From NCBI RefSeq assembly GCF_001263415.1, contig NZ_LGTE01000004.1, positions 1 through 64,000 of the forward strand: a stretch of 64,000 nucleotides of DNA. Reading direction: 5' to 3'. Every line of letters begins with the position of its first letter. Position 1 is the first letter of the stretch. Origin of the DNA: Thermincola ferriacetica. Lineage in GTDB: Bacteria > Bacillota > Thermincolia > Thermincolales > Thermincolaceae. Of this stretch, positions 1-64,000 are shown in pieces. The notes beneath the pieces are model-generated. The model was not told the origin of the DNA. It was given only the letters and a program-made list of their open reading frames with translations, and made no database searches. The position numbers and the translations under genes are program-made.

Positions 1-90
1 GCCCTTGCCTACAGGTTGTCTTCCCGCTGGTTAGGTGACAGGGTTTCTCTCAACCCATCGGCTCAGCAGACATGCCGGACGAACATTTAA
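1..90. other. window edge, no gene seen
   Basis: No reading frame with a ribosome site is visible before the terminator-like hairpin that follows the first gene. The stretch may belong to a neighbouring unit cut by the window edge. Confidence 0.4.
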
Positions 91-112
91 AGGGCACGCG
101 ATAGCGTGCCCT
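91..112 (-). terminator. terminator-like hairpin
   Basis: AGGGCACGC and GCGTGCCCT pair around a short ATA loop just after the stop of the clamp-like gene. On the minus strand it is followed by TTTAAATGTT. Nearly the same hairpin follows the genes ending at 9565 and 17058. Confidence 0.55.
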
Positions 113-116
113 GTTG

Positions 117-806
117 TCAGCTTCTTGTTCTTACCGGCATTACTAATACTTCTACTTCGGTATTGCCTGCCTCAAACAACACTGCCTGGATGTTTTCCGC
201 AGGCCAGTAGACCTTAATGCTCTGGCATCCATCAAGTAAGGACAATGCTTTTAACAACCTGTCCTTGTCAAAAGCTATAGTTAAGTCGGCAAATGTGAGT
301 TCGATATGCCCCCATCCTAATGACGCTTTGTTGAATATTTCATCGTACTTGACCACAAACTTTGTATTACTTTTGCCAATATTTAAAAATTCATGGCATT
401 TTGGGATTATGTTATCAGGATAATGTTTTGCCAGTTTGACGGTTCCAGGACCTGTTTCCAGCACATACTTATCAATCAGTTGTGCCGGTACGTGTTGACG
501 AACCCTAACTAATGTCACCCCGTCAGTGGCAATCAACTCATCCTGGCCGCAATACACTGCAGGAAACCTAAAATGTTTCCGGTCAGTAAACTGCGTCAGC
601 CTGGCAATTGTATCTGCAAGTTCTGCCGGCACATCTGTTTCCATAGTTCCAACAACACATGCTTCCAACTGTGCTTTTTGCAATTCTTCCTCTCTTTGTG
701 CCAGTTCCTCGTCAGGCTCGTAATAATCATCCAAGTCACGATCAAAATGCTCGCAATAAATACATTTTTCCGTTTCATAATTCCTGCACTTTTCACAATT
801 AACCAT
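117..806 (-). CDS. sliding-clamp (DnaN)-like protein with Cys-rich N terminus
   Basis: 229 residues, starting at an ATG downstream of an AAAGGGG ribosome site. The first 20 residues hold two CxxC pairs (C4/C7, C15/C18), a probable zinc knuckle. Residues 93-103 read ATDGVTLVRVR, and residues 177-227 contain a helix IAFDKDRLLKALSLLDG and a last strand ending VLVMPVR. These resemble the bacterial beta clamp, which has an ATDG.RL segment and ends in an IMPMR-type strand. A normal DnaN is about 370 residues, so this would hold fewer domains or be a diverged clamp. It is the last gene of the leftward series that begins at 4614. The clamp relation is inferred from motifs only; no alignment was run. 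Confidence 0.8.
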   Translation of the reverse strand: MVNCEKCRNYETEKCIYCEHFDRDLDDYYEPDEELAQREEELQKAQLEACVVGTMETDVPAELADTIARLTQFTDRKHFRFPAVYCGQDELIATDGVTLVRVRQHVPAQLIDKYVLETGPGTVKLAKHYPDNIIPKCHEFLNIGKSNTKFVVKYDEIFNKASLGWGHIELTFADLTIAFDKDRLLKALSLLDGCQSIKVYWPAENIQAVLFEAGNTEVEVLVMPVRTRS

Positions 807-841
807 TTTTTCATTTCCCCTTTCTCTTATCGAATTTTTTC

Positions 842-877
842 ACCATAAGCGGCACCTTAATTGGTGCCGCTTATGGT
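842..877. other. perfect 15-bp hairpin overlapping a stop codon
   Basis: ACCATAAGCGGCACC and its exact complement flank a 6-base TTAATT loop. The stop codon of the 56-residue gene lies in one arm. No T-run follows on either strand, so it may protect or process the transcript rather than end it. Confidence 0.6.
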
Positions 878-1041
878 TCTAACTCCAGAGACTCTAGTGG
901 GCACCATGCTGGAATTGTTTCCTTATCTACGTCTTTTAAACGGCTTATGGCACACCCTAAAGATGGATTTAACGGATTTGGGACAATAGTCATGTATGGA
1001 CACTCCTGGCATTTTGTAATCCTTATAACCTTTATCATCAT
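871..1041 (-). CDS. small Cys-containing protein of unknown function
   Basis: 56 residues. The start is the first ATG of an ATG-ATG pair placed 6 bases after AGAGGGGG; reading from further upstream would lack a ribosome site and overlap the previous gene. A CxxC pair (C11/C14) and two further cysteines (C30, C47) could bind a metal. The stop codon sits inside the perfect hairpin at 842-877. No family is recognised. It lies among other small cysteine-rich genes of the same operon. Confidence 0.7.
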   Translation of the reverse strand: MMIKVIRITKCQECPYMTIVPNPLNPSLGCAISRLKDVDKETIPAWCPLESLELEP

Positions 1042-1060
1042 ATGTACCCCCTCTTTTACA

Positions 1061-1555
1061 TTAAAATTTATCAACAATTTTGCCTGCCTTACGGCAGGTC
1101 TTGCAGATACCCTGATGGATTCTGTAACCATCGTTCCAATCCACTGCAACCATATCTGCTTCTGAATAATATTTCCAGCACTGTTTGCACTGGAATTGCT
1201 TAACGCCAACCACCTTATCACGGGTTACGGAAAAATCCAGTTTTCCGTTAACCCGGGCGCACCACCGGATGCGGTCGTCCAGACCGCCGTTGCAGTCCTT
1301 CAGCACCTGCCAGAAGTATGCGCCTTCCGGCACATAATACCCCTGGACATGTTCAGTAAAACAATCCACCACAACGCCAGGGTCGCCGGCGGTATGCCTG
1401 ATGACGAAGTTGGCGTTACATTCTTCGCACCAGACGCCACCGCCGGGTTCCAGCTTGACAAACCGGCTCTGCCCGCACACCGGGCAGAACATTTCGTCAT
1501 CCCCGAATATATCTTCCAGCGTCCAGTGCCGGTAAATGTAGTCGGTTGTTAGCAT
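1061..1555 (-). CDS. double zinc-ribbon protein of unknown function
   Basis: 164 residues, ATG preceded by AAAAAAGGGGGAATAACAA. Two zinc-ribbon-like units are visible: FCPVC (C24/C27) with WCEEC (C43/C46), then near the C terminus QCKQC with ICKTC. The middle part, with YYVPEGAYFWQVLKDCNGG, matches nothing I know. Zinc ribbons of this kind often bind nucleic acids or proteins, but no role can be assigned. It sits 20 bases upstream of the 56-residue gene. Confidence 0.8.
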   Translation of the reverse strand: MLTTDYIYRHWTLEDIFGDDEMFCPVCGQSRFVKLEPGGGVWCEECNANFVIRHTAGDPGVVVDCFTEHVQGYYVPEGAYFWQVLKDCNGGLDDRIRWCARVNGKLDFSVTRDKVVGVKQFQCKQCWKYYSEADMVAVDWNDGYRIHQGICKTCRKAGKIVDKF

Positions 1556-1595
1556 TTGTTATTCCCCCTTTTTTGGGCGGCAGTTGAATACTGTT

Positions 1596-1832
1596 CTAAC
1601 AGTTTTTTTCCGAAAAACTGTCAATCAGTCCAATATATCCTGCTTCACTTTCTATCTGCTCACCGTACTGTATTTCAAACTCCTCCGCCCACTGCTGTAC
1701 AGTGATTGGAAATTCCTTGGCATCTGGAATCCGTATCCTGCCTTGTGCCGCCATATATCCTGCGTTCAGGGCTATATTGACGGCGTTTTCAAAGATCAGT
1801 CCGGAGTGTCCGGAGTCCGTTCTTTTATCCAT
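1596..1832 (-). CDS. small protein of unknown function
   Basis: 78 residues. Its ATG directly abuts the TAA of the upstream 251-residue gene (TAAATG), a layout that usually means translational coupling. The C-terminal half is acidic (QQWAEEFEIQYGEQIESEAG). No known motif, membrane segment or signal peptide is visible. The ending near FSEKNC has no notable feature. Confidence 0.7.
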   Translation of the reverse strand: MDKRTDSGHSGLIFENAVNIALNAGYMAAQGRIRIPDAKEFPITVQQWAEEFEIQYGEQIESEAGYIGLIDSFSEKNC

Positions 1833-2588
1833 TTATATCACCCCTTCCCATTCCCTGCCAACATACTCCAGCAACCCATTGGCCCGGAAATCGTCCCCGA
1901 AGAACCCCCAGCAGCTATCTTCTTCAACCAGGAAAAGCTCCAGTTCCCGGTCGCTGAGGTTTTCGCGTTCCAGGCCGGCAGCCTTCAGGTAGGCTTCGAG
2001 TTTGGCTTCATCTATATGATACAATTTGTAGCCGTATACCTCGCCGCGGAGGTAGATGTCGTATTCTTCTACCTCAGCTTCCAAAACACCAATGGCCCAC
2101 CTTTTGACCGTCGGGGTGATATGTTTTACCCCATACACGCCGCAGACATCATCTTTGGAAACATATATCCAGCCTACCTGGCCGCTGTCCCAGGGGCAGG
2201 AGAATGGACTGGTGCTGATAGTAATACCCGAGTGATCTAACAGGTACAGCGGCAGGATAATGAACTTTTTGCGGATTATGTCGATGATTTCATCGTCAAC
2301 TGCTTTTTTATATGCGCCATAACTCCGATATAACTCCCTGTTGATACTGTCGGAGATTTTTTTAACAAAACGCTCTGCCTTGTCGGTGTCCCCGACTGTC
2401 TGCTCCAACAGGTCGAACAGAAAGTCGTCGGGTTCCCTGTAGTTATGCGGGTCGCCCAGGTTGTACCGGCGGTGGAAACACACCATTGTTCCTAGATTAT
2501 CCCAATCTCGCGGATTCTCCGGGTTGTCGTCGTAAACAATTCGCAGTATTTTGTGGCCTTTTTTATACTCCTTGACTAAATTTTCCAT
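1833..2588 (-). CDS. conserved-looking phage/plasmid protein of unknown function
   Basis: 251 residues, ATG with an AAGGGGGAGTAAAA ribosome region. The N terminus carries KILRIVYDDNPENPRDWDN and HRRYNLGDPHNY, a style I associate with unassigned proteins on Firmicute phages and mobile elements; this is recollection, not a search. The C-terminal third is rich in acidic and aromatic residues. No enzyme motif is seen. The 78-residue gene follows without a gap, so the two are probably made together. Confidence 0.8.
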   Translation of the reverse strand: MENLVKEYKKGHKILRIVYDDNPENPRDWDNLGTMVCFHRRYNLGDPHNYREPDDFLFDLLEQTVGDTDKAERFVKKISDSINRELYRSYGAYKKAVDDEIIDIIRKKFIILPLYLLDHSGITISTSPFSCPWDSGQVGWIYVSKDDVCGVYGVKHITPTVKRWAIGVLEAEVEEYDIYLRGEVYGYKLYHIDEAKLEAYLKAAGLERENLSDRELELFLVEEDSCWGFFGDDFRANGLLEYVGREWEGVI

Positions 2589-2622
2589 TTTTACTCCCCC
2601 TTATTTTCTGTTTTGGGAACAG

Positions 2623-2658
2623 AAAGCCGGGCAAGCATTATCGCTTTTACCCGGCTTT
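2623..2658. terminator. hairpin between genes, direction unclear
   Basis: AAAGCCGGG and CCCGGCTTT pair, with an inner AAGC/GCTT stem around ATTATC. T-rich tracts follow on both strands (better on the plus strand). It separates the 42-residue gene from the 251-residue gene and could thin out readthrough. Confidence 0.45.
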
Positions 2659-2662
2659 TTGG

Positions 2663-2791
2663 TTACCTCCTTGAATCTTCCGGCGGATACCCGTCCAGCA
2701 CCCGCTCGGTGCATACCGGGCAGTATCCCTCGCGGGTTTCGCCGTATGTTCCCGACCAGCAGCAGGTCGGGCAAAATACTGGTGTGTTCAT
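2663..2791 (-). CDS. 42-residue zinc-ribbon microprotein
   Basis: A short reading frame with a very good ribosome site (AAAAAAAGGGGGG) 6 bases before its ATG. The product has FCPTC near the N terminus and YCPVC 17 residues later, a compact zinc ribbon, then a short tail. It lies 19 bases downstream of the DUF3150-like gene and fits the series of small zinc proteins of this operon. Function unknown. Confidence 0.75.
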   Translation of the reverse strand: MNTPVFCPTCCWSGTYGETREGYCPVCTERVLDGYPPEDSRR

Positions 2792-2810
2792 TTTTTACCC
2801 CCCTTTTTTT

Positions 2811-4193
2811 CTACAGCGCCGCCGCTTCTATTTTGGTCTCGGCAGCGCTGACACGCACCTGGCGCGGCGCAGCAGCTACGGGTTTCACATATGTCCTGGC
2901 AATGGCCCTGTCCCTGATCCGGCGCACGGCCTCGTCGGTCACGACATCGGCAATGCCAACCATGCGCCCGGACCGCGGTGTCTCGCCCAGGTCCAGCAGA
3001 ACCTTGCGGTTGATGGTGGCGATGTCCCGCAGGACTCTGGCCAGGTCATCGGTGTCCCTTTTCGCGGGCTTGAGGTTCATAAAACTTTCTATCTCCTCTA
3101 TGGCCCGCTCTATGTCCTGGTCGCCTAGGATGTTGAGGTTCTTGATTTTCTGGATATGATTGCGGATTTTTTGCGCCGACTTGCCTACGAGCTTGTCGTC
3201 GTTTTTCCGCAGGCTCTCCAGGACGTTCACCGCAAAGTCGTAGACCAGGCCGTGAAGCTGGGCCGCGATGCCGCTGCTGAAGCTGTCCAGCGTGCGGGAG
3301 AGGTTCTCCTGCTGCTGCTGGAGCACGGCCCGATACATGGCCATTTTTTCCTCCTCCTGCCGCTGCCTGAGGCGTTCCTGCTCCGTAAGTTCAGCTTCAC
3401 GCAGTTCAAGTTCACGGCGCTGCAGTTCGCCGGTCTTTTCAACCAGCAGCCGGACCTGCTCGTCCGCTTCCAGCATGGCCGCCGTCGGGACCATTTCAAG
3501 CCGGACGGCGAAGTAGGACTTTTGCAGCCGCTCGAGGCTGGGGAAAGCCGGCTCTTTTCCGGCCACGAAGGCTTCGATAAAATCATCCGGGACCGGCGCG
3601 TCCTGCGGCAGGTTGTAAACCCGGCGGTACGCGGACCGGGCTAAGGAAACGCAATCATTATAGAAGTCCAACTTCATTTTTGTGTATGTGGTTTCGTCGG
3701 TGATCTCGCTGATTAGTTGCTTGAACTCCTCCTGCCGGTCAAGCAGGTAACCGTACACTTCGTTAAACAGCTTGTAGTGCACGTACCTGCCCCAGGGGCT
3801 TTTGTAGCTGTGTTCGTCCAAATAGTCTCTGGCCCGGCGTTCTACGGAAACAAGTTTTCTTGAAACATCCGCCGGCAGGACGGAGATGGTGCCGAATGAC
3901 AGTACCCGTTTTTCCCATACTTCCTTTTCCTCCTCGGTCGGGTTGTCCAGCCCGAAATCCGAGGCGGAGGCCCGGACATGGCCGCGGCAGTAGCCGATGT
4001 CCAGGTCTATCAGCACTCCTTCCCGGCACAGTTCCAGGGTGAAAAAGTGACGCCTGGCCTGGATGCTGTCCGGGTCCACACCCAATTTTTTAGCCAGCTT
4101 TGCCTTGGTCTCGGCGGTCAGTTCGCCGAAACCCTGGTACTTTTGGCTGGCATCAGCAAGGATTTTGTCGATCTCTTTGTTAACGCTGTTCAT
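2811..4193 (-). CDS. DUF3150-like protein with coiled coil
   Basis: 460 residues from an ATG preceded by AAAAAAGGGGGG and overlapping the upstream stop (ATGA). Residues 50-210 (for example LIDLDIGYCRGHVRASASDFGL and the helical stretch after it) resemble DUF3150, a family often encoded with a MoxR/CobS-type ATPase and a VWA protein. Residues 245-300 form a charged, glutamine-rich coiled coil (RELELREAELTEQERLRQ). The C-terminal part is helical and basic. An ATPase/VWA pair is present at 26.3-28.6 kb, so the three may act together although they are apart. Family placement is from memory. Confidence 0.8.
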   Translation of the reverse strand: MNSVNKEIDKILADASQKYQGFGELTAETKAKLAKKLGVDPDSIQARRHFFTLELCREGVLIDLDIGYCRGHVRASASDFGLDNPTEEEKEVWEKRVLSFGTISVLPADVSRKLVSVERRARDYLDEHSYKSPWGRYVHYKLFNEVYGYLLDRQEEFKQLISEITDETTYTKMKLDFYNDCVSLARSAYRRVYNLPQDAPVPDDFIEAFVAGKEPAFPSLERLQKSYFAVRLEMVPTAAMLEADEQVRLLVEKTGELQRRELELREAELTEQERLRQRQEEEKMAMYRAVLQQQQENLSRTLDSFSSGIAAQLHGLVYDFAVNVLESLRKNDDKLVGKSAQKIRNHIQKIKNLNILGDQDIERAIEEIESFMNLKPAKRDTDDLARVLRDIATINRKVLLDLGETPRSGRMVGIADVVTDEAVRRIRDRAIARTYVKPVAAAPRQVRVSAAETKIEAAAL

Positions 4194-4396
4194 GTTTTGC
4201 CCCCCTTTTTTGCTGCCGGAAACCTCCAGCAGCCGTTTTCTTGTGTCCAGTTGCAATTCTGAAAACCCGGCAGGTGGTCGTAGCATGTCGAGCAGGGCAG
4301 TATTTCCCTGCCGCAGGACGGGCACAGGGACTTTGCATCTGCAGGGATTTCCACTTCCCGCATACAGTGCGGGCATACTTCGTAGGTTGTTTCCAT
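4190..4396 (-). CDS. small zinc-ribbon protein
   Basis: 68 residues. CPHC and CPSC form a clear zinc ribbon in the first 30 residues; a second set (LPCSTC and a later NGCW) follows. The gene overlaps the 460-residue gene by ATGA and the upstream 72-residue gene by a single base, so the three are tightly coupled. Function unknown; a nucleic-acid or protein-binding role is only a guess. Confidence 0.8.
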   Translation of the reverse strand: METTYEVCPHCMREVEIPADAKSLCPSCGREILPCSTCYDHLPGFQNCNWTQENGCWRFPAAKKGGKT

Positions 4397-4614
4397 CAGC
4401 CGACAGCCCCCTTTCTTTTATTGGTGTTTACGCAGTTTATCAGGTCTGACAGCGGCAGGAACATTTTGGCGGGTAGCGGCAACAGATCAGAAGCATCGAG
4501 CAGTTCTGTCACGGTTACCCTCTCCCGCACAAGCCGGTCCCTGATGTACTGCTTTGTTTCCTCGCCTGAGTGCGTATAGACGTACAGCAGGCGGGTCAGT
4601 TTTGGTTTATCCAT
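4396..4614 (-). CDS. small protein of unknown function, first gene of the leftmost operon
   Basis: 72 residues, ATG after AAAGGAGGGACAAAAAC. It is the first gene downstream of the promoter and two terminators at 4645-4893, so its expression needs readthrough of both. The sequence is helical and charged with no recognised motif. The downstream zinc-ribbon gene overlaps its stop codon. Confidence 0.75.
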   Translation of the reverse strand: MDKPKLTRLLYVYTHSGEETKQYIRDRLVRERVTVTELLDASDLLPLPAKMFLPLSDLINCVNTNKRKGAVG

Positions 4615-4644
4615 GTTTTTGTCCCTCCTTTGGTTTTGTTTGTA

Positions 4645-4679
4645 AAATTAAAAAGGACAGCGCTTTTAACACTGTCCCT
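4645..4679 (-). terminator. second leader terminator of the 4.8-kb cassette
   Basis: AGGACAG and CTGTCCT pair, then TTTTTAATTTT on the minus strand. It lies between the shared attenuator and the first gene, so this operon carries two terminators in its leader. Confidence 0.7.
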
Positions 4680-4735
4680 TTTGTTTTCCCCTTGAGATTA
4701 TTGAGTTTTTGGGCCCAAGCGGGCTAAAAATATAA

Positions 4736-4783
4736 AAAGGGGCACGCATCGGTTTTCTTAAAAAACGCAATACGTACCCCTTT
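4736..4783 (-). terminator. shared leader terminator (attenuator), ACGTATTGCG type
   Basis: On the minus strand AAAGGGGTACGTATTG pairs with CGATGCGTGCCCCTTT over about 16 bp with a few G-U pairs, closed by an inner GTTTT/AAAAC stem and followed by a T-rich run. Almost the same hairpin recurs at 18887, 29400 and 31567, and a sister type at 10268, 14028 and 29906. Confidence 0.8.
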
Positions 4784-4863
4784 GGTTGTGAATATAAAAC
4801 TTTCCCATGGTCGGGTGAAAAAGAAAACTTCAAGACAAACAACAAAACTTATGTTACATTTAT

Positions 4864-4893
4864 AGTTTACAGGTTTATGCCAGGTTTTGTCAA
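4864..4893 (-). promoter_or_regulatory. sigma-A promoter of the 4.6-0.1 kb operon
   Basis: TTGACA, 18 bases, TAAACT on the minus strand. Unlike the other cassettes it lacks the GACTTTGGTA palindrome, but the leader keeps the common TTGAAGTTTTC block before the attenuator. Confidence 0.55.
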
Positions 4894-4922
4894 GATGTTT
4901 GGCAGGCGGCTGGCCGGCCAAA

Positions 4923-4952
4923 CAAAAAAGAGGGGGTTATTTCCCCTCTTTT
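4923..4952 (-). terminator. terminator overlapping a stop codon
   Basis: AAAGAGGGG and CCCCCTCTTTT pair around AAATAA; the TAA in the loop is the stop codon of the 78-residue gene. A T-run follows on the minus strand. Confidence 0.75.
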
Positions 4953-5173
4953 GTTCTTCTCTTGTACTCCTGCCAGTACCGGCGGTTGTACTCCGGGTTT
5001 TCCCGCCGCCACAAGCTGAGATATTGGTTCTTTTGTTCCCTGCAGCTCCTGCAGGCAGCGTAAAACCTTCCGTCGGGCTTTATGTCCAGTTGGCCGCCAC
5101 ATTCAGGGCAAATGCCTTGCGCAATGCGCTGTCTGCGCCATTCGCGCATGTATCTGGATCTGCTTTTTGTCAA
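4937..5173 (-). CDS. small basic zinc-ribbon protein
   Basis: 78 residues, strongly basic and aromatic. CPEC and CRSC form one zinc ribbon; the C-terminal half (NPEYNRRYWQEYKRRTKEGK) is rich in Tyr and Arg and looks nucleic-acid binding, similar in style to small HNH-associated phage proteins but without the HNH histidines. The stop codon lies in the loop of the terminator that ends the operon. Function unknown. Confidence 0.75.
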   Translation of the reverse strand: MTKSRSRYMREWRRQRIAQGICPECGGQLDIKPDGRFYAACRSCREQKNQYLSLWRRENPEYNRRYWQEYKRRTKEGK

Positions 5174-5192
5174 TGTTTTTCTGCTCCTTTCT

Positions 5193-5543
5193 TTATTTCT
5201 TTATTTCTTCGCTGATTTTTTCGCTGCGCCTTCTTTTTTCACCGCACCTGCACTTCCCGCAGGCATCCCGGAGCCTCGGTACCAGCACGCAGCCCAACTG
5301 CTCGACATAGCCGAAATAGTCGTTTCCTGTCCGGCACATTATGCAGCCATCTTCGTCCTCGAAAATATGAACATTGATTCCGACAATGTATTCTTCGCCC
5401 GGCCTGTCAAATTGGGTTACGGCGTAATTTGCAACGGCGAATTCAGCCAACAGCATGTCCTTTTCCGATAGTCCCGCCATTTTGCACCATTTGGCGAAAA
5501 TATCTTCACCTATGAATTCATTGATTCGCCTTGGCACACTCAT
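5193..5543 (-). CDS. protein of unknown function with Cys-rich tail
   Basis: 116 residues, ATG overlapping the upstream stop (ATGA) and preceded by AAAAAAGGGGG. Residues 50-90 contain IVGINVHIFEDEDG and a cysteine (CIMC). The C terminus has CGKCRCG followed by a lysine-rich tail. Metal binding is plausible. No family recognised. Confidence 0.75.
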   Translation of the reverse strand: MSVPRRINEFIGEDIFAKWCKMAGLSEKDMLLAEFAVANYAVTQFDRPGEEYIVGINVHIFEDEDGCIMCRTGNDYFGYVEQLGCVLVPRLRDACGKCRCGEKRRRSEKISEEIKK

Positions 5544-5737
5544 TCTTGGATTCCCCCTTTTTTAAACAGTTTTTTCAATCCCCGCAGCAGCGCCCGGCAG
5601 TAATCCGCGTTGCAGGGGAATCTCCCGGCATGGGATGATATATAGCGCTGCAGGGCGTTATAGGTCACCCCTCTGTTTTTGCGGCGGAGTACCACGTTTT
5701 TTAAAGCCCGGCGCTGTTGTAACCGGAGTGTGTTCAT
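5540..5737 (-). CDS. small highly basic protein
   Basis: 65 residues with very many Arg and Lys (MNTLRLQQRRALKNVVLRRK at the start, KLFKKGG near the end). ATG after GGAGGGACGAAAAG. The composition suggests nucleic-acid binding. It overlaps the next gene by 4 bases. No family recognised. Confidence 0.75.
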   Translation of the reverse strand: MNTLRLQQRRALKNVVLRRKNRGVTYNALQRYISSHAGRFPCNADYCRALLRGLKKLFKKGGIQE

Positions 5738-5754
5738 CTTTTCGTCCCTCCTTA

Positions 5755-6408
5755 TTAGCTTTCGACTGGGGTCAGGGGCATGGTATTGGCTAATCCATGC
5801 ACACGTTCAAACTGAATCACCCATGTCCAAGGGTTTGTGTCCCATGAATTAGGATTCCAGCCATACATTTCATTCCACATATACTGGAACGCTGTTCGGT
5901 ACAACCCGTCTGACCAGCAGTCACATTCCGAGTCTTTTTTAAAAGGCACAACCCCTTCCGCTTTTGCCCCTTCTTCCGTTATATCCTGCAGCCGTTCCAC
6001 CCTAACATCAACAACCCGCAGGAACAGTCTGGCGGCTTCGCGGGGCATGTGGATTGCGGGTCGCCATTTTATATCTATTTCATCAAGATTTTCAGAATCT
6101 ATCCTGCCGCATTCGTCCAGGTCTGCTTTGTAAACGAAAAGTTGTTTCCCATCAATATAGCCATTACCTGCCCATGTTTCCCTCACCCAAAGGATGTCGC
6201 CGGGTTGGTAAGGTGGTTTATAATACCCACTCATTGAATTTACGGAGTAGTATGTTACACCTTCTTCGGACAGCTCAAGATGTTCCTCAGGACTTGTAAT
6301 AGGCTGTCTGTTTATTTTTACAACCCTTCTTGTCTGCGTTTTCCGTCCGTCCAGTATCGCCCGAACCATGTCAGTTTTAAAAATTATCGGCTTCATGTGC
6401 TTTTTCAT
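5755..6408 (-). CDS. ASCH/PUA-like phage protein
   Basis: 217 residues. The opening KPIIFKTDMVRAILDGRKTQ followed by TRRVV, then YQPGDILWVRETWAG, are the hallmarks of a widespread phage and mobile-element protein with an ASCH (PUA-like) fold, often annotated as a morphogenetic or hypothetical protein. ASCH domains are thought to bind RNA or modified nucleotides; the role of this branch is not established. ATG follows AGGGAGGAAAGCAC. An internal start at the second Met is possible. Confidence 0.85.
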   Translation of the reverse strand: MKKHMKPIIFKTDMVRAILDGRKTQTRRVVKINRQPITSPEEHLELSEEGVTYYSVNSMSGYYKPPYQPGDILWVRETWAGNGYIDGKQLFVYKADLDECGRIDSENLDEIDIKWRPAIHMPREAARLFLRVVDVRVERLQDITEEGAKAEGVVPFKKDSECDCWSDGLYRTAFQYMWNEMYGWNPNSWDTNPWTWVIQFERVHGLANTMPLTPVES

Positions 6409-6425
6409 GTGCTTTCCTCCCTTTC

Positions 6426-6860
6426 TTAATCCACTTTCTCATACCGTTCACACCTGCAATAATGTGTCATTTCATCGCAGGTATCTCCAGCTTCGCACGT
6501 TCCATATTTTGTACGTTCAGGACATTCAAGGGCGCTTTCTATCCCTATATGGAAATGTTCTTTGCACCATTCATCGGGTTTGCATGGTAGAAAATAATGC
6601 TTGCAAGTAGGGCATTTTTCATCACGCCACCACTCTTCAATATATTCATCGCAGTATCCTTCATCTGCATAGTCTGACTTCATGAATTCATTTATTACAA
6701 TTTGACAAGCCTCACATTCCTTGCTATACCAAACGTTACCTTCGCAACCTTCGTTTCCAGCTTTGTCGTGGTATTTTTCGCCTGCCTTGATTATCCCGTG
6801 GCAAACATCGCATTTATGTTCTTTCCGTGCAGTTCGCACTATATCTCTGTAAAAGCCCAT
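6426..6860 (-). CDS. cysteine-rich protein of unknown function
   Basis: 144 residues with about 18 cysteines, many as CxxC pairs (KCDVCHG, CEACQ, CPTCKHYF, HYCRCERY). ATG after AAGGAGGAAAATATT. The first 60 residues, with KCDVCHGIIKAGEKYH, resemble the zinc-binding unit seen in many Firmicute phage and plasmid proteins. Several zinc sites are likely. Function unknown. Confidence 0.8.
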   Translation of the reverse strand: MGFYRDIVRTARKEHKCDVCHGIIKAGEKYHDKAGNEGCEGNVWYSKECEACQIVINEFMKSDYADEGYCDEYIEEWWRDEKCPTCKHYFLPCKPDEWCKEHFHIGIESALECPERTKYGTCEAGDTCDEMTHYCRCERYEKVD

Positions 6861-6887
6861 AATATTTTCCTCCTTGCTTTTAATTTC

Positions 6888-6916
6888 AAGGGGAAGGGGT
6901 TACCCCCTTCCCTTTT
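6888..6916. terminator. intergenic hairpin, GC-rich, symmetric
   Basis: AAGGGGAAGGGG pairs with CCCCCTTCCCTTTT. An almost identical hairpin followed by the same TTGAAATTAAAA spacer and ribosome site lies at 7375. A-rich and T-rich flanks allow it to act on either strand. Confidence 0.55.
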
Positions 6917-7121
6917 ATTTTTGCTTTCGTCTTACTTCTTTCCACTCCAAGTAGGAGGGGTATCCTTCTGCCGGAACGTAATCTTCTTTGCATTCGCAAA
7001 CATTTCCGAAAAACCTTATCCCACCATCGCTGTACTCTGCAAGAAACTGCCTCCCGCAGTTTTTGCATTTGCATTTTGCGATATAGGGATAGCATTTATC
7101 AGCAACCAGAATGATTTCCAT
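6915..7121 (-). CDS. small zinc-ribbon protein
   Basis: 68 residues from the ATG after AAAGGAGGGTTCAGC; an upstream in-frame Met at 7163 has no ribosome site. CKCKNCG and a later CECK supply four to five cysteines, a probable zinc ribbon around an aromatic strand (RQFLAEYSDGGIRFFG). No family recognised. The gene ends next to the hairpin at 6888. Confidence 0.7.
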   Translation of the reverse strand: MEIILVADKCYPYIAKCKCKNCGRQFLAEYSDGGIRFFGNVCECKEDYVPAEGYPSYLEWKEVRRKQK

Positions 7122-7146
7122 GCTGAACCCTCCTTTGTTTGTAGGT

Positions 7147-7347
7147 TTATTCCAATACTTCATGTATAAGGTTATAATGTTTTCGCAAATACCAAGGCGG
7201 CTGGTGTTCCTCTAACAACTCAAAAATCTGTTTTAAAACCTGTTGTGTTTTTAAATATTTCTCTGCTAATTCTTCGAAAGCGTCATAATCTACAAGCCTA
7301 GCTTCTTCCGGTGCTTTATGCCATTTATCATATACTACTTTTTTCAT
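7147..7347 (-). CDS. small helical protein of unknown function
   Basis: 66 residues, ATG following AAGGAGGATGAAGTG (a GTG one codon upstream is also possible). Mostly alpha-helical in appearance, with LAEKYLKTQQVLKQIFELLE in the centre. No motif recognised. It follows the AAA+ gene after the hairpin at 7375. Confidence 0.7.
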   Translation of the reverse strand: MKKVVYDKWHKAPEEARLVDYDAFEELAEKYLKTQQVLKQIFELLEEHQPPWYLRKHYNLIHEVLE

Positions 7348-7374
7348 CACTTCATCCTCCTTGTTTTTAATTTC

Positions 7375-7402
7375 AAAGGGAAGGGGCTACCCCTTCCCTT
7401 TT
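7375..7402. terminator. intergenic hairpin, copy of the one at 6888
   Basis: AAAGGGAAGGGG and CCCCTTCCCTTTT pair; the stop codon of the AAA+ gene abuts one arm. The downstream spacer TTTGAAATTAAAAACAAGG is shared with the 6888 copy. Confidence 0.55.
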
Positions 7403-9203
7403 ACAGACTTCTCTGCGTCCGCTGATAGGCCGCGGCATCCTTGATCTGTTTTGCGGCCTCGTTGCGGAACTTACGGCTCAGTCTGGCCTGGTACGCCGGC
7501 GGCAGGAGGTCCTTGTCATTGCACTCCAGCAACGCAATATTCGACATGAACTCTATGTCCTGCGTTGTGGGCACAATGCAGTCAAAGGCGTGGGTCAGAA
7601 TTTCATCGTCCACTTCGCCTCTGCTGCGGTCCTCCATCAGTTCGACAGCCTTGTACACCACCGCGCTGATCTCCGCCTGGGTGTACCCGGCGCTTTTGGT
7701 GCCGATCTCTTTGTAGATGCTGTCGCTTACAGAGGTTTTGACGCCTTCTGTTTTAAACAGCGTCTTAAACACTTCTATACGTTCCTCGTCGCTGTCGGGC
7801 GGGAGGAACGCGATCTTTTTGTCCAGCCGGCCCGGGCGTTTTATGGCCGCGTCCAGCAGGTCGGGCCGGTTGGTGGCGGCCAGGATCACGATTTCGCCCC
7901 GGTGCGACGTGTCGCTGGCGAATTCCAGGAACATCTTAAACAGGTTGGAATCCACCCCAGTCGTGCCCTGGGACCGGCTGAACGCCTGGTCGATCTCGTC
8001 GATAAATAATATACAGGGCTTCATGGTCTTAACCCCTTCCAGGGCCTTGGCGAAGTTCCTTTCGGAATTCCCCACGTACTGGCCCAGAATCCGGGAGGGG
8101 TTCAGTTTGACGAAGTTGACGCCGGCTTCCCTTGCGGTTGCAAGGGCGAACATGGTCTTGCCGGTGCCCGCAGGCCCTGTCATCAGCACGCCCATGGGGC
8201 AGCGTTTTTTGTTGCCCGTTTTCATGGGGTTGATGACATTCTTTATAAACAGTTCCTTGGCCTTGGCGTGGCCGGCAACGGCCTCGTACCCGAACCGCGG
8301 TTCCGGGGTTTCGAGGACTTCACCGTATTCCGACACCAGGATGGAGTGCCGGCGCTCCCTGATCAGTTCTTCCGTCACCGGCTGCCTCTCCAGGTCGGCC
8401 CGGAGCTTGATGTCCTCCAGGTGGACCCGGCCCAGGCCCGCGGTCAGGTTGGCAAACTGCTGTTTTGTGACGCCGAGCTTTGTTCCCTTGACGTTCACGT
8501 CGTCACGGAACAGAAACTCGATGAATTCCAACCGATCCGCGTCATCGGGCGGCGGGACATGGATCGGGATTATGCCGGTGCTGGCCGCGCGGATGGACGG
8601 GTGCACGTCCGTCTCGCTGGCAGTCACCAGGAAAAAGAGGTTGCCCGTGAGGGCAATTTCGCGGTCCCGGCCCCAACGCTGGACGGTGATCAGGTTTACC
8701 CGGTCCTCCAGCGACATTGTGGAGATGTCGCTGGCCGGCGCGATGGTTTCCACGAAGTCCATGATCAGGACAAACCGCATGAGAGGTTCCCCGTCCTCGT
8801 CGGTTTCGCGGAATTTCAGTGCGCGTTCCAGCATGGGCAGCGCCTGGCGAGGGTCGCGCGGCAGGTCCATGCCCGCGCCAACACCCGGCAGGCCGTCCAC
8901 CATGCGCAGGGCATCCAGGGCCGGGTTGCTTGCGACAGGCTCCAGCCCGAGGGCCTTTTTGAATTTGCGTTCCATGTCCGGCAGGGCAAAGGTGATGCCC
9001 TCGGCGCGGTTATAGAACGCTATTACGTCCCGGTTGGCCAGAAGCTGGCTCAACAGGGACCGCAGGGTCAGGTTTTCGTACACGTAGTCGAACACGTTTC
9101 CGTGTAACAAAAACCCGTGGGCCACGCCCGCCTGGAAGTATTTAATCCACTGCTCCACCCAGGCGGGATATTGCTCCTCGGCAGGATATTGAGTTTCGCT
9201 CAT
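7401..9203 (-). CDS. AAA+ ATPase, Ycf46/CDC48-like
   Basis: 600 residues, ATG after AAAAGGAGGAATCAAAAA. The C-terminal half is a classical AAA module: Walker A GPAGTGKT (343-350), Walker B ILFIDEID (398-405), sensor region ATNRPDLLDAAIKRPGRLD (444-462) with likely arginine fingers. The N-terminal half (1-290) looks like a second, degenerate ATPase domain with no Walker A, a layout found in Ycf46-type proteins. It probably remodels proteins or complexes in the cytoplasm; the substrate is unknown. Two small genes upstream (9565 and 9812) may be partners, as Ycf46-like ATPases often neighbour DUF2997/DUF1257 genes. Confidence 0.9.
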   Translation of the reverse strand: MSETQYPAEEQYPAWVEQWIKYFQAGVAHGFLLHGNVFDYVYENLTLRSLLSQLLANRDVIAFYNRAEGITFALPDMERKFKKALGLEPVASNPALDALRMVDGLPGVGAGMDLPRDPRQALPMLERALKFRETDEDGEPLMRFVLIMDFVETIAPASDISTMSLEDRVNLITVQRWGRDREIALTGNLFFLVTASETDVHPSIRAASTGIIPIHVPPPDDADRLEFIEFLFRDDVNVKGTKLGVTKQQFANLTAGLGRVHLEDIKLRADLERQPVTEELIRERRHSILVSEYGEVLETPEPRFGYEAVAGHAKAKELFIKNVINPMKTGNKKRCPMGVLMTGPAGTGKTMFALATAREAGVNFVKLNPSRILGQYVGNSERNFAKALEGVKTMKPCILFIDEIDQAFSRSQGTTGVDSNLFKMFLEFASDTSHRGEIVILAATNRPDLLDAAIKRPGRLDKKIAFLPPDSDEERIEVFKTLFKTEGVKTSVSDSIYKEIGTKSAGYTQAEISAVVYKAVELMEDRSRGEVDDEILTHAFDCIVPTTQDIEFMSNIALLECNDKDLLPPAYQARLSRKFRNEAAKQIKDAAAYQRTQRSL

Positions 9204-9228
9204 TTTTTGATTCCTCCTTTTGATTAGG

Positions 9229-9257
9229 TTGATTTTCTCCCCGCAGCAGGGTATAAT
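9229..9257 (+). promoter_or_regulatory. plus-strand promoter of antisense RNA A
   Basis: TTGATT, 17 bases, TATAAT, reading into the 3' end of the small hydrophobic gene on the other strand. The block is nearly identical to the one at 16735. AGCAGG/CCTGCT dyad arms flank the -10 box. Confidence 0.7.
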
Positions 9258-9263
9258 ATAATC

Positions 9264-9350
9264 AAACCTGCTCTAGGGGGCGGGTGGTTTTTTAAGTAGT
9301 GGTTAATGTTTTGTTTCGTTAGGGTTATATGCCTAACGATTCTTCTTTTT
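9264..9350 (+). ncRNA. predicted antisense RNA A (antitoxin-like)
   Basis: Inferred from the promoter at 9229 and a hairpin CGTTAGG/CCTAACG (9317-9338) followed by ATTCTTCTTTTT. The RNA of about 85 bases would be complementary to the 3' end of the toxin-like mRNA, as in TxpA/RatA-type pairs. Confidence 0.5.
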
Positions 9351-9444
9351 CTGGCAGGTGATGCCGAGTTCTACTACTTTCGTTATCAGGTTTCGTTATC
9401 AGGACGATTGCTGCGGTGATCAACTGTATCAGGTTCATCGGCAT
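9333..9444 (-). pseudogene. frameshifted small hydrophobic toxin-like peptide A
   Basis: The start and ribosome site (AAAGGGGGTGATG) match those of the intact peptide at 16837. The reading MPMNLIQLITAAIVLITK then loses frame because of a 13-bp tandem duplication (9378-9403), ending at a TAA at 9325. With one copy removed it would continue as VVELGITCQKKKNR and stop, a hydrophobic helix with a basic tail like peptide B. The repeated unit is not a multiple of three, so the present gene should be inactive unless the copy number changes. A second ATG, two codons later, has better spacing from the ribosome site. Confidence 0.65.
9378..9403. repeat. 13-bp tandem duplication
   Basis: TTTCGTTATCAGG occurs twice head to tail. 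It is the sole cause of the frameshift in toxin-like peptide A. Confidence 0.95.
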
Positions 9445-9503
9445 CACCCCCTTTCTTCACCACTCACACCCCCATGATGTGTGGCAAGAAAGGTTGCGTC
9501 AGG

Positions 9504-9531
9504 GCTATACCACCAAACCCAATACTATTCA
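9504..9531 (-). promoter_or_regulatory. possible promoter of toxin-like gene A
   Basis: TGAATA, 16 bases, TATAGC. The same position upstream of peptide B has TTGATA/TATATC. The roughly 100 bases between here and the start codon are almost identical in A and B. Confidence 0.4.
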
Positions 9532-9538
9532 GTTTTTT

Positions 9539-9560
9539 AGGGCACGCTTTTGCGTGCCCT
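9539..9560 (-). terminator. terminator-like hairpin
   Basis: AGGGCACGC/GCGTGCCCT stem after the stop of the His-tailed gene at 9565; same hairpin family as at 91 and 17035. No long T-run follows on the minus strand. Confidence 0.5.
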
Positions 9561-9564
9561 GTTC

Positions 9565-9774
9565 TTATTCATGCCCATGCACGTGCTGGTGTGCGTGGGC
9601 ATGTTCGCGGTCGTGGCGGTGCTGTTCGACTTCGCCTACCTCGTCGAACTCTATACCCTCCAGACCAAGGTTTTTAAGGAGCTTCTCAATACGCTCCTTA
9701 CCCTGCTCAAAGGTCCCCTGTTCGGTGAAGATGCTCACCTTCCCGTCAGGGGTGATTACCACCCTTGCTTGCAT
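9565..9774 (-). CDS. DUF2997-like protein with His-rich tail
   Basis: 69 residues, ATG after GAAAGGAGGACCCAAACA. The opening QARVVITPDGKVSIFTEQG followed by a helix resembles the short DUF2997 family (strand, PDG turn, strand, helix). The last 20 residues are packed with His (HAHAHQHVHGHE), suggesting metal binding. It lies between the 128-residue gene and the AAA+ ATPase; DUF2997 genes commonly accompany such ATPases. Family placement is a judgement from pattern, not a search. Confidence 0.75.
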   Translation of the reverse strand: MQARVVITPDGKVSIFTEQGTFEQGKERIEKLLKNLGLEGIEFDEVGEVEQHRHDREHAHAHQHVHGHE

Positions 9775-9811
9775 TGTTTGGGTCCTCCTTTCTAATCTAA
9801 AGATTTACACT

Positions 9812-10198
9812 CTAAAGATTTACCCGCAGCACCAGGCTCCCGTTCGGCGCGTACTGCTGGGATTCCGGGCGATAGTGTTTGGCTACCGCCTGGGCTACTT
9901 TCTGCTGCAGCAGCACGCCGCCCAGTTGTTTGACGAACTGGGTCAGGTCCTGCAGCAGCGTTTCCGTCTCCGTTGCAGCCAGGCCCTGGGCATAGACCCT
10001 GCCGTTGCTGATCTGCACGGCCCGGTAGCCGCCCAGGTCAAACTCCAGCAGGTCCCTGCGCCGGGACATGGTTACGACATACCCTTTCTGTCGGAGGTAC
10101 TGTAGCACCGCCTGGGCCGCCTTCTCGCTTTCCAGGACTTCTTTGGTGAGGTTCTCGCTCACCTTTGCGGTGAGCGTTGCCACTGCATCACATGGCAT
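9812..10198 (-). CDS. unknown protein, first gene of the 10-kb cassette operon
   Basis: 128 residues. ATG preceded by AAAAAAAGGGGGAATGACAA, the same ribosome block as at 29835. The protein has two alpha/beta halves: FDLGGYRAVQISNGRVYAQG in the middle and a C-terminal helix-strand VAKHYRPESQQYAPNGSLVL. By neighbourhood it could be a DUF1257 (Ycf35)-type partner of the AAA+ ATPase, but the sequence alone does not show this. Expression depends on readthrough of the attenuator at 10268. Confidence 0.75.
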   Translation of the reverse strand: MPCDAVATLTAKVSENLTKEVLESEKAAQAVLQYLRQKGYVVTMSRRRDLLEFDLGGYRAVQISNGRVYAQGLAATETETLLQDLTQFVKQLGGVLLQQKVAQAVAKHYRPESQQYAPNGSLVLRVNL

Positions 10199-10216
10199 TT
10201 GTCATTCCCCCTTTTT

Positions 10217-10300
10217 TTATATTTTGTAAAATATACAGCCTGCCAGTAGTTCCCGGCAGGCAAAATAAAAAGGGGTATGCAGCACTTTATAAAGTGACAT
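10217..10300 (-). CDS. possible 27-codon leader peptide across the attenuator
   Basis: ATG lies in the 5' arm of the terminator stem, after an AAAGGGG that can act as ribosome site. The frame (MSLYKVLHTPFYFACR...) passes through the whole hairpin and stops just before the ribosome site of the first gene. The same 27-codon frame occurs at 29854 with two changed residues. Translation would open the terminator. Coding is not proven. Confidence 0.4.
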   Translation of the reverse strand: MSLYKVLHTPFYFACRELLAGCIFYKI

Positions 10301-10312
10301 ACATACCCCTTT
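10268..10312 (-). terminator. shared leader terminator (attenuator), CACTTTATAAAGTG type
   Basis: Minus strand: AAAGGGGTATG pairs with CATACCCCTTT, with an inner CACTTTATAAAGTG palindrome and a following TTATTTT. Two more dyads follow before the gene: GCCTGCC/GGCAGGC (10238-10261) and the palindrome TATATTTTGTAAAATATA (10218-10235). Confidence 0.85.
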
Positions 10313-10387
10313 GAGTCTTGTTTTAATAAAACCTGGTCCCCCGCGCTGTGCGGGAAACAAAAGAGAAAACTTCACAAAACGCAAAAA

Positions 10388-10434
10388 GACTTTGGTACAG
10401 GTATATTATACCAGATACCGAAGTCTTTTGTAAA
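10388..10434 (-). promoter_or_regulatory. cassette promoter with palindromic operator
   Basis: TTTACA, 18 bases, TATAAT on the minus strand; the -35 box abuts the stop of the 83-residue gene. The promoter lies inside a dyad, GACTTTGGTA ... TACCGAAGTC, centred on GGTATAATATACC. This arrangement fits a repressor operator. Confidence 0.8.
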
Positions 10435-10686
10435 TTAGTTTTTTTGTGAATCCCCCTTTAACCATTTCTCTACGATTAATATGGGATCGGTATGTTTATT
10501 GATGTTCAAAGTAACAGCTTTATCAATTATATCGTCTGTTAGTATTGGACATTTTAATTTCATTTCATTCTTTGCTTTTATTATTTCTTCTTCATCGTTA
10601 AGAAATGTGGAGTGAACAATATGTATCAAACGTGAAACCAGAAAATTTCTTAATTCGTCTGGCGCATCCATTAACATTTGTGCCAT
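10435..10686 (-). CDS. small acidic helical protein of unknown function
   Basis: 83 residues. The ATG overlaps the radC stop codon (TGATG), so translation is coupled to radC. The sequence is helical, ending in LIVEKWLKGDSQKN. AT-rich codons contrast with the neighbouring genes. No family recognised. Confidence 0.7.
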   Translation of the reverse strand: MAQMLMDAPDELRNFLVSRLIHIVHSTFLNDEEEIIKAKNEMKLKCPILTDDIIDKAVTLNINKHTDPILIVEKWLKGDSQKN

Positions 10687-11333
10687 CAAAACATCCCCTC
10701 CTGTTTAAGCGACACATACGTGTCGCCTCCTACAACAACATGATCCAGCAGTTCTATCCCCAGCAGCCTGCCTGCTTCTGCAAGCCTGTAGGTTATTTGA
10801 ATGTCGCCTGGGCTGGGACTTGGGTCGCCGCTGGGGTGGTTGTGTACCATGATTATTGCCGCTGCACAGTTCCTGATTGCAGTTTTGTAGATTTCCCGCG
10901 GATGGACGGCAACGCCGTCCAAAGTGCCTTTGGCAATCAGTTCAACCGACTGCACCCTGTTTTTTGTGTTTAGCAGAAGAACATATATATGTTCTTCTTC
11001 CAGCCCGTGGAGCCTGGGCCCCATGAACTGAAACACATCTTCGGGCGATTTTATGACAGGTTGCGGCGGTGTGCCGGCTGCCAACATTCGCGCAGCAAGC
11101 TCTGTGATAGCCTGTATCTGCAGCGCCTTGCCCAGACCTATTCCGGGCAGCATCGTTAGCTGTGCAGTATGGGCATTATGGGCATTGCGCAGCCCTTTCA
11201 GGCCGCCCAATTCGTCCAGCACCCGCTGTGCTGTGTCAATTTCCAGCCCGGCTGCGCAGGCCAGAAGTTCGCTGTCCATCAAGGTTGTCGTGCCGTATAG
11301 CTCGGCACGTTCTTTCAGAAACAAGCCAACCAT
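10686..11333 (-). CDS. radC: RadC-family JAB/MPN-domain protein
   Basis: 215 residues, ATG after GGGAGGTTAAAAT. Residues 55-75 form a helix-hairpin-helix (MLPGIGLGKALQIQAITEL), and residues 100-215 a JAB/MPN domain with the signature HNHPSGDPSPSPGD (164-177) and an upstream glutamate near 113. RadC-type proteins are metal-dependent MPN proteins of uncertain activity, common on plasmids and ICEs; the name does not imply a proven repair role. A GC-rich hairpin CTCCCCC/GGGGGAG lies just upstream. Confidence 0.9.
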   Translation of the reverse strand: MVGLFLKERAELYGTTTLMDSELLACAAGLEIDTAQRVLDELGGLKGLRNAHNAHTAQLTMLPGIGLGKALQIQAITELAARMLAAGTPPQPVIKSPEDVFQFMGPRLHGLEEEHIYVLLLNTKNRVQSVELIAKGTLDGVAVHPREIYKTAIRNCAAAIIMVHNHPSGDPSPSPGDIQITYRLAEAGRLLGIELLDHVVVGGDTYVSLKQEGMF

Positions 11334-11418
11334 ATTTTAACCTCCCATTACTCCCCCTGCCTGGCGGGGGAGCATGTTTTTTCTCCCCCATCCCGGCGGG
11401 GTGTAACTGGTGGTGTAT

Positions 11419-11628
11419 TTACTTGCGGACAAGTACTGCTGTACTGCCGCAGATTGCGCACACCCACTTGTTGCCGTCACCAGGATACGGCAGGTGGACA
11501 AACTCTGATAAACCAAGATCTTTAATAAAGTTACCGTGCCCATCGACTTTCCAGTCATGGGCTTCATGCGCCGTTGTATAAAATTCGTTATGTCCCGGGT
11601 TTTTGGGGCATACCATTTTTTCTTCCAT
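11419..11628 (-). CDS. small zinc-ribbon protein
   Basis: 69 residues starting MEEKMVCPKNPGHNEF; the ATG at 11628 is preceded by AAAGGGCGG. The CPKNPGH start and a CAICG near the end form the two halves of a zinc site around a domain with HDWKVDGHGNFIKD. I recall this type of short protein from many Firmicute phages and elements, without known function. Confidence 0.75.
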   Translation of the reverse strand: MEEKMVCPKNPGHNEFYTTAHEAHDWKVDGHGNFIKDLGLSEFVHLPYPGDGNKWVCAICGSTAVLVRK

Positions 11629-11653
11629 AAAAAACCGCCCTTTCTTTGTAGAT

Positions 11654-12265
11654 TTATTCTTCAAACTGGTAGAAAAACACCCCTTTATCCCGGTGTTGTT
11701 CTACCAGTTTCTTGAAATCTTCCAGGGTTTCAATACCCTGGAATCCATGTTTCTTGACTACCCTGCGAATTTCGTCCCAATTCTGGAAATAACGGATTTC
11801 CTTAAGTTCCTCGAAAACCGCGCCTAGTTTGCGGTCCCCTATTTCGTATGAGCCGCCTGGGTCGCCGTAGAATTCAAAAACATATTTGTCCGGGAAAAAC
11901 CGCCCTTCCGAGTCTGTGTTAATATACACCTCGAGCCCCGGCTCTTCGGCCTTCAGGACATACGACAGGTCATACATCTCCGCAAACCTGTCATATGCGC
12001 CCCACATGGGTGCCCAGGCGTCGTCGGAGACCAGAACGACATAACAGTTGTCTCCGCTGCCTTCAAAAGACAGGGCCTGGACAAACCCGCGGCACCAGAT
12101 GTTTTCCTGCTCGGGTTCAATCCCCTTATAAATGAACAGCCGGCCTATCCAACCGGGATCACCGTCTTTTATGATTTTCAGGGCTTCCTGAAAATCATTG
12201 TAAAATTGGCGCAGGTTTTCTTCTGCGCCGCTAAAAATGACTTCTGTATCGCACCAGTTCGGCAT
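11654..12265 (-). CDS. YubB/DUF1281-like ferredoxin-fold protein
   Basis: 203 residues. The start MPNWCDTEVIFSG is the hallmark of the YubB ferredoxin-like (DUF1281, Api92-related) family found on plasmids, phages and ICEs. The central part (NCYVVLVSDDAWAPMWG, then EPGLEVYIN) also fits that family, where an aromatic-rich domain precedes a C-terminal helix. Function unknown. ATG after AAAGGAGGAGTGCAAAT, a block repeated before the gene at 12633. Confidence 0.85.
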   Translation of the reverse strand: MPNWCDTEVIFSGAEENLRQFYNDFQEALKIIKDGDPGWIGRLFIYKGIEPEQENIWCRGFVQALSFEGSGDNCYVVLVSDDAWAPMWGAYDRFAEMYDLSYVLKAEEPGLEVYINTDSEGRFFPDKYVFEFYGDPGGSYEIGDRKLGAVFEELKEIRYFQNWDEIRRVVKKHGFQGIETLEDFKKLVEQHRDKGVFFYQFEE

Positions 12266-12280
12266 ATTTGCACTCCTCCT

Positions 12281-12385
12281 TTAAAAATGACTCATTATTT
12301 TACAGTAAAACCAACATTTTACATTTGTCAATAACCCAGACGGCCCTCTTGACCATCTGAATAATTGTTTTAAGCATTTGAACAT
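12281..12385 (-). CDS. possible 34-residue basic microprotein
   Basis: AGGAGGTTTAAATCC precedes an ATG opening a frame of 34 residues rich in Lys, Trp, Cys and Phe (MFKCLKQLFRWSRG at the start). The ribosome site is strong, but nothing else supports coding. It fills the otherwise empty AT-rich gap between two genes that share the same ribosome block. Confidence 0.4.
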   Translation of the reverse strand: MFKCLKQLFRWSRGPSGLLTNVKCWFYCKIMSHF

Positions 12386-12450
12386 TGGATTTAAACCTCC
12401 TATTTTAACCAACTATTTAAATGTTTTCAGAGAAGTTTACATTATCTACA

Positions 12451-12633
12451 TTATTTTCCGATTAAAACCATAGGATAACCTTCACGCCTATATTCGACCC
12501 AGAGTCCAGCCATAAGCGATTGTATCTCTTCCGGATCAATATTACAGAAGCGAAGTATAGTTATACCATCTGAAGTCTCAACAAAGACTAAATTCAAGTA
12601 ATTATGGACGACAATCTCTAACATCTTCGGCAT
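12451..12633 (-). CDS. small protein of unknown function
   Basis: 60 residues beginning MPKMLEIVVHNYLNLVF; start chosen because AAGGAGG-like GGAGGAGTGCAAAT precedes this ATG, while the earlier in-frame Met lies inside the ribosome site. Looks like a small alpha/beta protein. Overlaps no other gene. No family recognised. Confidence 0.65.
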   Translation of the reverse strand: MPKMLEIVVHNYLNLVFVETSDGITILRFCNIDPEEIQSLMAGLWVEYRREGYPMVLIGK

Positions 12634-12652
12634 ATTTGCACTCCTCCTCAAA

Positions 12653-13771
12653 TTACAGCTTCTTCCACTTGAAACTCCTGCTCCCCGGCTTGGTTTTCGC
12701 CAAGCCTTCGGGCAGGATATTCTGTATCTGCTTTAGCTTTTTGCAGTCTGCTTTCAGGAATTCCCACGGGTTGTACCCGGCCTGCTGCAGGAAGTGGTAG
12801 TATTTCTGCAGGTCGGTGATCTCCACGCTGTCTGAATTCCTGAACCAGCCGACTTCCACATCGTCGGTCACTATGTTGGCACCGGTCTTTTCCACCCAGT
12901 CCTTGAGGTGGCCGACTACCGTGTCCAACTGGGCCTCCAGGACCAGCATGGCCTGGACCAGGGTTTTCGCGTCCTCCTCGGTTGCCGGCGCTTTAATTTC
13001 TATACCGTCCCGGCGTTTGACCGCCGGGCAGTCGGCGGCGACGTGGCAGTAGCTGCAGTAACGGTTCGGGTTGGGCGGGAACCCGGCTTCGCCCTGGTCA
13101 AGGTTCCGGGTTATCTCCGTGAAGCAGTTCTTCAGCCAGTCCTCGGCTTCCCGGAGGTCATCCGCGGTTATCCTGCCTTTCTCCACCCGGTCATAACGCA
13201 GGAAATGCAGTTCTGCGTCCCAGGTGTCGATCCCGTGTTCGCCGGCCAGGAGCCAGCAGTATGTTTTCAACTGCATGGTCCCGGCCACGGTATAGGTCTC
13301 ATACCCGGTCTTGTAGTCGATTATCCGGCCCGGCTCGTCCCTGAATACGGGTATCTCCACGTAGTCCGGCTGGCCGGTTACCACGCAGCCTGGAATTACC
13401 TCCCTTTTCAGGCGGCGTTCCGGCACCACTTCGGCCAGTTCCGGCGGAGTATAGCTGTTTATGAACCGCCGGGCCAGGGACATGATTTCCACCATATCAT
13501 CCTGACACAGGGTGGTCAGACGCCGGATTTCCGTCTGCGCCACGGGAACCAGGTCCTGCACGCCGTTATGGAAGGCGTACAGCACGGTATGGGTTGCCTC
13601 GCCGAGCTCTTTTGGTCTGGACGGTGGCTGTTCAATGCCCTCGATAACGGTCTTGTAAAACCGCCTGGGGCAGCCGTATTTCGGGTTGCCCCAGGTGTTT
13701 AGGTCGGAGTACCGGATTTCCAGAACAGGGTCCCGGTCCGCCTGCTCTGTTTTGAACAGTTCGGTCTGCAT
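12653..13771 (-). CDS. PD-(D/E)XK nuclease with Cas4/AddB-type Fe-S cysteines
   Basis: 372 residues, ATG after AAAAAAGGGGGG. A cysteine in CPRRFY (C34) and three more near residue 240 (YCSYCHVAADCP: C239, C242, C248) match the four-Cys iron-sulfur staple of Cas4/AddB-like exonucleases. Between them lie GQPDYVEI (D136) and IIDYKTGY (D152, K154), the catalytic core, then a conserved Gln (QLKTY). It should cut or trim DNA ends. With RadC, SSB and the annealing-like protein it forms a recombination set. The C-terminal 120 residues are helical and specific to this protein. Confidence 0.9.
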   Translation of the reverse strand: MQTELFKTEQADRDPVLEIRYSDLNTWGNPKYGCPRRFYKTVIEGIEQPPSRPKELGEATHTVLYAFHNGVQDLVPVAQTEIRRLTTLCQDDMVEIMSLARRFINSYTPPELAEVVPERRLKREVIPGCVVTGQPDYVEIPVFRDEPGRIIDYKTGYETYTVAGTMQLKTYCWLLAGEHGIDTWDAELHFLRYDRVEKGRITADDLREAEDWLKNCFTEITRNLDQGEAGFPPNPNRYCSYCHVAADCPAVKRRDGIEIKAPATEEDAKTLVQAMLVLEAQLDTVVGHLKDWVEKTGANIVTDDVEVGWFRNSDSVEITDLQKYYHFLQQAGYNPWEFLKADCKKLKQIQNILPEGLAKTKPGSRSFKWKKL

Positions 13772-13790
13772 GTTTCTACCCCCCTTTTTT

Positions 13791-13961
13791 TTACGGCGTT
13801 TTCAGTTCAAACGCCGTTTCGATGTAATCTTCGCTGTCCAGGACTATTTCACCGCTGTGATACTTTTCTTCAATTATTTCAAGGGCTTCTTCTTCCGACT
13901 CTGCTTCAACGCTTACGTTTCTCGCCAGTCTTTCGCGCACACAAACGGTGTATTTTGGCAT
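13791..13961 (-). CDS. DpnD/PcfM-like protein
   Basis: 56 residues, too short for usual gene finding but with a GGAGGGATAACAA ribosome site. The pattern KYTVCVRERLARNVSVEAES, EEEALEII, HSGEIVLDSEDYIE is typical of the DpnD/PcfM family, named after a protein on the conjugative plasmid pCF10. Role unknown. It is the first gene behind the cassette at 14.1 kb. Confidence 0.85.
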   Translation of the reverse strand: MPKYTVCVRERLARNVSVEAESEEEALEIIEEKYHSGEIVLDSEDYIETAFELKTP

Positions 13962-13964
13962 TTG

Positions 13965-14060
13965 TTATCCCTCCTTTTTTATATTTTTTAAATATACAGC
14001 CTGCCAGTGTCCCCGGCAGGCAAAATAAAAAGGGATATGCAGCACTTTATAAAGCGACAT
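13965..14060 (-). CDS. possible leader peptide of the 14.1-kb cassette
   Basis: Starts MSLYKVLHIPFYFACR, the same opening as the leader frames at 10217 and 29854, but the frame then differs and stops three bases before the PcfM-like start codon. It crosses the attenuator. Coding is not proven. Confidence 0.35.
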   Translation of the reverse strand: MSLYKVLHIPFYFACRGHWQAVYLKNIKKEG

Positions 14061-14072
14061 ACATACCCCTTT
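14028..14072 (-). terminator. shared leader terminator (attenuator), CACTTTATAAAGTG type
   Basis: Same hairpin as at 10268 with one mismatch in the outer stem (AAAGGGGTATG against CATATCCCTTT on the minus strand) and a TTATTTT tail. A CTGCC/GGCAG dyad and the palindrome-like TATATTTAAAAAATATA follow. Confidence 0.8.
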
Positions 14073-14148
14073 GAATCTTGATTTAATAAAACCTGGTTCC
14101 CCCGCGCTGTGTGGGAAACAAAAGTGAAAACTTCAAGTAAAATAAAAA

Positions 14149-14195
14149 GACTTTGGTACAGGTATATTATACCAGATGCCAAAGTCTTTTGTAAA
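14149..14195 (-). promoter_or_regulatory. cassette promoter with palindromic operator
   Basis: TTTACA, 18 bases, TATAAT. Dyad GACTTTGGCA ... TACCAAAGTC around GGTATAATATACC, one mismatch from the perfect copy at 30030. Confidence 0.8.
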
Positions 14196-14197
14196 GG

Positions 14198-14437
14198 TTA
14201 TGGTTTTATGAGATACCAAAAAACCCCGGCCAATATTAAACCTTGCCCCAACAATAAACATCCATAATATCTGCTTTTTCTTTTATGAATATCATAATAC
14301 TGCTTACTTAGCTTGTCATCAAACCATTGCATAAACATTGCTTTTTTGAAATGTCTGTCGGCTTTAAACATTGTGACCAACATGATCACAAATGGAATAG
14401 ACAGCACAATGGCACCCAATACTTTCTTTACAGTCAT
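14198..14437 (-). CDS. small membrane protein, two segments
   Basis: 79 residues. Two hydrophobic stretches, LGAIVLSIPFVIMLVTMF near the N terminus and CLLLGQGLILAGVFWYLI at the C terminus, flank a basic loop (DDKLSKQYYDIHKRKSRYYG). An inner-membrane hairpin is likely. No family recognised. AT-rich relative to most of the window. Its stop lies beside the 14.1-kb promoter. Confidence 0.7.
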   Translation of the reverse strand: MTVKKVLGAIVLSIPFVIMLVTMFKADRHFKKAMFMQWFDDKLSKQYYDIHKRKSRYYGCLLLGQGLILAGVFWYLIKP

Positions 14438-14453
14438 AGAACCACCCCACTAT

Positions 14454-14483
14454 ATTATAGTTTACCACCTTTTTCACGCATAA
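14454..14483 (-). promoter_or_regulatory. possible promoter of the 79-residue membrane protein
   Basis: TATAAT at the right distance upstream of the gene, with a weak TTATGC 18 bases before it. GTGGT(T)AAACT occurs twice around the -35 region. Confidence 0.4.
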
Positions 14484-14542
14484 GCCAGTTTAACCACTTT
14501 TTCATTAAGGCAAAAGTGGAATGGGATATTTTTTAACTTAAC

Positions 14543-14854
14543 TTAATATTTTATTGAAATTATTGCATAACATATTGCTGTTGTTATTACACTGGTTAAA
14601 ACTACTTTTATATTAGTGATTTTTTGCCTGTATCCATACCCACAATATGACATCAAACTTAACACAAGTAATATCAGCACCATAGTCCCTACAACAGCTA
14701 TACAACCAATTATTTTTTTAAATAATCCTAACATTTCCGGTTCTGCCGAGTGGGGTGTTATAACCAAAAATACACTTATGCCAATCATGAGTACTGAAAA
14801 CACAAACATGAAAGAATTAGATGGCTCAAAGAGCCACTCAAAGGCTTTTTTCAT
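14543..14854 (-). CDS. small membrane protein, three segments
   Basis: 103 residues, ATG after AAGGGGGAATTTTTT. Three hydrophobic segments (SFMFVFSVLMIGISVFLVI, IIGCIAVVGTMVLILLVLSL, VVLTSVITTAICYAIISI) with short basic connections. No family recognised; it could be an immunity or surface-exclusion type protein, but nothing in the sequence proves this. AT-rich like its downstream neighbour, suggesting the pair arrived together. Confidence 0.7.
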   Translation of the reverse strand: MKKAFEWLFEPSNSFMFVFSVLMIGISVFLVITPHSAEPEMLGLFKKIIGCIAVVGTMVLILLVLSLMSYCGYGYRQKITNIKVVLTSVITTAICYAIISIKY

Positions 14855-14899
14855 AAAAAATTCCCCCTTATAATTTATATTTTAACACATTTACAACGG

Positions 14900-15874
14900 T
14901 TACTGAATATAAGCCAGTTTAACAACCTTCTCATTGGGACAGATAAAGTCCTGGCGGTACATCTGCAGCACCTGGCGCAGTTTTTCCCGCAGGTGGTTGT
15001 TAGCCCTGGCCTTCTTGTGTTTCTTTACTTCCTCCAGAAGGCTGTCCCTGGTGGCCGTGCCGCCCAGCTTTTCCAGCGCGGCATGTACCACGTCACGCCA
15101 GGTGACCTTCTCGCACTCCCGGAGGTCGATTTCCAACTGCTTCACGATCCGCCCCGGCAGTATATAGCAGTCCTCTTTCCTGAATATCAGTATCCATTCA
15201 CAGGTAACCGGGATAAACGCCCGGCTCCCGGAATAGTCTTTTCTGCTGGAGGACGCGCCATGCTGCCACTTGGGGATAATGTTCACCGGCTTCCCGAACC
15301 AGGCCATGTCGTGGGCAATACTGTACAGCCTGCCCTTGCTCTTGATGTCGCCCACGAGGACCACCAGGTGGCCGTTTTTGCGCAGTGCTGTGACGCATTT
15401 CGCAAAAACCTGGTTGGCCAGCTTTATGAAAGCCTCGTAGGTCGGCTGCCTGGACAGGTCGTCCGGGTGCGGTTTGCCCCATTCCCTGCCGCTGTATACC
15501 TTCATATTGTGGTACGGCGGGTGCCAGAAGATCAGGTCCGCCGAGCAGGGTATCTCGTCTTTGACGGCGTTAAACCCGCCCCAGGCAGGGTTGAGGTCCA
15601 GGGCCACGCAGTCGGTACCGTACCGGTCGCAGACATGTTTTGTCGTGCCGGAACCCACCATCGGGTCGAGGACTTTTTTCGGCTCGAACCAGTCGAGCAG
15701 GTCCTCCGTCAGTTCCGGCGGGCTGTTGCCGGCCCACGCGCCGCTGCCGTCGCTACCCCGGTCAGGGGCGGAGAAAAAGCCTTCCCACAGATGGATACGG
15801 GGAAAGGTTTTGGACAGTCTTACCAGGTTGTTAACCGGGTTGTAACCCGGTCTTTTCCACGGCTTTTCTTGCAT
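14900..15874 (-). CDS. DNA methyltransferase (amino type) with C-terminal winged helix
   Basis: 324 residues; ATG at 15874 has GGGGTG 6 bases upstream. Motif I is DPMVGSGTT (70-78), with the acidic DLNPAWG following at 93-99, and motif IV is HPPYH (118-122) instead of the usual DPPY or SPPY. The fold order (motif I before IV) fits the N6-adenine/N4-cytosine MT class. Residues 255-324 look like a winged helix (LEKLGGTATRDSLLEEVKKH). No cognate restriction gene is visible, so it may protect or mark the element. The unusual His in motif IV could change specificity. Confidence 0.85.
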   Translation of the reverse strand: MQEKPWKRPGYNPVNNLVRLSKTFPRIHLWEGFFSAPDRGSDGSGAWAGNSPPELTEDLLDWFEPKKVLDPMVGSGTTKHVCDRYGTDCVALDLNPAWGGFNAVKDEIPCSADLIFWHPPYHNMKVYSGREWGKPHPDDLSRQPTYEAFIKLANQVFAKCVTALRKNGHLVVLVGDIKSKGRLYSIAHDMAWFGKPVNIIPKWQHGASSSRKDYSGSRAFIPVTCEWILIFRKEDCYILPGRIVKQLEIDLRECEKVTWRDVVHAALEKLGGTATRDSLLEEVKKHKKARANNHLREKLRQVLQMYRQDFICPNEKVVKLAYIQ

Positions 15875-15898
15875 TTTTTCACCCCGTTCTGGTATAAT
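15869..15898 (+). promoter_or_regulatory. plus-strand promoter of antisense RNA D
   Basis: TTGCAT, 18 bases, TATAAT, reading toward the 3' end of the GTG-start hydrophobic gene. Confidence 0.65.
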
Positions 15899-15904
15899 AT
15901 TCAA

Positions 15905-15990
15905 ATCAAGGGAGGGAGAGAGGCCCCTCCCAGGAACTAGAGGCTTACCTGGTGCGAGAGGGTCGCTTACGGTCGGCCTCTCTTGCTTTC
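15905..15990 (+). ncRNA. predicted antisense RNA D
   Basis: Starts with a GGGAGGG/CCCTCCC hairpin (15910-15930) and ends with a long hairpin closed by AGAGGC/GCCTCT (15939-15981) and CTTGCTTTC. It overlaps the last codons and 3' region of the gene on the other strand. RNA C has the same plan. Confidence 0.5.
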
Positions 15991-16082
15991 TTCAACTCCA
16001 ACCCGGCTTTCCTGAAAAGGAACAGCGCGGTCAGCGGTTGAATACCAGCAAGGAGGACTTCCTTAACGTCCTTCCACGGCAC
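15945..16082 (-). CDS. small hydrophobic toxin-like peptide D
   Basis: 45 residues from a GTG aligned with the ATG of peptide C (both follow GGTGCCT). Starts (M)PWKDVKEVLLAGIQPLTALF and ends in a basic tail rich in Arg and Lys. It shares PW, LLAGIQ and the Lys-rich tail with peptide C. The opposed antisense promoter suggests a type I toxin-antitoxin pair. The hydrophobic stretch is shorter and interrupted, so it may be a weakened copy. Confidence 0.6.
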   Translation of the reverse strand: MPWKDVKEVLLAGIQPLTALFLFRKAGLELKKAREADRKRPSRTR

Positions 16083-16121
16083 AGGCACCACCCCCTTCCC
16101 CAAGGGTTATTGCCTTGTCCC

Positions 16122-16150
16122 TTGATATTTAACCTGTTTTTGGGTATAAT
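16122..16150 (+). promoter_or_regulatory. plus-strand promoter of antisense RNA C
   Basis: TTGATA, 17 bases, TATAAT. A near-consensus sigma-A promoter. Confidence 0.75.
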
Positions 16151-16156
16151 TTAATT

Positions 16157-16237
16157 ATCAGGGGAGGGAGAGAGGGTCCCTCCCGAGAACAGGGGTTAAT
16201 GCCTGCGTCTGGGTTTGCTGCAGTTAACCCCTTTTGC
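16157..16237 (+). ncRNA. predicted antisense RNA C
   Basis: 5' hairpin GGGAGGG/CCCTCCC (about 16162-16183) and an intrinsic terminator GGGGTTAA/TTAACCCC (16192-16231) followed by TTTT. The terminator overlaps the stop codon and last codons of peptide C on the other strand. Confidence 0.55.
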
Positions 16238-16333
16238 TTTCTTCAGTTGGAGCAGGGCCGTTGCCAGTGCAACCAGGCCGCAGGCCAACTGAATACCTGC
16301 AAGAAGAAGGTCCGCAAGTCTTTCCCAGGGCAT
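16196..16333 (-). CDS. small hydrophobic toxin-like peptide C
   Basis: 45 residues, ATG after AAAGGTGGTGGTGCCT. One hydrophobic helix (RLADLLLAGIQLACGLVALA) is followed by a basic tail (KKAKG, PRRRH). This is the layout of type I toxins and of the short holin-like toxin family of Firmicutes. No clear minus-strand promoter is seen between it and the terminator at 16389. The toxin role is inferred from composition and the antisense RNA. Confidence 0.65.
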   Translation of the reverse strand: MPWERLADLLLAGIQLACGLVALATALLQLKKAKGVNCSKPRRRH

Positions 16334-16388
16334 AGGCACCACCACCTTTCCCGAAGGAAAAGGATTTCCTTCTCCCCCGATAAAAAGG

Positions 16389-16419
16389 AATCACCTGCGG
16401 TTAATTACCGCAGGTGATT
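16389..16419 (-). terminator. terminator overlapping a stop codon
   Basis: AATCACCTGCGG and CCGCAGGTGATT pair around TAATTAA; the TAA in the loop is the stop of the 103-residue gene. CCTTTTTATC follows on the minus strand, and T-rich sequence also on the plus strand, so it may act both ways. Confidence 0.75.
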
Positions 16420-16712
16420 TTTTTTGCCAGGGCCACAGCAGGAACATCAACCGGCTGTATATACAGCCCGTATTCGCTGCTGTACACTACGCCTGACACA
16501 TTTGCGGGCAGTACGGTAACCAGGCGGTTGCCGTACTGGATTTTTTTGCCTGCTGTTTTGACGGTTACCTCCTGGCCGGTGACGGCGCTTTTATACACCA
16601 GCGCGTCACGGGTGGCCTTTATAATGCAACCGTGGTCGCTGGTCCCGGCCTCGGCCAGCACGGGCGCGGACAGCAGGACAAGAAGCATGGCTGCCAACAG
16701 CAGTCTGCGCAT
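16401..16712 (-). CDS. small exported protein with signal peptide
   Basis: 103 residues. MRRLLLAAMLLVLLSAPVLA is a standard Sec signal peptide with a likely cut after Ala. The mature part (about 80 residues) is rich in beta strands (KSAVTGQEVTVKTAGKKIQY) with one Cys near each end (HGCIIK, ITCGN), possibly a disulfide. ATG after AAGGGGGGTAAAAC. Function unknown. The stop codon lies in the terminator loop. Confidence 0.8.
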   Translation of the reverse strand: MRRLLLAAMLLVLLSAPVLAEAGTSDHGCIIKATRDALVYKSAVTGQEVTVKTAGKKIQYGNRLVTVLPANVSGVVYSSEYGLYIQPVDVPAVALAKKITCGN

Positions 16713-16734
16713 GTTTTACCCCCCTTTCCATAGC

Positions 16735-16763
16735 TTGATTTTCTCCCCGCGGCAGGTTATAAT
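16735..16763 (+). promoter_or_regulatory. plus-strand promoter of antisense RNA B
   Basis: TTGATT, 17 bases, TATAAT; nearly the same sequence as at 9229. AGGTT/AACCT arms flank the -10 box. Confidence 0.7.
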
Positions 16764-16769
16764 ATAATC

Positions 16770-16849
16770 AAACCTGTCTTAGGGGGCGGGTGGTTTTTAA
16801 AACGTGGCAAATATTTTGTCTTGTGTTAGGTTGTTCCTAACGTTTTTTC
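16770..16849 (+). ncRNA. predicted antisense RNA B
   Basis: About 80 bases, ending in a clean intrinsic terminator GTTAGG/CCTAAC followed by GTTTTTTC (16825-16849). It covers the 3' end of the peptide B message and its last codons. Confidence 0.55.
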
Positions 16850-16941
16850 TTTGTCTTTTGGCAGGCGATGTACAGTTCTATTAGTTTGACGGTTAGCGCG
16901 ATTAAGCCGGTTATAAGTTCAGCAAACTTTGCCAAAACCAT
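16837..16941 (-). CDS. small hydrophobic toxin-like peptide B (intact)
   Basis: 34 residues: VLAKFAELITGLIALTVKLI, then IELYIACQ and a KTKKKR tail. The ATG is only two bases from AAAGGGGG; an in-frame TTG two codons later has normal spacing and corresponds to the second Met of peptide A. One hydrophobic helix plus a basic tail, with an antisense RNA on the 3' side, is the plan of TxpA/Fst-like type I toxins. Its upstream 100 bases match those of peptide A almost exactly. Confidence 0.7.
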   Translation of the reverse strand: MVLAKFAELITGLIALTVKLIELYIACQKTKKKR

Positions 16942-17000
16942 CACCCCCTTTCTTCACCACTCACACCCCCATGATGTGTGGCAAGAAAGGTTGCGTCAGG

Positions 17001-17028
17001 GATATACCACCAAACCCATAATTATCAA
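17001..17028 (-). promoter_or_regulatory. promoter of toxin-like gene B
   Basis: TTGATA, 16 bases, TATATC on the minus strand, directly after the hairpin that closes the upstream gene. A CCACAC/GTGTGAGTGG leader dyad follows. Confidence 0.5.
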
Positions 17029-17034
17029 GTTTTT

Positions 17035-17056
17035 AGGGCACGCATAAGCGTGCTCT
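17035..17056 (-). terminator. terminator-like hairpin
   Basis: AGAGCACGC/GCGTGCCCT on the minus strand, immediately after the stop at 17058. Same family as at 91 and 9539. The better T-run is on the plus strand. Confidence 0.45.
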
Positions 17057-17057
17057 T

Positions 17058-17255
17058 TTAAATATTTAGGAAATTATGCTTTGAGGTAAAATTGTGGATA
17101 ACCTCAAAAGCGTCACAATTTTGACATTCTTCACTGTTTGTTTCACCGTTTGGCCCTAGATTATCACAATCAGGGCTGCACGGTATGGCCTCATCAAGAC
17201 CACAACTGGTTTTGCAAATACTGCAATCTTCACCGCACCAGTCTTTATGTGCCAT
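17058..17255 (-). CDS. cysteine-rich small protein
   Basis: 65 residues with 9 cysteines in a regular order (WCGEDCSICKTSC, IPCSPDC, EECQNC). It starts MAHKDWCGEDC. Two metal sites are likely. ATG lies a short way after GGGATAG, a weak ribosome site. No family recognised. Confidence 0.65.
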   Translation of the reverse strand: MAHKDWCGEDCSICKTSCGLDEAIPCSPDCDNLGPNGETNSEECQNCDAFEVIHNFTSKHNFLNI

Positions 17256-17301
17256 ACTCTATCCCTCATTTCTTATTTTTTTCTATGCCCAACACGGTGA
17301 A

Positions 17302-17331
17302 GTTAAAGAGGGGAGCGTTCCCCTCTTTAAC
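17302..17331. terminator. hairpin overlapping a stop codon
   Basis: GTTAAAGAGGGG and CCCCTCTTTAAC pair around a short loop. The TAA of the 312-residue gene is part of the stem. Confidence 0.5.
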
Positions 17332-18265
17332 TTACCTTGAGGTAGGTGTGACTGCCCTGGGTAAATTTCTGCCCCTGGACAGTCATTTTCGTGCCAACCG
17401 GTATTTTGCCTGCTTCCTCGGCGGATGGGCCGGAGTAAAGCAGGTACAATTTCTCACCGGTTTTTAGATCAGCGGCTCCAATCCTGGCGAAAACCCCCTT
17501 GTCAGCCTTCTTCACCTCCGGCTCGGCAAGGATTTTCACCTGGTAAAACCCGTTTTCGGTTTTACCTGCCTTTTTGTCCTGGCCGGCTGCGGCAGAACCG
17601 GCAGCGGACCCGGTGTTTTCCGGCGTTACTTTTGCCACGATGACGCCGGCGTTGTCGTCGGCATCCTTCCCTGCCCCCGCATCCAGGGCAGCAACCACTT
17701 CTTCATATGTGGCGAAGCCAGTGGGGAGGATACCGATACCGGCCTCGCCCATGGCACGGGCCACGGCGGAAGTGTAGGCTACCTCCAGCGGGTTGGTGCC
17801 GCTGGCACCGCTGTCGTCCCAAAAAATACGGGCTATACCTTCGAGAGCACCGTAAATTTCGCTCTCGATCCGCACCCGGACCGGGATGTCAGGCGGAAGG
17901 CGCTTGCCGGTGGTCAGCATGACTTCCTCCAGCTTTTCAAGATTGGAGGTCATGCTGAATTTTTTGTTCGCCGCCACGTGTTTGTCGGCGAACACTTTCT
18001 TACGCCCGTCGGCACCCATGTACGGGTTCCGGATCGTGATATACAGATAACCCGTTTTGGGATGCCGCCATACACCGGCCAGTCTGAGTTCGTTGGGTAC
18101 CGCATCTACAGCTTTTCTGTAGATGCAGACACTCTGGTCAAGCAGCCGGATGAACGGGTGATACTGCTTTTCCACGGAGGCATAAGCCCATTCCAGGGCG
18201 TTTTTCGCCTCCTGCTTCTTTTCGGCCACTTCTTTGAGCAGCCGTTCAATAAGCCATTTTTCCAT
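17327..18265 (-). CDS. possible single-strand annealing-like protein
   Basis: 312 residues, ATG after AAAAAAAAGGGGGATTTCGT. Residues 157-193 read NPLEVAYTSAVARAMGEAG then ILPTGFATYEEVVAAL, which resembles the ETSAIGRAL...ASAEEV block of ERF-type annealing proteins; the N-terminal part has strands such as GYLYITIRNPYMG. Residues 195-240 are a low-complexity Ala/Gly/Asp linker. The C-terminal 70 residues look like a small beta barrel (OB-like). It follows ssb in the same operon, which supports a role in DNA recombination. The family link is an inference from one motif. Confidence 0.8.
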   Translation of the reverse strand: MEKWLIERLLKEVAEKKQEAKNALEWAYASVEKQYHPFIRLLDQSVCIYRKAVDAVPNELRLAGVWRHPKTGYLYITIRNPYMGADGRKKVFADKHVAANKKFSMTSNLEKLEEVMLTTGKRLPPDIPVRVRIESEIYGALEGIARIFWDDSGASGTNPLEVAYTSAVARAMGEAGIGILPTGFATYEEVVAALDAGAGKDADDNAGVIVAKVTPENTGSAAGSAAAGQDKKAGKTENGFYQVKILAEPEVKKADKGVFARIGAADLKTGEKLYLLYSGPSAEEAGKIPVGTKMTVQGQKFTQGSHTYLKVS

Positions 18266-18292
18266 ACGAAATCCCCCTTTTTTTTGGAATTT

Positions 18293-18322
18293 TAAGAGCA
18301 GGGGGCTAACCCTGCTCTTTTA
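18293..18322. terminator. intergenic hairpin
   Basis: AAGAGCAGGG and CCCTGCTCTT pair between ssb and the annealing-like gene, with A/T-rich flanks on both sides. It may reduce readthrough from ssb. Confidence 0.5.
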
Positions 18323-18324
18323 TT

Positions 18325-18714
18325 TCAAAAAGGTATGTCGTCATCGGTGAAGTCAATGAGGGTGCCCATTTCCTCCACACCCGTATCGTTTTTGTCTTTG
18401 GGGCTGAGGAAGCGGACGGTTTCGGCCAAAACCTCGGCAACCCAATGTCGCTGGCCGTCCTGGCCCTCGAAGGACCGAATCCGCAGGCTTCCGTCTACTG
18501 CAGCCAGTTTACCTTTGGACAGATAGTTGGCACAGTTTTCGGCCTGCTTGCCCCAGACAACTATGTTGATGAAATCTGTCTCCCGCTCCCCCTGCTGGTT
18601 TTTGTACGGCCTGTCCACAGCAAGAGTAAAGCCGGCAACGGCCTTACCGTTAGGTGTGTACCGCAGTTCCGGGTCTTTGGTCAACCGGCCAATCAGTATG
18701 ATCCTGTTCAGCAT
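18325..18714 (-). CDS. ssb: single-stranded DNA-binding protein
   Basis: 129 residues. The OB-fold opens [19 protein letters not shown], followed by [15 protein letters not shown] and [19 protein letters not shown], all standard SSB segments. The acidic tail ends DFTDDDIPF, the conserved site for partner proteins. Shorter than chromosomal SSB (about 150-170 residues) because the linker is reduced, as in many plasmid and phage SSBs. ATG after AAAAAAAGGAGGATGAGAAA. First gene behind the 19-kb cassette, so its expression passes the attenuators. Confidence 0.97.
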
Positions 18715-18842
18715 TTTCTCATCCTCCTTTTTTTACTTACTCTGCGCTCTCACCCGCCGCACCGGGTGAGCGCTGGTTCCTCCGTTCCCTGTGCGGGGGC
18801 ATTGATTTTGTTTTTTCGACCTCCTTTCCGGTTTTATATAAA

Positions 18843-18876
18843 AACCCCACCGGAACGATTGTTCGCTCCTGATGGG
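18843..18876 (-). terminator. second leader terminator before ssb
   Basis: CCCCATC and GGTGGGG close an inner GGAGCGAAC/GATCGTTCC-like dyad, followed by TTTTTATAT on the minus strand. A further GC-rich dyad (GCGCTCACCCG with CGGGTGAGAGCGC) lies at about 18745-18774. Confidence 0.65.
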
Positions 18877-18886
18877 GATAAAATAA

Positions 18887-18934
18887 AAAGGGGCACGCAT
18901 TGGTTTTCTTAAAAAACGCAATACGTACCCCTTT
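18887..18934 (-). terminator. shared leader terminator (attenuator), ACGTATTGCG type
   Basis: Minus strand AAAGGGGTACGTATTG pairs with CAATGCGTGCCCCTTT, inner GTTTT/AAAAC, then a T-rich tail. Same as at 29400 and close to 4736 and 31567. Confidence 0.85.
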
Positions 18935-19031
18935 AACTCTGTTTTTAAATAAACTTGGTTTCTCCGCGATCATGCGGGGAAACAAAAGAAGGAAAACTTT
19001 GTAAAACACATAAAGACTTTGGTACAGATAT

Positions 19032-19061
19032 ATTATACCAAACACCTATATCTTTTGTAAA
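19032..19061 (-). promoter_or_regulatory. cassette promoter of ssb operon
   Basis: TTTACA, 18 bases, TATAAT, lying within the last codons of the upstream 493-residue gene. One arm of the usual dyad is kept (TACCAAAGTC on the minus strand); the other has diverged. Confidence 0.75.
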
Positions 19062-20527
19062 TGGTTTAGCTTAAGTTTTCCGGCTATTTCCCGCAACGCC
19101 AGTTCTTCATTGACATTGCGGATGAATTCCAAACGCAGCTTCCGCCGGCGCACTTCGTTAATTATACGGAAATACAGGGCATGGGACAAATATCCGGCAA
19201 AAACAAACACCACTTCTGCCTTGTCCAGCAGGTTCACCGGGAAGTTTACGTTATCCGTGCCGATGAATTTCCACTCCGGAAGCAGGGAGCGCATCTTCTG
19301 CTGCCAGCGGTCGTGGCCGCCGACAATAAGCCCTTGCACTTCCCGAATCCGGTCCAGGTCGGGGGTATCTTCCGTATGGTCCGGCGTTTCCGGGTTTTCC
19401 AGCAAAAAGAACAGTTCCCGCAGGGCAGTTAATTCCGTTTTGTCTGCCTGCAATTCTTCCCGCAATTCGGCAACTTCCGCAGTCAGTTTCCTGACCTGCC
19501 CCTGGTATTCCGCAACAGCCTGCTGGTATGCCGTTTTCGCCTGTTTCCGCAGTTCGCCGTTTTCCTGCATTAACCGCTGATTTTCCGCTTCCAAAGCTGA
19601 CAGGCGCTGCCGCAGTTCGGCATTCTGCTGTTCCAGGCCCTCCAATTCAACAAACATGGTTTCCCGGTTGTTGGCGAAATACTGCTCCTTCACCTGCCGG
19701 TATGCCTTGAGCAGGTTTTTGATATACAGCCCGCTGACCAGGAACTTTGCAGCTTCGTTCTTGTTCAGGTTAAAGTGACTGGCAAAGTAGGCGGCCAGGA
19801 TTTCGCTGACATCGCGTTCATTAACCGGGACTTCCTCCACTATGGAGGTATTCAGATTTTCTATGTCAAACAGAAAGGCAATGGCCTCGTTCAGTTTGAC
19901 CAGGTCTCCGTTGTTGCTGTCGCGGTGTTTGGCAATGGCATAGAAATTTGCCTTCATGTCTTTGACGCGGTATATGTCGGCCTTTAAAGTTTCCACCTTA
20001 ACCCGGTGCCCCGGTTCCAAGGTGTTCAGGCTGAGTTTTTTCCATCCTTCGGCGTGCCGGAGCCGGTCATACAGCGTCTGGCAGAACTGGTTATACGCTT
20101 CGTTGCTGATTATTTCTTTCCCCAGCAGCCGGGCTGTGACAATGGCCATAACGATGGTATAGCAGATTTCATCATCTGTGAGCCTGTCAATATCATCTTT
20201 GACCAGTGTCTCCAGAAGGACATCAATATCCACCGCTGCAGACCTGCTGACCGTATTGAACACCTTTTTCCAGCCTTTTTTGATCAGCGGGATTATATCC
20301 GTCCTGTCGCAGGATATTAGCCCCAGCACCTTTTTTGCGTATTCGTCCCGGAGAAGGCTGTTATTGGCAAGCAGTGGGTGGTTGTACCACCTGCTTTCCT
20401 TAGCCAGCCGGTAATACCGGTATTTCGATTTTTTATACAGCCGGTCGATGTCTTTATGCAGTTCCGGCTTCATTGCCAGGGCATTGGCAATAAAGACACT
20501 GATGTCAATTTGCACGGGCTCGTCCAT
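19046..20527 (-). CDS. coiled-coil protein with DUF2325-like C-terminal domain
   Basis: 493 residues from the ATG at 20527, which follows GTGGAGGATTTT; a GTG four codons earlier is part of the ribosome site. Residues 1-270 are helical and unassigned; residues 275-385 are a long coiled coil (QNAELRQRLSALEAENQRL). The C terminus has GLIVGGHDRWQQKMRSLLPE and later AGYLSHALYFRIINEVRRR, the shape of DUF2325 proteins. It begins 36 bases after the last CRISPR repeat in the same direction. Whether it takes part in the CRISPR system is unknown. Confidence 0.8.
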   Translation of the reverse strand: MDEPVQIDISVFIANALAMKPELHKDIDRLYKKSKYRYYRLAKESRWYNHPLLANNSLLRDEYAKKVLGLISCDRTDIIPLIKKGWKKVFNTVSRSAAVDIDVLLETLVKDDIDRLTDDEICYTIVMAIVTARLLGKEIISNEAYNQFCQTLYDRLRHAEGWKKLSLNTLEPGHRVKVETLKADIYRVKDMKANFYAIAKHRDSNNGDLVKLNEAIAFLFDIENLNTSIVEEVPVNERDVSEILAAYFASHFNLNKNEAAKFLVSGLYIKNLLKAYRQVKEQYFANNRETMFVELEGLEQQNAELRQRLSALEAENQRLMQENGELRKQAKTAYQQAVAEYQGQVRKLTAEVAELREELQADKTELTALRELFFLLENPETPDHTEDTPDLDRIREVQGLIVGGHDRWQQKMRSLLPEWKFIGTDNVNFPVNLLDKAEVVFVFAGYLSHALYFRIINEVRRRKLRLEFIRNVNEELALREIAGKLKLNHLQKI

Positions 20528-20563
20528 AAAATCCTCCACTTGGTTAACTTTTCCTCTATAATA

Positions 20564-20804
20564 GTCTCAGTATCAAAACCCCTGAGCCGGGTATCGCAAC
20601 TCATAGACTTGGCAAACAGGTGGGAATGGCGTTCTCGCGTCTCAGTTTTAAAACCCCCTGAGCCGGGCATTGCAACTATGGTTATACTGCAGGTCTCAGT
20701 ATTAAAGCCCCTGAGCCGGGCATAGCAACTGAGTATAATACTCCCCGGGCCGTCGGAGTTTATGAAGGTCTCAGTATTAAAGCCCCTGAGCCGGGCATAG
20801 CAAC
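20564..20804 (-). CRISPR. short CRISPR array, 4 repeats and 3 spacers
   Basis: Repeats of 37-38 bases at 20564-20600, 20639-20676, 20693-20729 and 20768-20804. In the direction of the neighbouring cas gene they start GTTGCTATGCCCGGCTCAGG and end TTTAATACTGAGAC, with a GCCC/GGGGC hairpin. The two copies nearest the cas gene are identical; the far two carry substitutions (one has an extra base), as expected at the old end of an array. Spacers are 38, 16 and 38 bases; the 16-base one is abnormal. About 75 bases separate the array from the effector gene. No cas1 or cas2 is present in the window. Confidence 0.92.
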
Positions 20805-20879
20805 CGAACCGCAAACCCAGCAATATCAGCAGTTTGGATTTCGGTCGGCAGTTGTTTTTCCCGCAAATCGTTTTTCTGA

Positions 20880-22406
20880 TCAGGAAGCAGGGGTATTTGC
20901 GAAAGTCCTGCCAAATTTCCTACATGCGTTTTCTATTGCCAGATACAGCGTGCTGACTGCGGCAATAGTACGTATTCTATCCTCCGGTTTTGATGTTTGC
21001 GGACCAAACTCGGGGTCCGGCTTTTCAGCAGCCTTCCGCAGGTCTGGTTTTGATACAACTACTTCTGCATACTTCTTCGCAATTCCTGCCGAGAAGATGC
21101 GGTATATTTCGCGCCTATGGCGTATCAACTGGTCGCGCAGATTGACTTCCCACAGCCACAAGTGCTGTTCGCGCATGTACCAGTATCCGACAGCTTCAAA
21201 CATTTCCTCATCGCCGTCAAACCGGTTTTCACGCCATTTCCGGTATACACTGACCAGCCTGGCCTGCGACCGCCACTTGTCAATCGTTGCCAATTCTTCC
21301 TTGAGCCAGTCCGGGAACATGTCAAGGAATTTTGAAATTGTTTCTTTGATCTCATTAAAGTGCTTGTCCCGGATAGACCGCAGGTCGTCCAGTTTATAGA
21401 ACTGGCTCACAACGCGGTTGGGCAGTATGAGCTCCCCCTTCTGGCCTGAATCATCGTGCCAAGTTGCGGCAACAATGCCATTTTCGTTTCGCTGCCAGGT
21501 GCAGTTTACGAATATTCTGCCGCTGGCCGCAGGTATTACCGGGGCAGACGGTGTTTCAAGCGCAACTGTGACAACCAGTTTGTATCTGTATGTATTACCC
21601 AGTTTTTCCCGGACTATTGAAGCTGATCTGATAGTTCCATCAGGCGGCAGCGGACGGTGCATGACCATCGGCAGTTCCAGCCACACCGGATTCCGGCCAT
21701 CGGACGCAACGCGAATACGCACCTTTGTCCGGGACAGTCTCCGGCGTTCCGAGCGCTTCGGATGATACCACGCTTCCTCAGATACCGGGTCAATCTGCAG
21801 CCTGGTATCAGAACCAAACACCTGTTCCACCGGCAGGCCCTTTTGCCAGCGCACTGTTACCTTCCCGCTGCCGTCAAAGCGGTGGAACCGCAGGTCCCGG
21901 CCCTGGCGCGCCGCTTTCTGGCGCGCAACCTGATAACTGGCAACCACTTCGTCATAATTGCACCAATACAGGCCGGATTCAGCCTGGGCCTGCTTTATTT
22001 GCTTGACTCGTTCCGCATCTAACTCTTTCAACTTGTCACGGTTGGCTTCCAGCATTTCTTTTCTGGCAGCCCTGGCCTCCTGCCTGGCCTGTCTGATTCG
22101 CTCCCGCAGGTCCTTTGCCCTCTCCCGCAGGTCGGAAATATTGACTCTTACCGACCGCTTCTGTTGCCGGCGCTGTTTGATTTCCTCCCGAACGGCTTCC
22201 AGTTCCGCCTCGAGTTCCGGGACCGGGTTATCGGGCGGAGTAAGCAGGTCGTTAACAGCCTGGCGGTATTCTCTTTCTATCTCCACCAGCCGGTTCCAAA
22301 ACTGATTGCGCCGGTGAAGCTGGTCCAGCATTTCCTTTTCGCCTGCCGTTGGTGTTAAGCAGCCGTATTCGTACACCCGGCAGGGTTTTGACTCGTGCCC
22401 GAACAC
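20880..22406 (-). CDS. cas12m: Cas12m-like (type V-M / V-U1) effector, RuvC-inactive, no zinc ribbon
   Basis: 508 residues from a GTG after AAAGGGAGGCGAAATCT. Residues 65-145 form a charged helical region, then GLYWCNYDEV (145-154), LRFHRFDGSGKVTVRW (172-187), WLELPMVMHRPLPPDGTI (242-259) and DKWRSQARLVSVYRKWREN (376-394), all closely matching my memory of mycobacterial Cas12m. The place of the first RuvC aspartate is VNCTW (N301) and of the second acid VVVSKPDL (S452). The protein ends at FANTPAS, before the Cys-rich ribbon and third RuvC acid found in Cas12m. So it should bind but not cut DNA; Cas12m proteins are known to silence transcription. The array follows directly. Confidence 0.88.
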   Translation of the reverse strand: MFGHESKPCRVYEYGCLTPTAGEKEMLDQLHRRNQFWNRLVEIEREYRQAVNDLLTPPDNPVPELEAELEAVREEIKQRRQQKRSVRVNISDLRERAKDLRERIRQARQEARAARKEMLEANRDKLKELDAERVKQIKQAQAESGLYWCNYDEVVASYQVARQKAARQGRDLRFHRFDGSGKVTVRWQKGLPVEQVFGSDTRLQIDPVSEEAWYHPKRSERRRLSRTKVRIRVASDGRNPVWLELPMVMHRPLPPDGTIRSASIVREKLGNTYRYKLVVTVALETPSAPVIPAASGRIFVNCTWQRNENGIVAATWHDDSGQKGELILPNRVVSQFYKLDDLRSIRDKHFNEIKETISKFLDMFPDWLKEELATIDKWRSQARLVSVYRKWRENRFDGDEEMFEAVGYWYMREQHLWLWEVNLRDQLIRHRREIYRIFSAGIAKKYAEVVVSKPDLRKAAEKPDPEFGPQTSKPEDRIRTIAAVSTLYLAIENACRKFGRTFANTPAS

Positions 22407-22532
22407 AGATTTCGCCTCCCTTTGCGTGTGTTTGCGCTGAATTTAACTTTCCCGCCGGGAAGTCCCCACCCGTGAGGGTGGGGATGAGAGGCGGGTATTG
22501 CTTATTTTCAGCTCTTCCGATAGAATAAAGGT

Positions 22533-22937
22533 ATGAAGTACCAATTAGATAAGGGATGTCATTCTGTATACTCTCTTCGGTCCCACTATGTGTGCTGTGT
22601 AAAGTACCGGAAAAAGGTACTGACCAAAGAGATTTCCTCGCGCCTGAAAGAAATAAACTTCAGCGTTGCAGAAAAATTCGGAGTACAGATCATCGAGCAG
22701 GAGACCGATCTGGACCACATTCACATCCTTTTTGCTTCCAGACCCCAGGTACAGCTCTCAAAGTTTGTGAATTCCCTCAAGTCGGTCTCTGCACGCCTGC
22801 TCTTCAGAGAATTCCCTGGACTGAAGAAGGAGTTGTGGGGCGGCCATTTCTGGTCGCCGAGCTATTTTCTTGCCACCGTGGGGGAGGTGAAGCTGGAAGA
22901 TGTCAAAAGGTACGTCCAGTCCCAAGGCAATGCGTAA
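22533..22937 (+). CDS. tnpA: IS200-type Y1 transposase TnpA
   Basis: 134 residues. HUH motif DHIHILF (H62, H64) and the catalytic tyrosine in VKRYVQSQ (Y127) are present, as is the conserved FWSPSYF stretch. It should cut and join single-stranded ends of the element. All key residues look intact. The stop codon overlaps the tnpB start. Confidence 0.93.
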   Translation: MKYQLDKGCHSVYSLRSHYVCCVKYRKKVLTKEISSRLKEINFSVAEKFGVQIIEQETDLDHIHILFASRPQVQLSKFVNSLKSVSARLLFREFPGLKKELWGGHFWSPSYFLATVGEVKLEDVKRYVQSQGNA

Positions 22938-24036
22938 TTACAGGTTTCGCATCTACCCTAGCAGAGAACAGGAACAAAAACTTCTTGACTGGATTGAGAC
23001 CTGCCGCAAGATTTTCAACACAGCAATTGCTCAAAGGAAAGAATCATGGGAAAAAGAGAAGCGTTCTCTTTCCCGTAGAGAACAGCAGGTATGGCTGAAA
23101 GAGGCCAAGAAAGAAAACGAATATTTCCGACAGGTTCATTCACAGGTTGCCCAGGAGGTTCTTTTCAGGGTAGAGAGAGCTTTTGCCGCTTTCTTCCGTA
23201 GGGTCAAAAACGGAGAAACGCCGGGGTATCCCCGCTTCAAGGGCAGAGGGCGATATAAGTCGCTTACCTTCACCCAGTTTGGAGAAGGCAAAGGAGCTTC
23301 TTTTCAGGACGGCAAACTGAAACTGTCAAAAATCGGCCTGGTGAAGATAAAGCTGCACCGGCAGATACCCAGCACCGTCAAGACCGTGATCATCAAGCGG
23401 GATGCTGTTGGCAGGTGGTGGGCCGTTTTTGCCGTGGAAATAGAACTTTCCCAACAGCAAACACATGCCGGCCCTGCTATAGGTTTGGATGCTGGGCTGG
23501 AGAAATTTGCAGCCCTTTCAGACGACAGCGTTATCGAAAACCCCAGACACCTGAGAAAGACAGAAGAACGGCTCAAGCGAGCCCAGCGGGAACTCTCCCG
23601 CAAGGAGAAGGGTTCCCGCAACAGGGAGAGGGCCCGGCGGAAGCTGGCGAAGCTCCACGCCAAAGTCCGCAGCCAGCGGATGGACTTCCTGCACAAGCAG
23701 TCCCGTAAATTAGTAAACACCTACAGTCTGATTGCTGTAGAGGAGCTGAACATAAAGGGCATGGTAAAGAACCATCACCTGGCAAAAAGCATTTCTGATG
23801 CCGGCTGGGGTGAGTTCATTTCCATGCTTGAGTACAAAGCGGGAGAAGCTGGTACCAAGCTTGTCAAAGTGAACCCCTCCGGCACATCGCAGGAATGCAG
23901 CAGGTGTGGGATGACCGTACCTAAAGAATTATCGGAACGGGTACACTGCTGCCCTTACTGCGGCCTCACGCTTGACCGGGACGTGAACGCTGCCCGGAAT
24001 ATTCTGAAGAGAGCGTTGGCTTTGGAAGCGGCCTAA
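22930..24036 (+). CDS. tnpB: TnpB RNA-guided nuclease
   Basis: 368 residues from the ATG overlapping the tnpA stop (ATGCGTAA). Starts MRNYRFRIYPSREQEQKLLD as TnpBs do. RuvC residues are in IGLDAGLEKF (D187), IAVEELNIKGM (E271) and LDRDVNAARNIL (D351); the zinc ribbon is CSRCG...CPYCG (C323/326, C341/344). Known TnpBs cut DNA next to the target motif with an RNA from the right end. Everything needed appears intact. Confidence 0.93.
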   Translation: MRNYRFRIYPSREQEQKLLDWIETCRKIFNTAIAQRKESWEKEKRSLSRREQQVWLKEAKKENEYFRQVHSQVAQEVLFRVERAFAAFFRRVKNGETPGYPRFKGRGRYKSLTFTQFGEGKGASFQDGKLKLSKIGLVKIKLHRQIPSTVKTVIIKRDAVGRWWAVFAVEIELSQQQTHAGPAIGLDAGLEKFAALSDDSVIENPRHLRKTEERLKRAQRELSRKEKGSRNRERARRKLAKLHAKVRSQRMDFLHKQSRKLVNTYSLIAVEELNIKGMVKNHHLAKSISDAGWGEFISMLEYKAGEAGTKLVKVNPSGTSQECSRCGMTVPKELSERVHCCPYCGLTLDRDVNAARNILKRALALEAA

Positions 24037-24140
24037 AGGCTTCCCTACCGTGGGGACCACGGAAAGTTACGCCTGTGGAGCTGGTCCGTTAGGGCCACTG
24101 TGAAGCAGGAAGCCCCTTCCGTAAGGAAGGGGTAGTTCAC
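24037..24140 (+). ncRNA. predicted omega (right-end) RNA region of element 1
   Basis: The 3' flank of tnpB to the right end has several hairpins (ACCGTGGGGACCACGG, CCCCTTCCGTAAGGAAGGGG). In TnpB elements the guide RNA comes from this region and part of the tnpB 3' end. Extent is inferred. Confidence 0.5.
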
Positions 24141-24529
24141 GATAGCTACAGGCCAAACACCTGCTTAACCGCCTCCCGGATTTCTATGTCCCGGTACGGT
24201 CCGGCCCAGAAACGCTCGGCAGCGTCGATGACGGCCATGCTCTGCAGTTCGTTCAGGTTCTGCAGTTTCTCCACCAACGCAACATCATCCACATTCCATT
24301 TCTTGTCCAGCCCGTCCAGCCTGCAGGCGTCACCGATACCGGCCCACAGCAGGCAGGCGGTATCCGCACTGTACAGGCTCTCGTTCAGCGCATCCACGAT
24401 AAGGCAGGCCTCGTCAACAGTCAGCCCGGCCTGTTTCAGCGCCCGGCGGTACAGGGTCTGACATCCTCCCACCCCTTTAGGGGTGGGGTTCCTTAATAGG
24501 AACCAAGAGGTTTTTTACTTCGCGGATGC

Positions 24530-25498
24530 TCAGGCGGTTTGCCTGAACGTCCCCTGTTCACGGCCTTGTGGTGTGGTTTTTCTCCACACGAACAGGTTGA
24601 CCGCAGGGCGTGCCAGACCGCCCACTACTCCTGAAGCAGGCTGTCCTGCTTCTTGGAGATACCTTTGCAGAATGTTGTACGCTCCCACCATGTCGGCGTT
24701 AAACAGGCAGCCGCAGTGTCTGAACAGGCCGCGCATGACCCGCGCCGACTTAGCCCGCCTGCGGCAGATAGGGCAGGTGATGCTTGTGTCTTTTTCCGAT
24801 ACATCTACTACACGAATACCTTTCAGCGCCGCTTTGTAGGTGAGCATCCGGATGATCTTCCTGTACGGCCAGGCGTGCAGCTTCTGATTACCCCTGTCTC
24901 CCCAATTGGCGTCTGAGCGAATACCTTTTAATTCCTCAACGACAATCACGGAGACATTGTTTCCGGCGGCATAATCAACAATCCACCTGGTCAAAGCGTG
25001 CAGGTAGTGCTTTCTCTGCCTGCTCCATTTGCGGTTGAGGTTCCGGCTGCGTCTGCTGGAAGAACTGCGGCATTTGGCAATTTCTTTGTGAAAATACCTG
25101 TCCAGGGCAAGAAGTGCTCCACCAGGCACCAGAAAAGTTTGACCGGTGGAGAGTATCCCGGCAGCAATATTTACAATGCCGAGGTCCAGGGCCATAATAT
25201 TACCTGGTTCCCGGTATTTGACTGATACCCGGTGAACAATATGCAGGTACCAGTCACTTGTCTGACTGCTGAAAACCAGTTTGACCTGCTTGACTTCACC
25301 CAGAAAATCTTTTGGTGAAAGGCGATATTCCAGGATGATTTCCCTCCTTGAATACGTGCGTGGCAGGCGAAGCATCACCCGATTGTCCGGCAGTATCCGA
25401 AACGCTTTTTGCTTAAAGGTTACGGCTTTAGCTTTTACTGTGAGTGTTTGTGTTGGTTTTTCCTGTAGGCTTGCTTTTCTGCGGGCCACTGCAATCAA
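24530..25498 (-). CDS. tnpB: TnpB-like nuclease with short N terminus
   Basis: 322 residues; the frame opens with a TTG overlapping the tnpA stop. RuvC residues lie in IMALDLGIVNIAAG (D105), VIVVEELKGIRSDANWG (E188) and LFNADMVGAYNIL (D269), with a zinc ribbon CPICRRR...HCGC. It lacks the usual MxxxYKxRIYP start and roughly 80 N-terminal residues, so the RNA/DNA-binding lobe is reduced. It may be a natural short form or a decayed copy. Confidence 0.85.
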   Translation of the reverse strand: MIAVARRKASLQEKPTQTLTVKAKAVTFKQKAFRILPDNRVMLRLPRTYSRREIILEYRLSPKDFLGEVKQVKLVFSSQTSDWYLHIVHRVSVKYREPGNIMALDLGIVNIAAGILSTGQTFLVPGGALLALDRYFHKEIAKCRSSSSRRSRNLNRKWSRQRKHYLHALTRWIVDYAAGNNVSVIVVEELKGIRSDANWGDRGNQKLHAWPYRKIIRMLTYKAALKGIRVVDVSEKDTSITCPICRRRAKSARVMRGLFRHCGCLFNADMVGAYNILQRYLQEAGQPASGVVGGLARPAVNLFVWRKTTPQGREQGTFRQTA

Positions 25499-25893
25499 CC
25501 TCTCTTTTTTTGGGCTTCAACATATCTCTGAATTGTTTCGGAAGAAACATTGCCGGCGGTTGAGACAAAGTAGCTCCGCGTCCACATGGACGGCATCCGT
25601 GCTATATGCTCAAACTCCCGGCGCAGATGGTGTGAAGATACGCCCTTAATCCGTGCCACAATGTCGTGAGGCGCTAATTCCGGCGGCGCGTTGACAAACA
25701 GATGCAGGTGGTCAGGCATGATCTCCAGAGCCAGGATTTCCAGGTCCAGAATTTTCGCAACCTCCTTAATCAGTTCTTTTAACCTGGCCTCAACCGGACC
25801 AACCAGCACCTTGCGCCGGTAGCGCGGACACCAGATGAAGTGATAGTTTACCAAAGATACGGACGTGTGTTTGTGTCTATATTTTTGCTCCAT
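25495..25893 (-). CDS. tnpA: IS200-type Y1 transposase TnpA
   Basis: 132 residues. HUH motif PDHLHLFV (H62, H64), catalytic tyrosine in IQRYVEAQ (Y124), and the conserved MWTRSYFVSTAG stretch. Belongs to a different branch from the TnpA of element 1. Complete and probably active. Confidence 0.93.
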   Translation of the reverse strand: MEQKYRHKHTSVSLVNYHFIWCPRYRRKVLVGPVEARLKELIKEVAKILDLEILALEIMPDHLHLFVNAPPELAPHDIVARIKGVSSHHLRREFEHIARMPSMWTRSYFVSTAGNVSSETIQRYVEAQKKRG

Positions 25894-26149
25894 AGTTACA
25901 GTATATCAGGTTGTTGAAAAACAGGAAAGATGTTCCGATAAAAAAAATAGCCGGGCTCTCATCCCACGGCTAAAGCCTGTGGGCTTTCTCGCCCGGATTT
26001 TTGTAAAGCCGTTCCAGGTCGCGGTTGATTACCGTACTCCTTGGGCCACGAGTGTCGAGCTGGGCCACAATGGACGGTTCAAGAGAAACAGATGTTTTCT
26101 TTGCAAGCGACATGTTCAATCGCTCCTTTCCAATCTAAATTATACCACT

Positions 26150-26178
26150 ATCATACCACCATGGTACGACCCTGTCAT
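26150..26178 (-). promoter_or_regulatory. promoter/operator of the split RHH gene
   Basis: ATGACA, 17 bases, TATGAT. The region carries GTACCATGGTGGTA and two GTGGTAT direct repeats, a likely site for autoregulation by the ribbon-helix-helix product. Confidence 0.5.
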
Positions 26179-26201
26179 TACCTTAATACCGTCAATACCG
26201 C

Positions 26202-26247
26202 AAAAAACCCGCATGTATCCAGGACACGGTGCCTGCATACATGCGGG
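26202..26247 (-). terminator. strong terminator of the VWA/MoxR operon
   Basis: CCCGCATGTAT and ATACATGCGGG pair, followed by GTTTTTTGCGG on the minus strand, just after the stop at 26257. Confidence 0.85.
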
Positions 26248-26256
26248 TGCGTGGTG

Positions 26257-27552
26257 CTACTGTATTCTGATTGTTTTTGCCCAGTCCGGGGTTTTCCCGT
26301 CCCCGGTAAGGGCAACTATAATGACCTTCATCCCCTCCGGCGGCTGGTCCGGCCACGGGGTCAGGCAGTCAGTGATAACCACCGCTACCTGCGGGCAGGG
26401 CCTCAGCTTTGCAGCGGCCTCCAGGCCCGCGCCCATATCCGTCCCGCCTCCGCCGGCAAGCCGGACCTGCTCCGGGCGGAACACCCGGCGGCAGGACTGC
26501 ACGGCCCGGTCAACCGCCAGCACGTGGACACCTTCACGCTGGCCGAGACTGCGGAGGATACCGGCTATTTCGGCCAGGGCCTGAGCCAGCATGGCGTCAC
26601 CGACACTGCCGCTGGTGTCCACCACCACGGCAACGGACGGCACCGGACGGCGCAGGGACGGGAATATTACTTTCCCGTTCCCGACCTGCCCCTGCCTGCG
26701 GCTGGGGCGGCGGTAGGAGTAGTCACACGCCCCGGCCACATCAGCCACGGCATGGCGCACAGCGGCGGCCAGTTCCTTCCGCCAGTCCACCTTCGGGCGG
26801 AGCTTTTCATCCGCCCAGCGTGCCCAGTGGCCGGGCACGTTTCCGCAGGCCCGGACGTGTTCCCTGATCTGCCGGGCCACGTCCCGGCGGATCAGTTCCG
26901 CTTCGGCCCGGCTGATGCCCGGGGAGATGCCTTCACCCGGAGGGCCTTCCTCCCATTCTTCCGGCTGGCCGGTGGCGCAGGAACCGCACCGCCCGGCACC
27001 AGGCGCAGGGACCTGTGACGCGCTGTCACGGTCAGGACCGGCAGACGCGCCGCCATCTCCGGCTTCGGGTTCCCCAACGCCGGTGCCGCTTTCGTTTCCC
27101 GGCTGAGCCGACGCGCCCTGGCTGGCCGCAGCCTGCTGCGCCTGTTTTTCCAGCGCGGCATAATACTCCTCCGCGAGGAGGCCATTTGGCTGCCCGATGC
27201 TGGCCGGGGTAATCGCACCGGCAGGCAGCCTGACCCCTTCACGGAGAATGTCATCGTCTATCTCTGCGTCGGCCGCGATATTTGACAGACGAGGGTCAAA
27301 TTCCTTCATGCGGGACGCGTGATCCCGGAGAAGGTGGCAAATTTCGTGATAGAGGACGCCGGACAGCTCCTCCACCGTCCAGCGTGTGGTGACGGCGGGG
27401 TCGTAATAAAGGCGGAAAAATTGGTCCACCGCCATAGTGCCCAGCCCGGGTTTAGCAACCGGCTGGAGCGCCCAGGCAGCGCTGGTCAGATATGGACGGT
27501 CCTTTACCAGGCGGAGCCGGGCCGCCTGGAGTTCGGCGGGCATGGTAGGCAT
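26257..27552 (-). CDS. metallopeptidase-like protein with VWA-type C-terminal domain (DUF2201-like)
   Basis: 431 residues. The N-terminal domain has LYHEICHLLRDH (HExxH at 69-73), a zinc-peptidase-like site; then a low-complexity Ala/Gly/Pro linker (135-215) and a C-terminal domain with VVVDTSGSVGD (MIDAS-like DxSGS at 312-316), AGGGGTDM and VVITD. Proteins of this type are encoded with MoxR-like ATPases, as here (gap of one base after the ATPase stop). The pair probably forms a chaperone-like complex; its target is unknown. GC-rich compared with neighbouring operons. Confidence 0.9.
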   Translation of the reverse strand: MPTMPAELQAARLRLVKDRPYLTSAAWALQPVAKPGLGTMAVDQFFRLYYDPAVTTRWTVEELSGVLYHEICHLLRDHASRMKEFDPRLSNIAADAEIDDDILREGVRLPAGAITPASIGQPNGLLAEEYYAALEKQAQQAAASQGASAQPGNESGTGVGEPEAGDGGASAGPDRDSASQVPAPGAGRCGSCATGQPEEWEEGPPGEGISPGISRAEAELIRRDVARQIREHVRACGNVPGHWARWADEKLRPKVDWRKELAAAVRHAVADVAGACDYSYRRPSRRQGQVGNGKVIFPSLRRPVPSVAVVVDTSGSVGDAMLAQALAEIAGILRSLGQREGVHVLAVDRAVQSCRRVFRPEQVRLAGGGGTDMGAGLEAAAKLRPCPQVAVVITDCLTPWPDQPPEGMKVIIVALTGDGKTPDWAKTIRIQ

Positions 27553-27553
27553 C

Positions 27554-28636
27554 CTACATCAGCCCTCCCTTCTGAAGCAGAGGGATGAACTCCCGCAGCT
27601 CCTTCTGCGGCAGCGGCAGGTTCGGCTTTTTCGCCGCAGCCAGGGCCTTCGCCGCTGCCGCAGCGATGTCCTTGACCCCCTGTTCAGCAGCACGGGCCAG
27701 GACCTGCCAGGCCGCCAGCCAGCGGTCTTTTGTCAGATTCCCCACCGCGGCAGATACAACCGCTGTCAGAACCGCAAACGCCTGGTCTCCACGTTCAGGG
27801 ATACGAAACCGGTCTGGGTGCGCAAGTATTTCCTCCGGGTCAGGCAGGTCCAGGGCCTTCCGCCAGGCAAGGAACTCCAGCCCGGCCCCCTCGCCGACGC
27901 ACCCGGCCACCAGGGAGGCAGCCACGTCCTCCCCGGCCTGCGCTGCATCACAGGCGGCCAGTAACCGGGCCGCCATGTCCCACGAACGCGGAGACGGCCA
28001 CGCGCGCCCGGCCTGCTCATCAGACGCAGGTACCTGCAGAAGCAGGTGCGGCCGGTGGCGGATGAAACCGGCCACCAGCGCCCGCGAAGCCGGTATCCCG
28101 GCTTCCCAGCCGTCGGGCAGTCGGGGCACAACAGGTATCCGCCAGCCCTGGATCATGCCGTCCACCCATGCCTCTGTGTCAAGGGACCAGGTCAGGTGGC
28201 AGAAACGGTTCGCCAGCGGGGCGCTCAGGTCCCAGCCCCCGGCGGCCTGTTCCGGCGGGTTTGCCGCCGCAACCACGGATACCCCGTCCGGCAGCGGCAG
28301 GTCACCGACCACCCGGTCCAGGACCACCCGCAGAAGGGCGGCCTGCACCGCCGGCGGGGCGGTGGAGATTTCATCCAGGAACAGGATGCCCTTCCCGGCC
28401 TCCGCCAGCCGCCGCGCCCATGCGGGCGGTTCCATGACCACCCCGTTGTCCCGGATTACCGGAAGGCCGGAGAAGTCTGCAGGTTCCCGGATGGAGGCCA
28501 GGACAACCTCCAGCGGGAGACCAAGTTTGTCCGCCAGCGCACTAATACTGGCGGTTTTGCCGACGCCCGGCGGTCCCCATGCGAGGACCGGGGTGCCAGC
28601 CTGGATGGCAACTGAAAGAGCAGGCACGATTGTCAT
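27554..28636 (-). CDS. MoxR-type AAA+ ATPase
   Basis: 360 residues. Walker A GPPGVGKT (21-28), Walker B KGILFLDEIS (82-91), sensor AAANPPEQAAGGWDLSAPL and ANRFCHL are typical of MoxR/YeaC ATPases. The C-terminal part is helical and Ala-rich. Works with the VWA protein downstream. Its ATG overlaps the stop of the upstream gene by 4 bases. GC-rich. Confidence 0.92.
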   Translation of the reverse strand: MTIVPALSVAIQAGTPVLAWGPPGVGKTASISALADKLGLPLEVVLASIREPADFSGLPVIRDNGVVMEPPAWARRLAEAGKGILFLDEISTAPPAVQAALLRVVLDRVVGDLPLPDGVSVVAAANPPEQAAGGWDLSAPLANRFCHLTWSLDTEAWVDGMIQGWRIPVVPRLPDGWEAGIPASRALVAGFIRHRPHLLLQVPASDEQAGRAWPSPRSWDMAARLLAACDAAQAGEDVAASLVAGCVGEGAGLEFLAWRKALDLPDPEEILAHPDRFRIPERGDQAFAVLTAVVSAAVGNLTKDRWLAAWQVLARAAEQGVKDIAAAAAKALAAAKKPNLPLPQKELREFIPLLQKGGLM

Positions 28637-29370
28637 GCCTGCTCACCCCCTTTCAACCAGCGAAGGCGGTAGGAGCCGTCCTTCGCCTTTATAATTTTTG
28701 CGCGGGCGGGGTGAACCTCAAACCCCCGCCCCTGTTTCCCTGCCAGGACGGTAAATCCCTTGTCGTCCTCAGACAGTACGTCAAGGACGAAGCAACCGTC
28801 CACAACCGCCAGCCCGCGCCGCCAGACGCGGGAAAACCATTGCAGCGGCACGGCAGCGCTGACATAACTGTCCGTACCGGGCCATTTGCCATTGTGGCTC
28901 CAAACCCTGCTGCTGGAACCGCTAATGACAGGGTCCCCGATGCGGACGCAAACCTCATGGTTCCCGCCCGCCCAGGATGTTCGGCTGCGGCGGTAGGAAC
29001 AGGTTTCCAGCGCCTTCCCAGCCAGCCTTGCCACCCGCGCGGCGGCGCGGGTAGCGAACGGGACCGACAACGGGTCAGCCTTAGCGTTCCGCCGGCGACG
29101 GGCCGCGGCTTTTTCCCGCCCGGCGTCAAACGCTGGCCGCAACCCGGCGGGCAGGTCCCGCCGGTAAAACGGGAGTTTTACGCCCCGCCTCCAGGTCTCC
29201 AGGACCTTGAGGCAGCGGCAGGGCTCGCCGCCCAGGGCCTCGAAGGCCCTGTCGGCTTTTATGTCCGGGTGGTCGTGGAGCACGACCGCCCCGGACGGGG
29301 TAATACTGATGGTGTGCAGTGCGCCTTCACAGCGCACGCGCACCGAAACAACCGGTTTCTTTTTTGTCAT
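28633..29370 (-). CDS. unknown protein upstream of the MoxR/VWA pair
   Basis: 245 residues from the ATG after AAAGGGGGAACAAAAAA; an earlier in-frame Met at 29409 lies inside the terminator hairpin and has no ribosome site. Starts MTKKKPVVSVRVRCEGALHT; very basic in the middle (FDAGREKAAARRRRNAK). A C-terminal strand-rich part includes DGCFVLDVLSEDDKGFTVL. No family recognised. It shares the high GC and coupling of the two downstream genes, so it is probably part of the same machine. Confidence 0.8.
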   Translation of the reverse strand: MTKKKPVVSVRVRCEGALHTISITPSGAVVLHDHPDIKADRAFEALGGEPCRCLKVLETWRRGVKLPFYRRDLPAGLRPAFDAGREKAAARRRRNAKADPLSVPFATRAAARVARLAGKALETCSYRRSRTSWAGGNHEVCVRIGDPVISGSSSRVWSHNGKWPGTDSYVSAAVPLQWFSRVWRRGLAVVDGCFVLDVLSEDDKGFTVLAGKQGRGFEVHPARAKIIKAKDGSYRLRWLKGGEQA

Positions 29371-29399
29371 TTTTTTGTTCCCCCTTTTGTGAAAAATAA

Positions 29400-29447
29400 A
29401 AAGGGGCACGCATTGGTTTTCTTAAAAAACGCAATACGTACCCCTTT
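29400..29447 (-). terminator. shared terminator (ACGTATTGCG type) between two genes
   Basis: Same long hairpin as at 18887, here not behind a promoter but between the 124-residue gene and the 245-residue gene. It would separate the first gene from the MoxR/VWA genes. Confidence 0.85.
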
Positions 29448-29460
29448 TCCGCCCCGAGGG

Positions 29461-29835
29461 TCAGTCCTCAAGGGCATCGGCCACCGTGGCAAGGCTGCGG
29501 CAGCCGATAATTTTTCCCTGCTCGTCCCTGACGGTGTCGTTTGGAACGAGCAGGTCCCGCCTGTGACGGGCGGCCTGAGCCACAGCGAGGGACACGATAT
29601 AGAACGTGCCCTCCTCCGGGTCGGGCAGGTTTTCTACCCGACCCAGGGACTTGCGGATTACAGGTATCCGCAAGTCCCCTATAAAAATTTCTCCGATCTG
29701 CTCGGAGGTCTCCGAGCAGCGGGGAAGTTTTTCGGCGGCGGAGGGTATCTCCACCGCCGCCCCGTCCTCCCGCACCAAAGTTACCGGGTGCGGGGTTAAG
29801 TTAATTATTTTTTTGATTTCCATATGCTTCGGCAT
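29461..29835 (-). CDS. conserved phage/plasmid protein of unknown function
   Basis: 124 residues. The pattern INLTPHPVTLVREDGAAVEI, then LRIPVIRKSLGRVENLPDPE, TFYIVSLAVAQAA and IIGCRSL is that of a small family I recall from Firmicute and actinobacterial phages (NLTPHDV... VVAPD... VV), with no known function. ATG (or the Met at position 5) after AAAAAAAGGGGGAATGACAA. First gene behind the 30-kb cassette. Confidence 0.85.
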   Translation of the reverse strand: MPKHMEIKKIINLTPHPVTLVREDGAAVEIPSAAEKLPRCSETSEQIGEIFIGDLRIPVIRKSLGRVENLPDPEEGTFYIVSLAVAQAARHRRDLLVPNDTVRDEQGKIIGCRSLATVADALED

Positions 29836-29853
29836 TTGTCATTCCCCCTTTTT

Positions 29854-29937
29854 TTATATTTTGTAAAATATACAGCCTGCCGTTGGTTCCCGGCAGGCAA
29901 AATAAAAAGGGGTATGCAGCACTTTATAAAGTGACAT
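29854..29937 (-). CDS. possible 27-codon leader peptide across the attenuator
   Basis: Same length and almost the same sequence as the frame at 10217 (MSLYKVLHTPFYFACR start; two differences after that). It crosses the terminator and stops at the TAA just before the ribosome site of the first gene. Coding is not proven. Confidence 0.4.
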   Translation of the reverse strand: MSLYKVLHTPFYFACREPTAGCIFYKI

Positions 29938-29949
29938 ACATACCCCTTT
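29906..29949 (-). terminator. shared leader terminator (attenuator), CACTTTATAAAGTG type
   Basis: Outer stem AAAGGGGTATG/CATACCCCTTT and inner CACTTTATAAAGTG on the minus strand, then TTATTTT. The GCCTGCC/GGCAGGC dyad and TATATTTTACAAAATATA palindrome follow as at 10.2 kb. Confidence 0.85.
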
Positions 29950-30029
29950 AACTCTGTTTTGAAAACCTGGTCTCCCGCATAATGTGTTAACACGGGAAAC
30001 AAAAGTGAAAACTTCAAACAAAACAAAAA

Positions 30030-30076
30030 GACTTTGGTACAGGTATATTATACCAGATACCAAAGTCTTTTGTAAA
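30030..30076 (-). promoter_or_regulatory. cassette promoter with perfect palindromic operator
   Basis: TTTACA, 18 bases, TATAAT. GACTTTGGTA and TACCAAAGTC are exact inverted arms around GGTATAATATACC. The best copy of the cassette operator. Confidence 0.85.
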
Positions 30077-30105
30077 GGTTTTTTTGCTGCAGGGGATACT
30101 GTGAT

Positions 30106-30162
30106 GCCTCCACCAGAAAGCCAGCCCTGGACAAAAACCACGGTTAACTTTCTGGTGGAGGC
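30106..30162. repeat. 15-bp perfect inverted repeat touching the tmRNA 3' end
   Basis: GCCTCCACCAGAAAG at 30106-30120 and its exact complement at 30148-30162, 27 bases apart. One arm contains the CCTCCACCA 3' end of the tmRNA. Confidence 0.9.
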
Positions 30163-30481
30163 GGGGGGAGTCGAACCCCCGTCCGGAAAACAACCTGCAC
30201 AGGCATCTCCGAGCGCAGCCCGGTGTTTTGGCTTCGCAGGCACAGCCGCCCTGACCGGCAGGCTGCCGTGCCGCTATCCCGACGAATCTCGCCCAGCCCC
30301 TCCGGGAACCGGGGCGGGCCAGCCCTGTACAATGACCCCCGTATCCCTCACCCAGGGCGCAGAGGGCCGGAAGATACAAAAAAATTAAACAGCGCCTGTA
30401 AATCCACCGTTTTAACGGGCTGGTGGGACCCCGGCTCGCTTCCCGTGCCTGTTCATCCCCCGTCGAAACCTGTCCGCCCCC
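30153..30481 (-). ncRNA. ssrA: tmRNA gene with no recognisable tag
   Basis: 329 bases including the encoded CCA. The 5' end GGGGGCGGACAGGTTTCGACG and the 3' end GGGGGTTCGACTCCCCCC plus GCCTCCACCA form the alanine-type tRNA-like part: a 7-bp acceptor stem with G3-U70 and a normal T arm. CGAGCCGGGG and GTTAAAACGGTGG in the 5' half are also standard. After GGTGG, however, only ATTTACAGGCGCTGTTTAA remains where 30-45 bases of AANDNYALAA-type tag should be. Either the tag is reduced to a few residues or a different frame (ALFNFF... to a TGA 45 bases on) is used. A tmRNA on a plasmid-like element is itself unusual. Confidence 0.85.
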
Positions 30482-30488
30482 ATAGAAT

Positions 30489-30514
30489 GAGCCCGGAGAT
30501 TACTCTCCGGGCTC
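30489..30514 (-). terminator. hairpin overlapping a stop codon, just before the tmRNA
   Basis: GAGCCCGGAGA and TCTCCGGGCTC pair; the TAA of the 147-residue gene lies at the loop. No T-run follows. It may be a processing or termination signal 8 bases before the tmRNA 5' end. Confidence 0.6.
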
Positions 30515-30943
30515 TGCTACGACACAGTTTTCCACACCTGTGTCGTACCCACATACCGGGCAAATTGCGCCCGGTATGCTCTCCAGTCTGGTCCCGCATA
30601 TGTGGACCAGACTGTTTTTTCCCTGGGAGCAGTCCTCGGGCTGTTCCCAATAAAGAACAACCCCGAGGACTCTGGCCGCCTCTGCAAGGGCGGCCACCAC
30701 CCAGGCGGTCACGACCGGATTGGCCGTGGCCAAGCATCTGTCCGTTTCATCCAGACAGATGCTTAATTCGCCCCGGCGATAAACCGGGACGTCATTTTCA
30801 TCTGCCTGGTTAGGCAGATGATCTAACATCAATCTTCCCCTTTCGGGGAAGATTTTTTCTAACGCCGCCCATGCCAGGGCATGGGCCGCTTCGAGATCAT
30901 CGACCTTGGACAGGTCGATAACCTCACTTAATCTTTTTTTCAT
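30500..30943 (-). CDS. unknown protein with C-terminal zinc-ribbon-like cysteines
   Basis: 147 residues from the ATG after GGCGGGGAAATT, starting MKKRLSEVIDLSKVDDLEAA. The middle part is helical (TANPVVTAWVVAALAEAARV). Near the end HICGTR and AICPVCGYDTG give four possible metal ligands. No family recognised. The stop lies at the hairpin before the tmRNA. Confidence 0.75.
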   Translation of the reverse strand: MKKRLSEVIDLSKVDDLEAAHALAWAALEKIFPERGRLMLDHLPNQADENDVPVYRRGELSICLDETDRCLATANPVVTAWVVAALAEAARVLGVVLYWEQPEDCSQGKNSLVHICGTRLESIPGAICPVCGYDTGVENCVVAEPGE

Positions 30944-31101
30944 AATTTCCCCGCCTGCGTCAGACACAGACGGGGTTTCACCCCCTTTTGTTTTTTATTT
31001 TCACCCCCACCCCACGTACCGGGTGAGGGGTTAGCCTCCTGCACCCCTGGAAACAGCACTGAAACAGGTTCAATCCTGTTCCCAGGGCTTTTCCGAAAAA
31101 A

Positions 31102-31134
31102 ATTTTAACACCCGCCGGGCCGGACCGGCGGGTG
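31102..31134 (-). terminator. terminator after the 97-residue gene
   Basis: CACCCGCCGG and CCGGCGGGTG pair and are followed by TTAAAATTTTTTT on the minus strand. The 31,135-30,944 region beyond it holds further dyads (for example AACAGG/CCTGTT) but no gene. Confidence 0.75.
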
Positions 31135-31138
31135 ATTT

Positions 31139-31432
31139 TTATTTTTTATCTACATACCACCGCCTGAGACGGTGGTATTCTTTTTCTGGGACAAAAACCA
31201 GTCCCAGAATTTCATTCTTTTCAATCCTCCACCCGGAGTGGCACTCGTTGCCGCACTCACAGGTGGTTGAAAAACTCTCTTCTCCGAATGCGGCACTGCC
31301 GCAATCGGAGATTGTTATTATTCCACCCTCTTCTTCGAGGGTGGAGTAAAATTCCTCTACTGAGTTTTCTACATCATCGTAGACTAAGTAGTCTACGATG
31401 ATAAATCCATTCTTTCTTCTTATTGCAAACAT
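31139..31432 (-). CDS. small protein of unknown function
   Basis: 97 residues, ATG after GGGGGGAGGGAAAAC. Opens MFAIRRKNGFIIVDYLVYDD; a Cys-containing centre (STTCECGNECHSGW) may bind a metal; the end HRLRRWYVDKK is basic. First gene behind the 31.7-kb cassette. No family recognised. Confidence 0.75.
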   Translation of the reverse strand: MFAIRRKNGFIIVDYLVYDDVENSVEEFYSTLEEEGGIITISDCGSAAFGEESFSTTCECGNECHSGWRIEKNEILGLVFVPEKEYHRLRRWYVDKK

Positions 31433-31566
31433 GTTTTCCCTCCCCCCTCACACTGAGTAGGGAGGGTCCACCTCCTTTTTTGTTTTTTTTATTCCTCCAC
31501 CGTTCCGGCTCCGGTGGAGGTCTTCCTGCACCCGCCGAACATCCGTTCCCCGGCGGGCGTGAAATA

Positions 31567-31613
31567 AAAAGGGGTACGCACTGGTTTTCTTAAAAAACGC
31601 AATACGTACCCCT
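31567..31613 (-). terminator. shared leader terminator (attenuator), ACGTATTGCG type
   Basis: Same hairpin as at 4736 and 18887, with GGGGTACG/CGTACCCC fully paired. GC-rich dyads at about 31494-31560 (CCTCCACCG/CGGTGGAGG and GCCCGCCGG/CGGCGGGTGC) follow before the gene. Confidence 0.85.
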
Positions 31614-31738
31614 TGAACTCTTTTTTAAAAAACTTGCTTTTCCACCCTCAAGGGGGGAAAAGGAAAAATCAAAAACTTACATTCCTACCACCCCAAAAGG
31701 TGGCAGAAAAGACTAGAAAAAAACTTTAATCTGATTAC

Positions 31739-31768
31739 ATTTTACCAGATTACCAAAGTTTTTGTAAA
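31739..31768 (-). promoter_or_regulatory. cassette promoter, diverged operator
   Basis: TTTACA, 18 bases, TAAAAT on the minus strand. The dyad is AACTTT(G)...AATCTG with CAGATT...AAAGTT, different from the GACTTTGGTA copies but in the same place. Confidence 0.7.
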
Positions 31769-31793
31769 GAGCCTGAAAAAATTTTTCTTGAGT

Positions 31794-34700
31794 TTACTGG
31801 CTCCGGTGGTACCGGAAATAGTCCTGCCAACTGCCGCTTATGATTATTGCCGCATCGTCGGTCTTAACCACGCCGTTGGAGTACGTTACCCGGAACCTGA
31901 ACGTATAGGTGCCGTCGGGCAACTGCTCAAAATCCGGCTGCCACATGTCGCCGGTCCAGTTAACCCTGTCCGTTGAGGTTAACGTGCTGGTTATACCATT
32001 GTTTAAAAGTGTTGCTGTGACAGACACGGCCTTGGTGGCGGAACTGCCGGTGTCAGTGGTAGCGGCTGTAAGGACAAACCGTTCCCCGGCCCAGAATACG
32101 TTGTACCCCCTGGGCAGGTTGTCGGTGCCGGTATGGTACTGGTTATATGCTATGCGGTTTTTGTTCCAGTCAGGCGTATGCTGAACGTATCCGTTTATGC
32201 CAAGCCGGTTCACCACAAAGGATTTTGTCACTACCCCCGTGGACCCGTGGTTGTCCCATACGCGCAGGGTTACCCACCAGGTTCCGGGCAGGACATTGCT
32301 TAAGGTCACGTTTTTGGTCGTATATGTCCTGGTAACCCCCTGCGGGTCAAAGACGGTCCACTGGTAGGTTATGGGGTCGCCGTCGGGGTCATAGGACTGG
32401 TTGGTCAGGGTCACATCATCGCCCTCATAGATCACCGCCGGGGTCCAGGTAAAGGCGGCCACGGGCGGACGGTTGGGGTCGGTTACGGTTATCGTTTTAA
32501 TCACCGGGTCGCTCCAGACACCGTAACAATCCTGTACACGCAGGTAAACGTCGTAGGTGCCCGGTGCGGTGATCCCGTTCGGTGACCCCAGGGTCCATGT
32601 GCTGGCCGGTGTGGGCTTCCATTTCCATTCCCACTCCACTATGCCTTTGTCCGGGCGCCTGTACTGGAAGTCCGGGTCATACGAGAGATCGGTTATGTTC
32701 AGCGTCCCCGGCTGGGCCGTGAAATCGGCAACCGGCTTCCGGTGCACTATGATGGACGTGGGCACCGGGTTGGACCACAGCATGTAGTCCAGGAACCTCA
32801 GATCGCCATTAACCGGGTTGTCCTGGGCTTTATACGTGATGTCATACTTGCCAACCTTGTCAAAAAGCGATACGGGCGAACTGAGGATTTTATTGTGATA
32901 GAACGAATACCCGGAGTTGTTGTCCACATAGTCCGGGTCGTGGACGTAGTACCAGTTGTCCGCGTATTTGGGGTCGTCCTCGTAGTCGGAGTAGTGAGGT
33001 TCATAAGCAATACTCTCATTCAACAAAACGTATTTTACCAGCTCGCCTGGTTCAAGTGAAACCTGCGAAGCAATATAATTACCGAGGCTATCAAGCGCTG
33101 AAGTGATATTGGTATTATAAAAGAAGGCTCCTCCACTTGAATCCTTTGAAATTATAAAGTCTGCCTCAGCTTTGTTTAATTCTGTACCTAAAACACTGTA
33201 GTTAACCTGTTTAGCGGAAAGATTGCTTGCAAAATCAGTTGCCTCCACGCTTTGAAAGTCTGGTAAAGCTACGTCTACATAAAGCCTGTCAAGACAACGA
33301 TCTTGCGTTGCTTTCACATACCTTATAGTGTCATAAGGAAGATTGTTGCCGTATACGGTTAAAGTTTGATGTTTATAAGCTGTTGCTTTAAAGGAACCTA
33401 CTCGTGACCAATTAACATTATCCGGACTGACATAAACCTGAATATCTTCCCATATTGTTGAACCCCCACCAGTGTACCCTGTCACAGAAATTGAAAAAAT
33501 ATCAGATTTCTTATAAGACTTGCCAAAATCTATAGCTCTCATTTTGGCCCAGTAATAGTAAATGTCCCACACTTCGCCCCCAGCGGCAGTATTGCCGCCA
33601 GAAATACCATAGTTGCCCGCAAAGGAAGAACTCAGAGAAACTATATTTGAATAAGACTCTATATTTTTAAAAGCAATATCATCTGACAAATAAACCAAAA
33701 ATTTTTGCGCATTATCACGCCAGGTTAATTCATTTAACACCTGCTCGATTGGTTTCGGGGACACCTTTTTTACCGCAATATCATCCAGATAAACAGTTAA
33801 AACAGGGTACTGGTCAGCAAACAGCCGAACGTATAGTCTCGTTACATTGCTGGGAATAGCTTCAGGTACAGTTTCAAAATATTCGAAGCCGTTCGTGGTT
33901 CGTCCGATAGTTATGCCTGTAGTATCCCAAACAACTCTGTTATAACTGTCGAAGCCAAACAGGTCCACATTTACCAATCCTTTGGTGTACGACTGAACAT
34001 TAATGTAAGCCGACAACTTCAACTTGTCTCCCGGCACCCAACCACTGATTTCCTGGACCTTTCCATAAGACCAGGTACTACCATCAGGGTTGATCAGCAG
34101 TGATTTATTACCTGAGTGTTTTACTACACTTTGGAATGATGTGAAAGAATCCGTATACACATACCCCCCCCAGAACCAATAGGGTGACCCCTGCTCAAGA
34201 GAAGGATCTGAAACGATGTTAGACGACTCAACAATTGCTCGTGATACAGTAACTTTTGCGTCAACATCTTTGGCGAGCAGCTTGGGAAGCACATACGAAT
34301 TAACATCATTGTTAATGTTTGCGATTTTAGCCGGGTCAGTTTCCCCTACCACAACCGCAACATCTGCTTTCGGCTGCGTCCTAGCAACAAAGGAAGTTAC
34401 CGGAGGTATGTTAATAACCTCAGTTGTTTTCTCGTAAGCAGGTTTATTAATGGTAGTGGCTGTTCTGTAGTCACTGTCATCAATAAATTCCGGAATTGTC
34501 GGCTGGCCAAAGCCTTCCTTTACCTCCAGTTCAAACAGGTATTTCCCGACATGACTGGTCCGCAGGGTTGGTGCGGTATTGTTCCCGTCGTCCAGCACGG
34601 TCCAGGTCTCGTCAAGGAACGAGCCGTCATTGTTGCTGTCGAACCGGTATTTCCACACCCGCTGCGTGATGATGTCACTATCCGGGGAATATGACCTGTC

Positions 34701-36233
34701 GGTAAGTTTTATTGTGGCATAGGCGCTGCCGGCCACGCTGTCGGCAGGGTCCCGCAGCACGTAGACCGATGTGGTGAAGTTGGCCACCGGCGGATCGTCC
34801 GGGGCTATGACAATGTCCTGAACGGCCCATGCAGAGGCGTATTTTGCGTTATAAACCCGCACTTTAACCCGGTACGTACCCGGCTGCTTAAACAAAACTT
34901 CCTGCACCCGGTCGGTGCGGGTACCCAGCTTTATGTCTGACGCCGTGCCGCCCGATACGGGCTCGATAACCAGTTCGTCCCTTGCCGGGTCCAGCGGGTA
35001 CATGGCCGGCGAACCGCTTCGGCTCCAGTCGATGATCACTTTGCGGTTTTCCTTCAGTGTGCCGGATATGTCCAGGTTGGCCCAGGGTATCGGCTGTTTG
35101 ATGAATATGGACCGGGAATAGCTGTCCTGAGCGCCGTCATCGTCGGTCACCGTCAGGCGCAGGGTGTACTCGCCATACACATTGAAGGTCACCGTCCCCC
35201 CGCTGCTGCCGAGGTTCTGCGTCACCCCTGCCGTGGCCGGCAGGATGGTCCATTTCCGGCTCACGATTGTCCCGTCCGGGTCGCTCGACCGGTCGGTTAC
35301 GGTCACCTGCTCGCCCTCGTAAGCCTCGGAAGGCCAGGTGAAGTACGCATCCGGCGGCTGGTTGGGCGGCGGCGGTGGCGGTTCATAATCACCTCCGTCA
35401 TCCTCCGGCGGCGGCGGTGGGGGCTGGTTGGAACCCACGGCAATATAAATTGACTTGGCCGTGCTGCGCCATACGCTGTCACGGGCCAGCAGGCGGAACT
35501 CAAAGACACCTTCCTGTTCCATCTTCACCGTGTAGGTGGTCTCAACGTGCTTCGCGTAATACCGCTGGCTGTTGATGTAGGTCTTTCCCGCGCCGGCGAA
35601 GCTCAGGTCGATGTACTGGTTCCAGAAAGTATTAGTCTGGGCCTTCAGCGTAAACGTGACCGTATCGCCGACGTTTACCTGGGTTTTGTCGGCAAGAAGC
35701 GTGACATACGGCGGAACAGACGTATAGATGGTCATGTAGTGGTTCGCCACGTCATAGGTCCCGCCCTTGCCGCCGCAAAGCTCGATCAGCCGGACAAAAT
35801 TGGCGAAACGTGTTTCTCCGACTGGCGGATACAATTTCCAACTTTGACTTTGAAGTGCCTGCCGGACATAATCCCGGTTGCCGTTGGCCAGGGCGATCCA
35901 GGCGTCCCACTGGGGCTCGCCCACCATCGGGTAGCCGTTGTCCCGAATCCTCTGCTTGTCCACAAACTGGATTATGGTGCCCACTGTGGAGCCGTTTAAA
36001 CGCACGTCCCACGGGCCGACGGTGTAACAATCCATACTGTTCCATTTGATTACAGAAGTATTGGCCGGTTCCACCTTCTGGGTGTCAGGGTTCCAGAGGC
36101 CCAGTATCCAGCCGTAGTTCCTGGTGCTGATAAAGCCCAGGGCGGTGCCCGAAGGGAACAGGCTCGTCAGCAGCGCCAGGACAAGGGCTGCCGACAGGAA
36201 TTTTCTGCCGGTACGGTTTTTTCTGAGACGCAC
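31794..36233 (-). CDS. giant secreted multidomain protein with PKD repeats
   Basis: About 1,479 residues from a GTG ten bases after AAAGGAGG, so that the protein starts with a basic stretch and the signal peptide FLSAALVLALLTSLFPSG. Regions in order: an unknown N-terminal domain; a strand-rich domain and a poly-Pro linker (QPPPPPPEDDGGDYEPPPPP, near 270-290); PKD domains (PPDAYFTWPSEAYEGEQVTV, PPVANFTTS, VADFTAQPG, PPVAAFTWTPAVIYEGDDVT); a jelly-roll, carbohydrate-binding-like domain (VSDPSLEQGSPYWFWGGY) and a discoidin-like domain (IWEDIQVYVSPDNVNWSRVG). No SLH or anchor is seen at the end. Probably a surface or adhesion protein. Residues about 590-1060 are coded by clearly AT-richer DNA. 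Confidence 0.85.
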   Translation of the reverse strand: MRLRKNRTGRKFLSAALVLALLTSLFPSGTALGFISTRNYGWILGLWNPDTQKVEPANTSVIKWNSMDCYTVGPWDVRLNGSTVGTIIQFVDKQRIRDNGYPMVGEPQWDAWIALANGNRDYVRQALQSQSWKLYPPVGETRFANFVRLIELCGGKGGTYDVANHYMTIYTSVPPYVTLLADKTQVNVGDTVTFTLKAQTNTFWNQYIDLSFAGAGKTYINSQRYYAKHVETTYTVKMEQEGVFEFRLLARDSVWRSTAKSIYIAVGSNQPPPPPPEDDGGDYEPPPPPPNQPPDAYFTWPSEAYEGEQVTVTDRSSDPDGTIVSRKWTILPATAGVTQNLGSSGGTVTFNVYGEYTLRLTVTDDDGAQDSYSRSIFIKQPIPWANLDISGTLKENRKVIIDWSRSGSPAMYPLDPARDELVIEPVSGGTASDIKLGTRTDRVQEVLFKQPGTYRVKVRVYNAKYASAWAVQDIVIAPDDPPVANFTTSVYVLRDPADSVAGSAYATIKLTDRSYSPDSDIITQRVWKYRFDSNNDGSFLDETWTVLDDGNNTAPTLRTSHVGKYLFELEVKEGFGQPTIPEFIDDSDYRTATTINKPAYEKTTEVINIPPVTSFVARTQPKADVAVVVGETDPAKIANINNDVNSYVLPKLLAKDVDAKVTVSRAIVESSNIVSDPSLEQGSPYWFWGGYVYTDSFTSFQSVVKHSGNKSLLINPDGSTWSYGKVQEISGWVPGDKLKLSAYINVQSYTKGLVNVDLFGFDSYNRVVWDTTGITIGRTTNGFEYFETVPEAIPSNVTRLYVRLFADQYPVLTVYLDDIAVKKVSPKPIEQVLNELTWRDNAQKFLVYLSDDIAFKNIESYSNIVSLSSSFAGNYGISGGNTAAGGEVWDIYYYWAKMRAIDFGKSYKKSDIFSISVTGYTGGGSTIWEDIQVYVSPDNVNWSRVGSFKATAYKHQTLTVYGNNLPYDTIRYVKATQDRCLDRLYVDVALPDFQSVEATDFASNLSAKQVNYSVLGTELNKAEADFIISKDSSGGAFFYNTNITSALDSLGNYIASQVSLEPGELVKYVLLNESIAYEPHYSDYEDDPKYADNWYYVHDPDYVDNNSGYSFYHNKILSSPVSLFDKVGKYDITYKAQDNPVNGDLRFLDYMLWSNPVPTSIIVHRKPVADFTAQPGTLNITDLSYDPDFQYRRPDKGIVEWEWKWKPTPASTWTLGSPNGITAPGTYDVYLRVQDCYGVWSDPVIKTITVTDPNRPPVAAFTWTPAVIYEGDDVTLTNQSYDPDGDPITYQWTVFDPQGVTRTYTTKNVTLSNVLPGTWWVTLRVWDNHGSTGVVTKSFVVNRLGINGYVQHTPDWNKNRIAYNQYHTGTDNLPRGYNVFWAGERFVLTAATTDTGSSATKAVSVTATLLNNGITSTLTSTDRVNWTGDMWQPDFEQLPDGTYTFRFRVTYSNGVVKTDDAAIIISGSWQDYFRYHRSQ

Positions 36234-36282
36234 CGGAACATTACCTCCTTTCGTTGTATTTTTTTTGATTTTTTGCCGCCAC

Positions 36283-36321
36283 AAAAAAAAAGAGCAGCCA
36301 CAGTAAAAACCGTGACTGCTC
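36283..36321 (-). terminator. intrinsic terminator of the 36.3-kb SLH gene
   Basis: GAGCAGTCAC and GTGGCTGCTC pair (minus strand), followed by nine T. Confidence 0.85.
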
Positions 36322-36342
36322 CGTGATATTTTTGCCTATCGT

Positions 36343-37494
36343 TTAACTCTGCACCAGCGCCATCAGCCGGTTGAGGACCGCCGCGGCTTCGGCGCGGGTT
36401 ATCCTGCCGGCAGGGCGGAAGGTGCCGTCAGGGTACCCGCTGACTATGCCGTGCCGCAGGGAAAACTCCACGCTGTCGGGGAAGCGCGATGACTGCAGGT
36501 CTTTTACCGACGCCGTGCCGGAACCGGCCCCCGCAAAACCGGGATGGTTCTTCAGCGCGGCATGGACCAGGGCCACCACTTCCTCGCGGGTGATCTGCCT
36601 GTCCGGTTCAAACCGGCTGCCGAAGATGCCGAGGGCCTCGGCCCTGTCCATGTACCCCGTCAGGCTGTACACGGCGTTATAGGCCCAGTGGCCGGACGGG
36701 AAGGAGTCAAAGATGCCCGTGTTGTCAGCCGTTCTGCCGGCAGGGTATTTGTCTGACAGCAGTTTGTTCAGCATGGCGGCAAACTCGGCGCGGGTGATGT
36801 TTCCCGCCGGCTTGAACCGCCCGTCGCTGTAGCCTTTGATGTAGCCGTTTTTATACACATTGTTGATGGTGTTAAAAGCCCAGTGCTTTTTGCTAACATC
36901 GGAAAAGGGCTTGTTTATTCCGTCGGTGCCAATATACACCAGTATGCCATCCTTGGTTACTGTCAAACCATTATCATTGGTCCAGCAAGGATTGCCCAAT
37001 GCGTCTTTGCCCGGGTAAATCCTCTCGGTGAAGGGCAGGTACCGGAACGTTTTGTCCTTCCTGTTGTATATCCACATTTCGTCAGCAATGATGTAGCCGG
37101 TGTTAAAACTGCTTATCCGTACCCTAATGGCGTTGATGTCGGCATCGTACAGCCAGCCCGTCATGGTAACGCCGCCAGGGCCCATGCCGACGCCGTTGGG
37201 GTCCAGGGTAACATAAATGCTCCTGTAACCTTTGAAGCTCAGGTCCTGGTCGTATTTTTCCAGTTGGACAACAACGGAATAGTTCCAGGTGTCCACCTTC
37301 GGGATGTATATGGAGTATTTGCCTTTGGCAAACTGAGATGTGTCTATCTTCAGGTTTTTGTAAAAGTTCTCGGCGTACTTCAGCTCCTGCGCGGTCACTT
37401 TCTCGTAGTCAGGCACGTACATGGCCCGGGCAGGAGCGCCAAAACACAGCAGCACAGCCAGCAGAGTGAAAATGAACAGCACATTTTTCCTCAC
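36343..37494 (-). CDS. SLH-domain surface protein
   Basis: 383 residues from a GTG after GGAGGTTGGTTTT. Signal peptide NVLFIFTLLAVLLCFGAPARA; an N-terminal domain of about 170 residues shared with the next gene (TAQELKYAENFYKNLKIDTS); then three SLH repeats (FSDVSKKHWAFNTINNVYKN; SFPSGHWAYNAVYSLTGYMD; RFPDSVEFSLRHGIVSGYPD) each ending in an ITRAE-type motif. SLH domains bind pyruvylated secondary wall polymers. It sits beside the pilus genes and may anchor the pilus or the giant protein. Confidence 0.93.
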   Translation of the reverse strand: MRKNVLFIFTLLAVLLCFGAPARAMYVPDYEKVTAQELKYAENFYKNLKIDTSQFAKGKYSIYIPKVDTWNYSVVVQLEKYDQDLSFKGYRSIYVTLDPNGVGMGPGGVTMTGWLYDADINAIRVRISSFNTGYIIADEMWIYNRKDKTFRYLPFTERIYPGKDALGNPCWTNDNGLTVTKDGILVYIGTDGINKPFSDVSKKHWAFNTINNVYKNGYIKGYSDGRFKPAGNITRAEFAAMLNKLLSDKYPAGRTADNTGIFDSFPSGHWAYNAVYSLTGYMDRAEALGIFGSRFEPDRQITREEVVALVHAALKNHPGFAGAGSGTASVKDLQSSRFPDSVEFSLRHGIVSGYPDGTFRPAGRITRAEAAAVLNRLMALVQS

Positions 37495-37522
37495 AAAACC
37501 AACCTCCTTAACCTACAGCAAC

Positions 37523-38656
37523 CTACAGCCTGCCGACAACCCGGTTCAGCACCGCCGCAACTTCCGCCCTGGTGATTGTGCCGCCCGGCCTGAAGGTGCC
37601 GTCGGGGTACCCGCTGACCATGCCGTTTGCGGCACAGAAGGCCACGGCGTCGGCGAAACCTGTCCCGGCGGTGTCCTTAAACGTCTGACTGTTCCGGAGG
37701 TTAAACCCCGGTCGGGACTTCAGCAGGGAGTACAGCACGGCTGCGGTTTCGCCCCTGGTTACGGGCCTGTCCGGCGCGAACTTTGCGCCGAAGATTCTGG
37801 CGGCGTCCTGCGGCGGGATATGGCCAAGGACATGGTTTACCGCACCGGCGGCCCAGTGGCGGGGGTTCAGGTCGGCAAAGGCTGTTTTGTTCATATATTC
37901 GCCGTTACCGGGTGTTTTTTCCTGCAATATCCTGCTCACCACGGCCAAAAATTCCGCCCTGGTCATCGTCCGGTCGGGCAGGAACCTGCTGTCGGGGTAC
38001 CCGCGCATGTACCCGCGGGCCACCATGCTGCTTACCGGGGCATAGGCCCAGTGTCCGGGCGCAAGGTCGGTCAGGACAACGTACCGGTTCGGGAACAGGT
38101 CCGGGCCGTACACCGCTGCCTGGACGGGCCGGCCCCATAAATCATAAAGGGCGGTTATATTGCCTTCACTGTCAACGGCACCGGTTACCCGTTCCCCGGG
38201 CGGGATATATGTCAGCCCCTGGCCGGGATAGTAAATATATTCGTCGGATGCCACGGCTGCGTTTTTCCGCGTATGCACCAGGTCGATGTACACGCCCATG
38301 CCCAGGTAAGGGTTGACCACCTCCAGCACCATGTCCTGGCCGCCGGTGCCGAAGTACACGGTTTTCCATTCAACCATCAGGCCCACGTACCTGCCGGTGT
38401 CTGTTTTAACGGACCAGATATAGGGGGCTTTAACCCTGGGCAGGGTCAGCAGGAGTTCGCCGGTTTTCAGGACCCGCGATGAGTCCCATTTAATTTTCCC
38501 CCACACGGATTCGGCGTAGTTTATATCTTCTTTCGTAACGCTGCCCGCGCCGGCAGGCGGGGTAAAAACAGCGGCCCATGCCGCCGGCAGGGCGGCGTTG
38601 AACAGCAGCACCGCTGCCACCGCCGCTGCAGTCAATGTTTTTCTTAACTCGGACAC
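37523..38656 (-). CDS. SLH-domain surface protein, paralogue
   Basis: 377 residues from a GTG after AAGGAGGTTGATTTGTT. Signal peptide (TAAAVAAVLLFNAALPAAWA). The N-terminal domain resembles that of the downstream neighbour (EDINYAESVWGKIKWDSSRV), followed by three SLH repeats with TMTRAEF, VTRGETA and ITRAEVA. The pair probably arose by duplication and shares regulation with the pilus cluster. Confidence 0.93.
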   Translation of the reverse strand: MSELRKTLTAAAVAAVLLFNAALPAAWAAVFTPPAGAGSVTKEDINYAESVWGKIKWDSSRVLKTGELLLTLPRVKAPYIWSVKTDTGRYVGLMVEWKTVYFGTGGQDMVLEVVNPYLGMGVYIDLVHTRKNAAVASDEYIYYPGQGLTYIPPGERVTGAVDSEGNITALYDLWGRPVQAAVYGPDLFPNRYVVLTDLAPGHWAYAPVSSMVARGYMRGYPDSRFLPDRTMTRAEFLAVVSRILQEKTPGNGEYMNKTAFADLNPRHWAAGAVNHVLGHIPPQDAARIFGAKFAPDRPVTRGETAAVLYSLLKSRPGFNLRNSQTFKDTAGTGFADAVAFCAANGMVSGYPDGTFRPGGTITRAEVAAVLNRVVGRL

Positions 38657-38674
38657 AACAAATCAACCTCCTTA

Positions 38675-39172
38675 TCAGTTGCCAAAACCGGGGTATTCGT
38701 ACACGGCCCATTTCCGCATGGTCCATGCGGAGGACAGGCCGCTGGTGACGGGTTTTGTTATGCTCACCACGGCCACCACCGCCGGGCCGCGGACGGTCTT
38801 GGTTATGTTATACACGGAGTTCTCATACAGCAGCGGAAAGGTCAGGCCGTTGCTGTCGTCCAGGAATTCCATGTATTCCACCTGCGCTTTGTCAGAAAAC
38901 ATGGTGCCGGGCTTCGGGTTCAGGTTTTCGTCCAGGCCCAGGTTGGCGGCCAGGGTTTGTCTGAACGCGGCAGCCGCCGCTGTCCGGTCAAACACTATGC
39001 GGCCATTGGACAGCTCCGCCCGGTCAACCTGCAGGCTGGCGTCGTGGGCCGCGCGGTTAACGGCGTTTTTAAGCCGCTCGTTGGCCAGCAGGGTTGTCTC
39101 GGTGTCGAGCTGGTACAGGCTCACGGAAATGAAAAATATGCTTATCAACAACACGCTGATTGCTGCACGCAT
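38675..39172 (-). CDS. TadE/pseudopilin-like membrane protein
   Basis: 165 residues. One N-terminal membrane segment (ISVLLISIFFISVSLYQLD) and an outside domain with long helices, then strands (GPAVVAVVSITKPVTSG). Position between the SLH genes and the Tad platform genes suggests a minor pilin or TadE-like component. No cleavage motif is certain. Confidence 0.75.
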   Translation of the reverse strand: MRAAISVLLISIFFISVSLYQLDTETTLLANERLKNAVNRAAHDASLQVDRAELSNGRIVFDRTAAAAAFRQTLAANLGLDENLNPKPGTMFSDKAQVEYMEFLDDSNGLTFPLLYENSVYNITKTVRGPAVVAVVSITKPVTSGLSSAWTMRKWAVYEYPGFGN

Positions 39173-39181
39173 GGCCCTTAC

Positions 39182-39565
39182 CTACCTCGGAATGTATTCC
39201 GACATCTGTTTTGCGCCGGCGGACAGGGTGACCGGGCGGCTGCCGAACAGGCGCGGCATTACGGACATCTGCCCGGGCGGTATGGATATGCGGCCCCAGA
39301 TGTATTCCCCGCGCGGGGTCAGGGTCTGGGTGCCTTCAAAGACCACCTCGCTCTCGGAATAATGCAGCACTTCCGCCACGGTTTTCTTCATCTGCTGGAT
39401 GGTTTCCGAAGTGAACCGCCCGTCCACGGCGGCCTTCTCTATGCCCTGGTCCATGACTATCTCCAAAACGGAGTTCTGCAGGTGGACCACATGGTTGAAC
39501 AATGGCTGGAACGCGAAATATATGAGAAAGGGCGAAACCAATAACAGTGATATTACCTGCTTCAA
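39182..39565 (-). CDS. small membrane-anchored pilus-cluster protein
   Basis: 127 residues. N-terminal membrane segment VISLLLVSPFLIYFAFQPLF, then helix and strands (SEVVFEGTQTLTPRGEYIWG). Similar layout to its downstream neighbour. Probably a minor pilin or assembly factor of the Tad-like system; no exact family recognised. Confidence 0.7.
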   Translation of the reverse strand: MKQVISLLLVSPFLIYFAFQPLFNHVVHLQNSVLEIVMDQGIEKAAVDGRFTSETIQQMKKTVAEVLHYSESEVVFEGTQTLTPRGEYIWGRISIPPGQMSVMPRLFGSRPVTLSAGAKQMSEYIPR

Positions 39566-39647
39566 GCCAGTTCACCTCTTTTTTGTCAAAAAAACTGCCG
39601 GGGGGGCGCACACCCCACACCCCCCCGCAAACCCTTCTGTCTTGCTT

Positions 39648-39800
39648 TTACGGGGTGGGAAGCTGGGTGTTGGTGATTACGGTACTGGTGGTGTTGGTGT
39701 CCACGGTTTTCACGTTGTTCCACAGGTGGTCGTAAATGAAGTACCTTATCGCGAATACCACCAGCGCCACCAGCATAAGCTTGGCGAATATTTCCTTCAC
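39648..39800 (-). CDS. 50-residue Flp-pilin-like protein
   Basis: From a GTG after AAAGGAGGTGAGCCCCCG. (M)KEIFAKLMLVALVVFAIRYF is a single hydrophobic helix with a basic start; the rest is a polar Thr/Asn-rich tail (KTVDTNTTSTVITNTQLPTP). Size, place next to the Tad platform genes and one-helix build suggest the major or a minor pilin, although a clear prepilin cleavage site is not seen. Too short for standard gene calls. Confidence 0.65.
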   Translation of the reverse strand: MKEIFAKLMLVALVVFAIRYFIYDHLWNNVKTVDTNTTSTVITNTQLPTP

Positions 39801-39836
39801 CGGGGGCTCACCTCCTTTGCAAGATTTCAGGGCTTC

Positions 39837-40727
39837 CTATCGGCTTTGGACAAAGTTCATGAGGTCCTGGACCATCTGCCAGTACACGGTCAGCATGTTG
39901 AACAGGATGGCCATTACGGGGCCGATGGTGATCACGTACCCGACCAGGTCGCGGTTCTTCAGCCGCCGCCGGTGGTTCTCGTGCCGGCTGATCCGGAACT
40001 GGTCGTACCGGCTCTGGATCAGGTCCCTGGCCCTGGCGGGGGTGGTGGCGTCCACGCTTTTCAGGATCTGGGCCAGGTCGCGGGCTTCCGGTGTGCCCAC
40101 CTCGGCGGCAAAGGCGTCCAGCGCCTGCTCAGGATCGCGTTTGTACAGCGCCAGGGTCTTGTGCAGCGCCGGCCTGATCCTGGTAAAATACACGCTCATC
40201 TTCTGGAGCATGAAGTACAGGCTGCAGGTCCGGTCATCGTCGATGCTGAACTCGTTCAGCAGCATACTGTACAGCACAAAGCATTCCCGGTTTTTGTCCA
40301 GCCGGTCGTAGTCCCTTACCTTCCGCAGCAGGTAAAACACCGGCCAGCCGGGTTTCGGCACGGTCAGCACATAAAACACGCCCACCATGCCCAGGTCGGA
40401 CCAGGGAAACCTGCCGCCCTCCGCCAGCCAGTCAAGCAGTACAATGGTTACGGCCATATACGACAGTACAAACCTGGCCAGGTTGTACCTGCTGCTGTTC
40501 AGCCGCAGCGGGTACCCGGCCTCTTTCAGCATTTTTTCGGCGGACTCGTCGTACAGAGAGGTTTTGAGGCGGTCCCATACGGTGTCAAGATTCCGTTTAA
40601 GCTGGTACCTGCGAACGTTTTTCGGTATGCCGATCCGGGGAACGGAATTCATCAGGTATGCAGCGGCGAAAATCATGCCGAACACCGCCAGGTATACTGC
40701 GTATTCCAGGTATTGCGCAATCTGCAA
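39837..40727 (-). CDS. tadC: TadC-like pilus platform protein
   Basis: 296 residues with membrane segments at the N terminus (YAVYLAVFGMIFAAAYLM), around residues 90-125 and at the C terminus (LVGYVITIGPVMAILFNML), the type II secretion F-domain plan. It should form the inner-membrane platform with the TadB-like protein upstream. Symbol is given by position and topology; sequence match is weak. Confidence 0.75.
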   Translation of the reverse strand: MQIAQYLEYAVYLAVFGMIFAAAYLMNSVPRIGIPKNVRRYQLKRNLDTVWDRLKTSLYDESAEKMLKEAGYPLRLNSSRYNLARFVLSYMAVTIVLLDWLAEGGRFPWSDLGMVGVFYVLTVPKPGWPVFYLLRKVRDYDRLDKNRECFVLYSMLLNEFSIDDDRTCSLYFMLQKMSVYFTRIRPALHKTLALYKRDPEQALDAFAAEVGTPEARDLAQILKSVDATTPARARDLIQSRYDQFRISRHENHRRRLKNRDLVGYVITIGPVMAILFNMLTVYWQMVQDLMNFVQSR

Positions 40728-40743
40728 ATCTATCTAACCTCCT

Positions 40744-41709
40744 TCATATGTCGTTCCTTGGCTTTCGCAGCACCAGGGCGGTGACAAAAGCGGCGAAACA
40801 CAGAAACAGGGTTACCAGAAAACTGGTCAACCCCGTGTTGGTCGTGAACTGGTACCTCAGCACATTGAACTGGCCGCCCATGGCCTGCATGAACAGCATG
40901 GAACCCGGGAACAGAAACAGCGGCAGGAAGCCAAGGTAAATCGTTTCCTGGCTGTGGGAGCGTTCTTCCTCGATAATGTTCTGGCCGTCCTTCATGTCGG
41001 CCACGATGTTTGACAGGCTCTGCTCTATGTTCCTGCCGTCGATCAGCGCGTTCAGCAGCAGCACGCCCAACTGTTTCGCCCAGGAGGTCTGGATTCTGAA
41101 CACGAACAGCTCGACGGCGTCCTCTATGTCCCGGTCGTTTTTCCTGTTCTGGATCTTGTTCGCCAGGGCAATAAAGGCTTTTTTCAGGTAGTTGTCCTCC
41201 AGATTCCTGATGGTTTCCAGCACGGCAAAATAGATATTGCCGCTGCAGACCCGGTAACTGCCGAGCAGTTGGCTGACTGCCGGCACCAGTTGGTAACTGG
41301 TCTGCGAACGGATTATCTGCAGGTATAACCAGAGGCATATATAGGGGATTAAAGCCGTAAGCACTGCAAAAACCAGGCTGAGCGCCACCCTGCCCGTGTA
41401 GCGGGTGTACACGGAAAAACCGGACAGGAACAGGCTTACGGTCAGGATGACAAAGTTGGCCGGCGTGCGGTCGGTGTAATACTTCCACGTACTCTGCAGC
41501 AGCATGTCCATGTGCCGGTACAGCGCCGACCGCTCGGCAGCGGGCCGGTCTGTTCTGCCGGCACCGGCTTCCTGCAGGCGCTTTATCCGGGCGCGGTGGC
41601 GGTATGCCCGGATCAGGTCGTGCAGGTGGGGCTGGACGATTATGTATATGCCGGTGAAAAACAGAAAGTATATCAGCAGTTTTGCTGTGACTTCGATTAT
41701 GGGCCGCAT
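40744..41709 (-). CDS. tadB: TadB-like pilus platform protein
   Basis: 321 residues. Membrane segments near 8-25, 85-130 and the C terminus (FLVTLFLCFAAFVTALVL), and a T2SSF-type cytoplasmic domain with LGSYRVCSGNIYFAVLETI and LNALIDGRNIEQSLSNIVAD. Its ATG overlaps the stop of the ATPase gene upstream by a base. Symbol assigned by arrangement with TadC and TadA. Confidence 0.78.
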   Translation of the reverse strand: MRPIIEVTAKLLIYFLFFTGIYIIVQPHLHDLIRAYRHRARIKRLQEAGAGRTDRPAAERSALYRHMDMLLQSTWKYYTDRTPANFVILTVSLFLSGFSVYTRYTGRVALSLVFAVLTALIPYICLWLYLQIIRSQTSYQLVPAVSQLLGSYRVCSGNIYFAVLETIRNLEDNYLKKAFIALANKIQNRKNDRDIEDAVELFVFRIQTSWAKQLGVLLLNALIDGRNIEQSLSNIVADMKDGQNIIEEERSHSQETIYLGFLPLFLFPGSMLFMQAMGGQFNVLRYQFTTNTGLTSFLVTLFLCFAAFVTALVLRKPRNDI

Positions 41710-43187
41710 CAGCCCACCCCCCTGATTACCATGGTTTCCTTCGCGTAAACAACATTGTCGCCCATAATAGGGCTCTGCTGTTCCAGGGCTTTGAGCGATT
41801 TCACCAGCTCCGCCGCCCAGCGCGGGTCGTTCTTCCGCAGCACCGCCAGCAGCCGGTCGCTCAGGTCAAACCTGTACCTCCAGGTTTTGTCCTGCCCGTC
41901 GTAGCGCATGATTTCATGGGTCGATACCTGCAGGGTTACGGGGTCAAGCCGCAGTTCCACCACGCTCTCCACGCGCTTTGACTTGTCGGGCAACTGGTCC
42001 ATGACCACCACTATGTCTATATTGTCCGCCGCCCGGATCAGTTCGGCCTCGTACCGGCGGTTCGGGAAGCTGTCCAGGATAAGCCGCGCCAACTGGCCGG
42101 GGATGTTGTGCGGATGCTTGGTGTGATAGGTGCATAACAGGCCCGTGGACCCGCGTTCGCAGCCCTGCATACTCAGCTCGGCCTCCACGCTCCGCAGCTC
42201 GCCCACGATCAGGTACACGAAGTCGGTACGCAGAATGGCCGGGAACAGCCTGAGCAGTTCGGCCTCCGTTGCCACCAGCTCGTCCAGCGGGCGGTCGGGA
42301 CAGCACTCGCTGAGCTTCAGCTCGCTGTGCTTCTCCACGCAGACCACCTTCTGGTCGTGTTCGCGTTCAATGTAAAAGGTTTTCAGCATGGTGGACTTGC
42401 CGGATTTTACCGGGCCTACAATGAGTGTGTTGGGCCGGGTCCGCGCCAGGGCGCGGAAAAAGGGTACGGCCTCCGCAGGGATGGTCCCAAGGGCGGCCTG
42501 GTCCTCCAGGGTGTACCGGTCAACCACGAAACGGCGGAACGTGATGCTGACCTGGCGCGACAGGGGCGGTATGAACATGGTCACGCGGGTGCCGTCCACC
42601 ATGTCGATCTCCACATGCGGGTTGTACTCGTTGATCTGGGTCCGGGGGTCCTTCAGCACCAGTGACCGCACAAGCTCGTAAACCCGGTCGATACTGGAAA
42701 ACTCCACCGGCTGCCGGACCAGACGCCCGCCGGTCTCAAAGTATATCTTTGTGCCGATGATATGGGCCGCCTGGCTGGACGGGTGGTCGTACCACACGGC
42801 CAGCGGGCCCAGGCCGTAAAGCTCGTGGTACACGGCGTGGGTCAGGCTGTGGTAGTGCTTCGGGTACCCGGCGTTCAGCAGGTTGTGCCGGCGCAGGTAT
42901 TCGGTGATTTCGTCCTTGAAAAACCGGACGGCGCGCGGGACGCCGATGATGGCGTTGTGCTGGTAATCCAGCCATTCCTGCGATTTCCTGGTGTCGTTGG
43001 TGTCAAACATGGAGTCAAAATGCGCCGCCACCCGCCGCACTATTTCCTCAAATCCGGCCCGGGCCGAACGGTCCCCGGCCTGCGGCAGGACCGGACGCGG
43101 GGACGTATGCGCCTGCCGGGGTGCGGGGTCCCGGCTGTGCCGCGCCACGTATTCGGCTATGTCAAACTTCTGGCAGGTTGTCTGCAT
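41709..43187 (-). CDS. tadA: TadA/CpaF-type secretion ATPase
   Basis: 492 residues from the ATG after GGGGGGACGGTAAT; an upstream in-frame ATG overlaps the preceding gene. Walker A GPVKSGKST (258-266), with Asp/His boxes (IVGELRSVEAELSMQGCERG) of the CpaF family. The N-terminal 80 residues are variable. It should power assembly of the Flp pilus. Complete by length. Confidence 0.88.
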   Translation of the reverse strand: MQTTCQKFDIAEYVARHSRDPAPRQAHTSPRPVLPQAGDRSARAGFEEIVRRVAAHFDSMFDTNDTRKSQEWLDYQHNAIIGVPRAVRFFKDEITEYLRRHNLLNAGYPKHYHSLTHAVYHELYGLGPLAVWYDHPSSQAAHIIGTKIYFETGGRLVRQPVEFSSIDRVYELVRSLVLKDPRTQINEYNPHVEIDMVDGTRVTMFIPPLSRQVSITFRRFVVDRYTLEDQAALGTIPAEAVPFFRALARTRPNTLIVGPVKSGKSTMLKTFYIEREHDQKVVCVEKHSELKLSECCPDRPLDELVATEAELLRLFPAILRTDFVYLIVGELRSVEAELSMQGCERGSTGLLCTYHTKHPHNIPGQLARLILDSFPNRRYEAELIRAADNIDIVVVMDQLPDKSKRVESVVELRLDPVTLQVSTHEIMRYDGQDKTWRYRFDLSDRLLAVLRKNDPRWAAELVKSLKALEQQSPIMGDNVVYAKETMVIRGVG

Positions 43188-43204
43188 ATTACCGTCCCCC
43201 CCTC

Positions 43205-44386
43205 TCAACAGCATGAGAACAGTCTACGCAACAGGCCGGTGCGGGCGCGCGGCATGACAGTGTTGTTGGCCGGCAGGAAAATGCCGTACAGTTTTGCCAG
43301 GCTGCTGACCAGCCGGCCCAGGGCGGTGCTGTATTCCCTGTCGTTATAGTCCATCAGCAGGGTATGGCTGTTCTCCGCCAGGGTACCTATTTCGCCCAGG
43401 TCGGGTACGGCCTGCAGAACAACGATTCCGTACTGGTCCTGCAGCCTCCGGGTATCGGGGTAGTTGGCGCGGTCTATGTACCGGTTCAGGATCAGCGAAA
43501 AACTGTCGCCTGTGCAGCCCAGGGGCTGCAGCACCTGGTCGAAGGCCAGCTTCCAGTTCCGGTAAGCGCTGGTCTCCTGGGTGGTCACCAGCAGGCGCAG
43601 GTCGGCGCAGTTCAGGGCCTGGACGGCCAGGGCGTTGTCGAAGTGCGCGCCTGCGTCCAGAATGACCAGGTCAAAAACGTCCCTGGCCGTGTCAATCAGG
43701 TAATGGATTTCGTCTATGGAGTAGTACAGCCGCTTTTTAATGTCCCGGTTGCCGGCCAGGTATCTGAAACCGGATATTTCGCTCATGTTTTCCAGCAGGT
43801 CGTCGCCGGTCAGCAGCCTGTTGCCCAGGTAGTTCTTCAGGTCATCAAGGTACAGCCCGGTGTATTCCGCCACATAACAGTCGCCGGGGTTCCAGGCGTT
43901 CAACCCCAATACACCGATTTTTTTACTGCCACCTGCGGCCAGGCGCCTGGCTATGCTCAGGGCCAGTGTGGTCACGCCCGACCTGGGCTGGGCACCGAAC
44001 AGGGACACCACATTGCCGGAACGGGTTTCCGTGGCCGGAGCCACGACCCGGCAGACCCTGTCAACGATCTGGTTCACGGTCTGGCCGGGCGGAACCAGGA
44101 ATATGTCCAGGTTCAGGCACAGCATCTGGACCTGTTTCTGGACTGCAGGATCGGGATAGTTGCTGACCATGTAAAATATTCTGGCCTGCGGGCCGGCACC
44201 TGCGCGTATGTTCTCCAGTCCGGTGCAGGGCACGAGCCGGTCGCTTATAACCAGCACGTCGCAGTTGTTTATGCCGGCTTCCGACGCCTGGTCCGGTGCC
44301 GGGCAGACATCCACGGTGTCAAAAACCTGCCTGGCGCGGAATTCTGACGCCAGCGCGCTGTCGGTCGTTAATAACAATGCTCGCAT
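43205..44386 (-). CDS. cpaE: CpaE/TadZ-like MinD-family ATPase
   Basis: 393 residues. N-terminal receiver-like domain (RALLLTTDSALASEFRARQV); the ATPase domain has a deviant P-loop FGAQPRSGVTTLALSIAR (130-147) in place of KGGxGKT, as in many CpaE proteins, plus DLVILDAGA and ILNRYID. It should position the pilus machinery at the cell pole. Ends in an RRLFSCC tail. ATG near GAGCATTG; the start is slightly uncertain. Confidence 0.85.
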   Translation of the reverse strand: MRALLLTTDSALASEFRARQVFDTVDVCPAPDQASEAGINNCDVLVISDRLVPCTGLENIRAGAGPQARIFYMVSNYPDPAVQKQVQMLCLNLDIFLVPPGQTVNQIVDRVCRVVAPATETRSGNVVSLFGAQPRSGVTTLALSIARRLAAGGSKKIGVLGLNAWNPGDCYVAEYTGLYLDDLKNYLGNRLLTGDDLLENMSEISGFRYLAGNRDIKKRLYYSIDEIHYLIDTARDVFDLVILDAGAHFDNALAVQALNCADLRLLVTTQETSAYRNWKLAFDQVLQPLGCTGDSFSLILNRYIDRANYPDTRRLQDQYGIVVLQAVPDLGEIGTLAENSHTLLMDYNDREYSTALGRLVSSLAKLYGIFLPANNTVMPRARTGLLRRLFSCC

Positions 44387-44451
44387 AATTTACAGCGGCA
44401 CTCCGTCCCGGCTCCCGGCCCGGGCGGTGTACCGCCTGTCCCCCCTTTTTT

Positions 44452-45258
44452 TTAGTTATAGGTGAATATAAACTTGTTGCCTTCCAGGGCTTTCCGCTGC
44501 AGGACCCGGTACTGGTCGTTGGTCAGCACCAGCTCCACCTGGGCGATGGTCCCGGTGGCGTCATCCCTCTGCCGGGACTGGTCAACAGGCTTTACTTCGC
44601 GGTTGGCGCTGTCCTTTACATGGGCCACGGCCACGCCCTGCAGCACCGGCCCGCCGTATACATACTGCATCACACCGGTTTCAAGGTCGGTATTTGCTAT
44701 GCCGGAATACCGGTTTTCACCGGTCAGGCCGGGTATTGAACGGGTTTCCGCGGCTTTCGCCGGTACGGTGTATATGCTGACAATGTCTTTCTGCCGCAGC
44801 GAACCGGGAACGGCAAATATCCACTGGCCGGGCACCGGCGCATATATCTGGCCGGGCTTCAACACTATTGCGGCATCATCCAGCAGGCTGTCGGCCAGGA
44901 TCATGCCTTTGGGTATGTTCACTGCCGCCGCTTTGCCGGCCAGGGCGCGAAGGTCCCATACAGCGCCCGACGGTACGGTCTCCAGCCTGGCCCGGACCTG
45001 CGACACGTCCTGCGGGTTCAAGTCTGACCCTTTCGGTATATGGCGCGCGGCCACCAGCACGGGCACGGTGTTCACGCGGTCGTCAAAGTACAGTTCCCAT
45101 GCCGCAGCCGCGCCCACGGCGGCCAGTATCAGCAGTACGGACATTATTCGTGCCAAGGTTCTTTTCAAAACAATTCCCGGCGGCTGCAGGCCCTGTCCCT
45201 GCCCCGCCGGGTCCACCTCCTTTTTTGTTTTTTGTCCCCCGTGCAGCTTGACAAACAA
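44452..45258 (-). CDS. cpaB: CpaB/RcpC-like pilus assembly protein (SAF domain)
   Basis: Up to 268 residues. One membrane segment (RIMSVLLILAAVGAAAAWEL) then a SAF-type domain (PVLVAARHIPKGSDLNPQDV; AVNIPKGMILADSLL) as in CpaB. The true start is unclear: AAAAAAGGAGG lies at about codon 15, with no good ATG in the expected place, so the protein may begin further in. First gene of the pilus cluster in the leftward direction. Confidence 0.8.
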   Translation of the reverse strand: MFVKLHGGQKTKKEVDPAGQGQGLQPPGIVLKRTLARIMSVLLILAAVGAAAAWELYFDDRVNTVPVLVAARHIPKGSDLNPQDVSQVRARLETVPSGAVWDLRALAGKAAAVNIPKGMILADSLLDDAAIVLKPGQIYAPVPGQWIFAVPGSLRQKDIVSIYTVPAKAAETRSIPGLTGENRYSGIANTDLETGVMQYVYGGPVLQGVAVAHVKDSANREVKPVDQSRQRDDATGTIAQVELVLTNDQYRVLQRKALEGNKFIFTYN

Positions 45259-45339
45259 GTGATGAAAGTGTTTTTGAGTTTTGCGGTGTGTTTGTCAAGT
45301 ATTTGCGCAATTCTGCCGCAAATTTGTCAAGTGGTTAAC

Positions 45340-45864
45340 CTATATCCAGTCTATTGTCCCGTTCTGTACCCGGTCCAGGGTCAGGTATTTCACTCTTTCG
45401 GTATCCCGCACACCCTCCGGCAGCGGGCCTTCGGTTATATAAACCACCCTCTCGGCTTCCACGGGTATGCGCGGCAGCCGTTCGCCGGTTAATACGGCTA
45501 TGACCTGGTGTATGACGCCGTTTAAGTCCCTGATCCAGGCCGTCACGTCGCGGTACAGGAAGCCCACAAATTTCACGTCCCAGCCGTAACGCTCCCAGTA
45601 CCGGAACCACAACTCGTTGGCCATCACCAGTTTTTTCGCCATCGGCGGGTTGATGCAGAAGTTCCGCGGCATGTACATCACCGCCGGAAAACCGTGCGGT
45701 GTGTAGTCGCGGGCCACTATCAGCCGGTCCGCTTCTTCCGCGATCTTTTTCAGGGCCCTGTCCGCCCGCCGGCTGCCGGCTGTCCAGAACAGGCGCTTCA
45801 CCTGGTCCCCGGACATGGCCTTGTGCATGGATAATATCTCGTTCAGTCGTCCTGCGTCTATCAA
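45340..45864 (-). CDS. winged-helix, replication-relaxation-like protein
   Basis: 174 residues. The N-terminal part (LNEILSMHKAMSGDQVKRLF, then ADRALKKIAEEADRLIVARD) has the helix-turn-helix plan of the N terminus of the protein at 52827, a Replic_Relax-like fold. The remainder (WFRYWERYGWDVKFVGFLYR) is specific. It may bind DNA near the origin. The 80-base gap before the pilus gene holds TTTGTCAAG twice and a TTGCGCAA. Confidence 0.7.
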   Translation of the reverse strand: MIDAGRLNEILSMHKAMSGDQVKRLFWTAGSRRADRALKKIAEEADRLIVARDYTPHGFPAVMYMPRNFCINPPMAKKLVMANELWFRYWERYGWDVKFVGFLYRDVTAWIRDLNGVIHQVIAVLTGERLPRIPVEAERVVYITEGPLPEGVRDTERVKYLTLDRVQNGTIDWI

Positions 45865-46008
45865 TACACATTACCCCCTTTTGTTTTCTCGTCACCAGAA
45901 GCGCAAAAACTGCTTTGTTTTTGTTTTAATGCCCCTGTCCAATACCCCTTTCCCTTTGTTGTGATTTTAAAGCGGCTTGTAGGTCAAAATAACGCGTCGG
46001 TTAACTTG

Positions 46009-46803
46009 TTATGTCAACCAGTCCTGCTGCCCGTCCAGCAGCCTGCCAATTATCAGGCGTTTGGCGTGGTTTATGTTCAGGGCCAGTACCACCACCCTGC
46101 CGCCCGGCCTGATGCCCGCCGGCCTGTCAATACGGCATACGGCGTCCACTCCCGGCTCAAGGCTTACGTATACCGCTGTCTGTGTGATGTTTGTCACTTC
46201 CCCCGCATACTGGCCTCCGGCGTGGTATTTGCTGTCCACTGTCAGCCACGGGTCGGGCAGTAATGCCTTCCGGCTCACCACCACGCGGCGGTTCTCGCGG
46301 TCCACTTCTTTGACCAAAACTTCCAGGTCCTGGCCCTCGACCAGGTAGCTCTTTATGTCCCCGGCCCAGCCCCAGCGCACCTCGTCCAGCGGCATTACTG
46401 CCGTCACGCCGCCGATGTTCACCAGCACGCATTTGCCGGGCAGGATTTTCTCGATACTGCCGGGCTGTACCTGACCCGGCTCCAGCTTCGACCAGGTCTG
46501 CTCCGCCATCTGTTCCAGCGCGGCCCTGTGCGACAGGTACACCTCGTTGGCGCTCCGGTTGATGTGTTTTATAACGACAGGAATACTCCGGCCTATAAAC
46601 CGTCTCGGGCTGCCGCCGCCCGCTATGTCGCTCTCAAATATCATGCCCTTGACCGGCTGGTCGCCCAGGTCCCAGTAAACCACCAGGTACCTGATCCCGG
46701 CCATGGCCTCCAGGCCGCTTATGTATTCCCGGACCACCACGCCGTTCTGCCACCGGCGGTACATGTCCTGCCAAAAAGCCAATACTTTTTCTTCCGTTGC
46801 CAT
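46009..46803 (-). CDS. S1-domain protein 1
   Basis: 264 residues with about three S1-like units, the clearest at 185-255 (SKYHAGGQYAGEVTNITQTA, then VSLEPGVDAVCRI). VVVSRKALLPDPWL is shared with the paralogue at 49643. S1 domains bind RNA; here it may act on plasmid transcripts, translation or copy control. It directly follows repA (31 bases). Confidence 0.85.
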   Translation of the reverse strand: MATEEKVLAFWQDMYRRWQNGVVVREYISGLEAMAGIRYLVVYWDLGDQPVKGMIFESDIAGGGSPRRFIGRSIPVVIKHINRSANEVYLSHRAALEQMAEQTWSKLEPGQVQPGSIEKILPGKCVLVNIGGVTAVMPLDEVRWGWAGDIKSYLVEGQDLEVLVKEVDRENRRVVVSRKALLPDPWLTVDSKYHAGGQYAGEVTNITQTAVYVSLEPGVDAVCRIDRPAGIRPGGRVVVLALNINHAKRLIIGRLLDGQQDWLT

Positions 46804-46834
46804 TGGTTATCTCAACTCCTCTCTTGCTCCACGC

Positions 46835-47797
46835 TTAAACATAGAGCATTTTAAACTTGTCTTTTTGCCTGCCCTTCCGCTGTTTCACCGCAGGGGAGGG
46901 CTTCCGCCTGTCGGCCACGGCCTGCCTGACCAGGCCCTTTAAGTTCGGCACGTCGTTCTTCTGGTAATACTGCCACGAGGCCAGCAGGGCGTCTTTTATC
47001 ACACCGGTGTCCCCGCCGGACATGCGCAATAACTCTGCCATGTACCCGGCATCTTCGGTCAACAACACGAATAAATCAAGGGACTCCTGCCTGCAGAAGT
47101 CCCGTATCTCCTTCACCTTGTCCGACTGTTCCCCCGGAAGGGGGTCCACAACAACAACATTGTTTTGTTCGCTGGAAGTTTTTTCCTGGCTATATATATT
47201 ATATTTATTATTACTTTGTTGTTGTTGTGAATAATATATATTATTTATCTCAGTCTCATTAAACTCAGTCTCGTTATATTCAGTCTCATTAGGTGAAACT
47301 TTTTTACACTCTTGAATGAAATTTTTTTTCACTCCGGGTAAAAAATTTTTACACTCCGGAGTGAAAAAATTTTTCACTCCTTGTGGCTCTAAGGCTTCAA
47401 AGGTCTTTTGCAGCAGATATATCTGATTGGGCCTGTTTAATCCAACCCTTTCTTCCTCAATGAGCCGTGCTTCTTTCAATTCCTGCAGCACCTTTCGCAG
47501 GGTCGGCTGGCTGCACTTGAGTATTTCCGCCATTTCACTGCGGGAATAGATCAGGTATACCTCGCCTTTTTTATTGACCCAACCGTTTTCTATGCTCAGT
47601 TCATGCCTGTCTCTCAGTAAAGCATACAGGACCCTTGCGTCATTGGACAGGTTGGTAAACTCGCCTTCAAACAAAAACTTTGGCAGTTGAAAATACCTGG
47701 CATTGGCAATGTCCTCTACGGAGTACCTTTTTCTTGGATCAACCTCGTTTATCATTAGTCTGTCCGGTTGAGGTTTATCTTGTGTCAGATCTCCCAT
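46835..47797 (-). CDS. repA: RepA_N-type replication initiator
   Basis: 320 residues. The N terminus RYSVEDIANARYFQLPKFLF, LSNDARVLYALLRDRHELSI and a winged helix with MAEILKCSQPTLRKVLQELK are typical of the RepA_N family of Firmicute plasmids. The middle (150-220) is low in complexity and coded by direct repeats that probably form the origin. The C-terminal domain (240-320) is helical. ATG after AAGGGGGTAATT. Confidence 0.93.
   Translation of the reverse strand: MGDLTQDKPQPDRLMINEVDPRKRYSVEDIANARYFQLPKFLFEGEFTNLSNDARVLYALLRDRHELSIENGWVNKKGEVYLIYSRSEMAEILKCSQPTLRKVLQELKEARLIEEERVGLNRPNQIYLLQKTFEALEPQGVKNFFTPECKNFLPGVKKNFIQECKKVSPNETEYNETEFNETEINNIYYSQQQQSNNKYNIYSQEKTSSEQNNVVVVDPLPGEQSDKVKEIRDFCRQESLDLFVLLTEDAGYMAELLRMSGGDTGVIKDALLASWQYYQKNDVPNLKGLVRQAVADRRKPSPAVKQRKGRQKDKFKMLYV
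47250..47294. repeat. three 15-bp direct repeats inside repA
   Basis: TCAGTCTCATTAAAC, TCAGTCTCGTTATAT and TCAGTCTCATTAGGT stand in a row; they code for NETEYNETEFNETEI. In RepA_N plasmids the origin is found in this part of rep. Confidence 0.8.
47296..47390. repeat. iteron-like palindromic repeats inside repA (putative oriV)
   Basis: TTTTTTACACTC, TTTTTTTCACTCC, TTTTTACACTCCGG and TTTTTCACTCC recur with an exact GGAGTGAAAAA/TTTTTCACTCC dyad. AT-rich and iteron-like, next to the three 15-bp repeats. Origin function is inferred from the family. Confidence 0.6.
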
Positions 47798-47876
47798 AAT
47801 TACCCCCTTCCCTTCTCCTAAAGCAACACCCTTCTGCCATCAACCAGTGCAGAAAACGGTATGTGTTTTCAGCCAT
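47775..47876 (-). CDS. possible 33-residue ORF overlapping the repA start
   Basis: ATG nine bases after GAGAGGGG; product MAENTYRFLHWLMAEGCCFR plus a basic tail. It stops inside repA, 20 bases past its ATG, so it could couple or limit repA translation. No other support for coding. Confidence 0.35.
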   Translation of the reverse strand: MAENTYRFLHWLMAEGCCFRRREGGNYGRSDTR

Positions 47877-47877
47877 A

Positions 47878-48012
47878 CTAATACACCCCTCTCGCCAGTA
47901 AAAAGTCTTTCACTGTGCAGCCGAGATTCAGTAAATCCTGCAACACCCTGTCCACATCTACCTTATACTGCTTTGTCCTGTCGTGGCTGTCGTTGGGGTT
48001 GTTCCGCTCCAC
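47878..48012 (-). CDS. possible 44-residue protein upstream of repA
   Basis: GTG after AAAGGCAGG; product (M)ERNNPNDSHDRTKQYKVDVD, then a helical end DLLNLGCTVKDFLLARGVY. It overlaps the inferred end of the gene split by the IsrB element. Coding is plausible but unproven. Confidence 0.45.
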   Translation of the reverse strand: MERNNPNDSHDRTKQYKVDVDRVLQDLLNLGCTVKDFLLARGVY

Positions 48013-48030
48013 AACATATCCTGCCTTTAC

Positions 48031-49062
48031 TCAGACTGCTAATTTCCAGGAAAATCCTGTTGACCTGGCCAGCAGCCTTGCTTTTCTCGGACTGAAATGC
48101 CCGATCCTTTTTCCATCGGCATCAGCTATGCCCAGTACCTTCGATATATCCGTCGGCAGGCCGCACACCCAACCCCGATAGGTCTTTCCGGCTTTCTCCG
48201 CTTCCACCCAGTCGCCTTTGCGGAAAAATCCGCCGTTGGCGGTGCCGCCAAAGCGCGGTCTAATGCCGCCCTTTTGCGGGTTCTGCCGGTGCAGGCTCCG
48301 CCTGGCGTATTGAAGTCTCCGCCAGACATAGAAAGGCGCGTCGGCGTTTTGACAGCCCGTTACCCCAATCAGCATTGCCACGGCGTCGTTGGCGTGGGTC
48401 GCAGGTACCTGCTCCCACTTTTTGTCGGTCTGTTTTTGCAGGCCGAATTTCTCCCGCCAGGCGTCGGTGTCGGCTACCTCCACCAGCTTCAGGACGGCCA
48501 GCTTCCGGTATTCCCGGTACGTTAACGTTTTGCCGATCTCGACGGTGGAGAAGTATTTCCCGTCCCTGAAACGGTAGTGGTTGTACCGCACGTCCTCGGT
48601 GACGATCAGCCGAACAGGGTATACCATGCATAACTCACGGACTACCTTGAGCCGGGTTTCCACCTTCGACCTCTGCGTGGGAGCCAGCCAGTACCCGTCC
48701 CTTTTCCGATTGTCGAACCGGGCCGGACGACGCGGTGTGTTGCGGTACCGTCGCGCACGGCGCAGGTTCCGCCTGGCATCCATCTTTTTCGGCACGTCGT
48801 CCGGAAGAAATGCCATCGCGCGTATCTCCACCTGCCGGTGCGATGCTACGGCCACTCCGTCGTATTTCGCGCCGGGGTCCACAGCCAGGGACAGCGGCTG
48901 GATTTCTTCTCCTACCGGCCTGGTCATCTGGATATAAAACAGCCCCAGCTTATTTCTCCTGGGCTTTGCCAGGCCGTCTTTTATCAGCAGCCTGGCCTTC
49001 CTTGGAGTGGTGGGCATGAGCGGCTTGCCGTCCACGCCCACCACCGGTACTCTTTTGAACAT
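48031..49062 (-). CDS. isrB: IsrB-type RuvC nuclease (no HNH domain)
   Basis: 343 residues, ATG after AAAGGAGGCGGAGTATCCGCG. N-terminal PLMP motif (KPLMPTTPRKARLLI), RuvC-I LAVDPGAKYDGVAV (D62), arginine-rich bridge helix (MDARRNLRRARRYRNTPRR), RuvC-II LIVTEDVRY (E156), and RuvC-III ATHANDAVAMLIG (D226). There is no HNH insertion, which separates IsrB from IscB. Known IsrBs are RNA-guided nickases. Residues look intact. The last codons may extend into host DNA. Confidence 0.9.
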   Translation of the reverse strand: MFKRVPVVGVDGKPLMPTTPRKARLLIKDGLAKPRRNKLGLFYIQMTRPVGEEIQPLSLAVDPGAKYDGVAVASHRQVEIRAMAFLPDDVPKKMDARRNLRRARRYRNTPRRPARFDNRKRDGYWLAPTQRSKVETRLKVVRELCMVYPVRLIVTEDVRYNHYRFRDGKYFSTVEIGKTLTYREYRKLAVLKLVEVADTDAWREKFGLQKQTDKKWEQVPATHANDAVAMLIGVTGCQNADAPFYVWRRLQYARRSLHRQNPQKGGIRPRFGGTANGGFFRKGDWVEAEKAGKTYRGWVCGLPTDISKVLGIADADGKRIGHFSPRKARLLARSTGFSWKLAV

Positions 49063-49320
49063 CGCGGATACTCCGCCTCCTTTCGGAGTGTTTGTCGCCT
49101 CGGCGATGTCCGCAGGGCTTAGGCCGGTCTTGTCCCAGCCGCGGCATTCAGCGGTTCTGCCTCACATAGTCCGGGCTGGCGAAACACCCGGAAGTGATTA
49201 CGTAGCCCCGCAGACCCCTGCCCAGCTCTCTGTTCTACTGAGCACTGGGCCGCCTAGTCAGCCTGTTGCCCCTGCCCCCGCCAGGGCAAGCCCCCGCTTC
49301 TGTAAGCGGGGGTGGTTGAC
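48046..49320 (-). mobile_element. IsrB-carrying IS200/605-like element without tnpA
   Basis: Left end GTCAACC plus the hairpin CCCCCGCTTACAGAAGCGGGGG; right end near CAGGATTTTCCTGG. Boundaries are inferred from the split reading frame on both sides (49321-49411 and below 48045). It must be moved by a TnpA from elsewhere. Confidence 0.6.
49063..49320 (-). ncRNA. predicted omega RNA of IsrB
   Basis: The stretch between the left end and isrB is rich in hairpins and carries no frame with a ribosome site; IscB/IsrB guide RNAs are encoded here, upstream of the nuclease gene. Extent is inferred. Confidence 0.55.
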
Positions 49321-49411
49321 CGATGTCGTGTTCTGTCAGGTTTTCCATCTCAAAAATCGCTTTGCTGGCGCTGAACCAATTTTGGGTCCGGTTTTGGTTG
49401 TTGACTACCAT
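49321..49411 (-). pseudogene. 5' part of a small gene split by the IsrB element
   Basis: ATG after AAGGAGTGGTGGAG codes 30 residues (MVVNNQNRTQNWFSASKAIF ... NLTEHDI) and then runs into the element. The 3' side of the element continues in frame as EISSLSKGRICCGAEQPQRQ and stops at about 47963, giving a protein of about 57 residues if joined. The join is inferred. Confidence 0.5.
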
Positions 49412-49449
49412 CTCCACCACTCCTTACTCAGTTTGTTTTTTGTCCTCGC

Positions 49450-49629
49450 AAAAAAAGAGGCAGGAACAGCGCCGGGTTTCCGGACACTGTCCTGCCTGTG
49501 AAAAGGAGTGGTGTCAAAAAAAGAGGCAGGCGCATGACCCTGTCAGGGGCCCGGCCTGCCAAAGAAGGGTGAGAAGGGTGTACAAAAAAAGGGCAGGGAC
49601 TGCGCCAATCTCCGGCACGTTCCCTGCCC
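49450..49629 (-). terminator. three intrinsic terminators in tandem
   Basis: Stems AGGCAGGA/TCCTGCCT (49456-49497), GGCAGGC/GCCTGCC (49524-49560) and GGGCAGGGA/TCCCTGCCC (49591-49629), each with seven T after it on the minus strand. They isolate the S1-domain gene upstream from the repA region downstream. Confidence 0.85.
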
Positions 49630-49642
49630 ATCGGGAAAAATT

Positions 49643-50467
49643 CTATTCAGCCTGTTTTATAATGCGTATTATGCGGCCCTTTAGACGCCTGGCCTCGTAG
49701 TTGGACATGGTTATCTTCACCTGGACCTGGTCGCCGGGCCTGACGCGGAATACCGGGTGCAGGGTCTTTACGTCTATGCCGGGTTCCAGGTTTACGATTA
49801 CGCCGGTTTCCACCACGCCGCGGACGGTGCCGGCCCATACGCTGCCTTTTTTGTACCTGTCCACACCAAGCCAGGGGTCGGGTATAAGCGCCTTCCGGCT
49901 TACAAATACGCGCTTCTTCTTCGTGTCAATTTTGGTCACTTTTACACGAAATGTTTCGCCGATCTTCAGTCCGCTGCTGTCCATCCAGCCCCAGCCGTAT
50001 TCGCTCATAAACAGAAAGGCCAGGACACCGCCAATGTCCACGTAGATCAAACGCCGGACCGGGTCTATCTTCCTGATCACCGCTGTCCGTTCCTGGCCTT
50101 CCTCAAGTTCGGACCAGGTCTTTTCGTAGATTTCTTCCAGCGCTTCCCTGCGGTTTAAATAAACCACCCCTGCCGCCCGGTCCACGCGCTCGATCTTGAA
50201 CAGCAGTTCACGGCCAAGCAGGTGTTCCAGCTTCTGTTTGCCCCTCAGCCCGGCCTTGTCTGCCGGCACTTCGCCGGTTATATCCTCGCCCAGGCCAAGG
50301 TCCACCAGCAGGGTCTTTCCCTGTTCGCCTGTATGAACCCCTCTCGCCACGCCGTGGATGTACTGCCGGTTCATCAAACGGCGGTATATTTCTTCCCATG
50401 GATTGCTTACTGCCTCCGCCTGCTCGGGCTTATAACCCTCGATAAATTCAATGTTGCCTACACTCAT
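49643..50467 (-). CDS. S1-domain protein 2
   Basis: 274 residues. Three S1-like units: about 35-105 (HGVARGVHTGEQGKTLLVDL), 120-190 (RTAVIRKIDPVRRLIYVDIG) and 205-272 (GSVWAGTVRGVVETGVIVNL). VFVSRKALIPDPWL matches VVVSRKALLPDPWL in the paralogue at 46009. RNA binding is likely; the role on the plasmid is unknown. The triple terminator follows its stop. Confidence 0.85.
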   Translation of the reverse strand: MSVGNIEFIEGYKPEQAEAVSNPWEEIYRRLMNRQYIHGVARGVHTGEQGKTLLVDLGLGEDITGEVPADKAGLRGKQKLEHLLGRELLFKIERVDRAAGVVYLNRREALEEIYEKTWSELEEGQERTAVIRKIDPVRRLIYVDIGGVLAFLFMSEYGWGWMDSSGLKIGETFRVKVTKIDTKKKRVFVSRKALIPDPWLGVDRYKKGSVWAGTVRGVVETGVIVNLEPGIDVKTLHPVFRVRPGDQVQVKITMSNYEARRLKGRIIRIIKQAE

Positions 50468-50483
50468 GGATACATCAGCCTCC

Positions 50484-50894
50484 TTAATTAAGTTTTTGGT
50501 TAAGCATATCCACCAGGGACTTTAAAAAGTCCCGGTTTTTCTCTATCTCCTGCGCCTGCCGGGGGGTCAGTTCCCCCATGCGGGTCAGGTAGTATTCCAT
50601 CTCGGCTTTTGCCTCCCATAAGGGTTTAACCGCCTTCCTCAACAGGCGCATAAACAGTATCGCCGGGTCGTCATCGGCGAGTTTTTTCTTTGCCTGGGTT
50701 ATGTCGATCAGGTCGTACACAAGCTCGGTTTTCTGTTTCTTCAACTGCGATACTTCTTTCTTCAGGCCGTCAAGCTGGGTTTTCAGGTATTCCAACTGTC
50801 CGCATGTCTCTCTGTACTCCTCCAGCTCTGCCTTTAATTTTATCAATACCTCGTATTCGTCAGGCTGATGCTGTAATTGTTTTGCTTCCTGCAT
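50484..50894 (-). CDS. coiled-coil protein
   Basis: 136 residues. Residues 15-75 form a coiled coil (LIKLKAELEEYRETCGQLEY, LKKEVSQLKKQKTELVYDLI); the rest is helical, ending SLVDMLNQKLN. Its ATG overlaps the stop of the VirD4-like gene, so the two may work together in transfer or DNA handling. No family recognised. Confidence 0.75.
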   Translation of the reverse strand: MQEAKQLQHQPDEYEVLIKLKAELEEYRETCGQLEYLKTQLDGLKKEVSQLKKQKTELVYDLIDITQAKKKLADDDPAILFMRLLRKAVKPLWEAKAEMEYYLTRMGELTPRQAQEIEKNRDFLKSLVDMLNQKLN

Positions 50895-52813
50895 CAGTAC
50901 CAGTCCCCCTTCGCGTCTGTGTTCGTGTTTATCCCCACATCATCCACTGCACTTACGCTGCCCTCCAGCCTGTCGCGCAGGCCGGCCACGGTTGCCTCGG
51001 TGACCTCCGGGGCCATGTCGTCGATTAACTCAATGTCCGGCATTCCGTACTGCCTCAACTCACGTTTTATAAGCCCGGCCAGTTCGCCCGGCGGGATGAC
51101 ACTGCCCTCGCCGATAAACAGCCGGTTGTTGGCTCCCACCACGCTGCACATGACCTTGCCAGGCGGCAGTTCCATGATGTCGGTCGGGGTCCAGCGCTTC
51201 TGCAGTACCTGGCGTTCGGTCAGCTTACGCTGCAATTTCAGGCTCGGAAACAGTACATGGTCGTCCACGGTGATGCTGCGGTCGGTGCGCTCCTGTTCGC
51301 CCAGGGTCCTGCTCAACAGCTCGGCGTCGGGATACCCCAAACCGCCAAACACGATCTTGTTCTTCACTATGGTCAGCATGGTATCCAGGAAGCTGGGTAC
51401 CCCGGCCAGCTTCAACTGGCCGAAGCTCTGCAGGGCTATGTGGCACGCGCACCGGTATTTCCGCCCTATGGCCGCAAGCCGTTCAAAGTCGGCGTTCACG
51501 TAACGCGGAAACTCGTCGATATACAGCATGTGCGGTACACGGGTCCATTCGTCACCGGGGCGCCGGAATACGGCGTTCTGCAACTGCATGATCAGAAACT
51601 GGCCGAAAATGTCGCCCAGCTTGCCCAGCTCGCCCATCCGGGTCGTTGCCAGCAGAATGCCGCCCTCGTTGATGTGCCGGTCCATGTCTATGTCGGATTT
51701 CCCCATGAACACCCGGCTGATGTGCGGGTTGGAGATTATATCGCCCAACTGCAGCCGCGCGCCCATGGCAAACTGGTGGATCTTGTCGGCCAGCCGGCCA
51801 AAGACTTCGTGCTCGAAGTATAAAAAGGTGTCGTCCTCGCCAAACCGCCGGCGGTATTCGTTGACCACCAGTTTCAGCTTCTCCTGGTCAAGCAGGAGTT
51901 CGTATATCTCGTTTAAATACAGGTCGTTGCCACGCAGACGTTTCATCAGCAGGTAGGTCTGCTTGGCGTGCTGTTCCTGGGCCTGCGCAAAAAAGGCTTC
52001 CTGCTTGCCGAACAGGTTTCTCTGGATCAGCCGCATGGTCTCGGCCACGGACTCGGGTTCGCCGTCCAATGGGTTAAACCGGCAGGTGTCGGGATTTATG
52101 GGGTCGATCAGTACGTGCTTTAAACCGAGTTTCCTGCACCATTCCGCCACTTCGTACACGGTCTCGCCGTCGGGCTCCACCAGGGTCAGGCCCAGCGGTG
52201 TGCCGTTCTTTATCACCTTCAGGTCCTGCCAGATCAGGCGCTTGAACACGGCGCTGGTCTTGCCGCTGCCTGGTCCGCCGGCCACCATAATGTGGGTGAA
52301 CCGGTTCAGGCTCGGTATTACCACCGGGGCCCCTTCTCTGTCGCGGCATATCTCTGCCTCCAGTCTGCCGTTCCACGGCCAGGTCTTTAACCGGTCGCCG
52401 CTGTTCGGTTTTATGCCGGGCAACGGGAGAGGTATGGTGGTCTTTAAACCCAGCTCCCCGGTCAGCAAATGCTTTATCAGCAGTACCGCCGGCACGGCTC
52501 CGGCGATTATCACGCCCAGCGCCTGCGCCATCACGCCCGACGGGTCCAGGTACCCGGCGTTCAGGTGAAAAAACAGCGGGTTGATCACGCCCTGCGCCAG
52601 CCCCGCCCAGGCCGGGTACTGTGATGTCAGCCATACCTGCCGGTGCTCCGTCAGGGCATAAAAAAACACCCCTACGGGTACTGCTGCCAGGGCCAGCGGG
52701 TACAACCCCGCTCGCCATATCACCGCCGCGGTTAGTATGAGGTTTATCGGGGGAAGTATGGCGGCGATTAGCTTTGTTTCTTCCGTCAGTCTGGTTTTGT
52801 CCAACAACGCCAC
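50894..52813 (-). CDS. VirD4/TraG-like coupling ATPase
   Basis: 639 residues. Two to three N-terminal membrane segments (ILPPINLILTAAVIWRAGLY; LALAAVPVGVFFYAL; ALGVIIAGAVPAVLLI), then a conserved P-loop AGGPGSGKTSAVFKRLIWQD (Walker A 179-186) and Walker B VPHMLYIDEFPRY (427-439). Typical for the type IV coupling proteins that bring DNA to a transfer channel. No VirB4 or classic relaxase is in the window, so transfer may need genes outside it. The Replic_Relax gene lies directly upstream. Confidence 0.88.
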   Translation of the reverse strand: MALLDKTRLTEETKLIAAILPPINLILTAAVIWRAGLYPLALAAVPVGVFFYALTEHRQVWLTSQYPAWAGLAQGVINPLFFHLNAGYLDPSGVMAQALGVIIAGAVPAVLLIKHLLTGELGLKTTIPLPLPGIKPNSGDRLKTWPWNGRLEAEICRDREGAPVVIPSLNRFTHIMVAGGPGSGKTSAVFKRLIWQDLKVIKNGTPLGLTLVEPDGETVYEVAEWCRKLGLKHVLIDPINPDTCRFNPLDGEPESVAETMRLIQRNLFGKQEAFFAQAQEQHAKQTYLLMKRLRGNDLYLNEIYELLLDQEKLKLVVNEYRRRFGEDDTFLYFEHEVFGRLADKIHQFAMGARLQLGDIISNPHISRVFMGKSDIDMDRHINEGGILLATTRMGELGKLGDIFGQFLIMQLQNAVFRRPGDEWTRVPHMLYIDEFPRYVNADFERLAAIGRKYRCACHIALQSFGQLKLAGVPSFLDTMLTIVKNKIVFGGLGYPDAELLSRTLGEQERTDRSITVDDHVLFPSLKLQRKLTERQVLQKRWTPTDIMELPPGKVMCSVVGANNRLFIGEGSVIPPGELAGLIKRELRQYGMPDIELIDDMAPEVTEATVAGLRDRLEGSVSAVDDVGINTNTDAKGDWY

Positions 52814-52826
52814 CTGCCCTTCTATA

Positions 52827-53816
52827 CTATAGCATTAATGTCTTTACATACGGGCTGTCGCCCAGTACGGTCCGTACTATGCGCTCCTGCTCGTCGTCGG
52901 CCACAATAACCATGAAATGGTCCTGCCCGCGCTTTATCCTGTCCCTGATCACCGCCAGCACGTTCTCGTTCCGGGTGGCGTACTCCACCAGGTAAAACTC
53001 GCGGTAGCCGGTGACATGGTATGCCGGCACCAGTACGGCTCCTGTCGGGCGGATCTCCAGCGTCTTGTTTTTGGACTTCAGGGCTTTTACACCTTTGTTC
53101 AGGGCTTCTTTCACCGTGTCCCGCCGTTCGTTGGCTGCGCGCAGGTGCCTGCCCAGCCATTCCGCCGCTTCGTCAAAACTTAATACGGTCACCGGCCCTG
53201 GCTGTATGTGGTTGGTAATCTGCTGCCTCACCTCACCGGGATATTTGGCTATCAATACGTGATGGCGGTCGAACCCCTGGGCCATGCTGTTCTCATGCGC
53301 CGTCAAGTCCTTCTGCTTCCTGCTGTCGGCTATGTACAAGCCTATCGGTCTGTCGCGCAGTATTGCTGCGCTTATTGTGTTGGTTTTCAATATGTTTTTG
53401 TACTGCGATTTTATTTCCAGCCCGGTCAGCCATTCACTCGGGTTTATGATCCCCTCCGCCACTAACTGCCTGTATATCTCGCCGATTAAAAAGTATTTGT
53501 GCAGATATTCGTTTTTCACACGCCGCGCCTGGCCGCTTATCAGCCGGGCACCTTCCGCCGTCAGCGCATACATGCTCGTTATTTTTCTGCACACACGCTT
53601 TGACTGTTGGCTTGTCTGCCCACTGCCCAATAACGGTCGGTCCGCCACCAGCCCCCTCCGGCTCAGCAGCCTCAGGCGATGGTAACCGTACTGCGCTCCG
53701 TTATAATAAATATCTTTTATCTGCCCTGCCGACAACATCCCAAATCTATTCAATGCCGTCAATACTTCAAAATCCCTCCTGCATATCCTGCCCATCAGTT
53801 CCTCTGCCATTACCAC
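52827..53816 (-). CDS. replication-relaxation family protein
   Basis: About 330 residues; the start is taken as the GTG ten bases after GGAGGG (the ATG two codons later is also possible). The N-terminal winged helix (RDFEVLTALNRFGMLSAGQI, then YGYHRLRLLSRRGLVADRPL) and SVKYRE-like core (YALTAEGARLISG) fit the Replic_Relax family that usually precedes a VirD4-like gene on Firmicute conjugative plasmids. It is thought to help start DNA processing. The C-terminal half is strand-rich. Confidence 0.85.
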   Translation of the reverse strand: MVMAEELMGRICRRDFEVLTALNRFGMLSAGQIKDIYYNGAQYGYHRLRLLSRRGLVADRPLLGSGQTSQQSKRVCRKITSMYALTAEGARLISGQARRVKNEYLHKYFLIGEIYRQLVAEGIINPSEWLTGLEIKSQYKNILKTNTISAAILRDRPIGLYIADSRKQKDLTAHENSMAQGFDRHHVLIAKYPGEVRQQITNHIQPGPVTVLSFDEAAEWLGRHLRAANERRDTVKEALNKGVKALKSKNKTLEIRPTGAVLVPAYHVTGYREFYLVEYATRNENVLAVIRDRIKRGQDHFMVIVADDEQERIVRTVLGDSPYVKTLML

Positions 53817-53834
53817 TTTTTTCTGACCCTCCAA

Positions 53835-54219
53835 TCCAATCTCACCACCCTGTTTTTTCTGCCATCTTTTTCCTCTATTACCAGCACACCTGCCCCCTTT
53901 CTGCCCTGTTTTCTCCCCTGCCCATTCCTGCCCAAAGCAATTCCTTGATTGCGCAAAATTTTGTGTTTTTGCCTTGCATACTGCTGAATCAGGTCATCCT
54001 TAGATTATGTAGCACTTGCAGCTGTTTTTTAGTATAAAAACCGTAATTTTGCGCAATCACTGCTGATGCCTAGAGCATCAAGGTTTTATACAATTTTGAG
54101 AAAAAATATAAAAACATGTATTTGCAACAAAAAAATAGGCGTCGGCCTTACTGCCACAAGGGTTTATGGCAATTTTTTTTGTTTTTATATTTATGGAACC
54201 ATCTTGAATTTTATATTTC
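53835..54219. other. gene-free AT-rich region with TTGCGCAA inverted repeat
   Basis: GATTGCGCAAAATT at about 53947 and AATTTTGCGCAATC at 54045-54058 are exact inverted copies about 80 bases apart, upstream of the Replic_Relax/VirD4 genes. The rest is AT-rich with no credible frame. A candidate regulator site or transfer origin. Confidence 0.5.
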
Positions 54220-54918
54220 CTAATACCATTGGCTTTTATCGTTTACTGGCTCGATCTTGTGCTTAAAACTGGTCCACTGCTGGAAAAATTCTTCGACTTC
54301 CGGAGTTATTTCTTTTACAAGTATTTCTATATGTGGCTGAATATGGTGTGTTTCGGAACAGCAAACGATGTATTTTTCGTAAAAATAACTGTCGTCATAT
54401 AACACAAGCCCTCGCAGGCCGTTATTGGCAAACTTGATCATGTAGTTGTCATGGTCCCGTTCTACTGAATTGGGATAGCATGTTTTTACTATCAGGGCCG
54501 CCTTTTCGATGGGCCTGAACTCGCTGCCATAGATCTCCCTGAGTTTTTCAACTGCCTTTTCGGCAGCTTCCTGGAATGTTGTCTGCCAGACTTCCCGCAG
54601 CGCCCTGTGAACCTTGTCACGCACAAACGGATTCGCTTTCCAGATTGGGGGCGGGGTTTCCCATATTACTATCTGTACGGCTATTGGCTGTTCGGCGGAC
54701 ACCGCCACATCATATGGCAGAACCGCGCTGTCATATGGACTGAAGTCGGGGTCCCGCATGGCATGCTGGTACTTGTCAGCCAGCTTATAAAGATGAGCCA
54801 TGGCAGTGCTTATGTTTTCCAATGCGCTGTTTATATTCTCGGCCAGCTCCTTTTCAAGAAATTCCTGCCTTTTGTACATGCGATACATCTGCCTGTCTGC
54901 ATGTCTTTTCAAATACAT
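54220..54918 (-). CDS. protein of unknown function, cut off from its ribosome site by IscB element
   Basis: 232 residues starting MYLKRHADRQMYRMYKRQEF. No ribosome site lies upstream, because the IscB element begins there; GAGGAGG stands on the far side of the element, 12 bases after the parR-like gene. Helical N terminus, then WETPPPIWKANPFVRDKVHR and a mixed C-terminal half. No family recognised. Translation may now depend on the iscB stop (TGATG overlap). Confidence 0.7.
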   Translation of the reverse strand: MYLKRHADRQMYRMYKRQEFLEKELAENINSALENISTAMAHLYKLADKYQHAMRDPDFSPYDSAVLPYDVAVSAEQPIAVQIVIWETPPPIWKANPFVRDKVHRALREVWQTTFQEAAEKAVEKLREIYGSEFRPIEKAALIVKTCYPNSVERDHDNYMIKFANNGLRGLVLYDDSYFYEKYIVCCSETHHIQPHIEILVKEITPEVEEFFQQWTSFKHKIEPVNDKSQWY

Positions 54919-56342
54919 CACAGAAAAGCCGCAGGAAGCCCACGGGCTTCAGCCGTGGGAGGAATGCGGCCTTTCTGTTTCCCTCCTCTCTGCGCAATTT
55001 TTTGTTTCTCGTACTGCCAGCCGTCATTGCGCTGGACTATACGCATGTATTTCCAGGATACTCCCTGACAGATTCTTCTGCCTGACCCGTCTTTTATGTC
55101 GAAATACCCGGATGAACGGACAGCCACGCGGCCTGTCCAGCGACCGGTATATTTGCCTTTTGGAATCTCGGCCACAACCAGGTCTCCGGTCTGGAAGCCA
55201 AAATGAAATTTCCCTCTGCTGCGGTGACCGACCGGAAAACCGTATCTGTCTGTGTTGCACATCTTCCGGGTACCCCGGCCTTTGGCAGACCAGACCTGGG
55301 CATATTCCTGCCCGATTATGATTTCGTCGGGCGTACTCCCGCCAACACAGCAGGCGTCAAAACAGTGGGTCCTGGGCAGGCCCGTCCTGAGACGGTTGTA
55401 TTTGGTACGCGCTCCGGTGCCGCACTCCACCGGTAAGCCGGTTCCTTTGAGCCGGTCGTACAGCGCCCACCGGGTCGCGTTCATCAGGGCTGCGTCCCGC
55501 AACGGTTCTTTCAACTGCGTCAGCACCTTCTCCAAATTCGCTGCCCGTACCGCGTCAATTTGGCGTTTGGATTGTTTCAGCTCCTCCAGCCAATCTCCCG
55601 GCTGAAGATTGCCCTTGGCTTTGTTACATGCCTCGCACGCCAGCGTTAAATTACTGACGCGGTCAGTGCCTTTCGGCCCATATTTCGGGTTCCGGGGTAC
55701 GACATGGTCCACCTCCAGAGGTACGCCTTCTTTACCGCAGTAGGCGCATCTCCTGCCCCATTTCTCCAGCAGGTATTCCTTTACTTCGTAGCCAAACAAT
55801 TCCCCCTGCTGGTACTCGACACCTGATATTTCAGGGTCCTGCAGCTTCTGAGTGTCGAATTTAAACAACGCGACAGATATGGCTGTTATTGGTGCAAGTT
55901 TCAGCAGCTTGTTAACTGCATTGGCTGTCAGTTCCACCCTTGCCTGCAATGACGGCGGCAGCCAGCCTTCCGGCCTTCTTCTGTTGTCAAACCTGGGCTT
56001 GCGGTAGCGGGTCCTGCGGTTCCGGCGGCTGCGCCGTAAATTGCGCCGGTTGTCCAGGCTCTGCTTTATCCCCGGCTTGTGGTGTATCTCGCACAGAAAC
56101 ACGGCCTCGGACTTCCGGGAATCAACCTCTCGCAATACGGCTATGCCGCTCGCTTTTGCACCTGGTTTCAACTTTAACCTCAATGGCTGCAGCTCACTTT
56201 CTTCCACCACCCGGTCTTTTAGCCGGATTGTGAAGGGAGCCATACGGTGGACTACCGCCCTGCCCCTTTTGAGCAGCAGCCTTGCACGCTTCTCGGTGCA
56301 GAGCATTAGCGGTTTCTTGTGCTTGTCCAACACAAATACCAT
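54918..56342 (-). CDS. iscB: IscB-type nuclease, RuvC motifs I/II mutated, HNH intact
   Basis: 474 residues, ATG after AAAAGGAGGAGAG. PLMP motif (KKPLMLCTEKRARLLL), bridge helix (NRRNLRRSRRNRRTRYRKPR), HNH domain with CAYCG, EVDHVVPR (H213) and LTLACEACNKAKGN. RuvC-I reads LKLKPGAKASGIAVL: the usual DPG aspartate is K59. RuvC-II reads ISVALFKFD: the usual Glu is A158. RuvC-III keeps CFDACC (D329). So it should cut only through HNH, as a one-strand nickase. The long C-terminal part is of normal IscB type. Confidence 0.92.
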   Translation of the reverse strand: MVFVLDKHKKPLMLCTEKRARLLLKRGRAVVHRMAPFTIRLKDRVVEESELQPLRLKLKPGAKASGIAVLREVDSRKSEAVFLCEIHHKPGIKQSLDNRRNLRRSRRNRRTRYRKPRFDNRRRPEGWLPPSLQARVELTANAVNKLLKLAPITAISVALFKFDTQKLQDPEISGVEYQQGELFGYEVKEYLLEKWGRRCAYCGKEGVPLEVDHVVPRNPKYGPKGTDRVSNLTLACEACNKAKGNLQPGDWLEELKQSKRQIDAVRAANLEKVLTQLKEPLRDAALMNATRWALYDRLKGTGLPVECGTGARTKYNRLRTGLPRTHCFDACCVGGSTPDEIIIGQEYAQVWSAKGRGTRKMCNTDRYGFPVGHRSRGKFHFGFQTGDLVVAEIPKGKYTGRWTGRVAVRSSGYFDIKDGSGRRICQGVSWKYMRIVQRNDGWQYEKQKIAQRGGKQKGRIPPTAEARGLPAAFL

Positions 56343-56605
56343 CCATCTCTCCTCCTTTTGGAGTGCCCTTACGGGCCTGGTTACGCGCCTTACCGGCGTC
56401 TCTCCTCGCCTATGTTATCCCGGCTTCCTATGCCCGGCACACTGGCTGTTACCCGACAGGCCTGTTTAATGCCGGACGACAGGGCCTGGGGCTGGAGAAG
56501 CACCCCAGGGTGTCATGACCGGAATAACGTAGCGCATAAAGCGCTCAGGCTGGTCATAGCCGGGCTTGTGCTTGACACAAGCCCACGGCTTTAGCCGTGG
56601 GTACT
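54925..56605 (-). mobile_element. IscB-carrying IS200/605-like element without tnpA
   Basis: Left-end hairpin CCCACGGCTAAAGCCGTGGG at about 56580 and right-end hairpin CCCACGGCTGAAGCCCGTGGG at about 54930-54955. It is inserted between the GAGGAGG ribosome site that follows the parR-like stop and the coding region at 54918. Ends are to within about 10 bases. Confidence 0.7.
56343..56605 (-). ncRNA. predicted omega RNA of IscB
   Basis: About 260 bases from the left end to iscB, with several GC-rich hairpins (GGGCATAGGAAGCCGGG region, CGCCGGTAAGGCG) and no frame with a ribosome site. IscB guide RNAs are known to lie here. Confidence 0.6.
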
Positions 56606-56616
56606 ATGACCTCCTC

Positions 56617-56985
56617 TCATATTTTCAAAAAGTCGTCCAGCGCGTTGATCAGGCGCGGGTCCAACCCAAGGTCTGACTTTGGTTTTTCTTCCTGTGCCGG
56701 TTCTGTTGCCTGGTTCTGCAACGGCTGTACATTGTTCAGCCTGTCCCTTACTTCCTGCAGCAACTGCTTTATTTCCCGGATGTCGCTGTGGCGTAAAGCC
56801 AGCACGTCCTGGCGGATAGCTTCAATGTCATTCGTTTGGTAAGCCACTAACAGGCCCATGTCTACTAAATAACGAACGTAATCGGACCGGTTGCCTTCGG
56901 GATGGTCCCAAACTGGATGATCCGCAGGAAACCTGATTGAGATGACACGGCTGGCATCATCCGTGTCTCTTTTAACTTTTGGCAT
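56617..56985 (-). CDS. ParR-like ribbon-helix-helix DNA-binding protein
   Basis: 122 residues from the ATG after AAAGGAGTGTCTATTT. Residues 10-50 (SRVISIRFPADHPVWDHPEG, then NRSDYVRYLVDMGLLV) form a ribbon-helix-helix-like unit; a coiled helix (IREIKQLLQEVRDRLNNVQP) and an acidic tail follow, as in ParR-type adaptors. It stands beside the GTATAC repeat array and the ParM-like gene. ParR assignment rests on position and fold. Confidence 0.75.
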   Translation of the reverse strand: MPKVKRDTDDASRVISIRFPADHPVWDHPEGNRSDYVRYLVDMGLLVAYQTNDIEAIRQDVLALRHSDIREIKQLLQEVRDRLNNVQPLQNQATEPAQEEKPKSDLGLDPRLINALDDFLKI

Positions 56986-57015
56986 AAATAGACACTCCTT
57001 TCGCGTTGTTTTTTC

Positions 57016-57750
57016 TGTATACAAAATAAACCCTACTCCAACAAGGGTTTAAGCCTGTTTTTTTACGTTTTTGTATACACTTTTTTGCTGTATACATTTT
57101 GCTTTTTTTCATACCTCCAACCCTTGATTTTACTGGGTTTTTAGTGTATACACCCAACCTCCTTCCTACCACCCTGCCATTGTTTCACGCTAACCTGTAT
57201 ACAAAATAAACCCTACTCCCGCAAGGGTTTAAGCCTGTTTTTTTACGTTTTTGTATACACTTTTTTGCTGTATACATTTTGCTTTTTTTATACCTCTATC
57301 CCTTGCCGCTGTAAGGTTTATTTTGTATACACCATAGGCTTTTCCGGCTCACTCTGCCTTGTTTCACACCTGCCTGTATACAAAATAAACCCTGTCATAT
57401 CGAGGGTTTAAACCATCTTTTTTGCGTTTTTGTATACACTTTTTTGCTGTATACATTTTGCCTTTTTTCATACCTTCAACCCTTGATTTTACTGGGTTTT
57501 TAGTGTATACACCCAATCCACTTTTTGCCACCCTGCCATTATTTCACGCTAACCTGTATACAAAATAAACCCTGTCATATCGAGGGTTTAAACCATCTTT
57601 TTTGCGTTTTTGTATACACTTTTCTGCTGTATACATTTTGCCTTTTTTTATACCCTCAACCCTTGATTTTACTGGGTTTTTAGTGTATACACTTAACCCT
57701 CTTCCTGCCACCCTGCCATTGTTTCACGCTAACCTGTATACAAAATAAAC
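57016..57750. repeat. centromere-like array of four 180-bp repeats rich in GTATAC
   Basis: Units begin with TGTATACAAAATAAAC at 57016, 57196, 57375, 57555 and (partial) 57735, spacing 179-180 bases. Each full unit has four GTATAC palindromes, a hairpin-like AACCCTT/AAGGGTT and TTTTTGTATACACTTTTTTG. The region codes for nothing. Lying between parM- and parR-like genes, it is the probable centromere (parC). Confidence 0.85.
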
Positions 57751-57827
57751 TTTACTTGGAAATCTAACTGACAAATGACCTCTTTTTCGCACCCTCAACC
57801 CTTGCCGCCGTAAGCACTTCACGTGTC

Positions 57828-57870
57828 AAAAAAAGCACAAGAAAAGGTAAATACACCTTCCCTTGTGCTT
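57828..57870 (-). terminator. terminator of the partition operon
   Basis: AAGCACAAGGGAAGGT and ACCTTTTCTTGTGCTT pair, followed by TTTTTGACAC on the minus strand, just after the ParM-like stop. Confidence 0.85.
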
Positions 57871-57876
57871 CTTGTG

Positions 57877-58866
57877 TTACCGCCCTGTTTGGGCCATTTT
57901 CAGAAAACCTTTTGCGTTGGCAAACTGGGCGTCCGGTATCAGGTGCATGTTGGGAAAATACTGTTTCAACCCTTCGGCGAACTCCAGCGCACCGCCGCCG
58001 CAGAAAATCAGTTGGTCAACAAAATCTATCTTTTCTGTCCAGGCGTTCTGCAGGCCGTCCGCTATAGCTGAGACAGACATTTCCCTGGCCTTACGCTTTA
58101 TCCCTGCAACGTCAATTTCTTTGCCGCGGACAGTCAGCCGGTCCCGTTTCCACATGCCCTGGATGTTCGGCAGGTTAAGCGGTATCCCAACTTTCTGTGT
58201 GAACTGATCGCCAAACATCTGCATGGTTGTGCCGGCCCCTACTTCTATGGAACCGGCATACGCCGGTATTGGCTGTACAGATCCGTTGTCGCACTCAAGC
58301 AGCAGGTAATCGGTTGTGTGATAACCAACGTCCACAACGCCTACCAGGCCGGTTTCCGGCAGAGTGATGCCCCCGGCATATATTGCCCCCACACCCTGCG
58401 GGAACACATGGATGCTGTCGAAACAGATCATGCGCTCCGGCCCGTCGTTGACCGATAACTGTGCTTCCACGCCCTGAAACGTCTTTTTCAGGTCGTCCTT
58501 CTGTGTCCGATAGTACGCTATAGGCAGGCCCAGGGCCAGGTCCACAGGGCCTTCCGCGCCTAAAAGATAGGCCGCGGTCAGAGCGAACAATACGGAGTTC
58601 TGCTGCAGGTGCTTGTCCCTTGCCAGGCTGCCCTGTACTGCCCGCCCGCTTTTTAACGCCAGGTCACCAATATAGTAGTCGCTGGCTTCCGGTTCGCCCG
58701 GTTTTTTCACCGTCAGTCTGTGCCCAATACTGCTGTCACAGTATTCCAGCAGCATTTCAACCCCGCCCATGGCCAGGGTTGACGGAAAGATTACTTTTTC
58801 TTCGTTTTCCTTCACTGCTTTTGTAAACCCATACCCAAGATCAACCGAAATTAACACATTTATCAT
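57877..58866 (-). CDS. parM: ParM/StbA-type actin-like segregation protein
   Basis: 329 residues. Actin-fold signatures: phosphate 1 SVDLGYGFTKA, connect ALGLPIAYY, phosphate 2 GVVDVGYHTTDYLL, adenosine region IFCGGGALEF. The ATG directly follows AAAGGGG with no spacer; the GTG three codons later has good spacing, so the start may be there (SVDLG near residue 5-8 either way). It overlaps the HD-GYP gene upstream by 26 bases. Filament formation on the centromere array is expected. Confidence 0.9.
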   Translation of the reverse strand: MINVLISVDLGYGFTKAVKENEEKVIFPSTLAMGGVEMLLEYCDSSIGHRLTVKKPGEPEASDYYIGDLALKSGRAVQGSLARDKHLQQNSVLFALTAAYLLGAEGPVDLALGLPIAYYRTQKDDLKKTFQGVEAQLSVNDGPERMICFDSIHVFPQGVGAIYAGGITLPETGLVGVVDVGYHTTDYLLLECDNGSVQPIPAYAGSIEVGAGTTMQMFGDQFTQKVGIPLNLPNIQGMWKRDRLTVRGKEIDVAGIKRKAREMSVSAIADGLQNAWTEKIDFVDQLIFCGGGALEFAEGLKQYFPNMHLIPDAQFANAKGFLKMAQTGR

Positions 58867-59437
58867 CCCCTTTTAAAAAAATATTGTTTTTTGCCAGCAC
58901 CCGAACAGCACAGGCTGCCAGTGCCGGGTCATACATGATTGCCATGTTTTTTTCGATTTCCTTTACGGCGGCGGCGGTATCAAGCGGCTCCCTGTACGGG
59001 CGTCCGCCGGTCATGGCGTCGAAGCTGTCCGCAATCGCCAGTATCCGTGCCAAATACGGTATTTGTTCCCCTTTCAGTCCGTCCGGGTAGCCGGTTCCGT
59101 CCCAGCGCTCGTGGTGGTGTTTAATGGCAAGAACTATCTCCTCTGCATATCTGTCCATGTACCGGTATTTCTGCAGAAAGATTTCCGCGCCGACAATGGT
59201 GTGCTGCCTGATTATCAGCCATTCTTCCGATGATAATGGACCGTTTTTCTGAAGTATGGCCAGCGGTACGCCTATCTTCCCTATGTCGTGTACCAAAGCC
59301 GCTATCTGCAGAGCGCTTATGCGTTCTGCGTCCAGTCCTGCGGCCAGGGCGATGCCTGTGGCATAGAACGCCGTCCCGGCGTGGTGCCTGGCAAGATATA
59401 TGTCTTTCCCGTTACTTAAACTGCACAAGTCCAGCAA
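58841..59437 (-). CDS. stand-alone HD-GYP domain protein
   Basis: 198 residues. HD signature ALVHDIGKIGVP, GYP signature HHHERWDGTGYPDGL, and ARILAIADSFDAMT are complete, so metal binding and cyclic-di-GMP hydrolysis are plausible. There is no receiver or membrane part, and the domain itself fills the whole protein. Overlapping parM-like and following the CpaE-like gene, it may tie segregation or pilus work to signalling; this is inference. Confidence 0.9.
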   Translation of the reverse strand: MLDLCSLSNGKDIYLARHHAGTAFYATGIALAAGLDAERISALQIAALVHDIGKIGVPLAILQKNGPLSSEEWLIIRQHTIVGAEIFLQKYRYMDRYAEEIVLAIKHHHERWDGTGYPDGLKGEQIPYLARILAIADSFDAMTGGRPYREPLDTAAAVKEIEKNMAIMYDPALAACAVRVLAKNNIFLKGDDKCVNFG

Positions 59438-59457
59438 ATAACATCAACCGCCTTTCC

Positions 59458-61335
59458 CTATCTGGACGTAATAATTGATTCCGCCAGCGCTTCCACCACC
59501 GAACGGTAATCACTGCTGTTTTTCTTCGGCAGCAGCCAGCAGGTTGCAGTTTGTATATGGTTTTCTGCTTTGGCTTCGTTACTGCCGTTTACAACCACCA
59601 CGGGCCGGGGCCATTGCTCCACTTTCTTCAACAGCCTGTTGACCTCTGTCATGCTGCCAGAGGTCATAATGACAGTGGCTGTAACCTGCTGCCTGGCCGC
59701 GGCACACACTGCATCTTCAGTGGCCGGCAGGTCGATTATAATAACATCGTAATTACGTACTGCCTCCCCGACCGCAAATTCAACGTCAGAGGGCTCTAAT
59801 TTCGCCTGTAAGGCATCACAGGGAGGGGGTTGCAATATAGATATTCCCCCGCACCAGCAAACGGCTTCCTGGAGGAGTTTTTCGCTCCTGAAGGTCAAAA
59901 AATTGGGGACCTGGGGTAATCCGGCGAGGTATGAAAGGTCTGATCCGCCGGCCTGGAAATTCAGGTCAATTATAAGTACGCTTGCATCCCTGCTCAGTTC
60001 CTGTGCCATGTCCAGCGCCAGGGTGGTCCGGCCAAGCCCGCCTTTGGTGCCGGTTATCCCGATTACATGCTGGTATATTTTTTTGACCTTCTGCTGTTTT
60101 TTACCCGGCTTTCTCAGGTTTTTAACGGTTCCTCCCAGTATGCTTCCAATACCCCCCGCTTTTGCGGCTGTCCCGGTTATTTCGTTGATCTGCCTTTTTG
60201 CCGTCTGTGTCAGCCGTTCAAGGTGGCCGAGAAGCCCTTCGCCCTCATCCGCCTGCCCGGCTTCTTCGTCGTCGCCCACAACCAACGGCGCAGGTCCCAC
60301 GGCATACTCAAACAGGTCGCTGTCCAGCAGTATATCGCTTTCTGTTTGTCCCGGCTGAGTTCGGGCTTTGGGAGGTCCTTCATCAGCCAGGGCCGCTGCC
60401 ACGGTATTCCGGGTTTCCGGTACGGGGACCGAATTGTCCGCTGCCGGTGCACCCGGTTCTTCCGGCACGGGTGCGGGCTCCGGTTCAGCCTGCTTTTCCG
60501 GCACCGGTTCTGTCAGCGTCCCGGATTTTTCTTCCACAGGTTTACCGCCTGACGTTCCACCCGGTTTTTCTGCCCATGTTTCTTCCTGATTATCTTCCCG
60601 GAGCTTTTCCTGCGGCTCCGAAAGGTCACTGACAGGTATATCCGTGCCCAGCCTGATTACCGGACAGCCGTAGTCAAATGCGGGTGTTTCGTTGAGGTCG
60701 AAAATAACCAGGTCAACGGGTTTCCCGGTCATTATCTGTTTTGCCGATGCCTGGGACACGGCGACCGTGGTTTTCCCGCCGTGGGGACCTTCACGGACAG
60801 CAACTATGGTTTCCCTGTTCTGGCTGATCAGCAGTATCTGCCGGCAGCTCCGGAGCAGGTCTGACGGAGGTTTACTGCCTGCCGTTACCGGTTCGGTTCT
60901 TACCGGCTCCGCCGCAGGTTTTTGCGGTGCCGCCTGCAACTGTGCCACCGTTCGCGGCTGTTCCGGTGGTCTCGCTTCAGGCTGTTTTGGCTGTACAGGC
61001 TGAACGGTTGTCTGTACCTGCTGTGCTCCGGCACGGGACGGTGCAGGTGGCTGTAACGATTGCTGTTCAGATGTTTTTGACGCTTCGGCTTTATCATCGC
61101 CGGGAATAATAAAGTCTTTGCCGCGTATTTTAATTACCTTCTTATACTTCTTTTTAAAACCTGCCTCTATGTCCGGCAGGTCACAGTATGGTACGCCGAG
61201 TGCAATCATGTCAAAATTGTGCTGTTTCAGCAGATCGGTTGCTCCAGATATTGTAGTGGTCGATATGACGCTGTGTTCTGTTTGCTGGGCCTTACCTATC
61301 AGATCGTAGTCGTTTGTTATCAGCAGTATTTTCAA
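59458..61335 (-). CDS. large CpaE/MinD-like ATPase with disordered linker
   Basis: 625 residues. N-terminal receiver-like domain (KILLITNDYDLIGKAQQTEH), a long Pro/Gln/Glu linker with a second receiver-like piece (DLVIFDLNETPAFDYG near 208-224), and a C-terminal MinD-type ATPase with GITGTKGGLGRTTLALDMAQ (deviant Walker A), SVLIIDLNFQAGGSDL and YDVIIIDLPA. It could position the plasmid or the pilus. Second such ATPase in the window (see 43205). ATG after GGAGGAATTTATC. Confidence 0.85.
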   Translation of the reverse strand: MKILLITNDYDLIGKAQQTEHSVISTTTISGATDLLKQHNFDMIALGVPYCDLPDIEAGFKKKYKKVIKIRGKDFIIPGDDKAEASKTSEQQSLQPPAPSRAGAQQVQTTVQPVQPKQPEARPPEQPRTVAQLQAAPQKPAAEPVRTEPVTAGSKPPSDLLRSCRQILLISQNRETIVAVREGPHGGKTTVAVSQASAKQIMTGKPVDLVIFDLNETPAFDYGCPVIRLGTDIPVSDLSEPQEKLREDNQEETWAEKPGGTSGGKPVEEKSGTLTEPVPEKQAEPEPAPVPEEPGAPAADNSVPVPETRNTVAAALADEGPPKARTQPGQTESDILLDSDLFEYAVGPAPLVVGDDEEAGQADEGEGLLGHLERLTQTAKRQINEITGTAAKAGGIGSILGGTVKNLRKPGKKQQKVKKIYQHVIGITGTKGGLGRTTLALDMAQELSRDASVLIIDLNFQAGGSDLSYLAGLPQVPNFLTFRSEKLLQEAVCWCGGISILQPPPCDALQAKLEPSDVEFAVGEAVRNYDVIIIDLPATEDAVCAAARQQVTATVIMTSGSMTEVNRLLKKVEQWPRPVVVVNGSNEAKAENHIQTATCWLLPKKNSSDYRSVVEALAESIITSR

Positions 61336-61366
61336 CGATAAATTCCTCCTCTCTATTTGGCATCAC

Positions 61367-61392
61367 AAAAAAAAAGCGGGCTATTTGCCCGC
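61367..61392 (-). terminator. terminator of the beta-propeller/SLH gene
   Basis: GCGGGC and GCCCGC pair around AAATA, followed by nine T on the minus strand. Confidence 0.88.
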
Positions 61393-61396
61393 CTTT

Positions 61397-64000
61397 CTAA
61401 TATGCGTTGATTTTCCTGGCTACTGCCAGCTTGTCTATGTTTTTGTGTTCGCGGATCAGTCCTATTGCTTCATAGGCAACTACCGCCGTTTCCGCGCGGG
61501 TAATGTTCCTGCCCGGGCGGTACAGGCCGTCGGGGTACCCTTTCACAATACCTGCGGTGGTTAATGCCTTAATCGAGTTTTCGGCCCAGTCAGGCAGTTT
61601 GTCGGCGAACGATACGGTACCGGTTAACTGCGACAGGTCCTGCCCGGTAATGTACAGGTATTTTGCCATTATCACTGCCATCTCCGCCCTGGTAATGGTT
61701 TTGGACGCCTGGAAGGTATTGTCCTCATAGCCTACCACCAAACCTAACTGTTTGGCCACTTGAATCTTGTCTTTTGCCCAGCCCGGTATCTGGTCGGCAT
61801 CATCAAATTTGCCGGTGTCCGGCAGGTCCTCCGGTATATCCAATGCGTTCATCAGGGTTACCACAAACTCGGCGCGGGTGATGTTCCGGTCGGGAAAGAA
61901 TTGGTTGTTGTACCCTTTCATCAGCCCCAACTGCTCCACTGCGGCTATTTCTCTCACAGCCCAGTGGTGTACTGCGTCGGTGAAGCTTGGCCCTTTGGCC
62001 GGGTCTACTACTGTGTTGCTGATAGTGCCGGTTAATGTGACAACAGTTGTTTGGGGCTGTTCTGTACTTGTCGGGCTGGTGGTGCCCGGACTGCTGCTGG
62101 AACCGCCGGAACTGGCTGAGGTGGTGCTGATATTTATGGTGTAATTGAATGCCTGCGTTGCGCTTGTGTTGCCCATAGCATCAATACCGTAAACATACAG
62201 GGTTACGGTGTTATTGATACTCACCGGTTCTGTATAAACTGTCCAGTTGGTGCTATCGAAGCTGTAGTATATCGTCGCCGGTTCATTGGCTGTCAAATAA
62301 ACTGTTTGAGCCGTCGTGTATGTCCCCGGTGCCGGAGCTGCGGTAATGGTAGGTGCAACGGTATCTATTACATAATTCTGTGCTTCTACCGCCGAAGCAT
62401 TACCAGCACTGTCAACGGCATAATATTTCAAGGTAGTGGTTGTGTCAATCGTTATGGGCTCACTGTATACAATACCGGAAACAGTCGGGTCAGAGCCGTC
62501 CGTTGTGTAATATACCGTTGCCGGTTCATCTGTGGTAAATGTTACAACCTGCGGCTCCCTAAAGGTTCCGCCTATAACGGAAGGTGTCACTGCTGGCGGA
62601 GTGGTGTCGGGCTGAGCCAGCGTAAACATATAAATATCACTGGTCCAGTTGACAGTATCTCGCCAATCTTCCCATACAATTCTATTACCATGAATAGCTA
62701 CGTGATCAGGATAACTCTCTGGGTTAGTGGTTATTTGAGTTTTAACTCCGGTTGTCAGGTCGTACATATAAACATATGAGCCATTATCTTCTATATATGC
62801 AATTTTATCTTCATAAATGACAGGTTTCTCCTGGTTTAACGGATCAGTTATAAGAGGGGTTTCCGTTCCTGTGCTTATGTCGTACATGTAAATATCCTGG
62901 GTGCCGTTGCGCTCATCTGACCACACTATTTTGTTCCCATAAATTATGGGGTGATACTGGTATGCCAAATTGTTGGTAATTTGAGTTTCATTATCGGTAC
63001 TCAGGTCGTACATGTAGATGTCAAAGTTGCCGTTGCGGTCATCTATCCATACTATTTTGTTATCATAGATAGCAGGTTCATATTGATTGGCTGTATTGGT
63101 GGTTATCCGGGTTTCTGTACCGGTACTCAGATCGTACATGTAGATGTCGTTAGTGCCGTTGCGGTCATCTTGGTAAACTATTTTATCGCCGTAAATAGCA
63201 GGGATACTTTGATTAAACGGATCATTAGTTATCTGGGTTTCGGTGCCGGTACTCAGGTCGTGCATGTAAATGTCGTTGTTCCCGTTGCGGTCGTCCTGGT
63301 AAACTATTTTGTCCCCGTAAATGGCAGGATTTGTTTGGTTTGCCGGGTCAGTTGTTATCCGGGTTTCTGTACCGGTACTCAGGTCGTACATGTAGATGTC
63401 GCCGTTTCCGTTGCGATTGTCCTCATATACAATTCTATCACCGTAAATGGCAGGTTTTCCTTGATCTGCCGGGTCGGTTGTTATTCGGGTTTCGGTGCCA
63501 TCTGCCTGCACAGGTGGAATATACATATAGATGTCAAGGTTACCGTTGCGGTCATCTACCCATGCTATTTTATCGCCCAAAATTATCGGACTGCCTTGGT
63601 TTGCCAAATCATTTGTTATCTGGTTTTCCCTGCCAGTGTTCAGGTCGTACATATAGATGTCGGCGTTGCCGTTGCGCCAATCTTCCCATACAATTTTATC
63701 GAAATAAATGTTGCAGTAATATTGTTCTGCAGAATTGACGGCAATCGGAACCTCTCTGTCCATAGTCAAATCATACATGTAAATGTCAGCAGTGCCACCA
63801 CGGTAATCAACCCACACTATTTTGTCATTATAAATATTGACAGGACCACTTTGATTGGATGGGTCAAAAGTAATTTGAGTTTCATTACCGGTGCCCAGGT
63901 CGTACATGTAGATGTCAAAGTTGCCGTTGCGGTCATCCACCCATGCTATTTTGTTATCATAGATAGCAGGTTCATATTGCCCGGCTGTATTGGTGGTTAT
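61397..64000 (-). CDS. secreted beta-propeller protein with SLH domains, partial
   Basis: The frame is open to the window edge, so the N terminus is missing; about 867 residues are present. Tandem TolB-like blades of about 43 residues (DIYMYDLSTGTETQITND, NPAIYGDKIVYQDDRNG) fill residues 1-450, then two chitobiase-like domains (VTFTTDEPATVYYTTDGSDP; YLTANEPATIYYSFDST), a Ser/Thr linker and three SLH repeats (FTDAVHHWAVREIAAVEQLG; WAKDKIQVAKQLGLVVGYED; FADKLPDWAENSIKALTTAG). A surface-bound protein, perhaps for binding polymers. Confidence 0.92.
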   Translation of the reverse strand: MTTNTAGQYEPAIYDNKIAWVDDRNGNFDIYMYDLGTGNETQITFDPSNQSGPVNIYNDKIVWVDYRGGTADIYMYDLTMDREVPIAVNSAEQYYCNIYFDKIVWEDWRNGNADIYMYDLNTGRENQITNDLANQGSPIILGDKIAWVDDRNGNLDIYMYIPPVQADGTETRITTDPADQGKPAIYGDRIVYEDNRNGNGDIYMYDLSTGTETRITTDPANQTNPAIYGDKIVYQDDRNGNNDIYMHDLSTGTETQITNDPFNQSIPAIYGDKIVYQDDRNGTNDIYMYDLSTGTETRITTNTANQYEPAIYDNKIVWIDDRNGNFDIYMYDLSTDNETQITNNLAYQYHPIIYGNKIVWSDERNGTQDIYMYDISTGTETPLITDPLNQEKPVIYEDKIAYIEDNGSYVYMYDLTTGVKTQITTNPESYPDHVAIHGNRIVWEDWRDTVNWTSDIYMFTLAQPDTTPPAVTPSVIGGTFREPQVVTFTTDEPATVYYTTDGSDPTVSGIVYSEPITIDTTTTLKYYAVDSAGNASAVEAQNYVIDTVAPTITAAPAPGTYTTAQTVYLTANEPATIYYSFDSTNWTVYTEPVSINNTVTLYVYGIDAMGNTSATQAFNYTINISTTSASSGGSSSSPGTTSPTSTEQPQTTVVTLTGTISNTVVDPAKGPSFTDAVHHWAVREIAAVEQLGLMKGYNNQFFPDRNITRAEFVVTLMNALDIPEDLPDTGKFDDADQIPGWAKDKIQVAKQLGLVVGYEDNTFQASKTITRAEMAVIMAKYLYITGQDLSQLTGTVSFADKLPDWAENSIKALTTAGIVKGYPDGLYRPGRNITRAETAVVAYEAIGLIREHKNIDKLAVARKINAY
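62880..64000. repeat. DNA repeats coding propeller blades
   Basis: Units of about 129 bases sharing GTCGTACATGTAGATGTC and TTGCCGTTGCGGTCATC-like blocks recur at least eight times up to the window edge. They code the beta-propeller and vary mainly at third positions. Confidence 0.75.

Follow-up and report, generated by a model that had tools for sequence, protein, structure and literature searches.

tmRNA both frees ribosomes and tags the unfinished protein for breakdown. In laboratory mutants these two functions have proved separable, and a natural RNA confined to rescue, if real, would represent their separation by evolution. This question is raised by a gene in the window (the whole 64,000-nt stretch of DNA that was analysed) which has the build of a tmRNA, lies among mobile-element genes and lacks a recognizable proteolysis tag.

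A covariance search against Rfam, which the original prediction had called for, returned a full-length match to RF00023 (144.9 bits, gathering threshold 47, E 7.5e-57) that spans positions 1–374 of the 374 in the model and is the sole tmRNA match in the window, confirming both position and strand (30481–30153, minus). The tRNA-like parts reported earlier as intact were all recovered: the acceptor GGGGGCG/CGCCUCC with G-U as its third pair, the T arm, GUUUCGACG and the CCA end, with the third G-U pair and CCA corresponding to alanyl-tRNA identity features. PK1–PK4 and the connector helix are present as well, 85 of 87 pairs being formed. ARAGORN made no call for this gene at settings that call all seven comparison tmRNAs, namely the chromosomal copy and six others, one of them from a Thermus plasmid. 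By its structure the gene is a tmRNA, namely a variant without a proteolysis tag that lacks both the canonical tag and helix 5 (Table 1).

Table 1. Features of the element-borne tmRNA gene and its surroundings, in window positions.
Feature	Position	Strand	Remarks	Basis
Second tmRNA (ssrA) gene	30153–30481	−	329 nt, full length	RF00023 match; paired-site comparison
Acceptor stem, 5′ strand	30475–30481	−	GGGGGCG; G3-U pair kept	Covariance match; pair comparison
T arm, acceptor 3′ strand and CCA	30153–30180	−	CGCCUCC; CCA encoded	Covariance match; alignment; pair comparison
Pseudoknot PK1	30404–30433	−	Knot unchanged, stem paired	Pair comparison with chromosomal copy
Shortened mRNA-like region	30367–30403	−	37 nt; helix 5 and ALAA codons absent	Sequence; alignment
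Candidate mini-tag	30385–30393	−	GCT GTT TAA (tmRNA Ala, then A, V, stop)	Alignment; A at −4
Alternative tag frame	30348–30395	−	GCG...TGA, giving ALFNFFVSSGPLRPG and stop; stop inside PK2	Sequence; UA at −5/−4
PK2, PK3 and PK4	30220–30366	−	All retained; compensatory changes	Pair comparison with chromosomal copy
25-nt inverted repeat	30106–30162	−	Acceptor 3′ strand and CCA pair with sequence just downstream; −41 kcal/mol as hairpin	
ORF of 147 aa (ORF147)	30500–30943	−	ATG at 30943; stop 18 nt before tmRNA; consecutive hairpins	Sequence; codon score; fold z
ORF of 97 aa (ORF97)	31139–31432	−	Upstream in presumed operon; also hairpin-built	Sequence; codon score
Promoter-like site and hairpin leader	31555–31768	−	TTTACA-18-TAAAAT; presumed driver of ORF97–ORF147–tmRNA	
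Next promoter and hairpin leader copy	29831–30076	−	Directly downstream of tmRNA; bounds operon	

Between PK1 and PK2 the gene holds ATTTACAGGCGCTGTTTAATTTTTTTGTATCTTCCGG, 37 nt compared with about 60 nt in the chromosomal ssrA of the host, and in the alignment helix 5, which surrounds the tag stop codon, is missing. The original prediction that this region has no ALAA-type ending was borne out: neither ARAGORN nor reading of the frames by hand produced an ALAA-type or hydrophobic AA-type tag end in any frame, the best being A+AV, and no standard tag had been overlooked in another frame. The T run was also considered as the place of a sequencing error that might explain the tag loss; this was rejected, since an ALAA end is not restored by any base change within the run.

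In E. coli, the frame is set by A86, four bases before the resume codon; changing A86 to a pyrimidine abolishes activity in a KanR assay, C or G is tolerated in place of U85, and the spacing from PK1 is not critical (PMC2481249). Two sites in the window tmRNA carry an A at −4: UA-CAG-GCG, which leads into ALFNFFVSSGPLRPG with its stop inside PK2, and CA-GGC-GCT, which leads into AV and a TAA stop. Both options of the earlier reading, a tag of a few residues and the GCG...TGA frame, thus agree with the published rule, and the choice between them stays one of preference. From sequence we prefer the A+AV mini-tag, without deciding. Its GCT GTT TAA lines up, in frame, with GCT GCT TAA, the ancestral tag end; the resume codon lies 7–9 nt from PK1 in the window tmRNA versus 11–15 nt in the relatives read. 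Neither candidate tag carries a standard degron. The earlier wording, "no degradation signal", is nevertheless too strong, because the -AV end could be a weak degron; the same end occurs on three phage tmRNA tags of the survey (L317 and L323 as ARAGORN calls them, L126 from a reading by hand).

Pairing was compared with the chromosomal copy over 87 base pairs in 14 helices and pseudoknots, a layout drawn by hand with both sequences in view and with one window sequence to compare: 66 pairs are unchanged, 7 are changed on one side and 11 on both, 1 is gained, and 2, both at helix ends, are broken. Eighteen of the 20 changed pairs still pair, 11 of them through changes on both sides, whereas a neutral simulation with an equal number of substituted sites kept 20% of the changed pairs and gave at most six two-sided changes in 20,000 runs. 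Only helix 5 and the tag have collapsed; helix 5 is fully diverged and every other helix is kept. A tree calculated without the tag region places the window copy among the host group, in a clade with support of 100/99; its branch measures 0.33 and that of the host copy 0.018, so much of the change occurred on the element's side; several of the two-sided differences are common to other species as well. Judged by these pairs, the window tmRNA is not simply decayed. As one part of the explanation that we favour tentatively as a whole, it would derive from an ssrA of the host's group, with the rest of the RNA having stayed under selection.

The proposed comparison with the chromosomal ssrA established that the window tmRNA is not the only one of the organism. 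The host genome (3.18 Mb, 78 contigs) carries a separate canonical copy (G000:C7:86273-86620, 219.9 bits, 348 nt) with the tag AEENYALAA called by ARAGORN. The two RNAs share the tRNA-like domain, the G-U acceptor pair, the T loop, PK1–PK4, the connector helix and the order of parts; the window copy differs in having neither tag frame nor helix 5, in its length (329 versus 348 nt) and in its location, a mobile element rather than the neighbourhood of smpB. The only smpB in the genome lies about 0.65 kb from the canonical ssrA (C7:87268-87690), with no second smpB on the element's contig or elsewhere in the genome. This host gene is the predicted source of SmpB for the window tmRNA.

The first 68 kb of the contig (C4, 156.5 kb) encode a RepA_N initiator, a T4SS coupling protein and a VirB11/TadA-type ATPase. 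Beyond these genes, the contig continues through a tRNA-Leu (C4:73559-73641) into chromosomal genes, including thrC, clpB and a dnaJ-like gene. The earlier description as a "plasmid-like element" was correct as to the mobile-element genes but needs amending for this continuity, which makes an integrated conjugative element probable, one that probably runs off the left end of the contig. Elsewhere in the window, a HEARO (omega) RNA (161.8 bits, 56395-56610, minus strand) lies beside a 474-aa ORF (54918-56342, minus strand), presumably a candidate IscB-type nuclease of that RNA; an RRXRR protein is encoded at 48031-49062, and tandem repeats of about 126 nt occur within the gene of an SLH-domain protein (62730-64000).

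The tmRNA stands in an operon-like arrangement with ORF97 and ORF147, as the last gene ahead of the leader at 30076. Five copies or part-copies of this leader, about 240 nt in length, are found on the minus strand in the first 32 kb of the window (10194-10434, 13954-14195, 18874-19061, 29831-30076 and 31555-31768); they combine a promoter-like site with several hairpins and stand upstream of minus-strand genes. Such an arrangement recalls the EGeRS1 leaders of establishment operons known from pLS20-family plasmids (PMC8708921). The likeness is judged by layout: in both, repeated leaders rich in inverted repeats precede several operons, but those of the window are shorter (about 240 versus 400–750 nt) and, unlike EGeRS1, hold a strong vegetative promoter-like site (TTTACA-18-TATAAT with an extended −10), in a promoter scan that is weak evidence, as it gives no promoter to the canonical ssrA either. 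A terminator possibly lies between ORF97 and ORF147, which would make the exact transcript uncertain. The tmRNA closes a presumed small operon under a repeated hairpin-rich leader, in a region that looks establishment-like, and on these grounds it is probably expressed while the element establishes in a new cell.

The neighbourhood is also unusually rich in hairpins. The 499 nt upstream of the tmRNA (30482-30980) fold with a z of −16.9, and the 2-kb bin around the tmRNA contains 13 perfect stems of at least 10 bp, versus 0–4 in other 2-kb stretches of the contig. Genes whose coding sequence is a chain of consecutive hairpins peak at 29250-31600 and extend more weakly over 1-33000, with the fold z per 200 nt falling to −12. 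These genes are still coding, in that only the expected frame scores as such, and barely so for the two ORFs adjoining the tmRNA. Plasmids of Paenibacillus and Geobacillus encode relatives of a neighbouring 124-aa protein, and a relative 42% identical, on the independent viral contig L273, is hairpin-dense over the same gene (4400-5600, z to −11). Counts of G-U versus A-C mismatches in the hairpins were too small to separate selection at the RNA level from selection at the DNA level. One idea, which we do not defend, is that the hairpins protect mRNA from single-strand-specific cleavage; the presence of a rescue RNA would be consistent with it. At the tmRNA 3′ end, the 25-nt inverted repeat may lock or punctuate the precursor, or delay its maturation.

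Our tentative reading is that an integrated conjugative element carries a genuine second tmRNA, which would have lost its tag frame and helix 5 while the rest was kept by selection, and which would rescue ribosomes with a minimal tag through host SmpB. The RNA, probably made while the element establishes in a new cell, would be charged with alanine, bind host SmpB and then enter stalled ribosomes. The resume codon would be set a few bases after PK1, and a near-immediate stop would allow the addition of roughly A-A-V, so that the ribosome is freed and the protein bears a minimal tag at most, in place of the ALAA degron. Most likely, it would work like an engineered minimal-tag tmRNA. In H. pylori, SsrA-STOP adds only Ala and Val and still supports growth, which its authors interpret as rescue following a single round of translation (PMC2584231); a two-codon tag is thus mechanistically sufficient there. 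Rescue without a standard degron is common to SsrA-STOP, which adds A+V, to SsrA-DD and, as proposed, to the window copy, but the former two are laboratory mutants and the latter is natural.

This minimal-tag reading is supported by the full-length covariance match with a canonical ssrA and a single smpB elsewhere, by the 18 of 20 changed pairs kept (20% under neutrality) on a long element-side branch, and by the alignment of GCT GTT TAA with the ancestral end, with A at −4, together with the SsrA-STOP precedent and the pLS20-like leaders. It is weakened by the single known copy, in which tag loss could be recent, by a PK1-to-resume distance shorter than that of relatives, by the U(−5)A(−4) that favours the longer ALFNFFVSSGPLRPG frame, and by the inverted repeat over the CCA end, which could hinder folding of the precursor. 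If true, it would provide a natural rescue-only tmRNA on a mobile element, coexisting with a normal copy; "rescue without proteolysis" would become testable in a natural setting, and ribosome rescue would be linked to plasmid establishment. In a fuller version that we consider unlikely, the tmRNA, natural and maintained with its tag cut to two codons, is an establishment gene that frees ribosomes on mRNAs damaged in the new host and spares the half-made proteins of the element, with neighbouring mRNAs formed of consecutive hairpins.

The gene might instead be decaying, as an ssrA acquired by the element that had its tag region deleted and is heading for a pseudogene. The loss of the tag ORF and helix 5, a canonical ssrA that makes this copy dispensable and the lack of a second occurrence in the searched genomes, plasmids, phages and viral contigs suit such a fate, which we rate as rather unlikely though by no means negligible, given the retained pairing with its 11 two-sided changes and the intact charging landmarks. 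In addition, the complete divergence of helix 5 beside otherwise kept helices indicates that the tag loss was not very recent, unless it came about in one replacement event. Rescue with a 16-residue tag devoid of a degron, A-ALFNFFVSSGPLRPG, appears improbable: translation would resume at GCG and the ribosome would have to open PK2 to reach the TGA. UACAG/GCG does show the U(−5)A(−4) signature of a resume site and GCG encodes Ala, the usual first residue, but the comparison tags of relatives end before PK2, the frame includes a U7 run, and the product has no likeness to the tags seen in the comparison.

A decoy or inhibitor competing for SmpB, alanyl-tRNA synthetase or stalled ribosomes, and so dampening host trans-translation, is quite improbable, even with the SmpB- and charging-relevant parts intact and a phage precedent at hand. 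The tmRNA of mycobacteriophage DS6A consists of hardly more than the tRNA-like domain, and a similar molecule is reported to inhibit tmRNA strongly (PMC4131195). The window copy resembles it as a mobile-element tmRNA without a tag and as a possible decoy, but retains possible resume sites and, unlike DS6A, a full body with all four pseudoknots, for which a decoy has no obvious need. A role at the DNA level is very improbable. tmRNA 3′ ends are common integrase attachment sites, and the gene could be a carried integration site: 33 nt of its 3′ end are identical to positions 168-200 of Moorella phage MCACPph1 (OR602863), which lie under an integrase annotation and are a probable attachment site in a host tmRNA gene, and the inverted repeat spans the tmRNA 3′ end. 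However, attachment requires the 3′ end only, yet the full length is structurally conserved, and no PF00589 tyrosine integrase was found on contig C4.

Other elements also carry an ssrA, namely Bifidobacterium pMP7017 and a plasmid of Thermus sp. NEB1569. Unlike the window copy, their tmRNAs encode normal tags, ANTVSSSRFTLAA in pMP7017 (PMC10832533) and ANKQLALAA, called by ARAGORN, in Thermus. The jakobid mitochondrial tmRNA likewise has no tag sequence but is organellar and also lacks pseudoknots (PMC3985003), which the window copy keeps. BLAST searches with the tmRNA revealed no close relative of the tagless gene in 399 genomes of the phylum and 4 of a neighbouring class, or in plasmids and phages, and pattern scans of viral contigs for a shortened PK1–PK2 distance also revealed none; a single copy is known within these collections. 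Among 90 distinct viral tmRNAs compared, the great majority have ordinary tags, most ending in AA, and a few phage tmRNAs have an -AV end or no recognizable tag. With ordinary tags in most viral and both plasmid tmRNAs examined, the window copy is an outlier. Four phage tmRNAs (L121, L125, L279 and L311) have tags without an AA-type end, called or read by hand (for example, ...VYVQ in L125 and ...EFAKL in L311), and are possible further tag-altered mobile tmRNAs.

A plasmid search with the chromosomal copy as query gave two partial matches only; one adjoins smpB, GatB/YqeY and other chromosomal-type genes and may be chromosomal DNA. The two tmRNAs of genome G012 were rejected as a parallel, both having ALAA-type tags, as were extra tmRNA-like matches in the relatives G003, G005 and G006, which are in fact ssrA genes interrupted in the T arm and 3′-end fragments. 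The interrupted genes lie at 4160-4744 of L038 (G006 C60) and 6917-7526 of L039 (G005 C37), with the 3′ end resuming about 240–260 nt later. In G006 the insert is covered by a weak group I intron match that stays under the threshold; this genome also has three further tmRNA-like matches below the cut-off and, downstream, shorter pieces of the 3′ end, as integrations leave.
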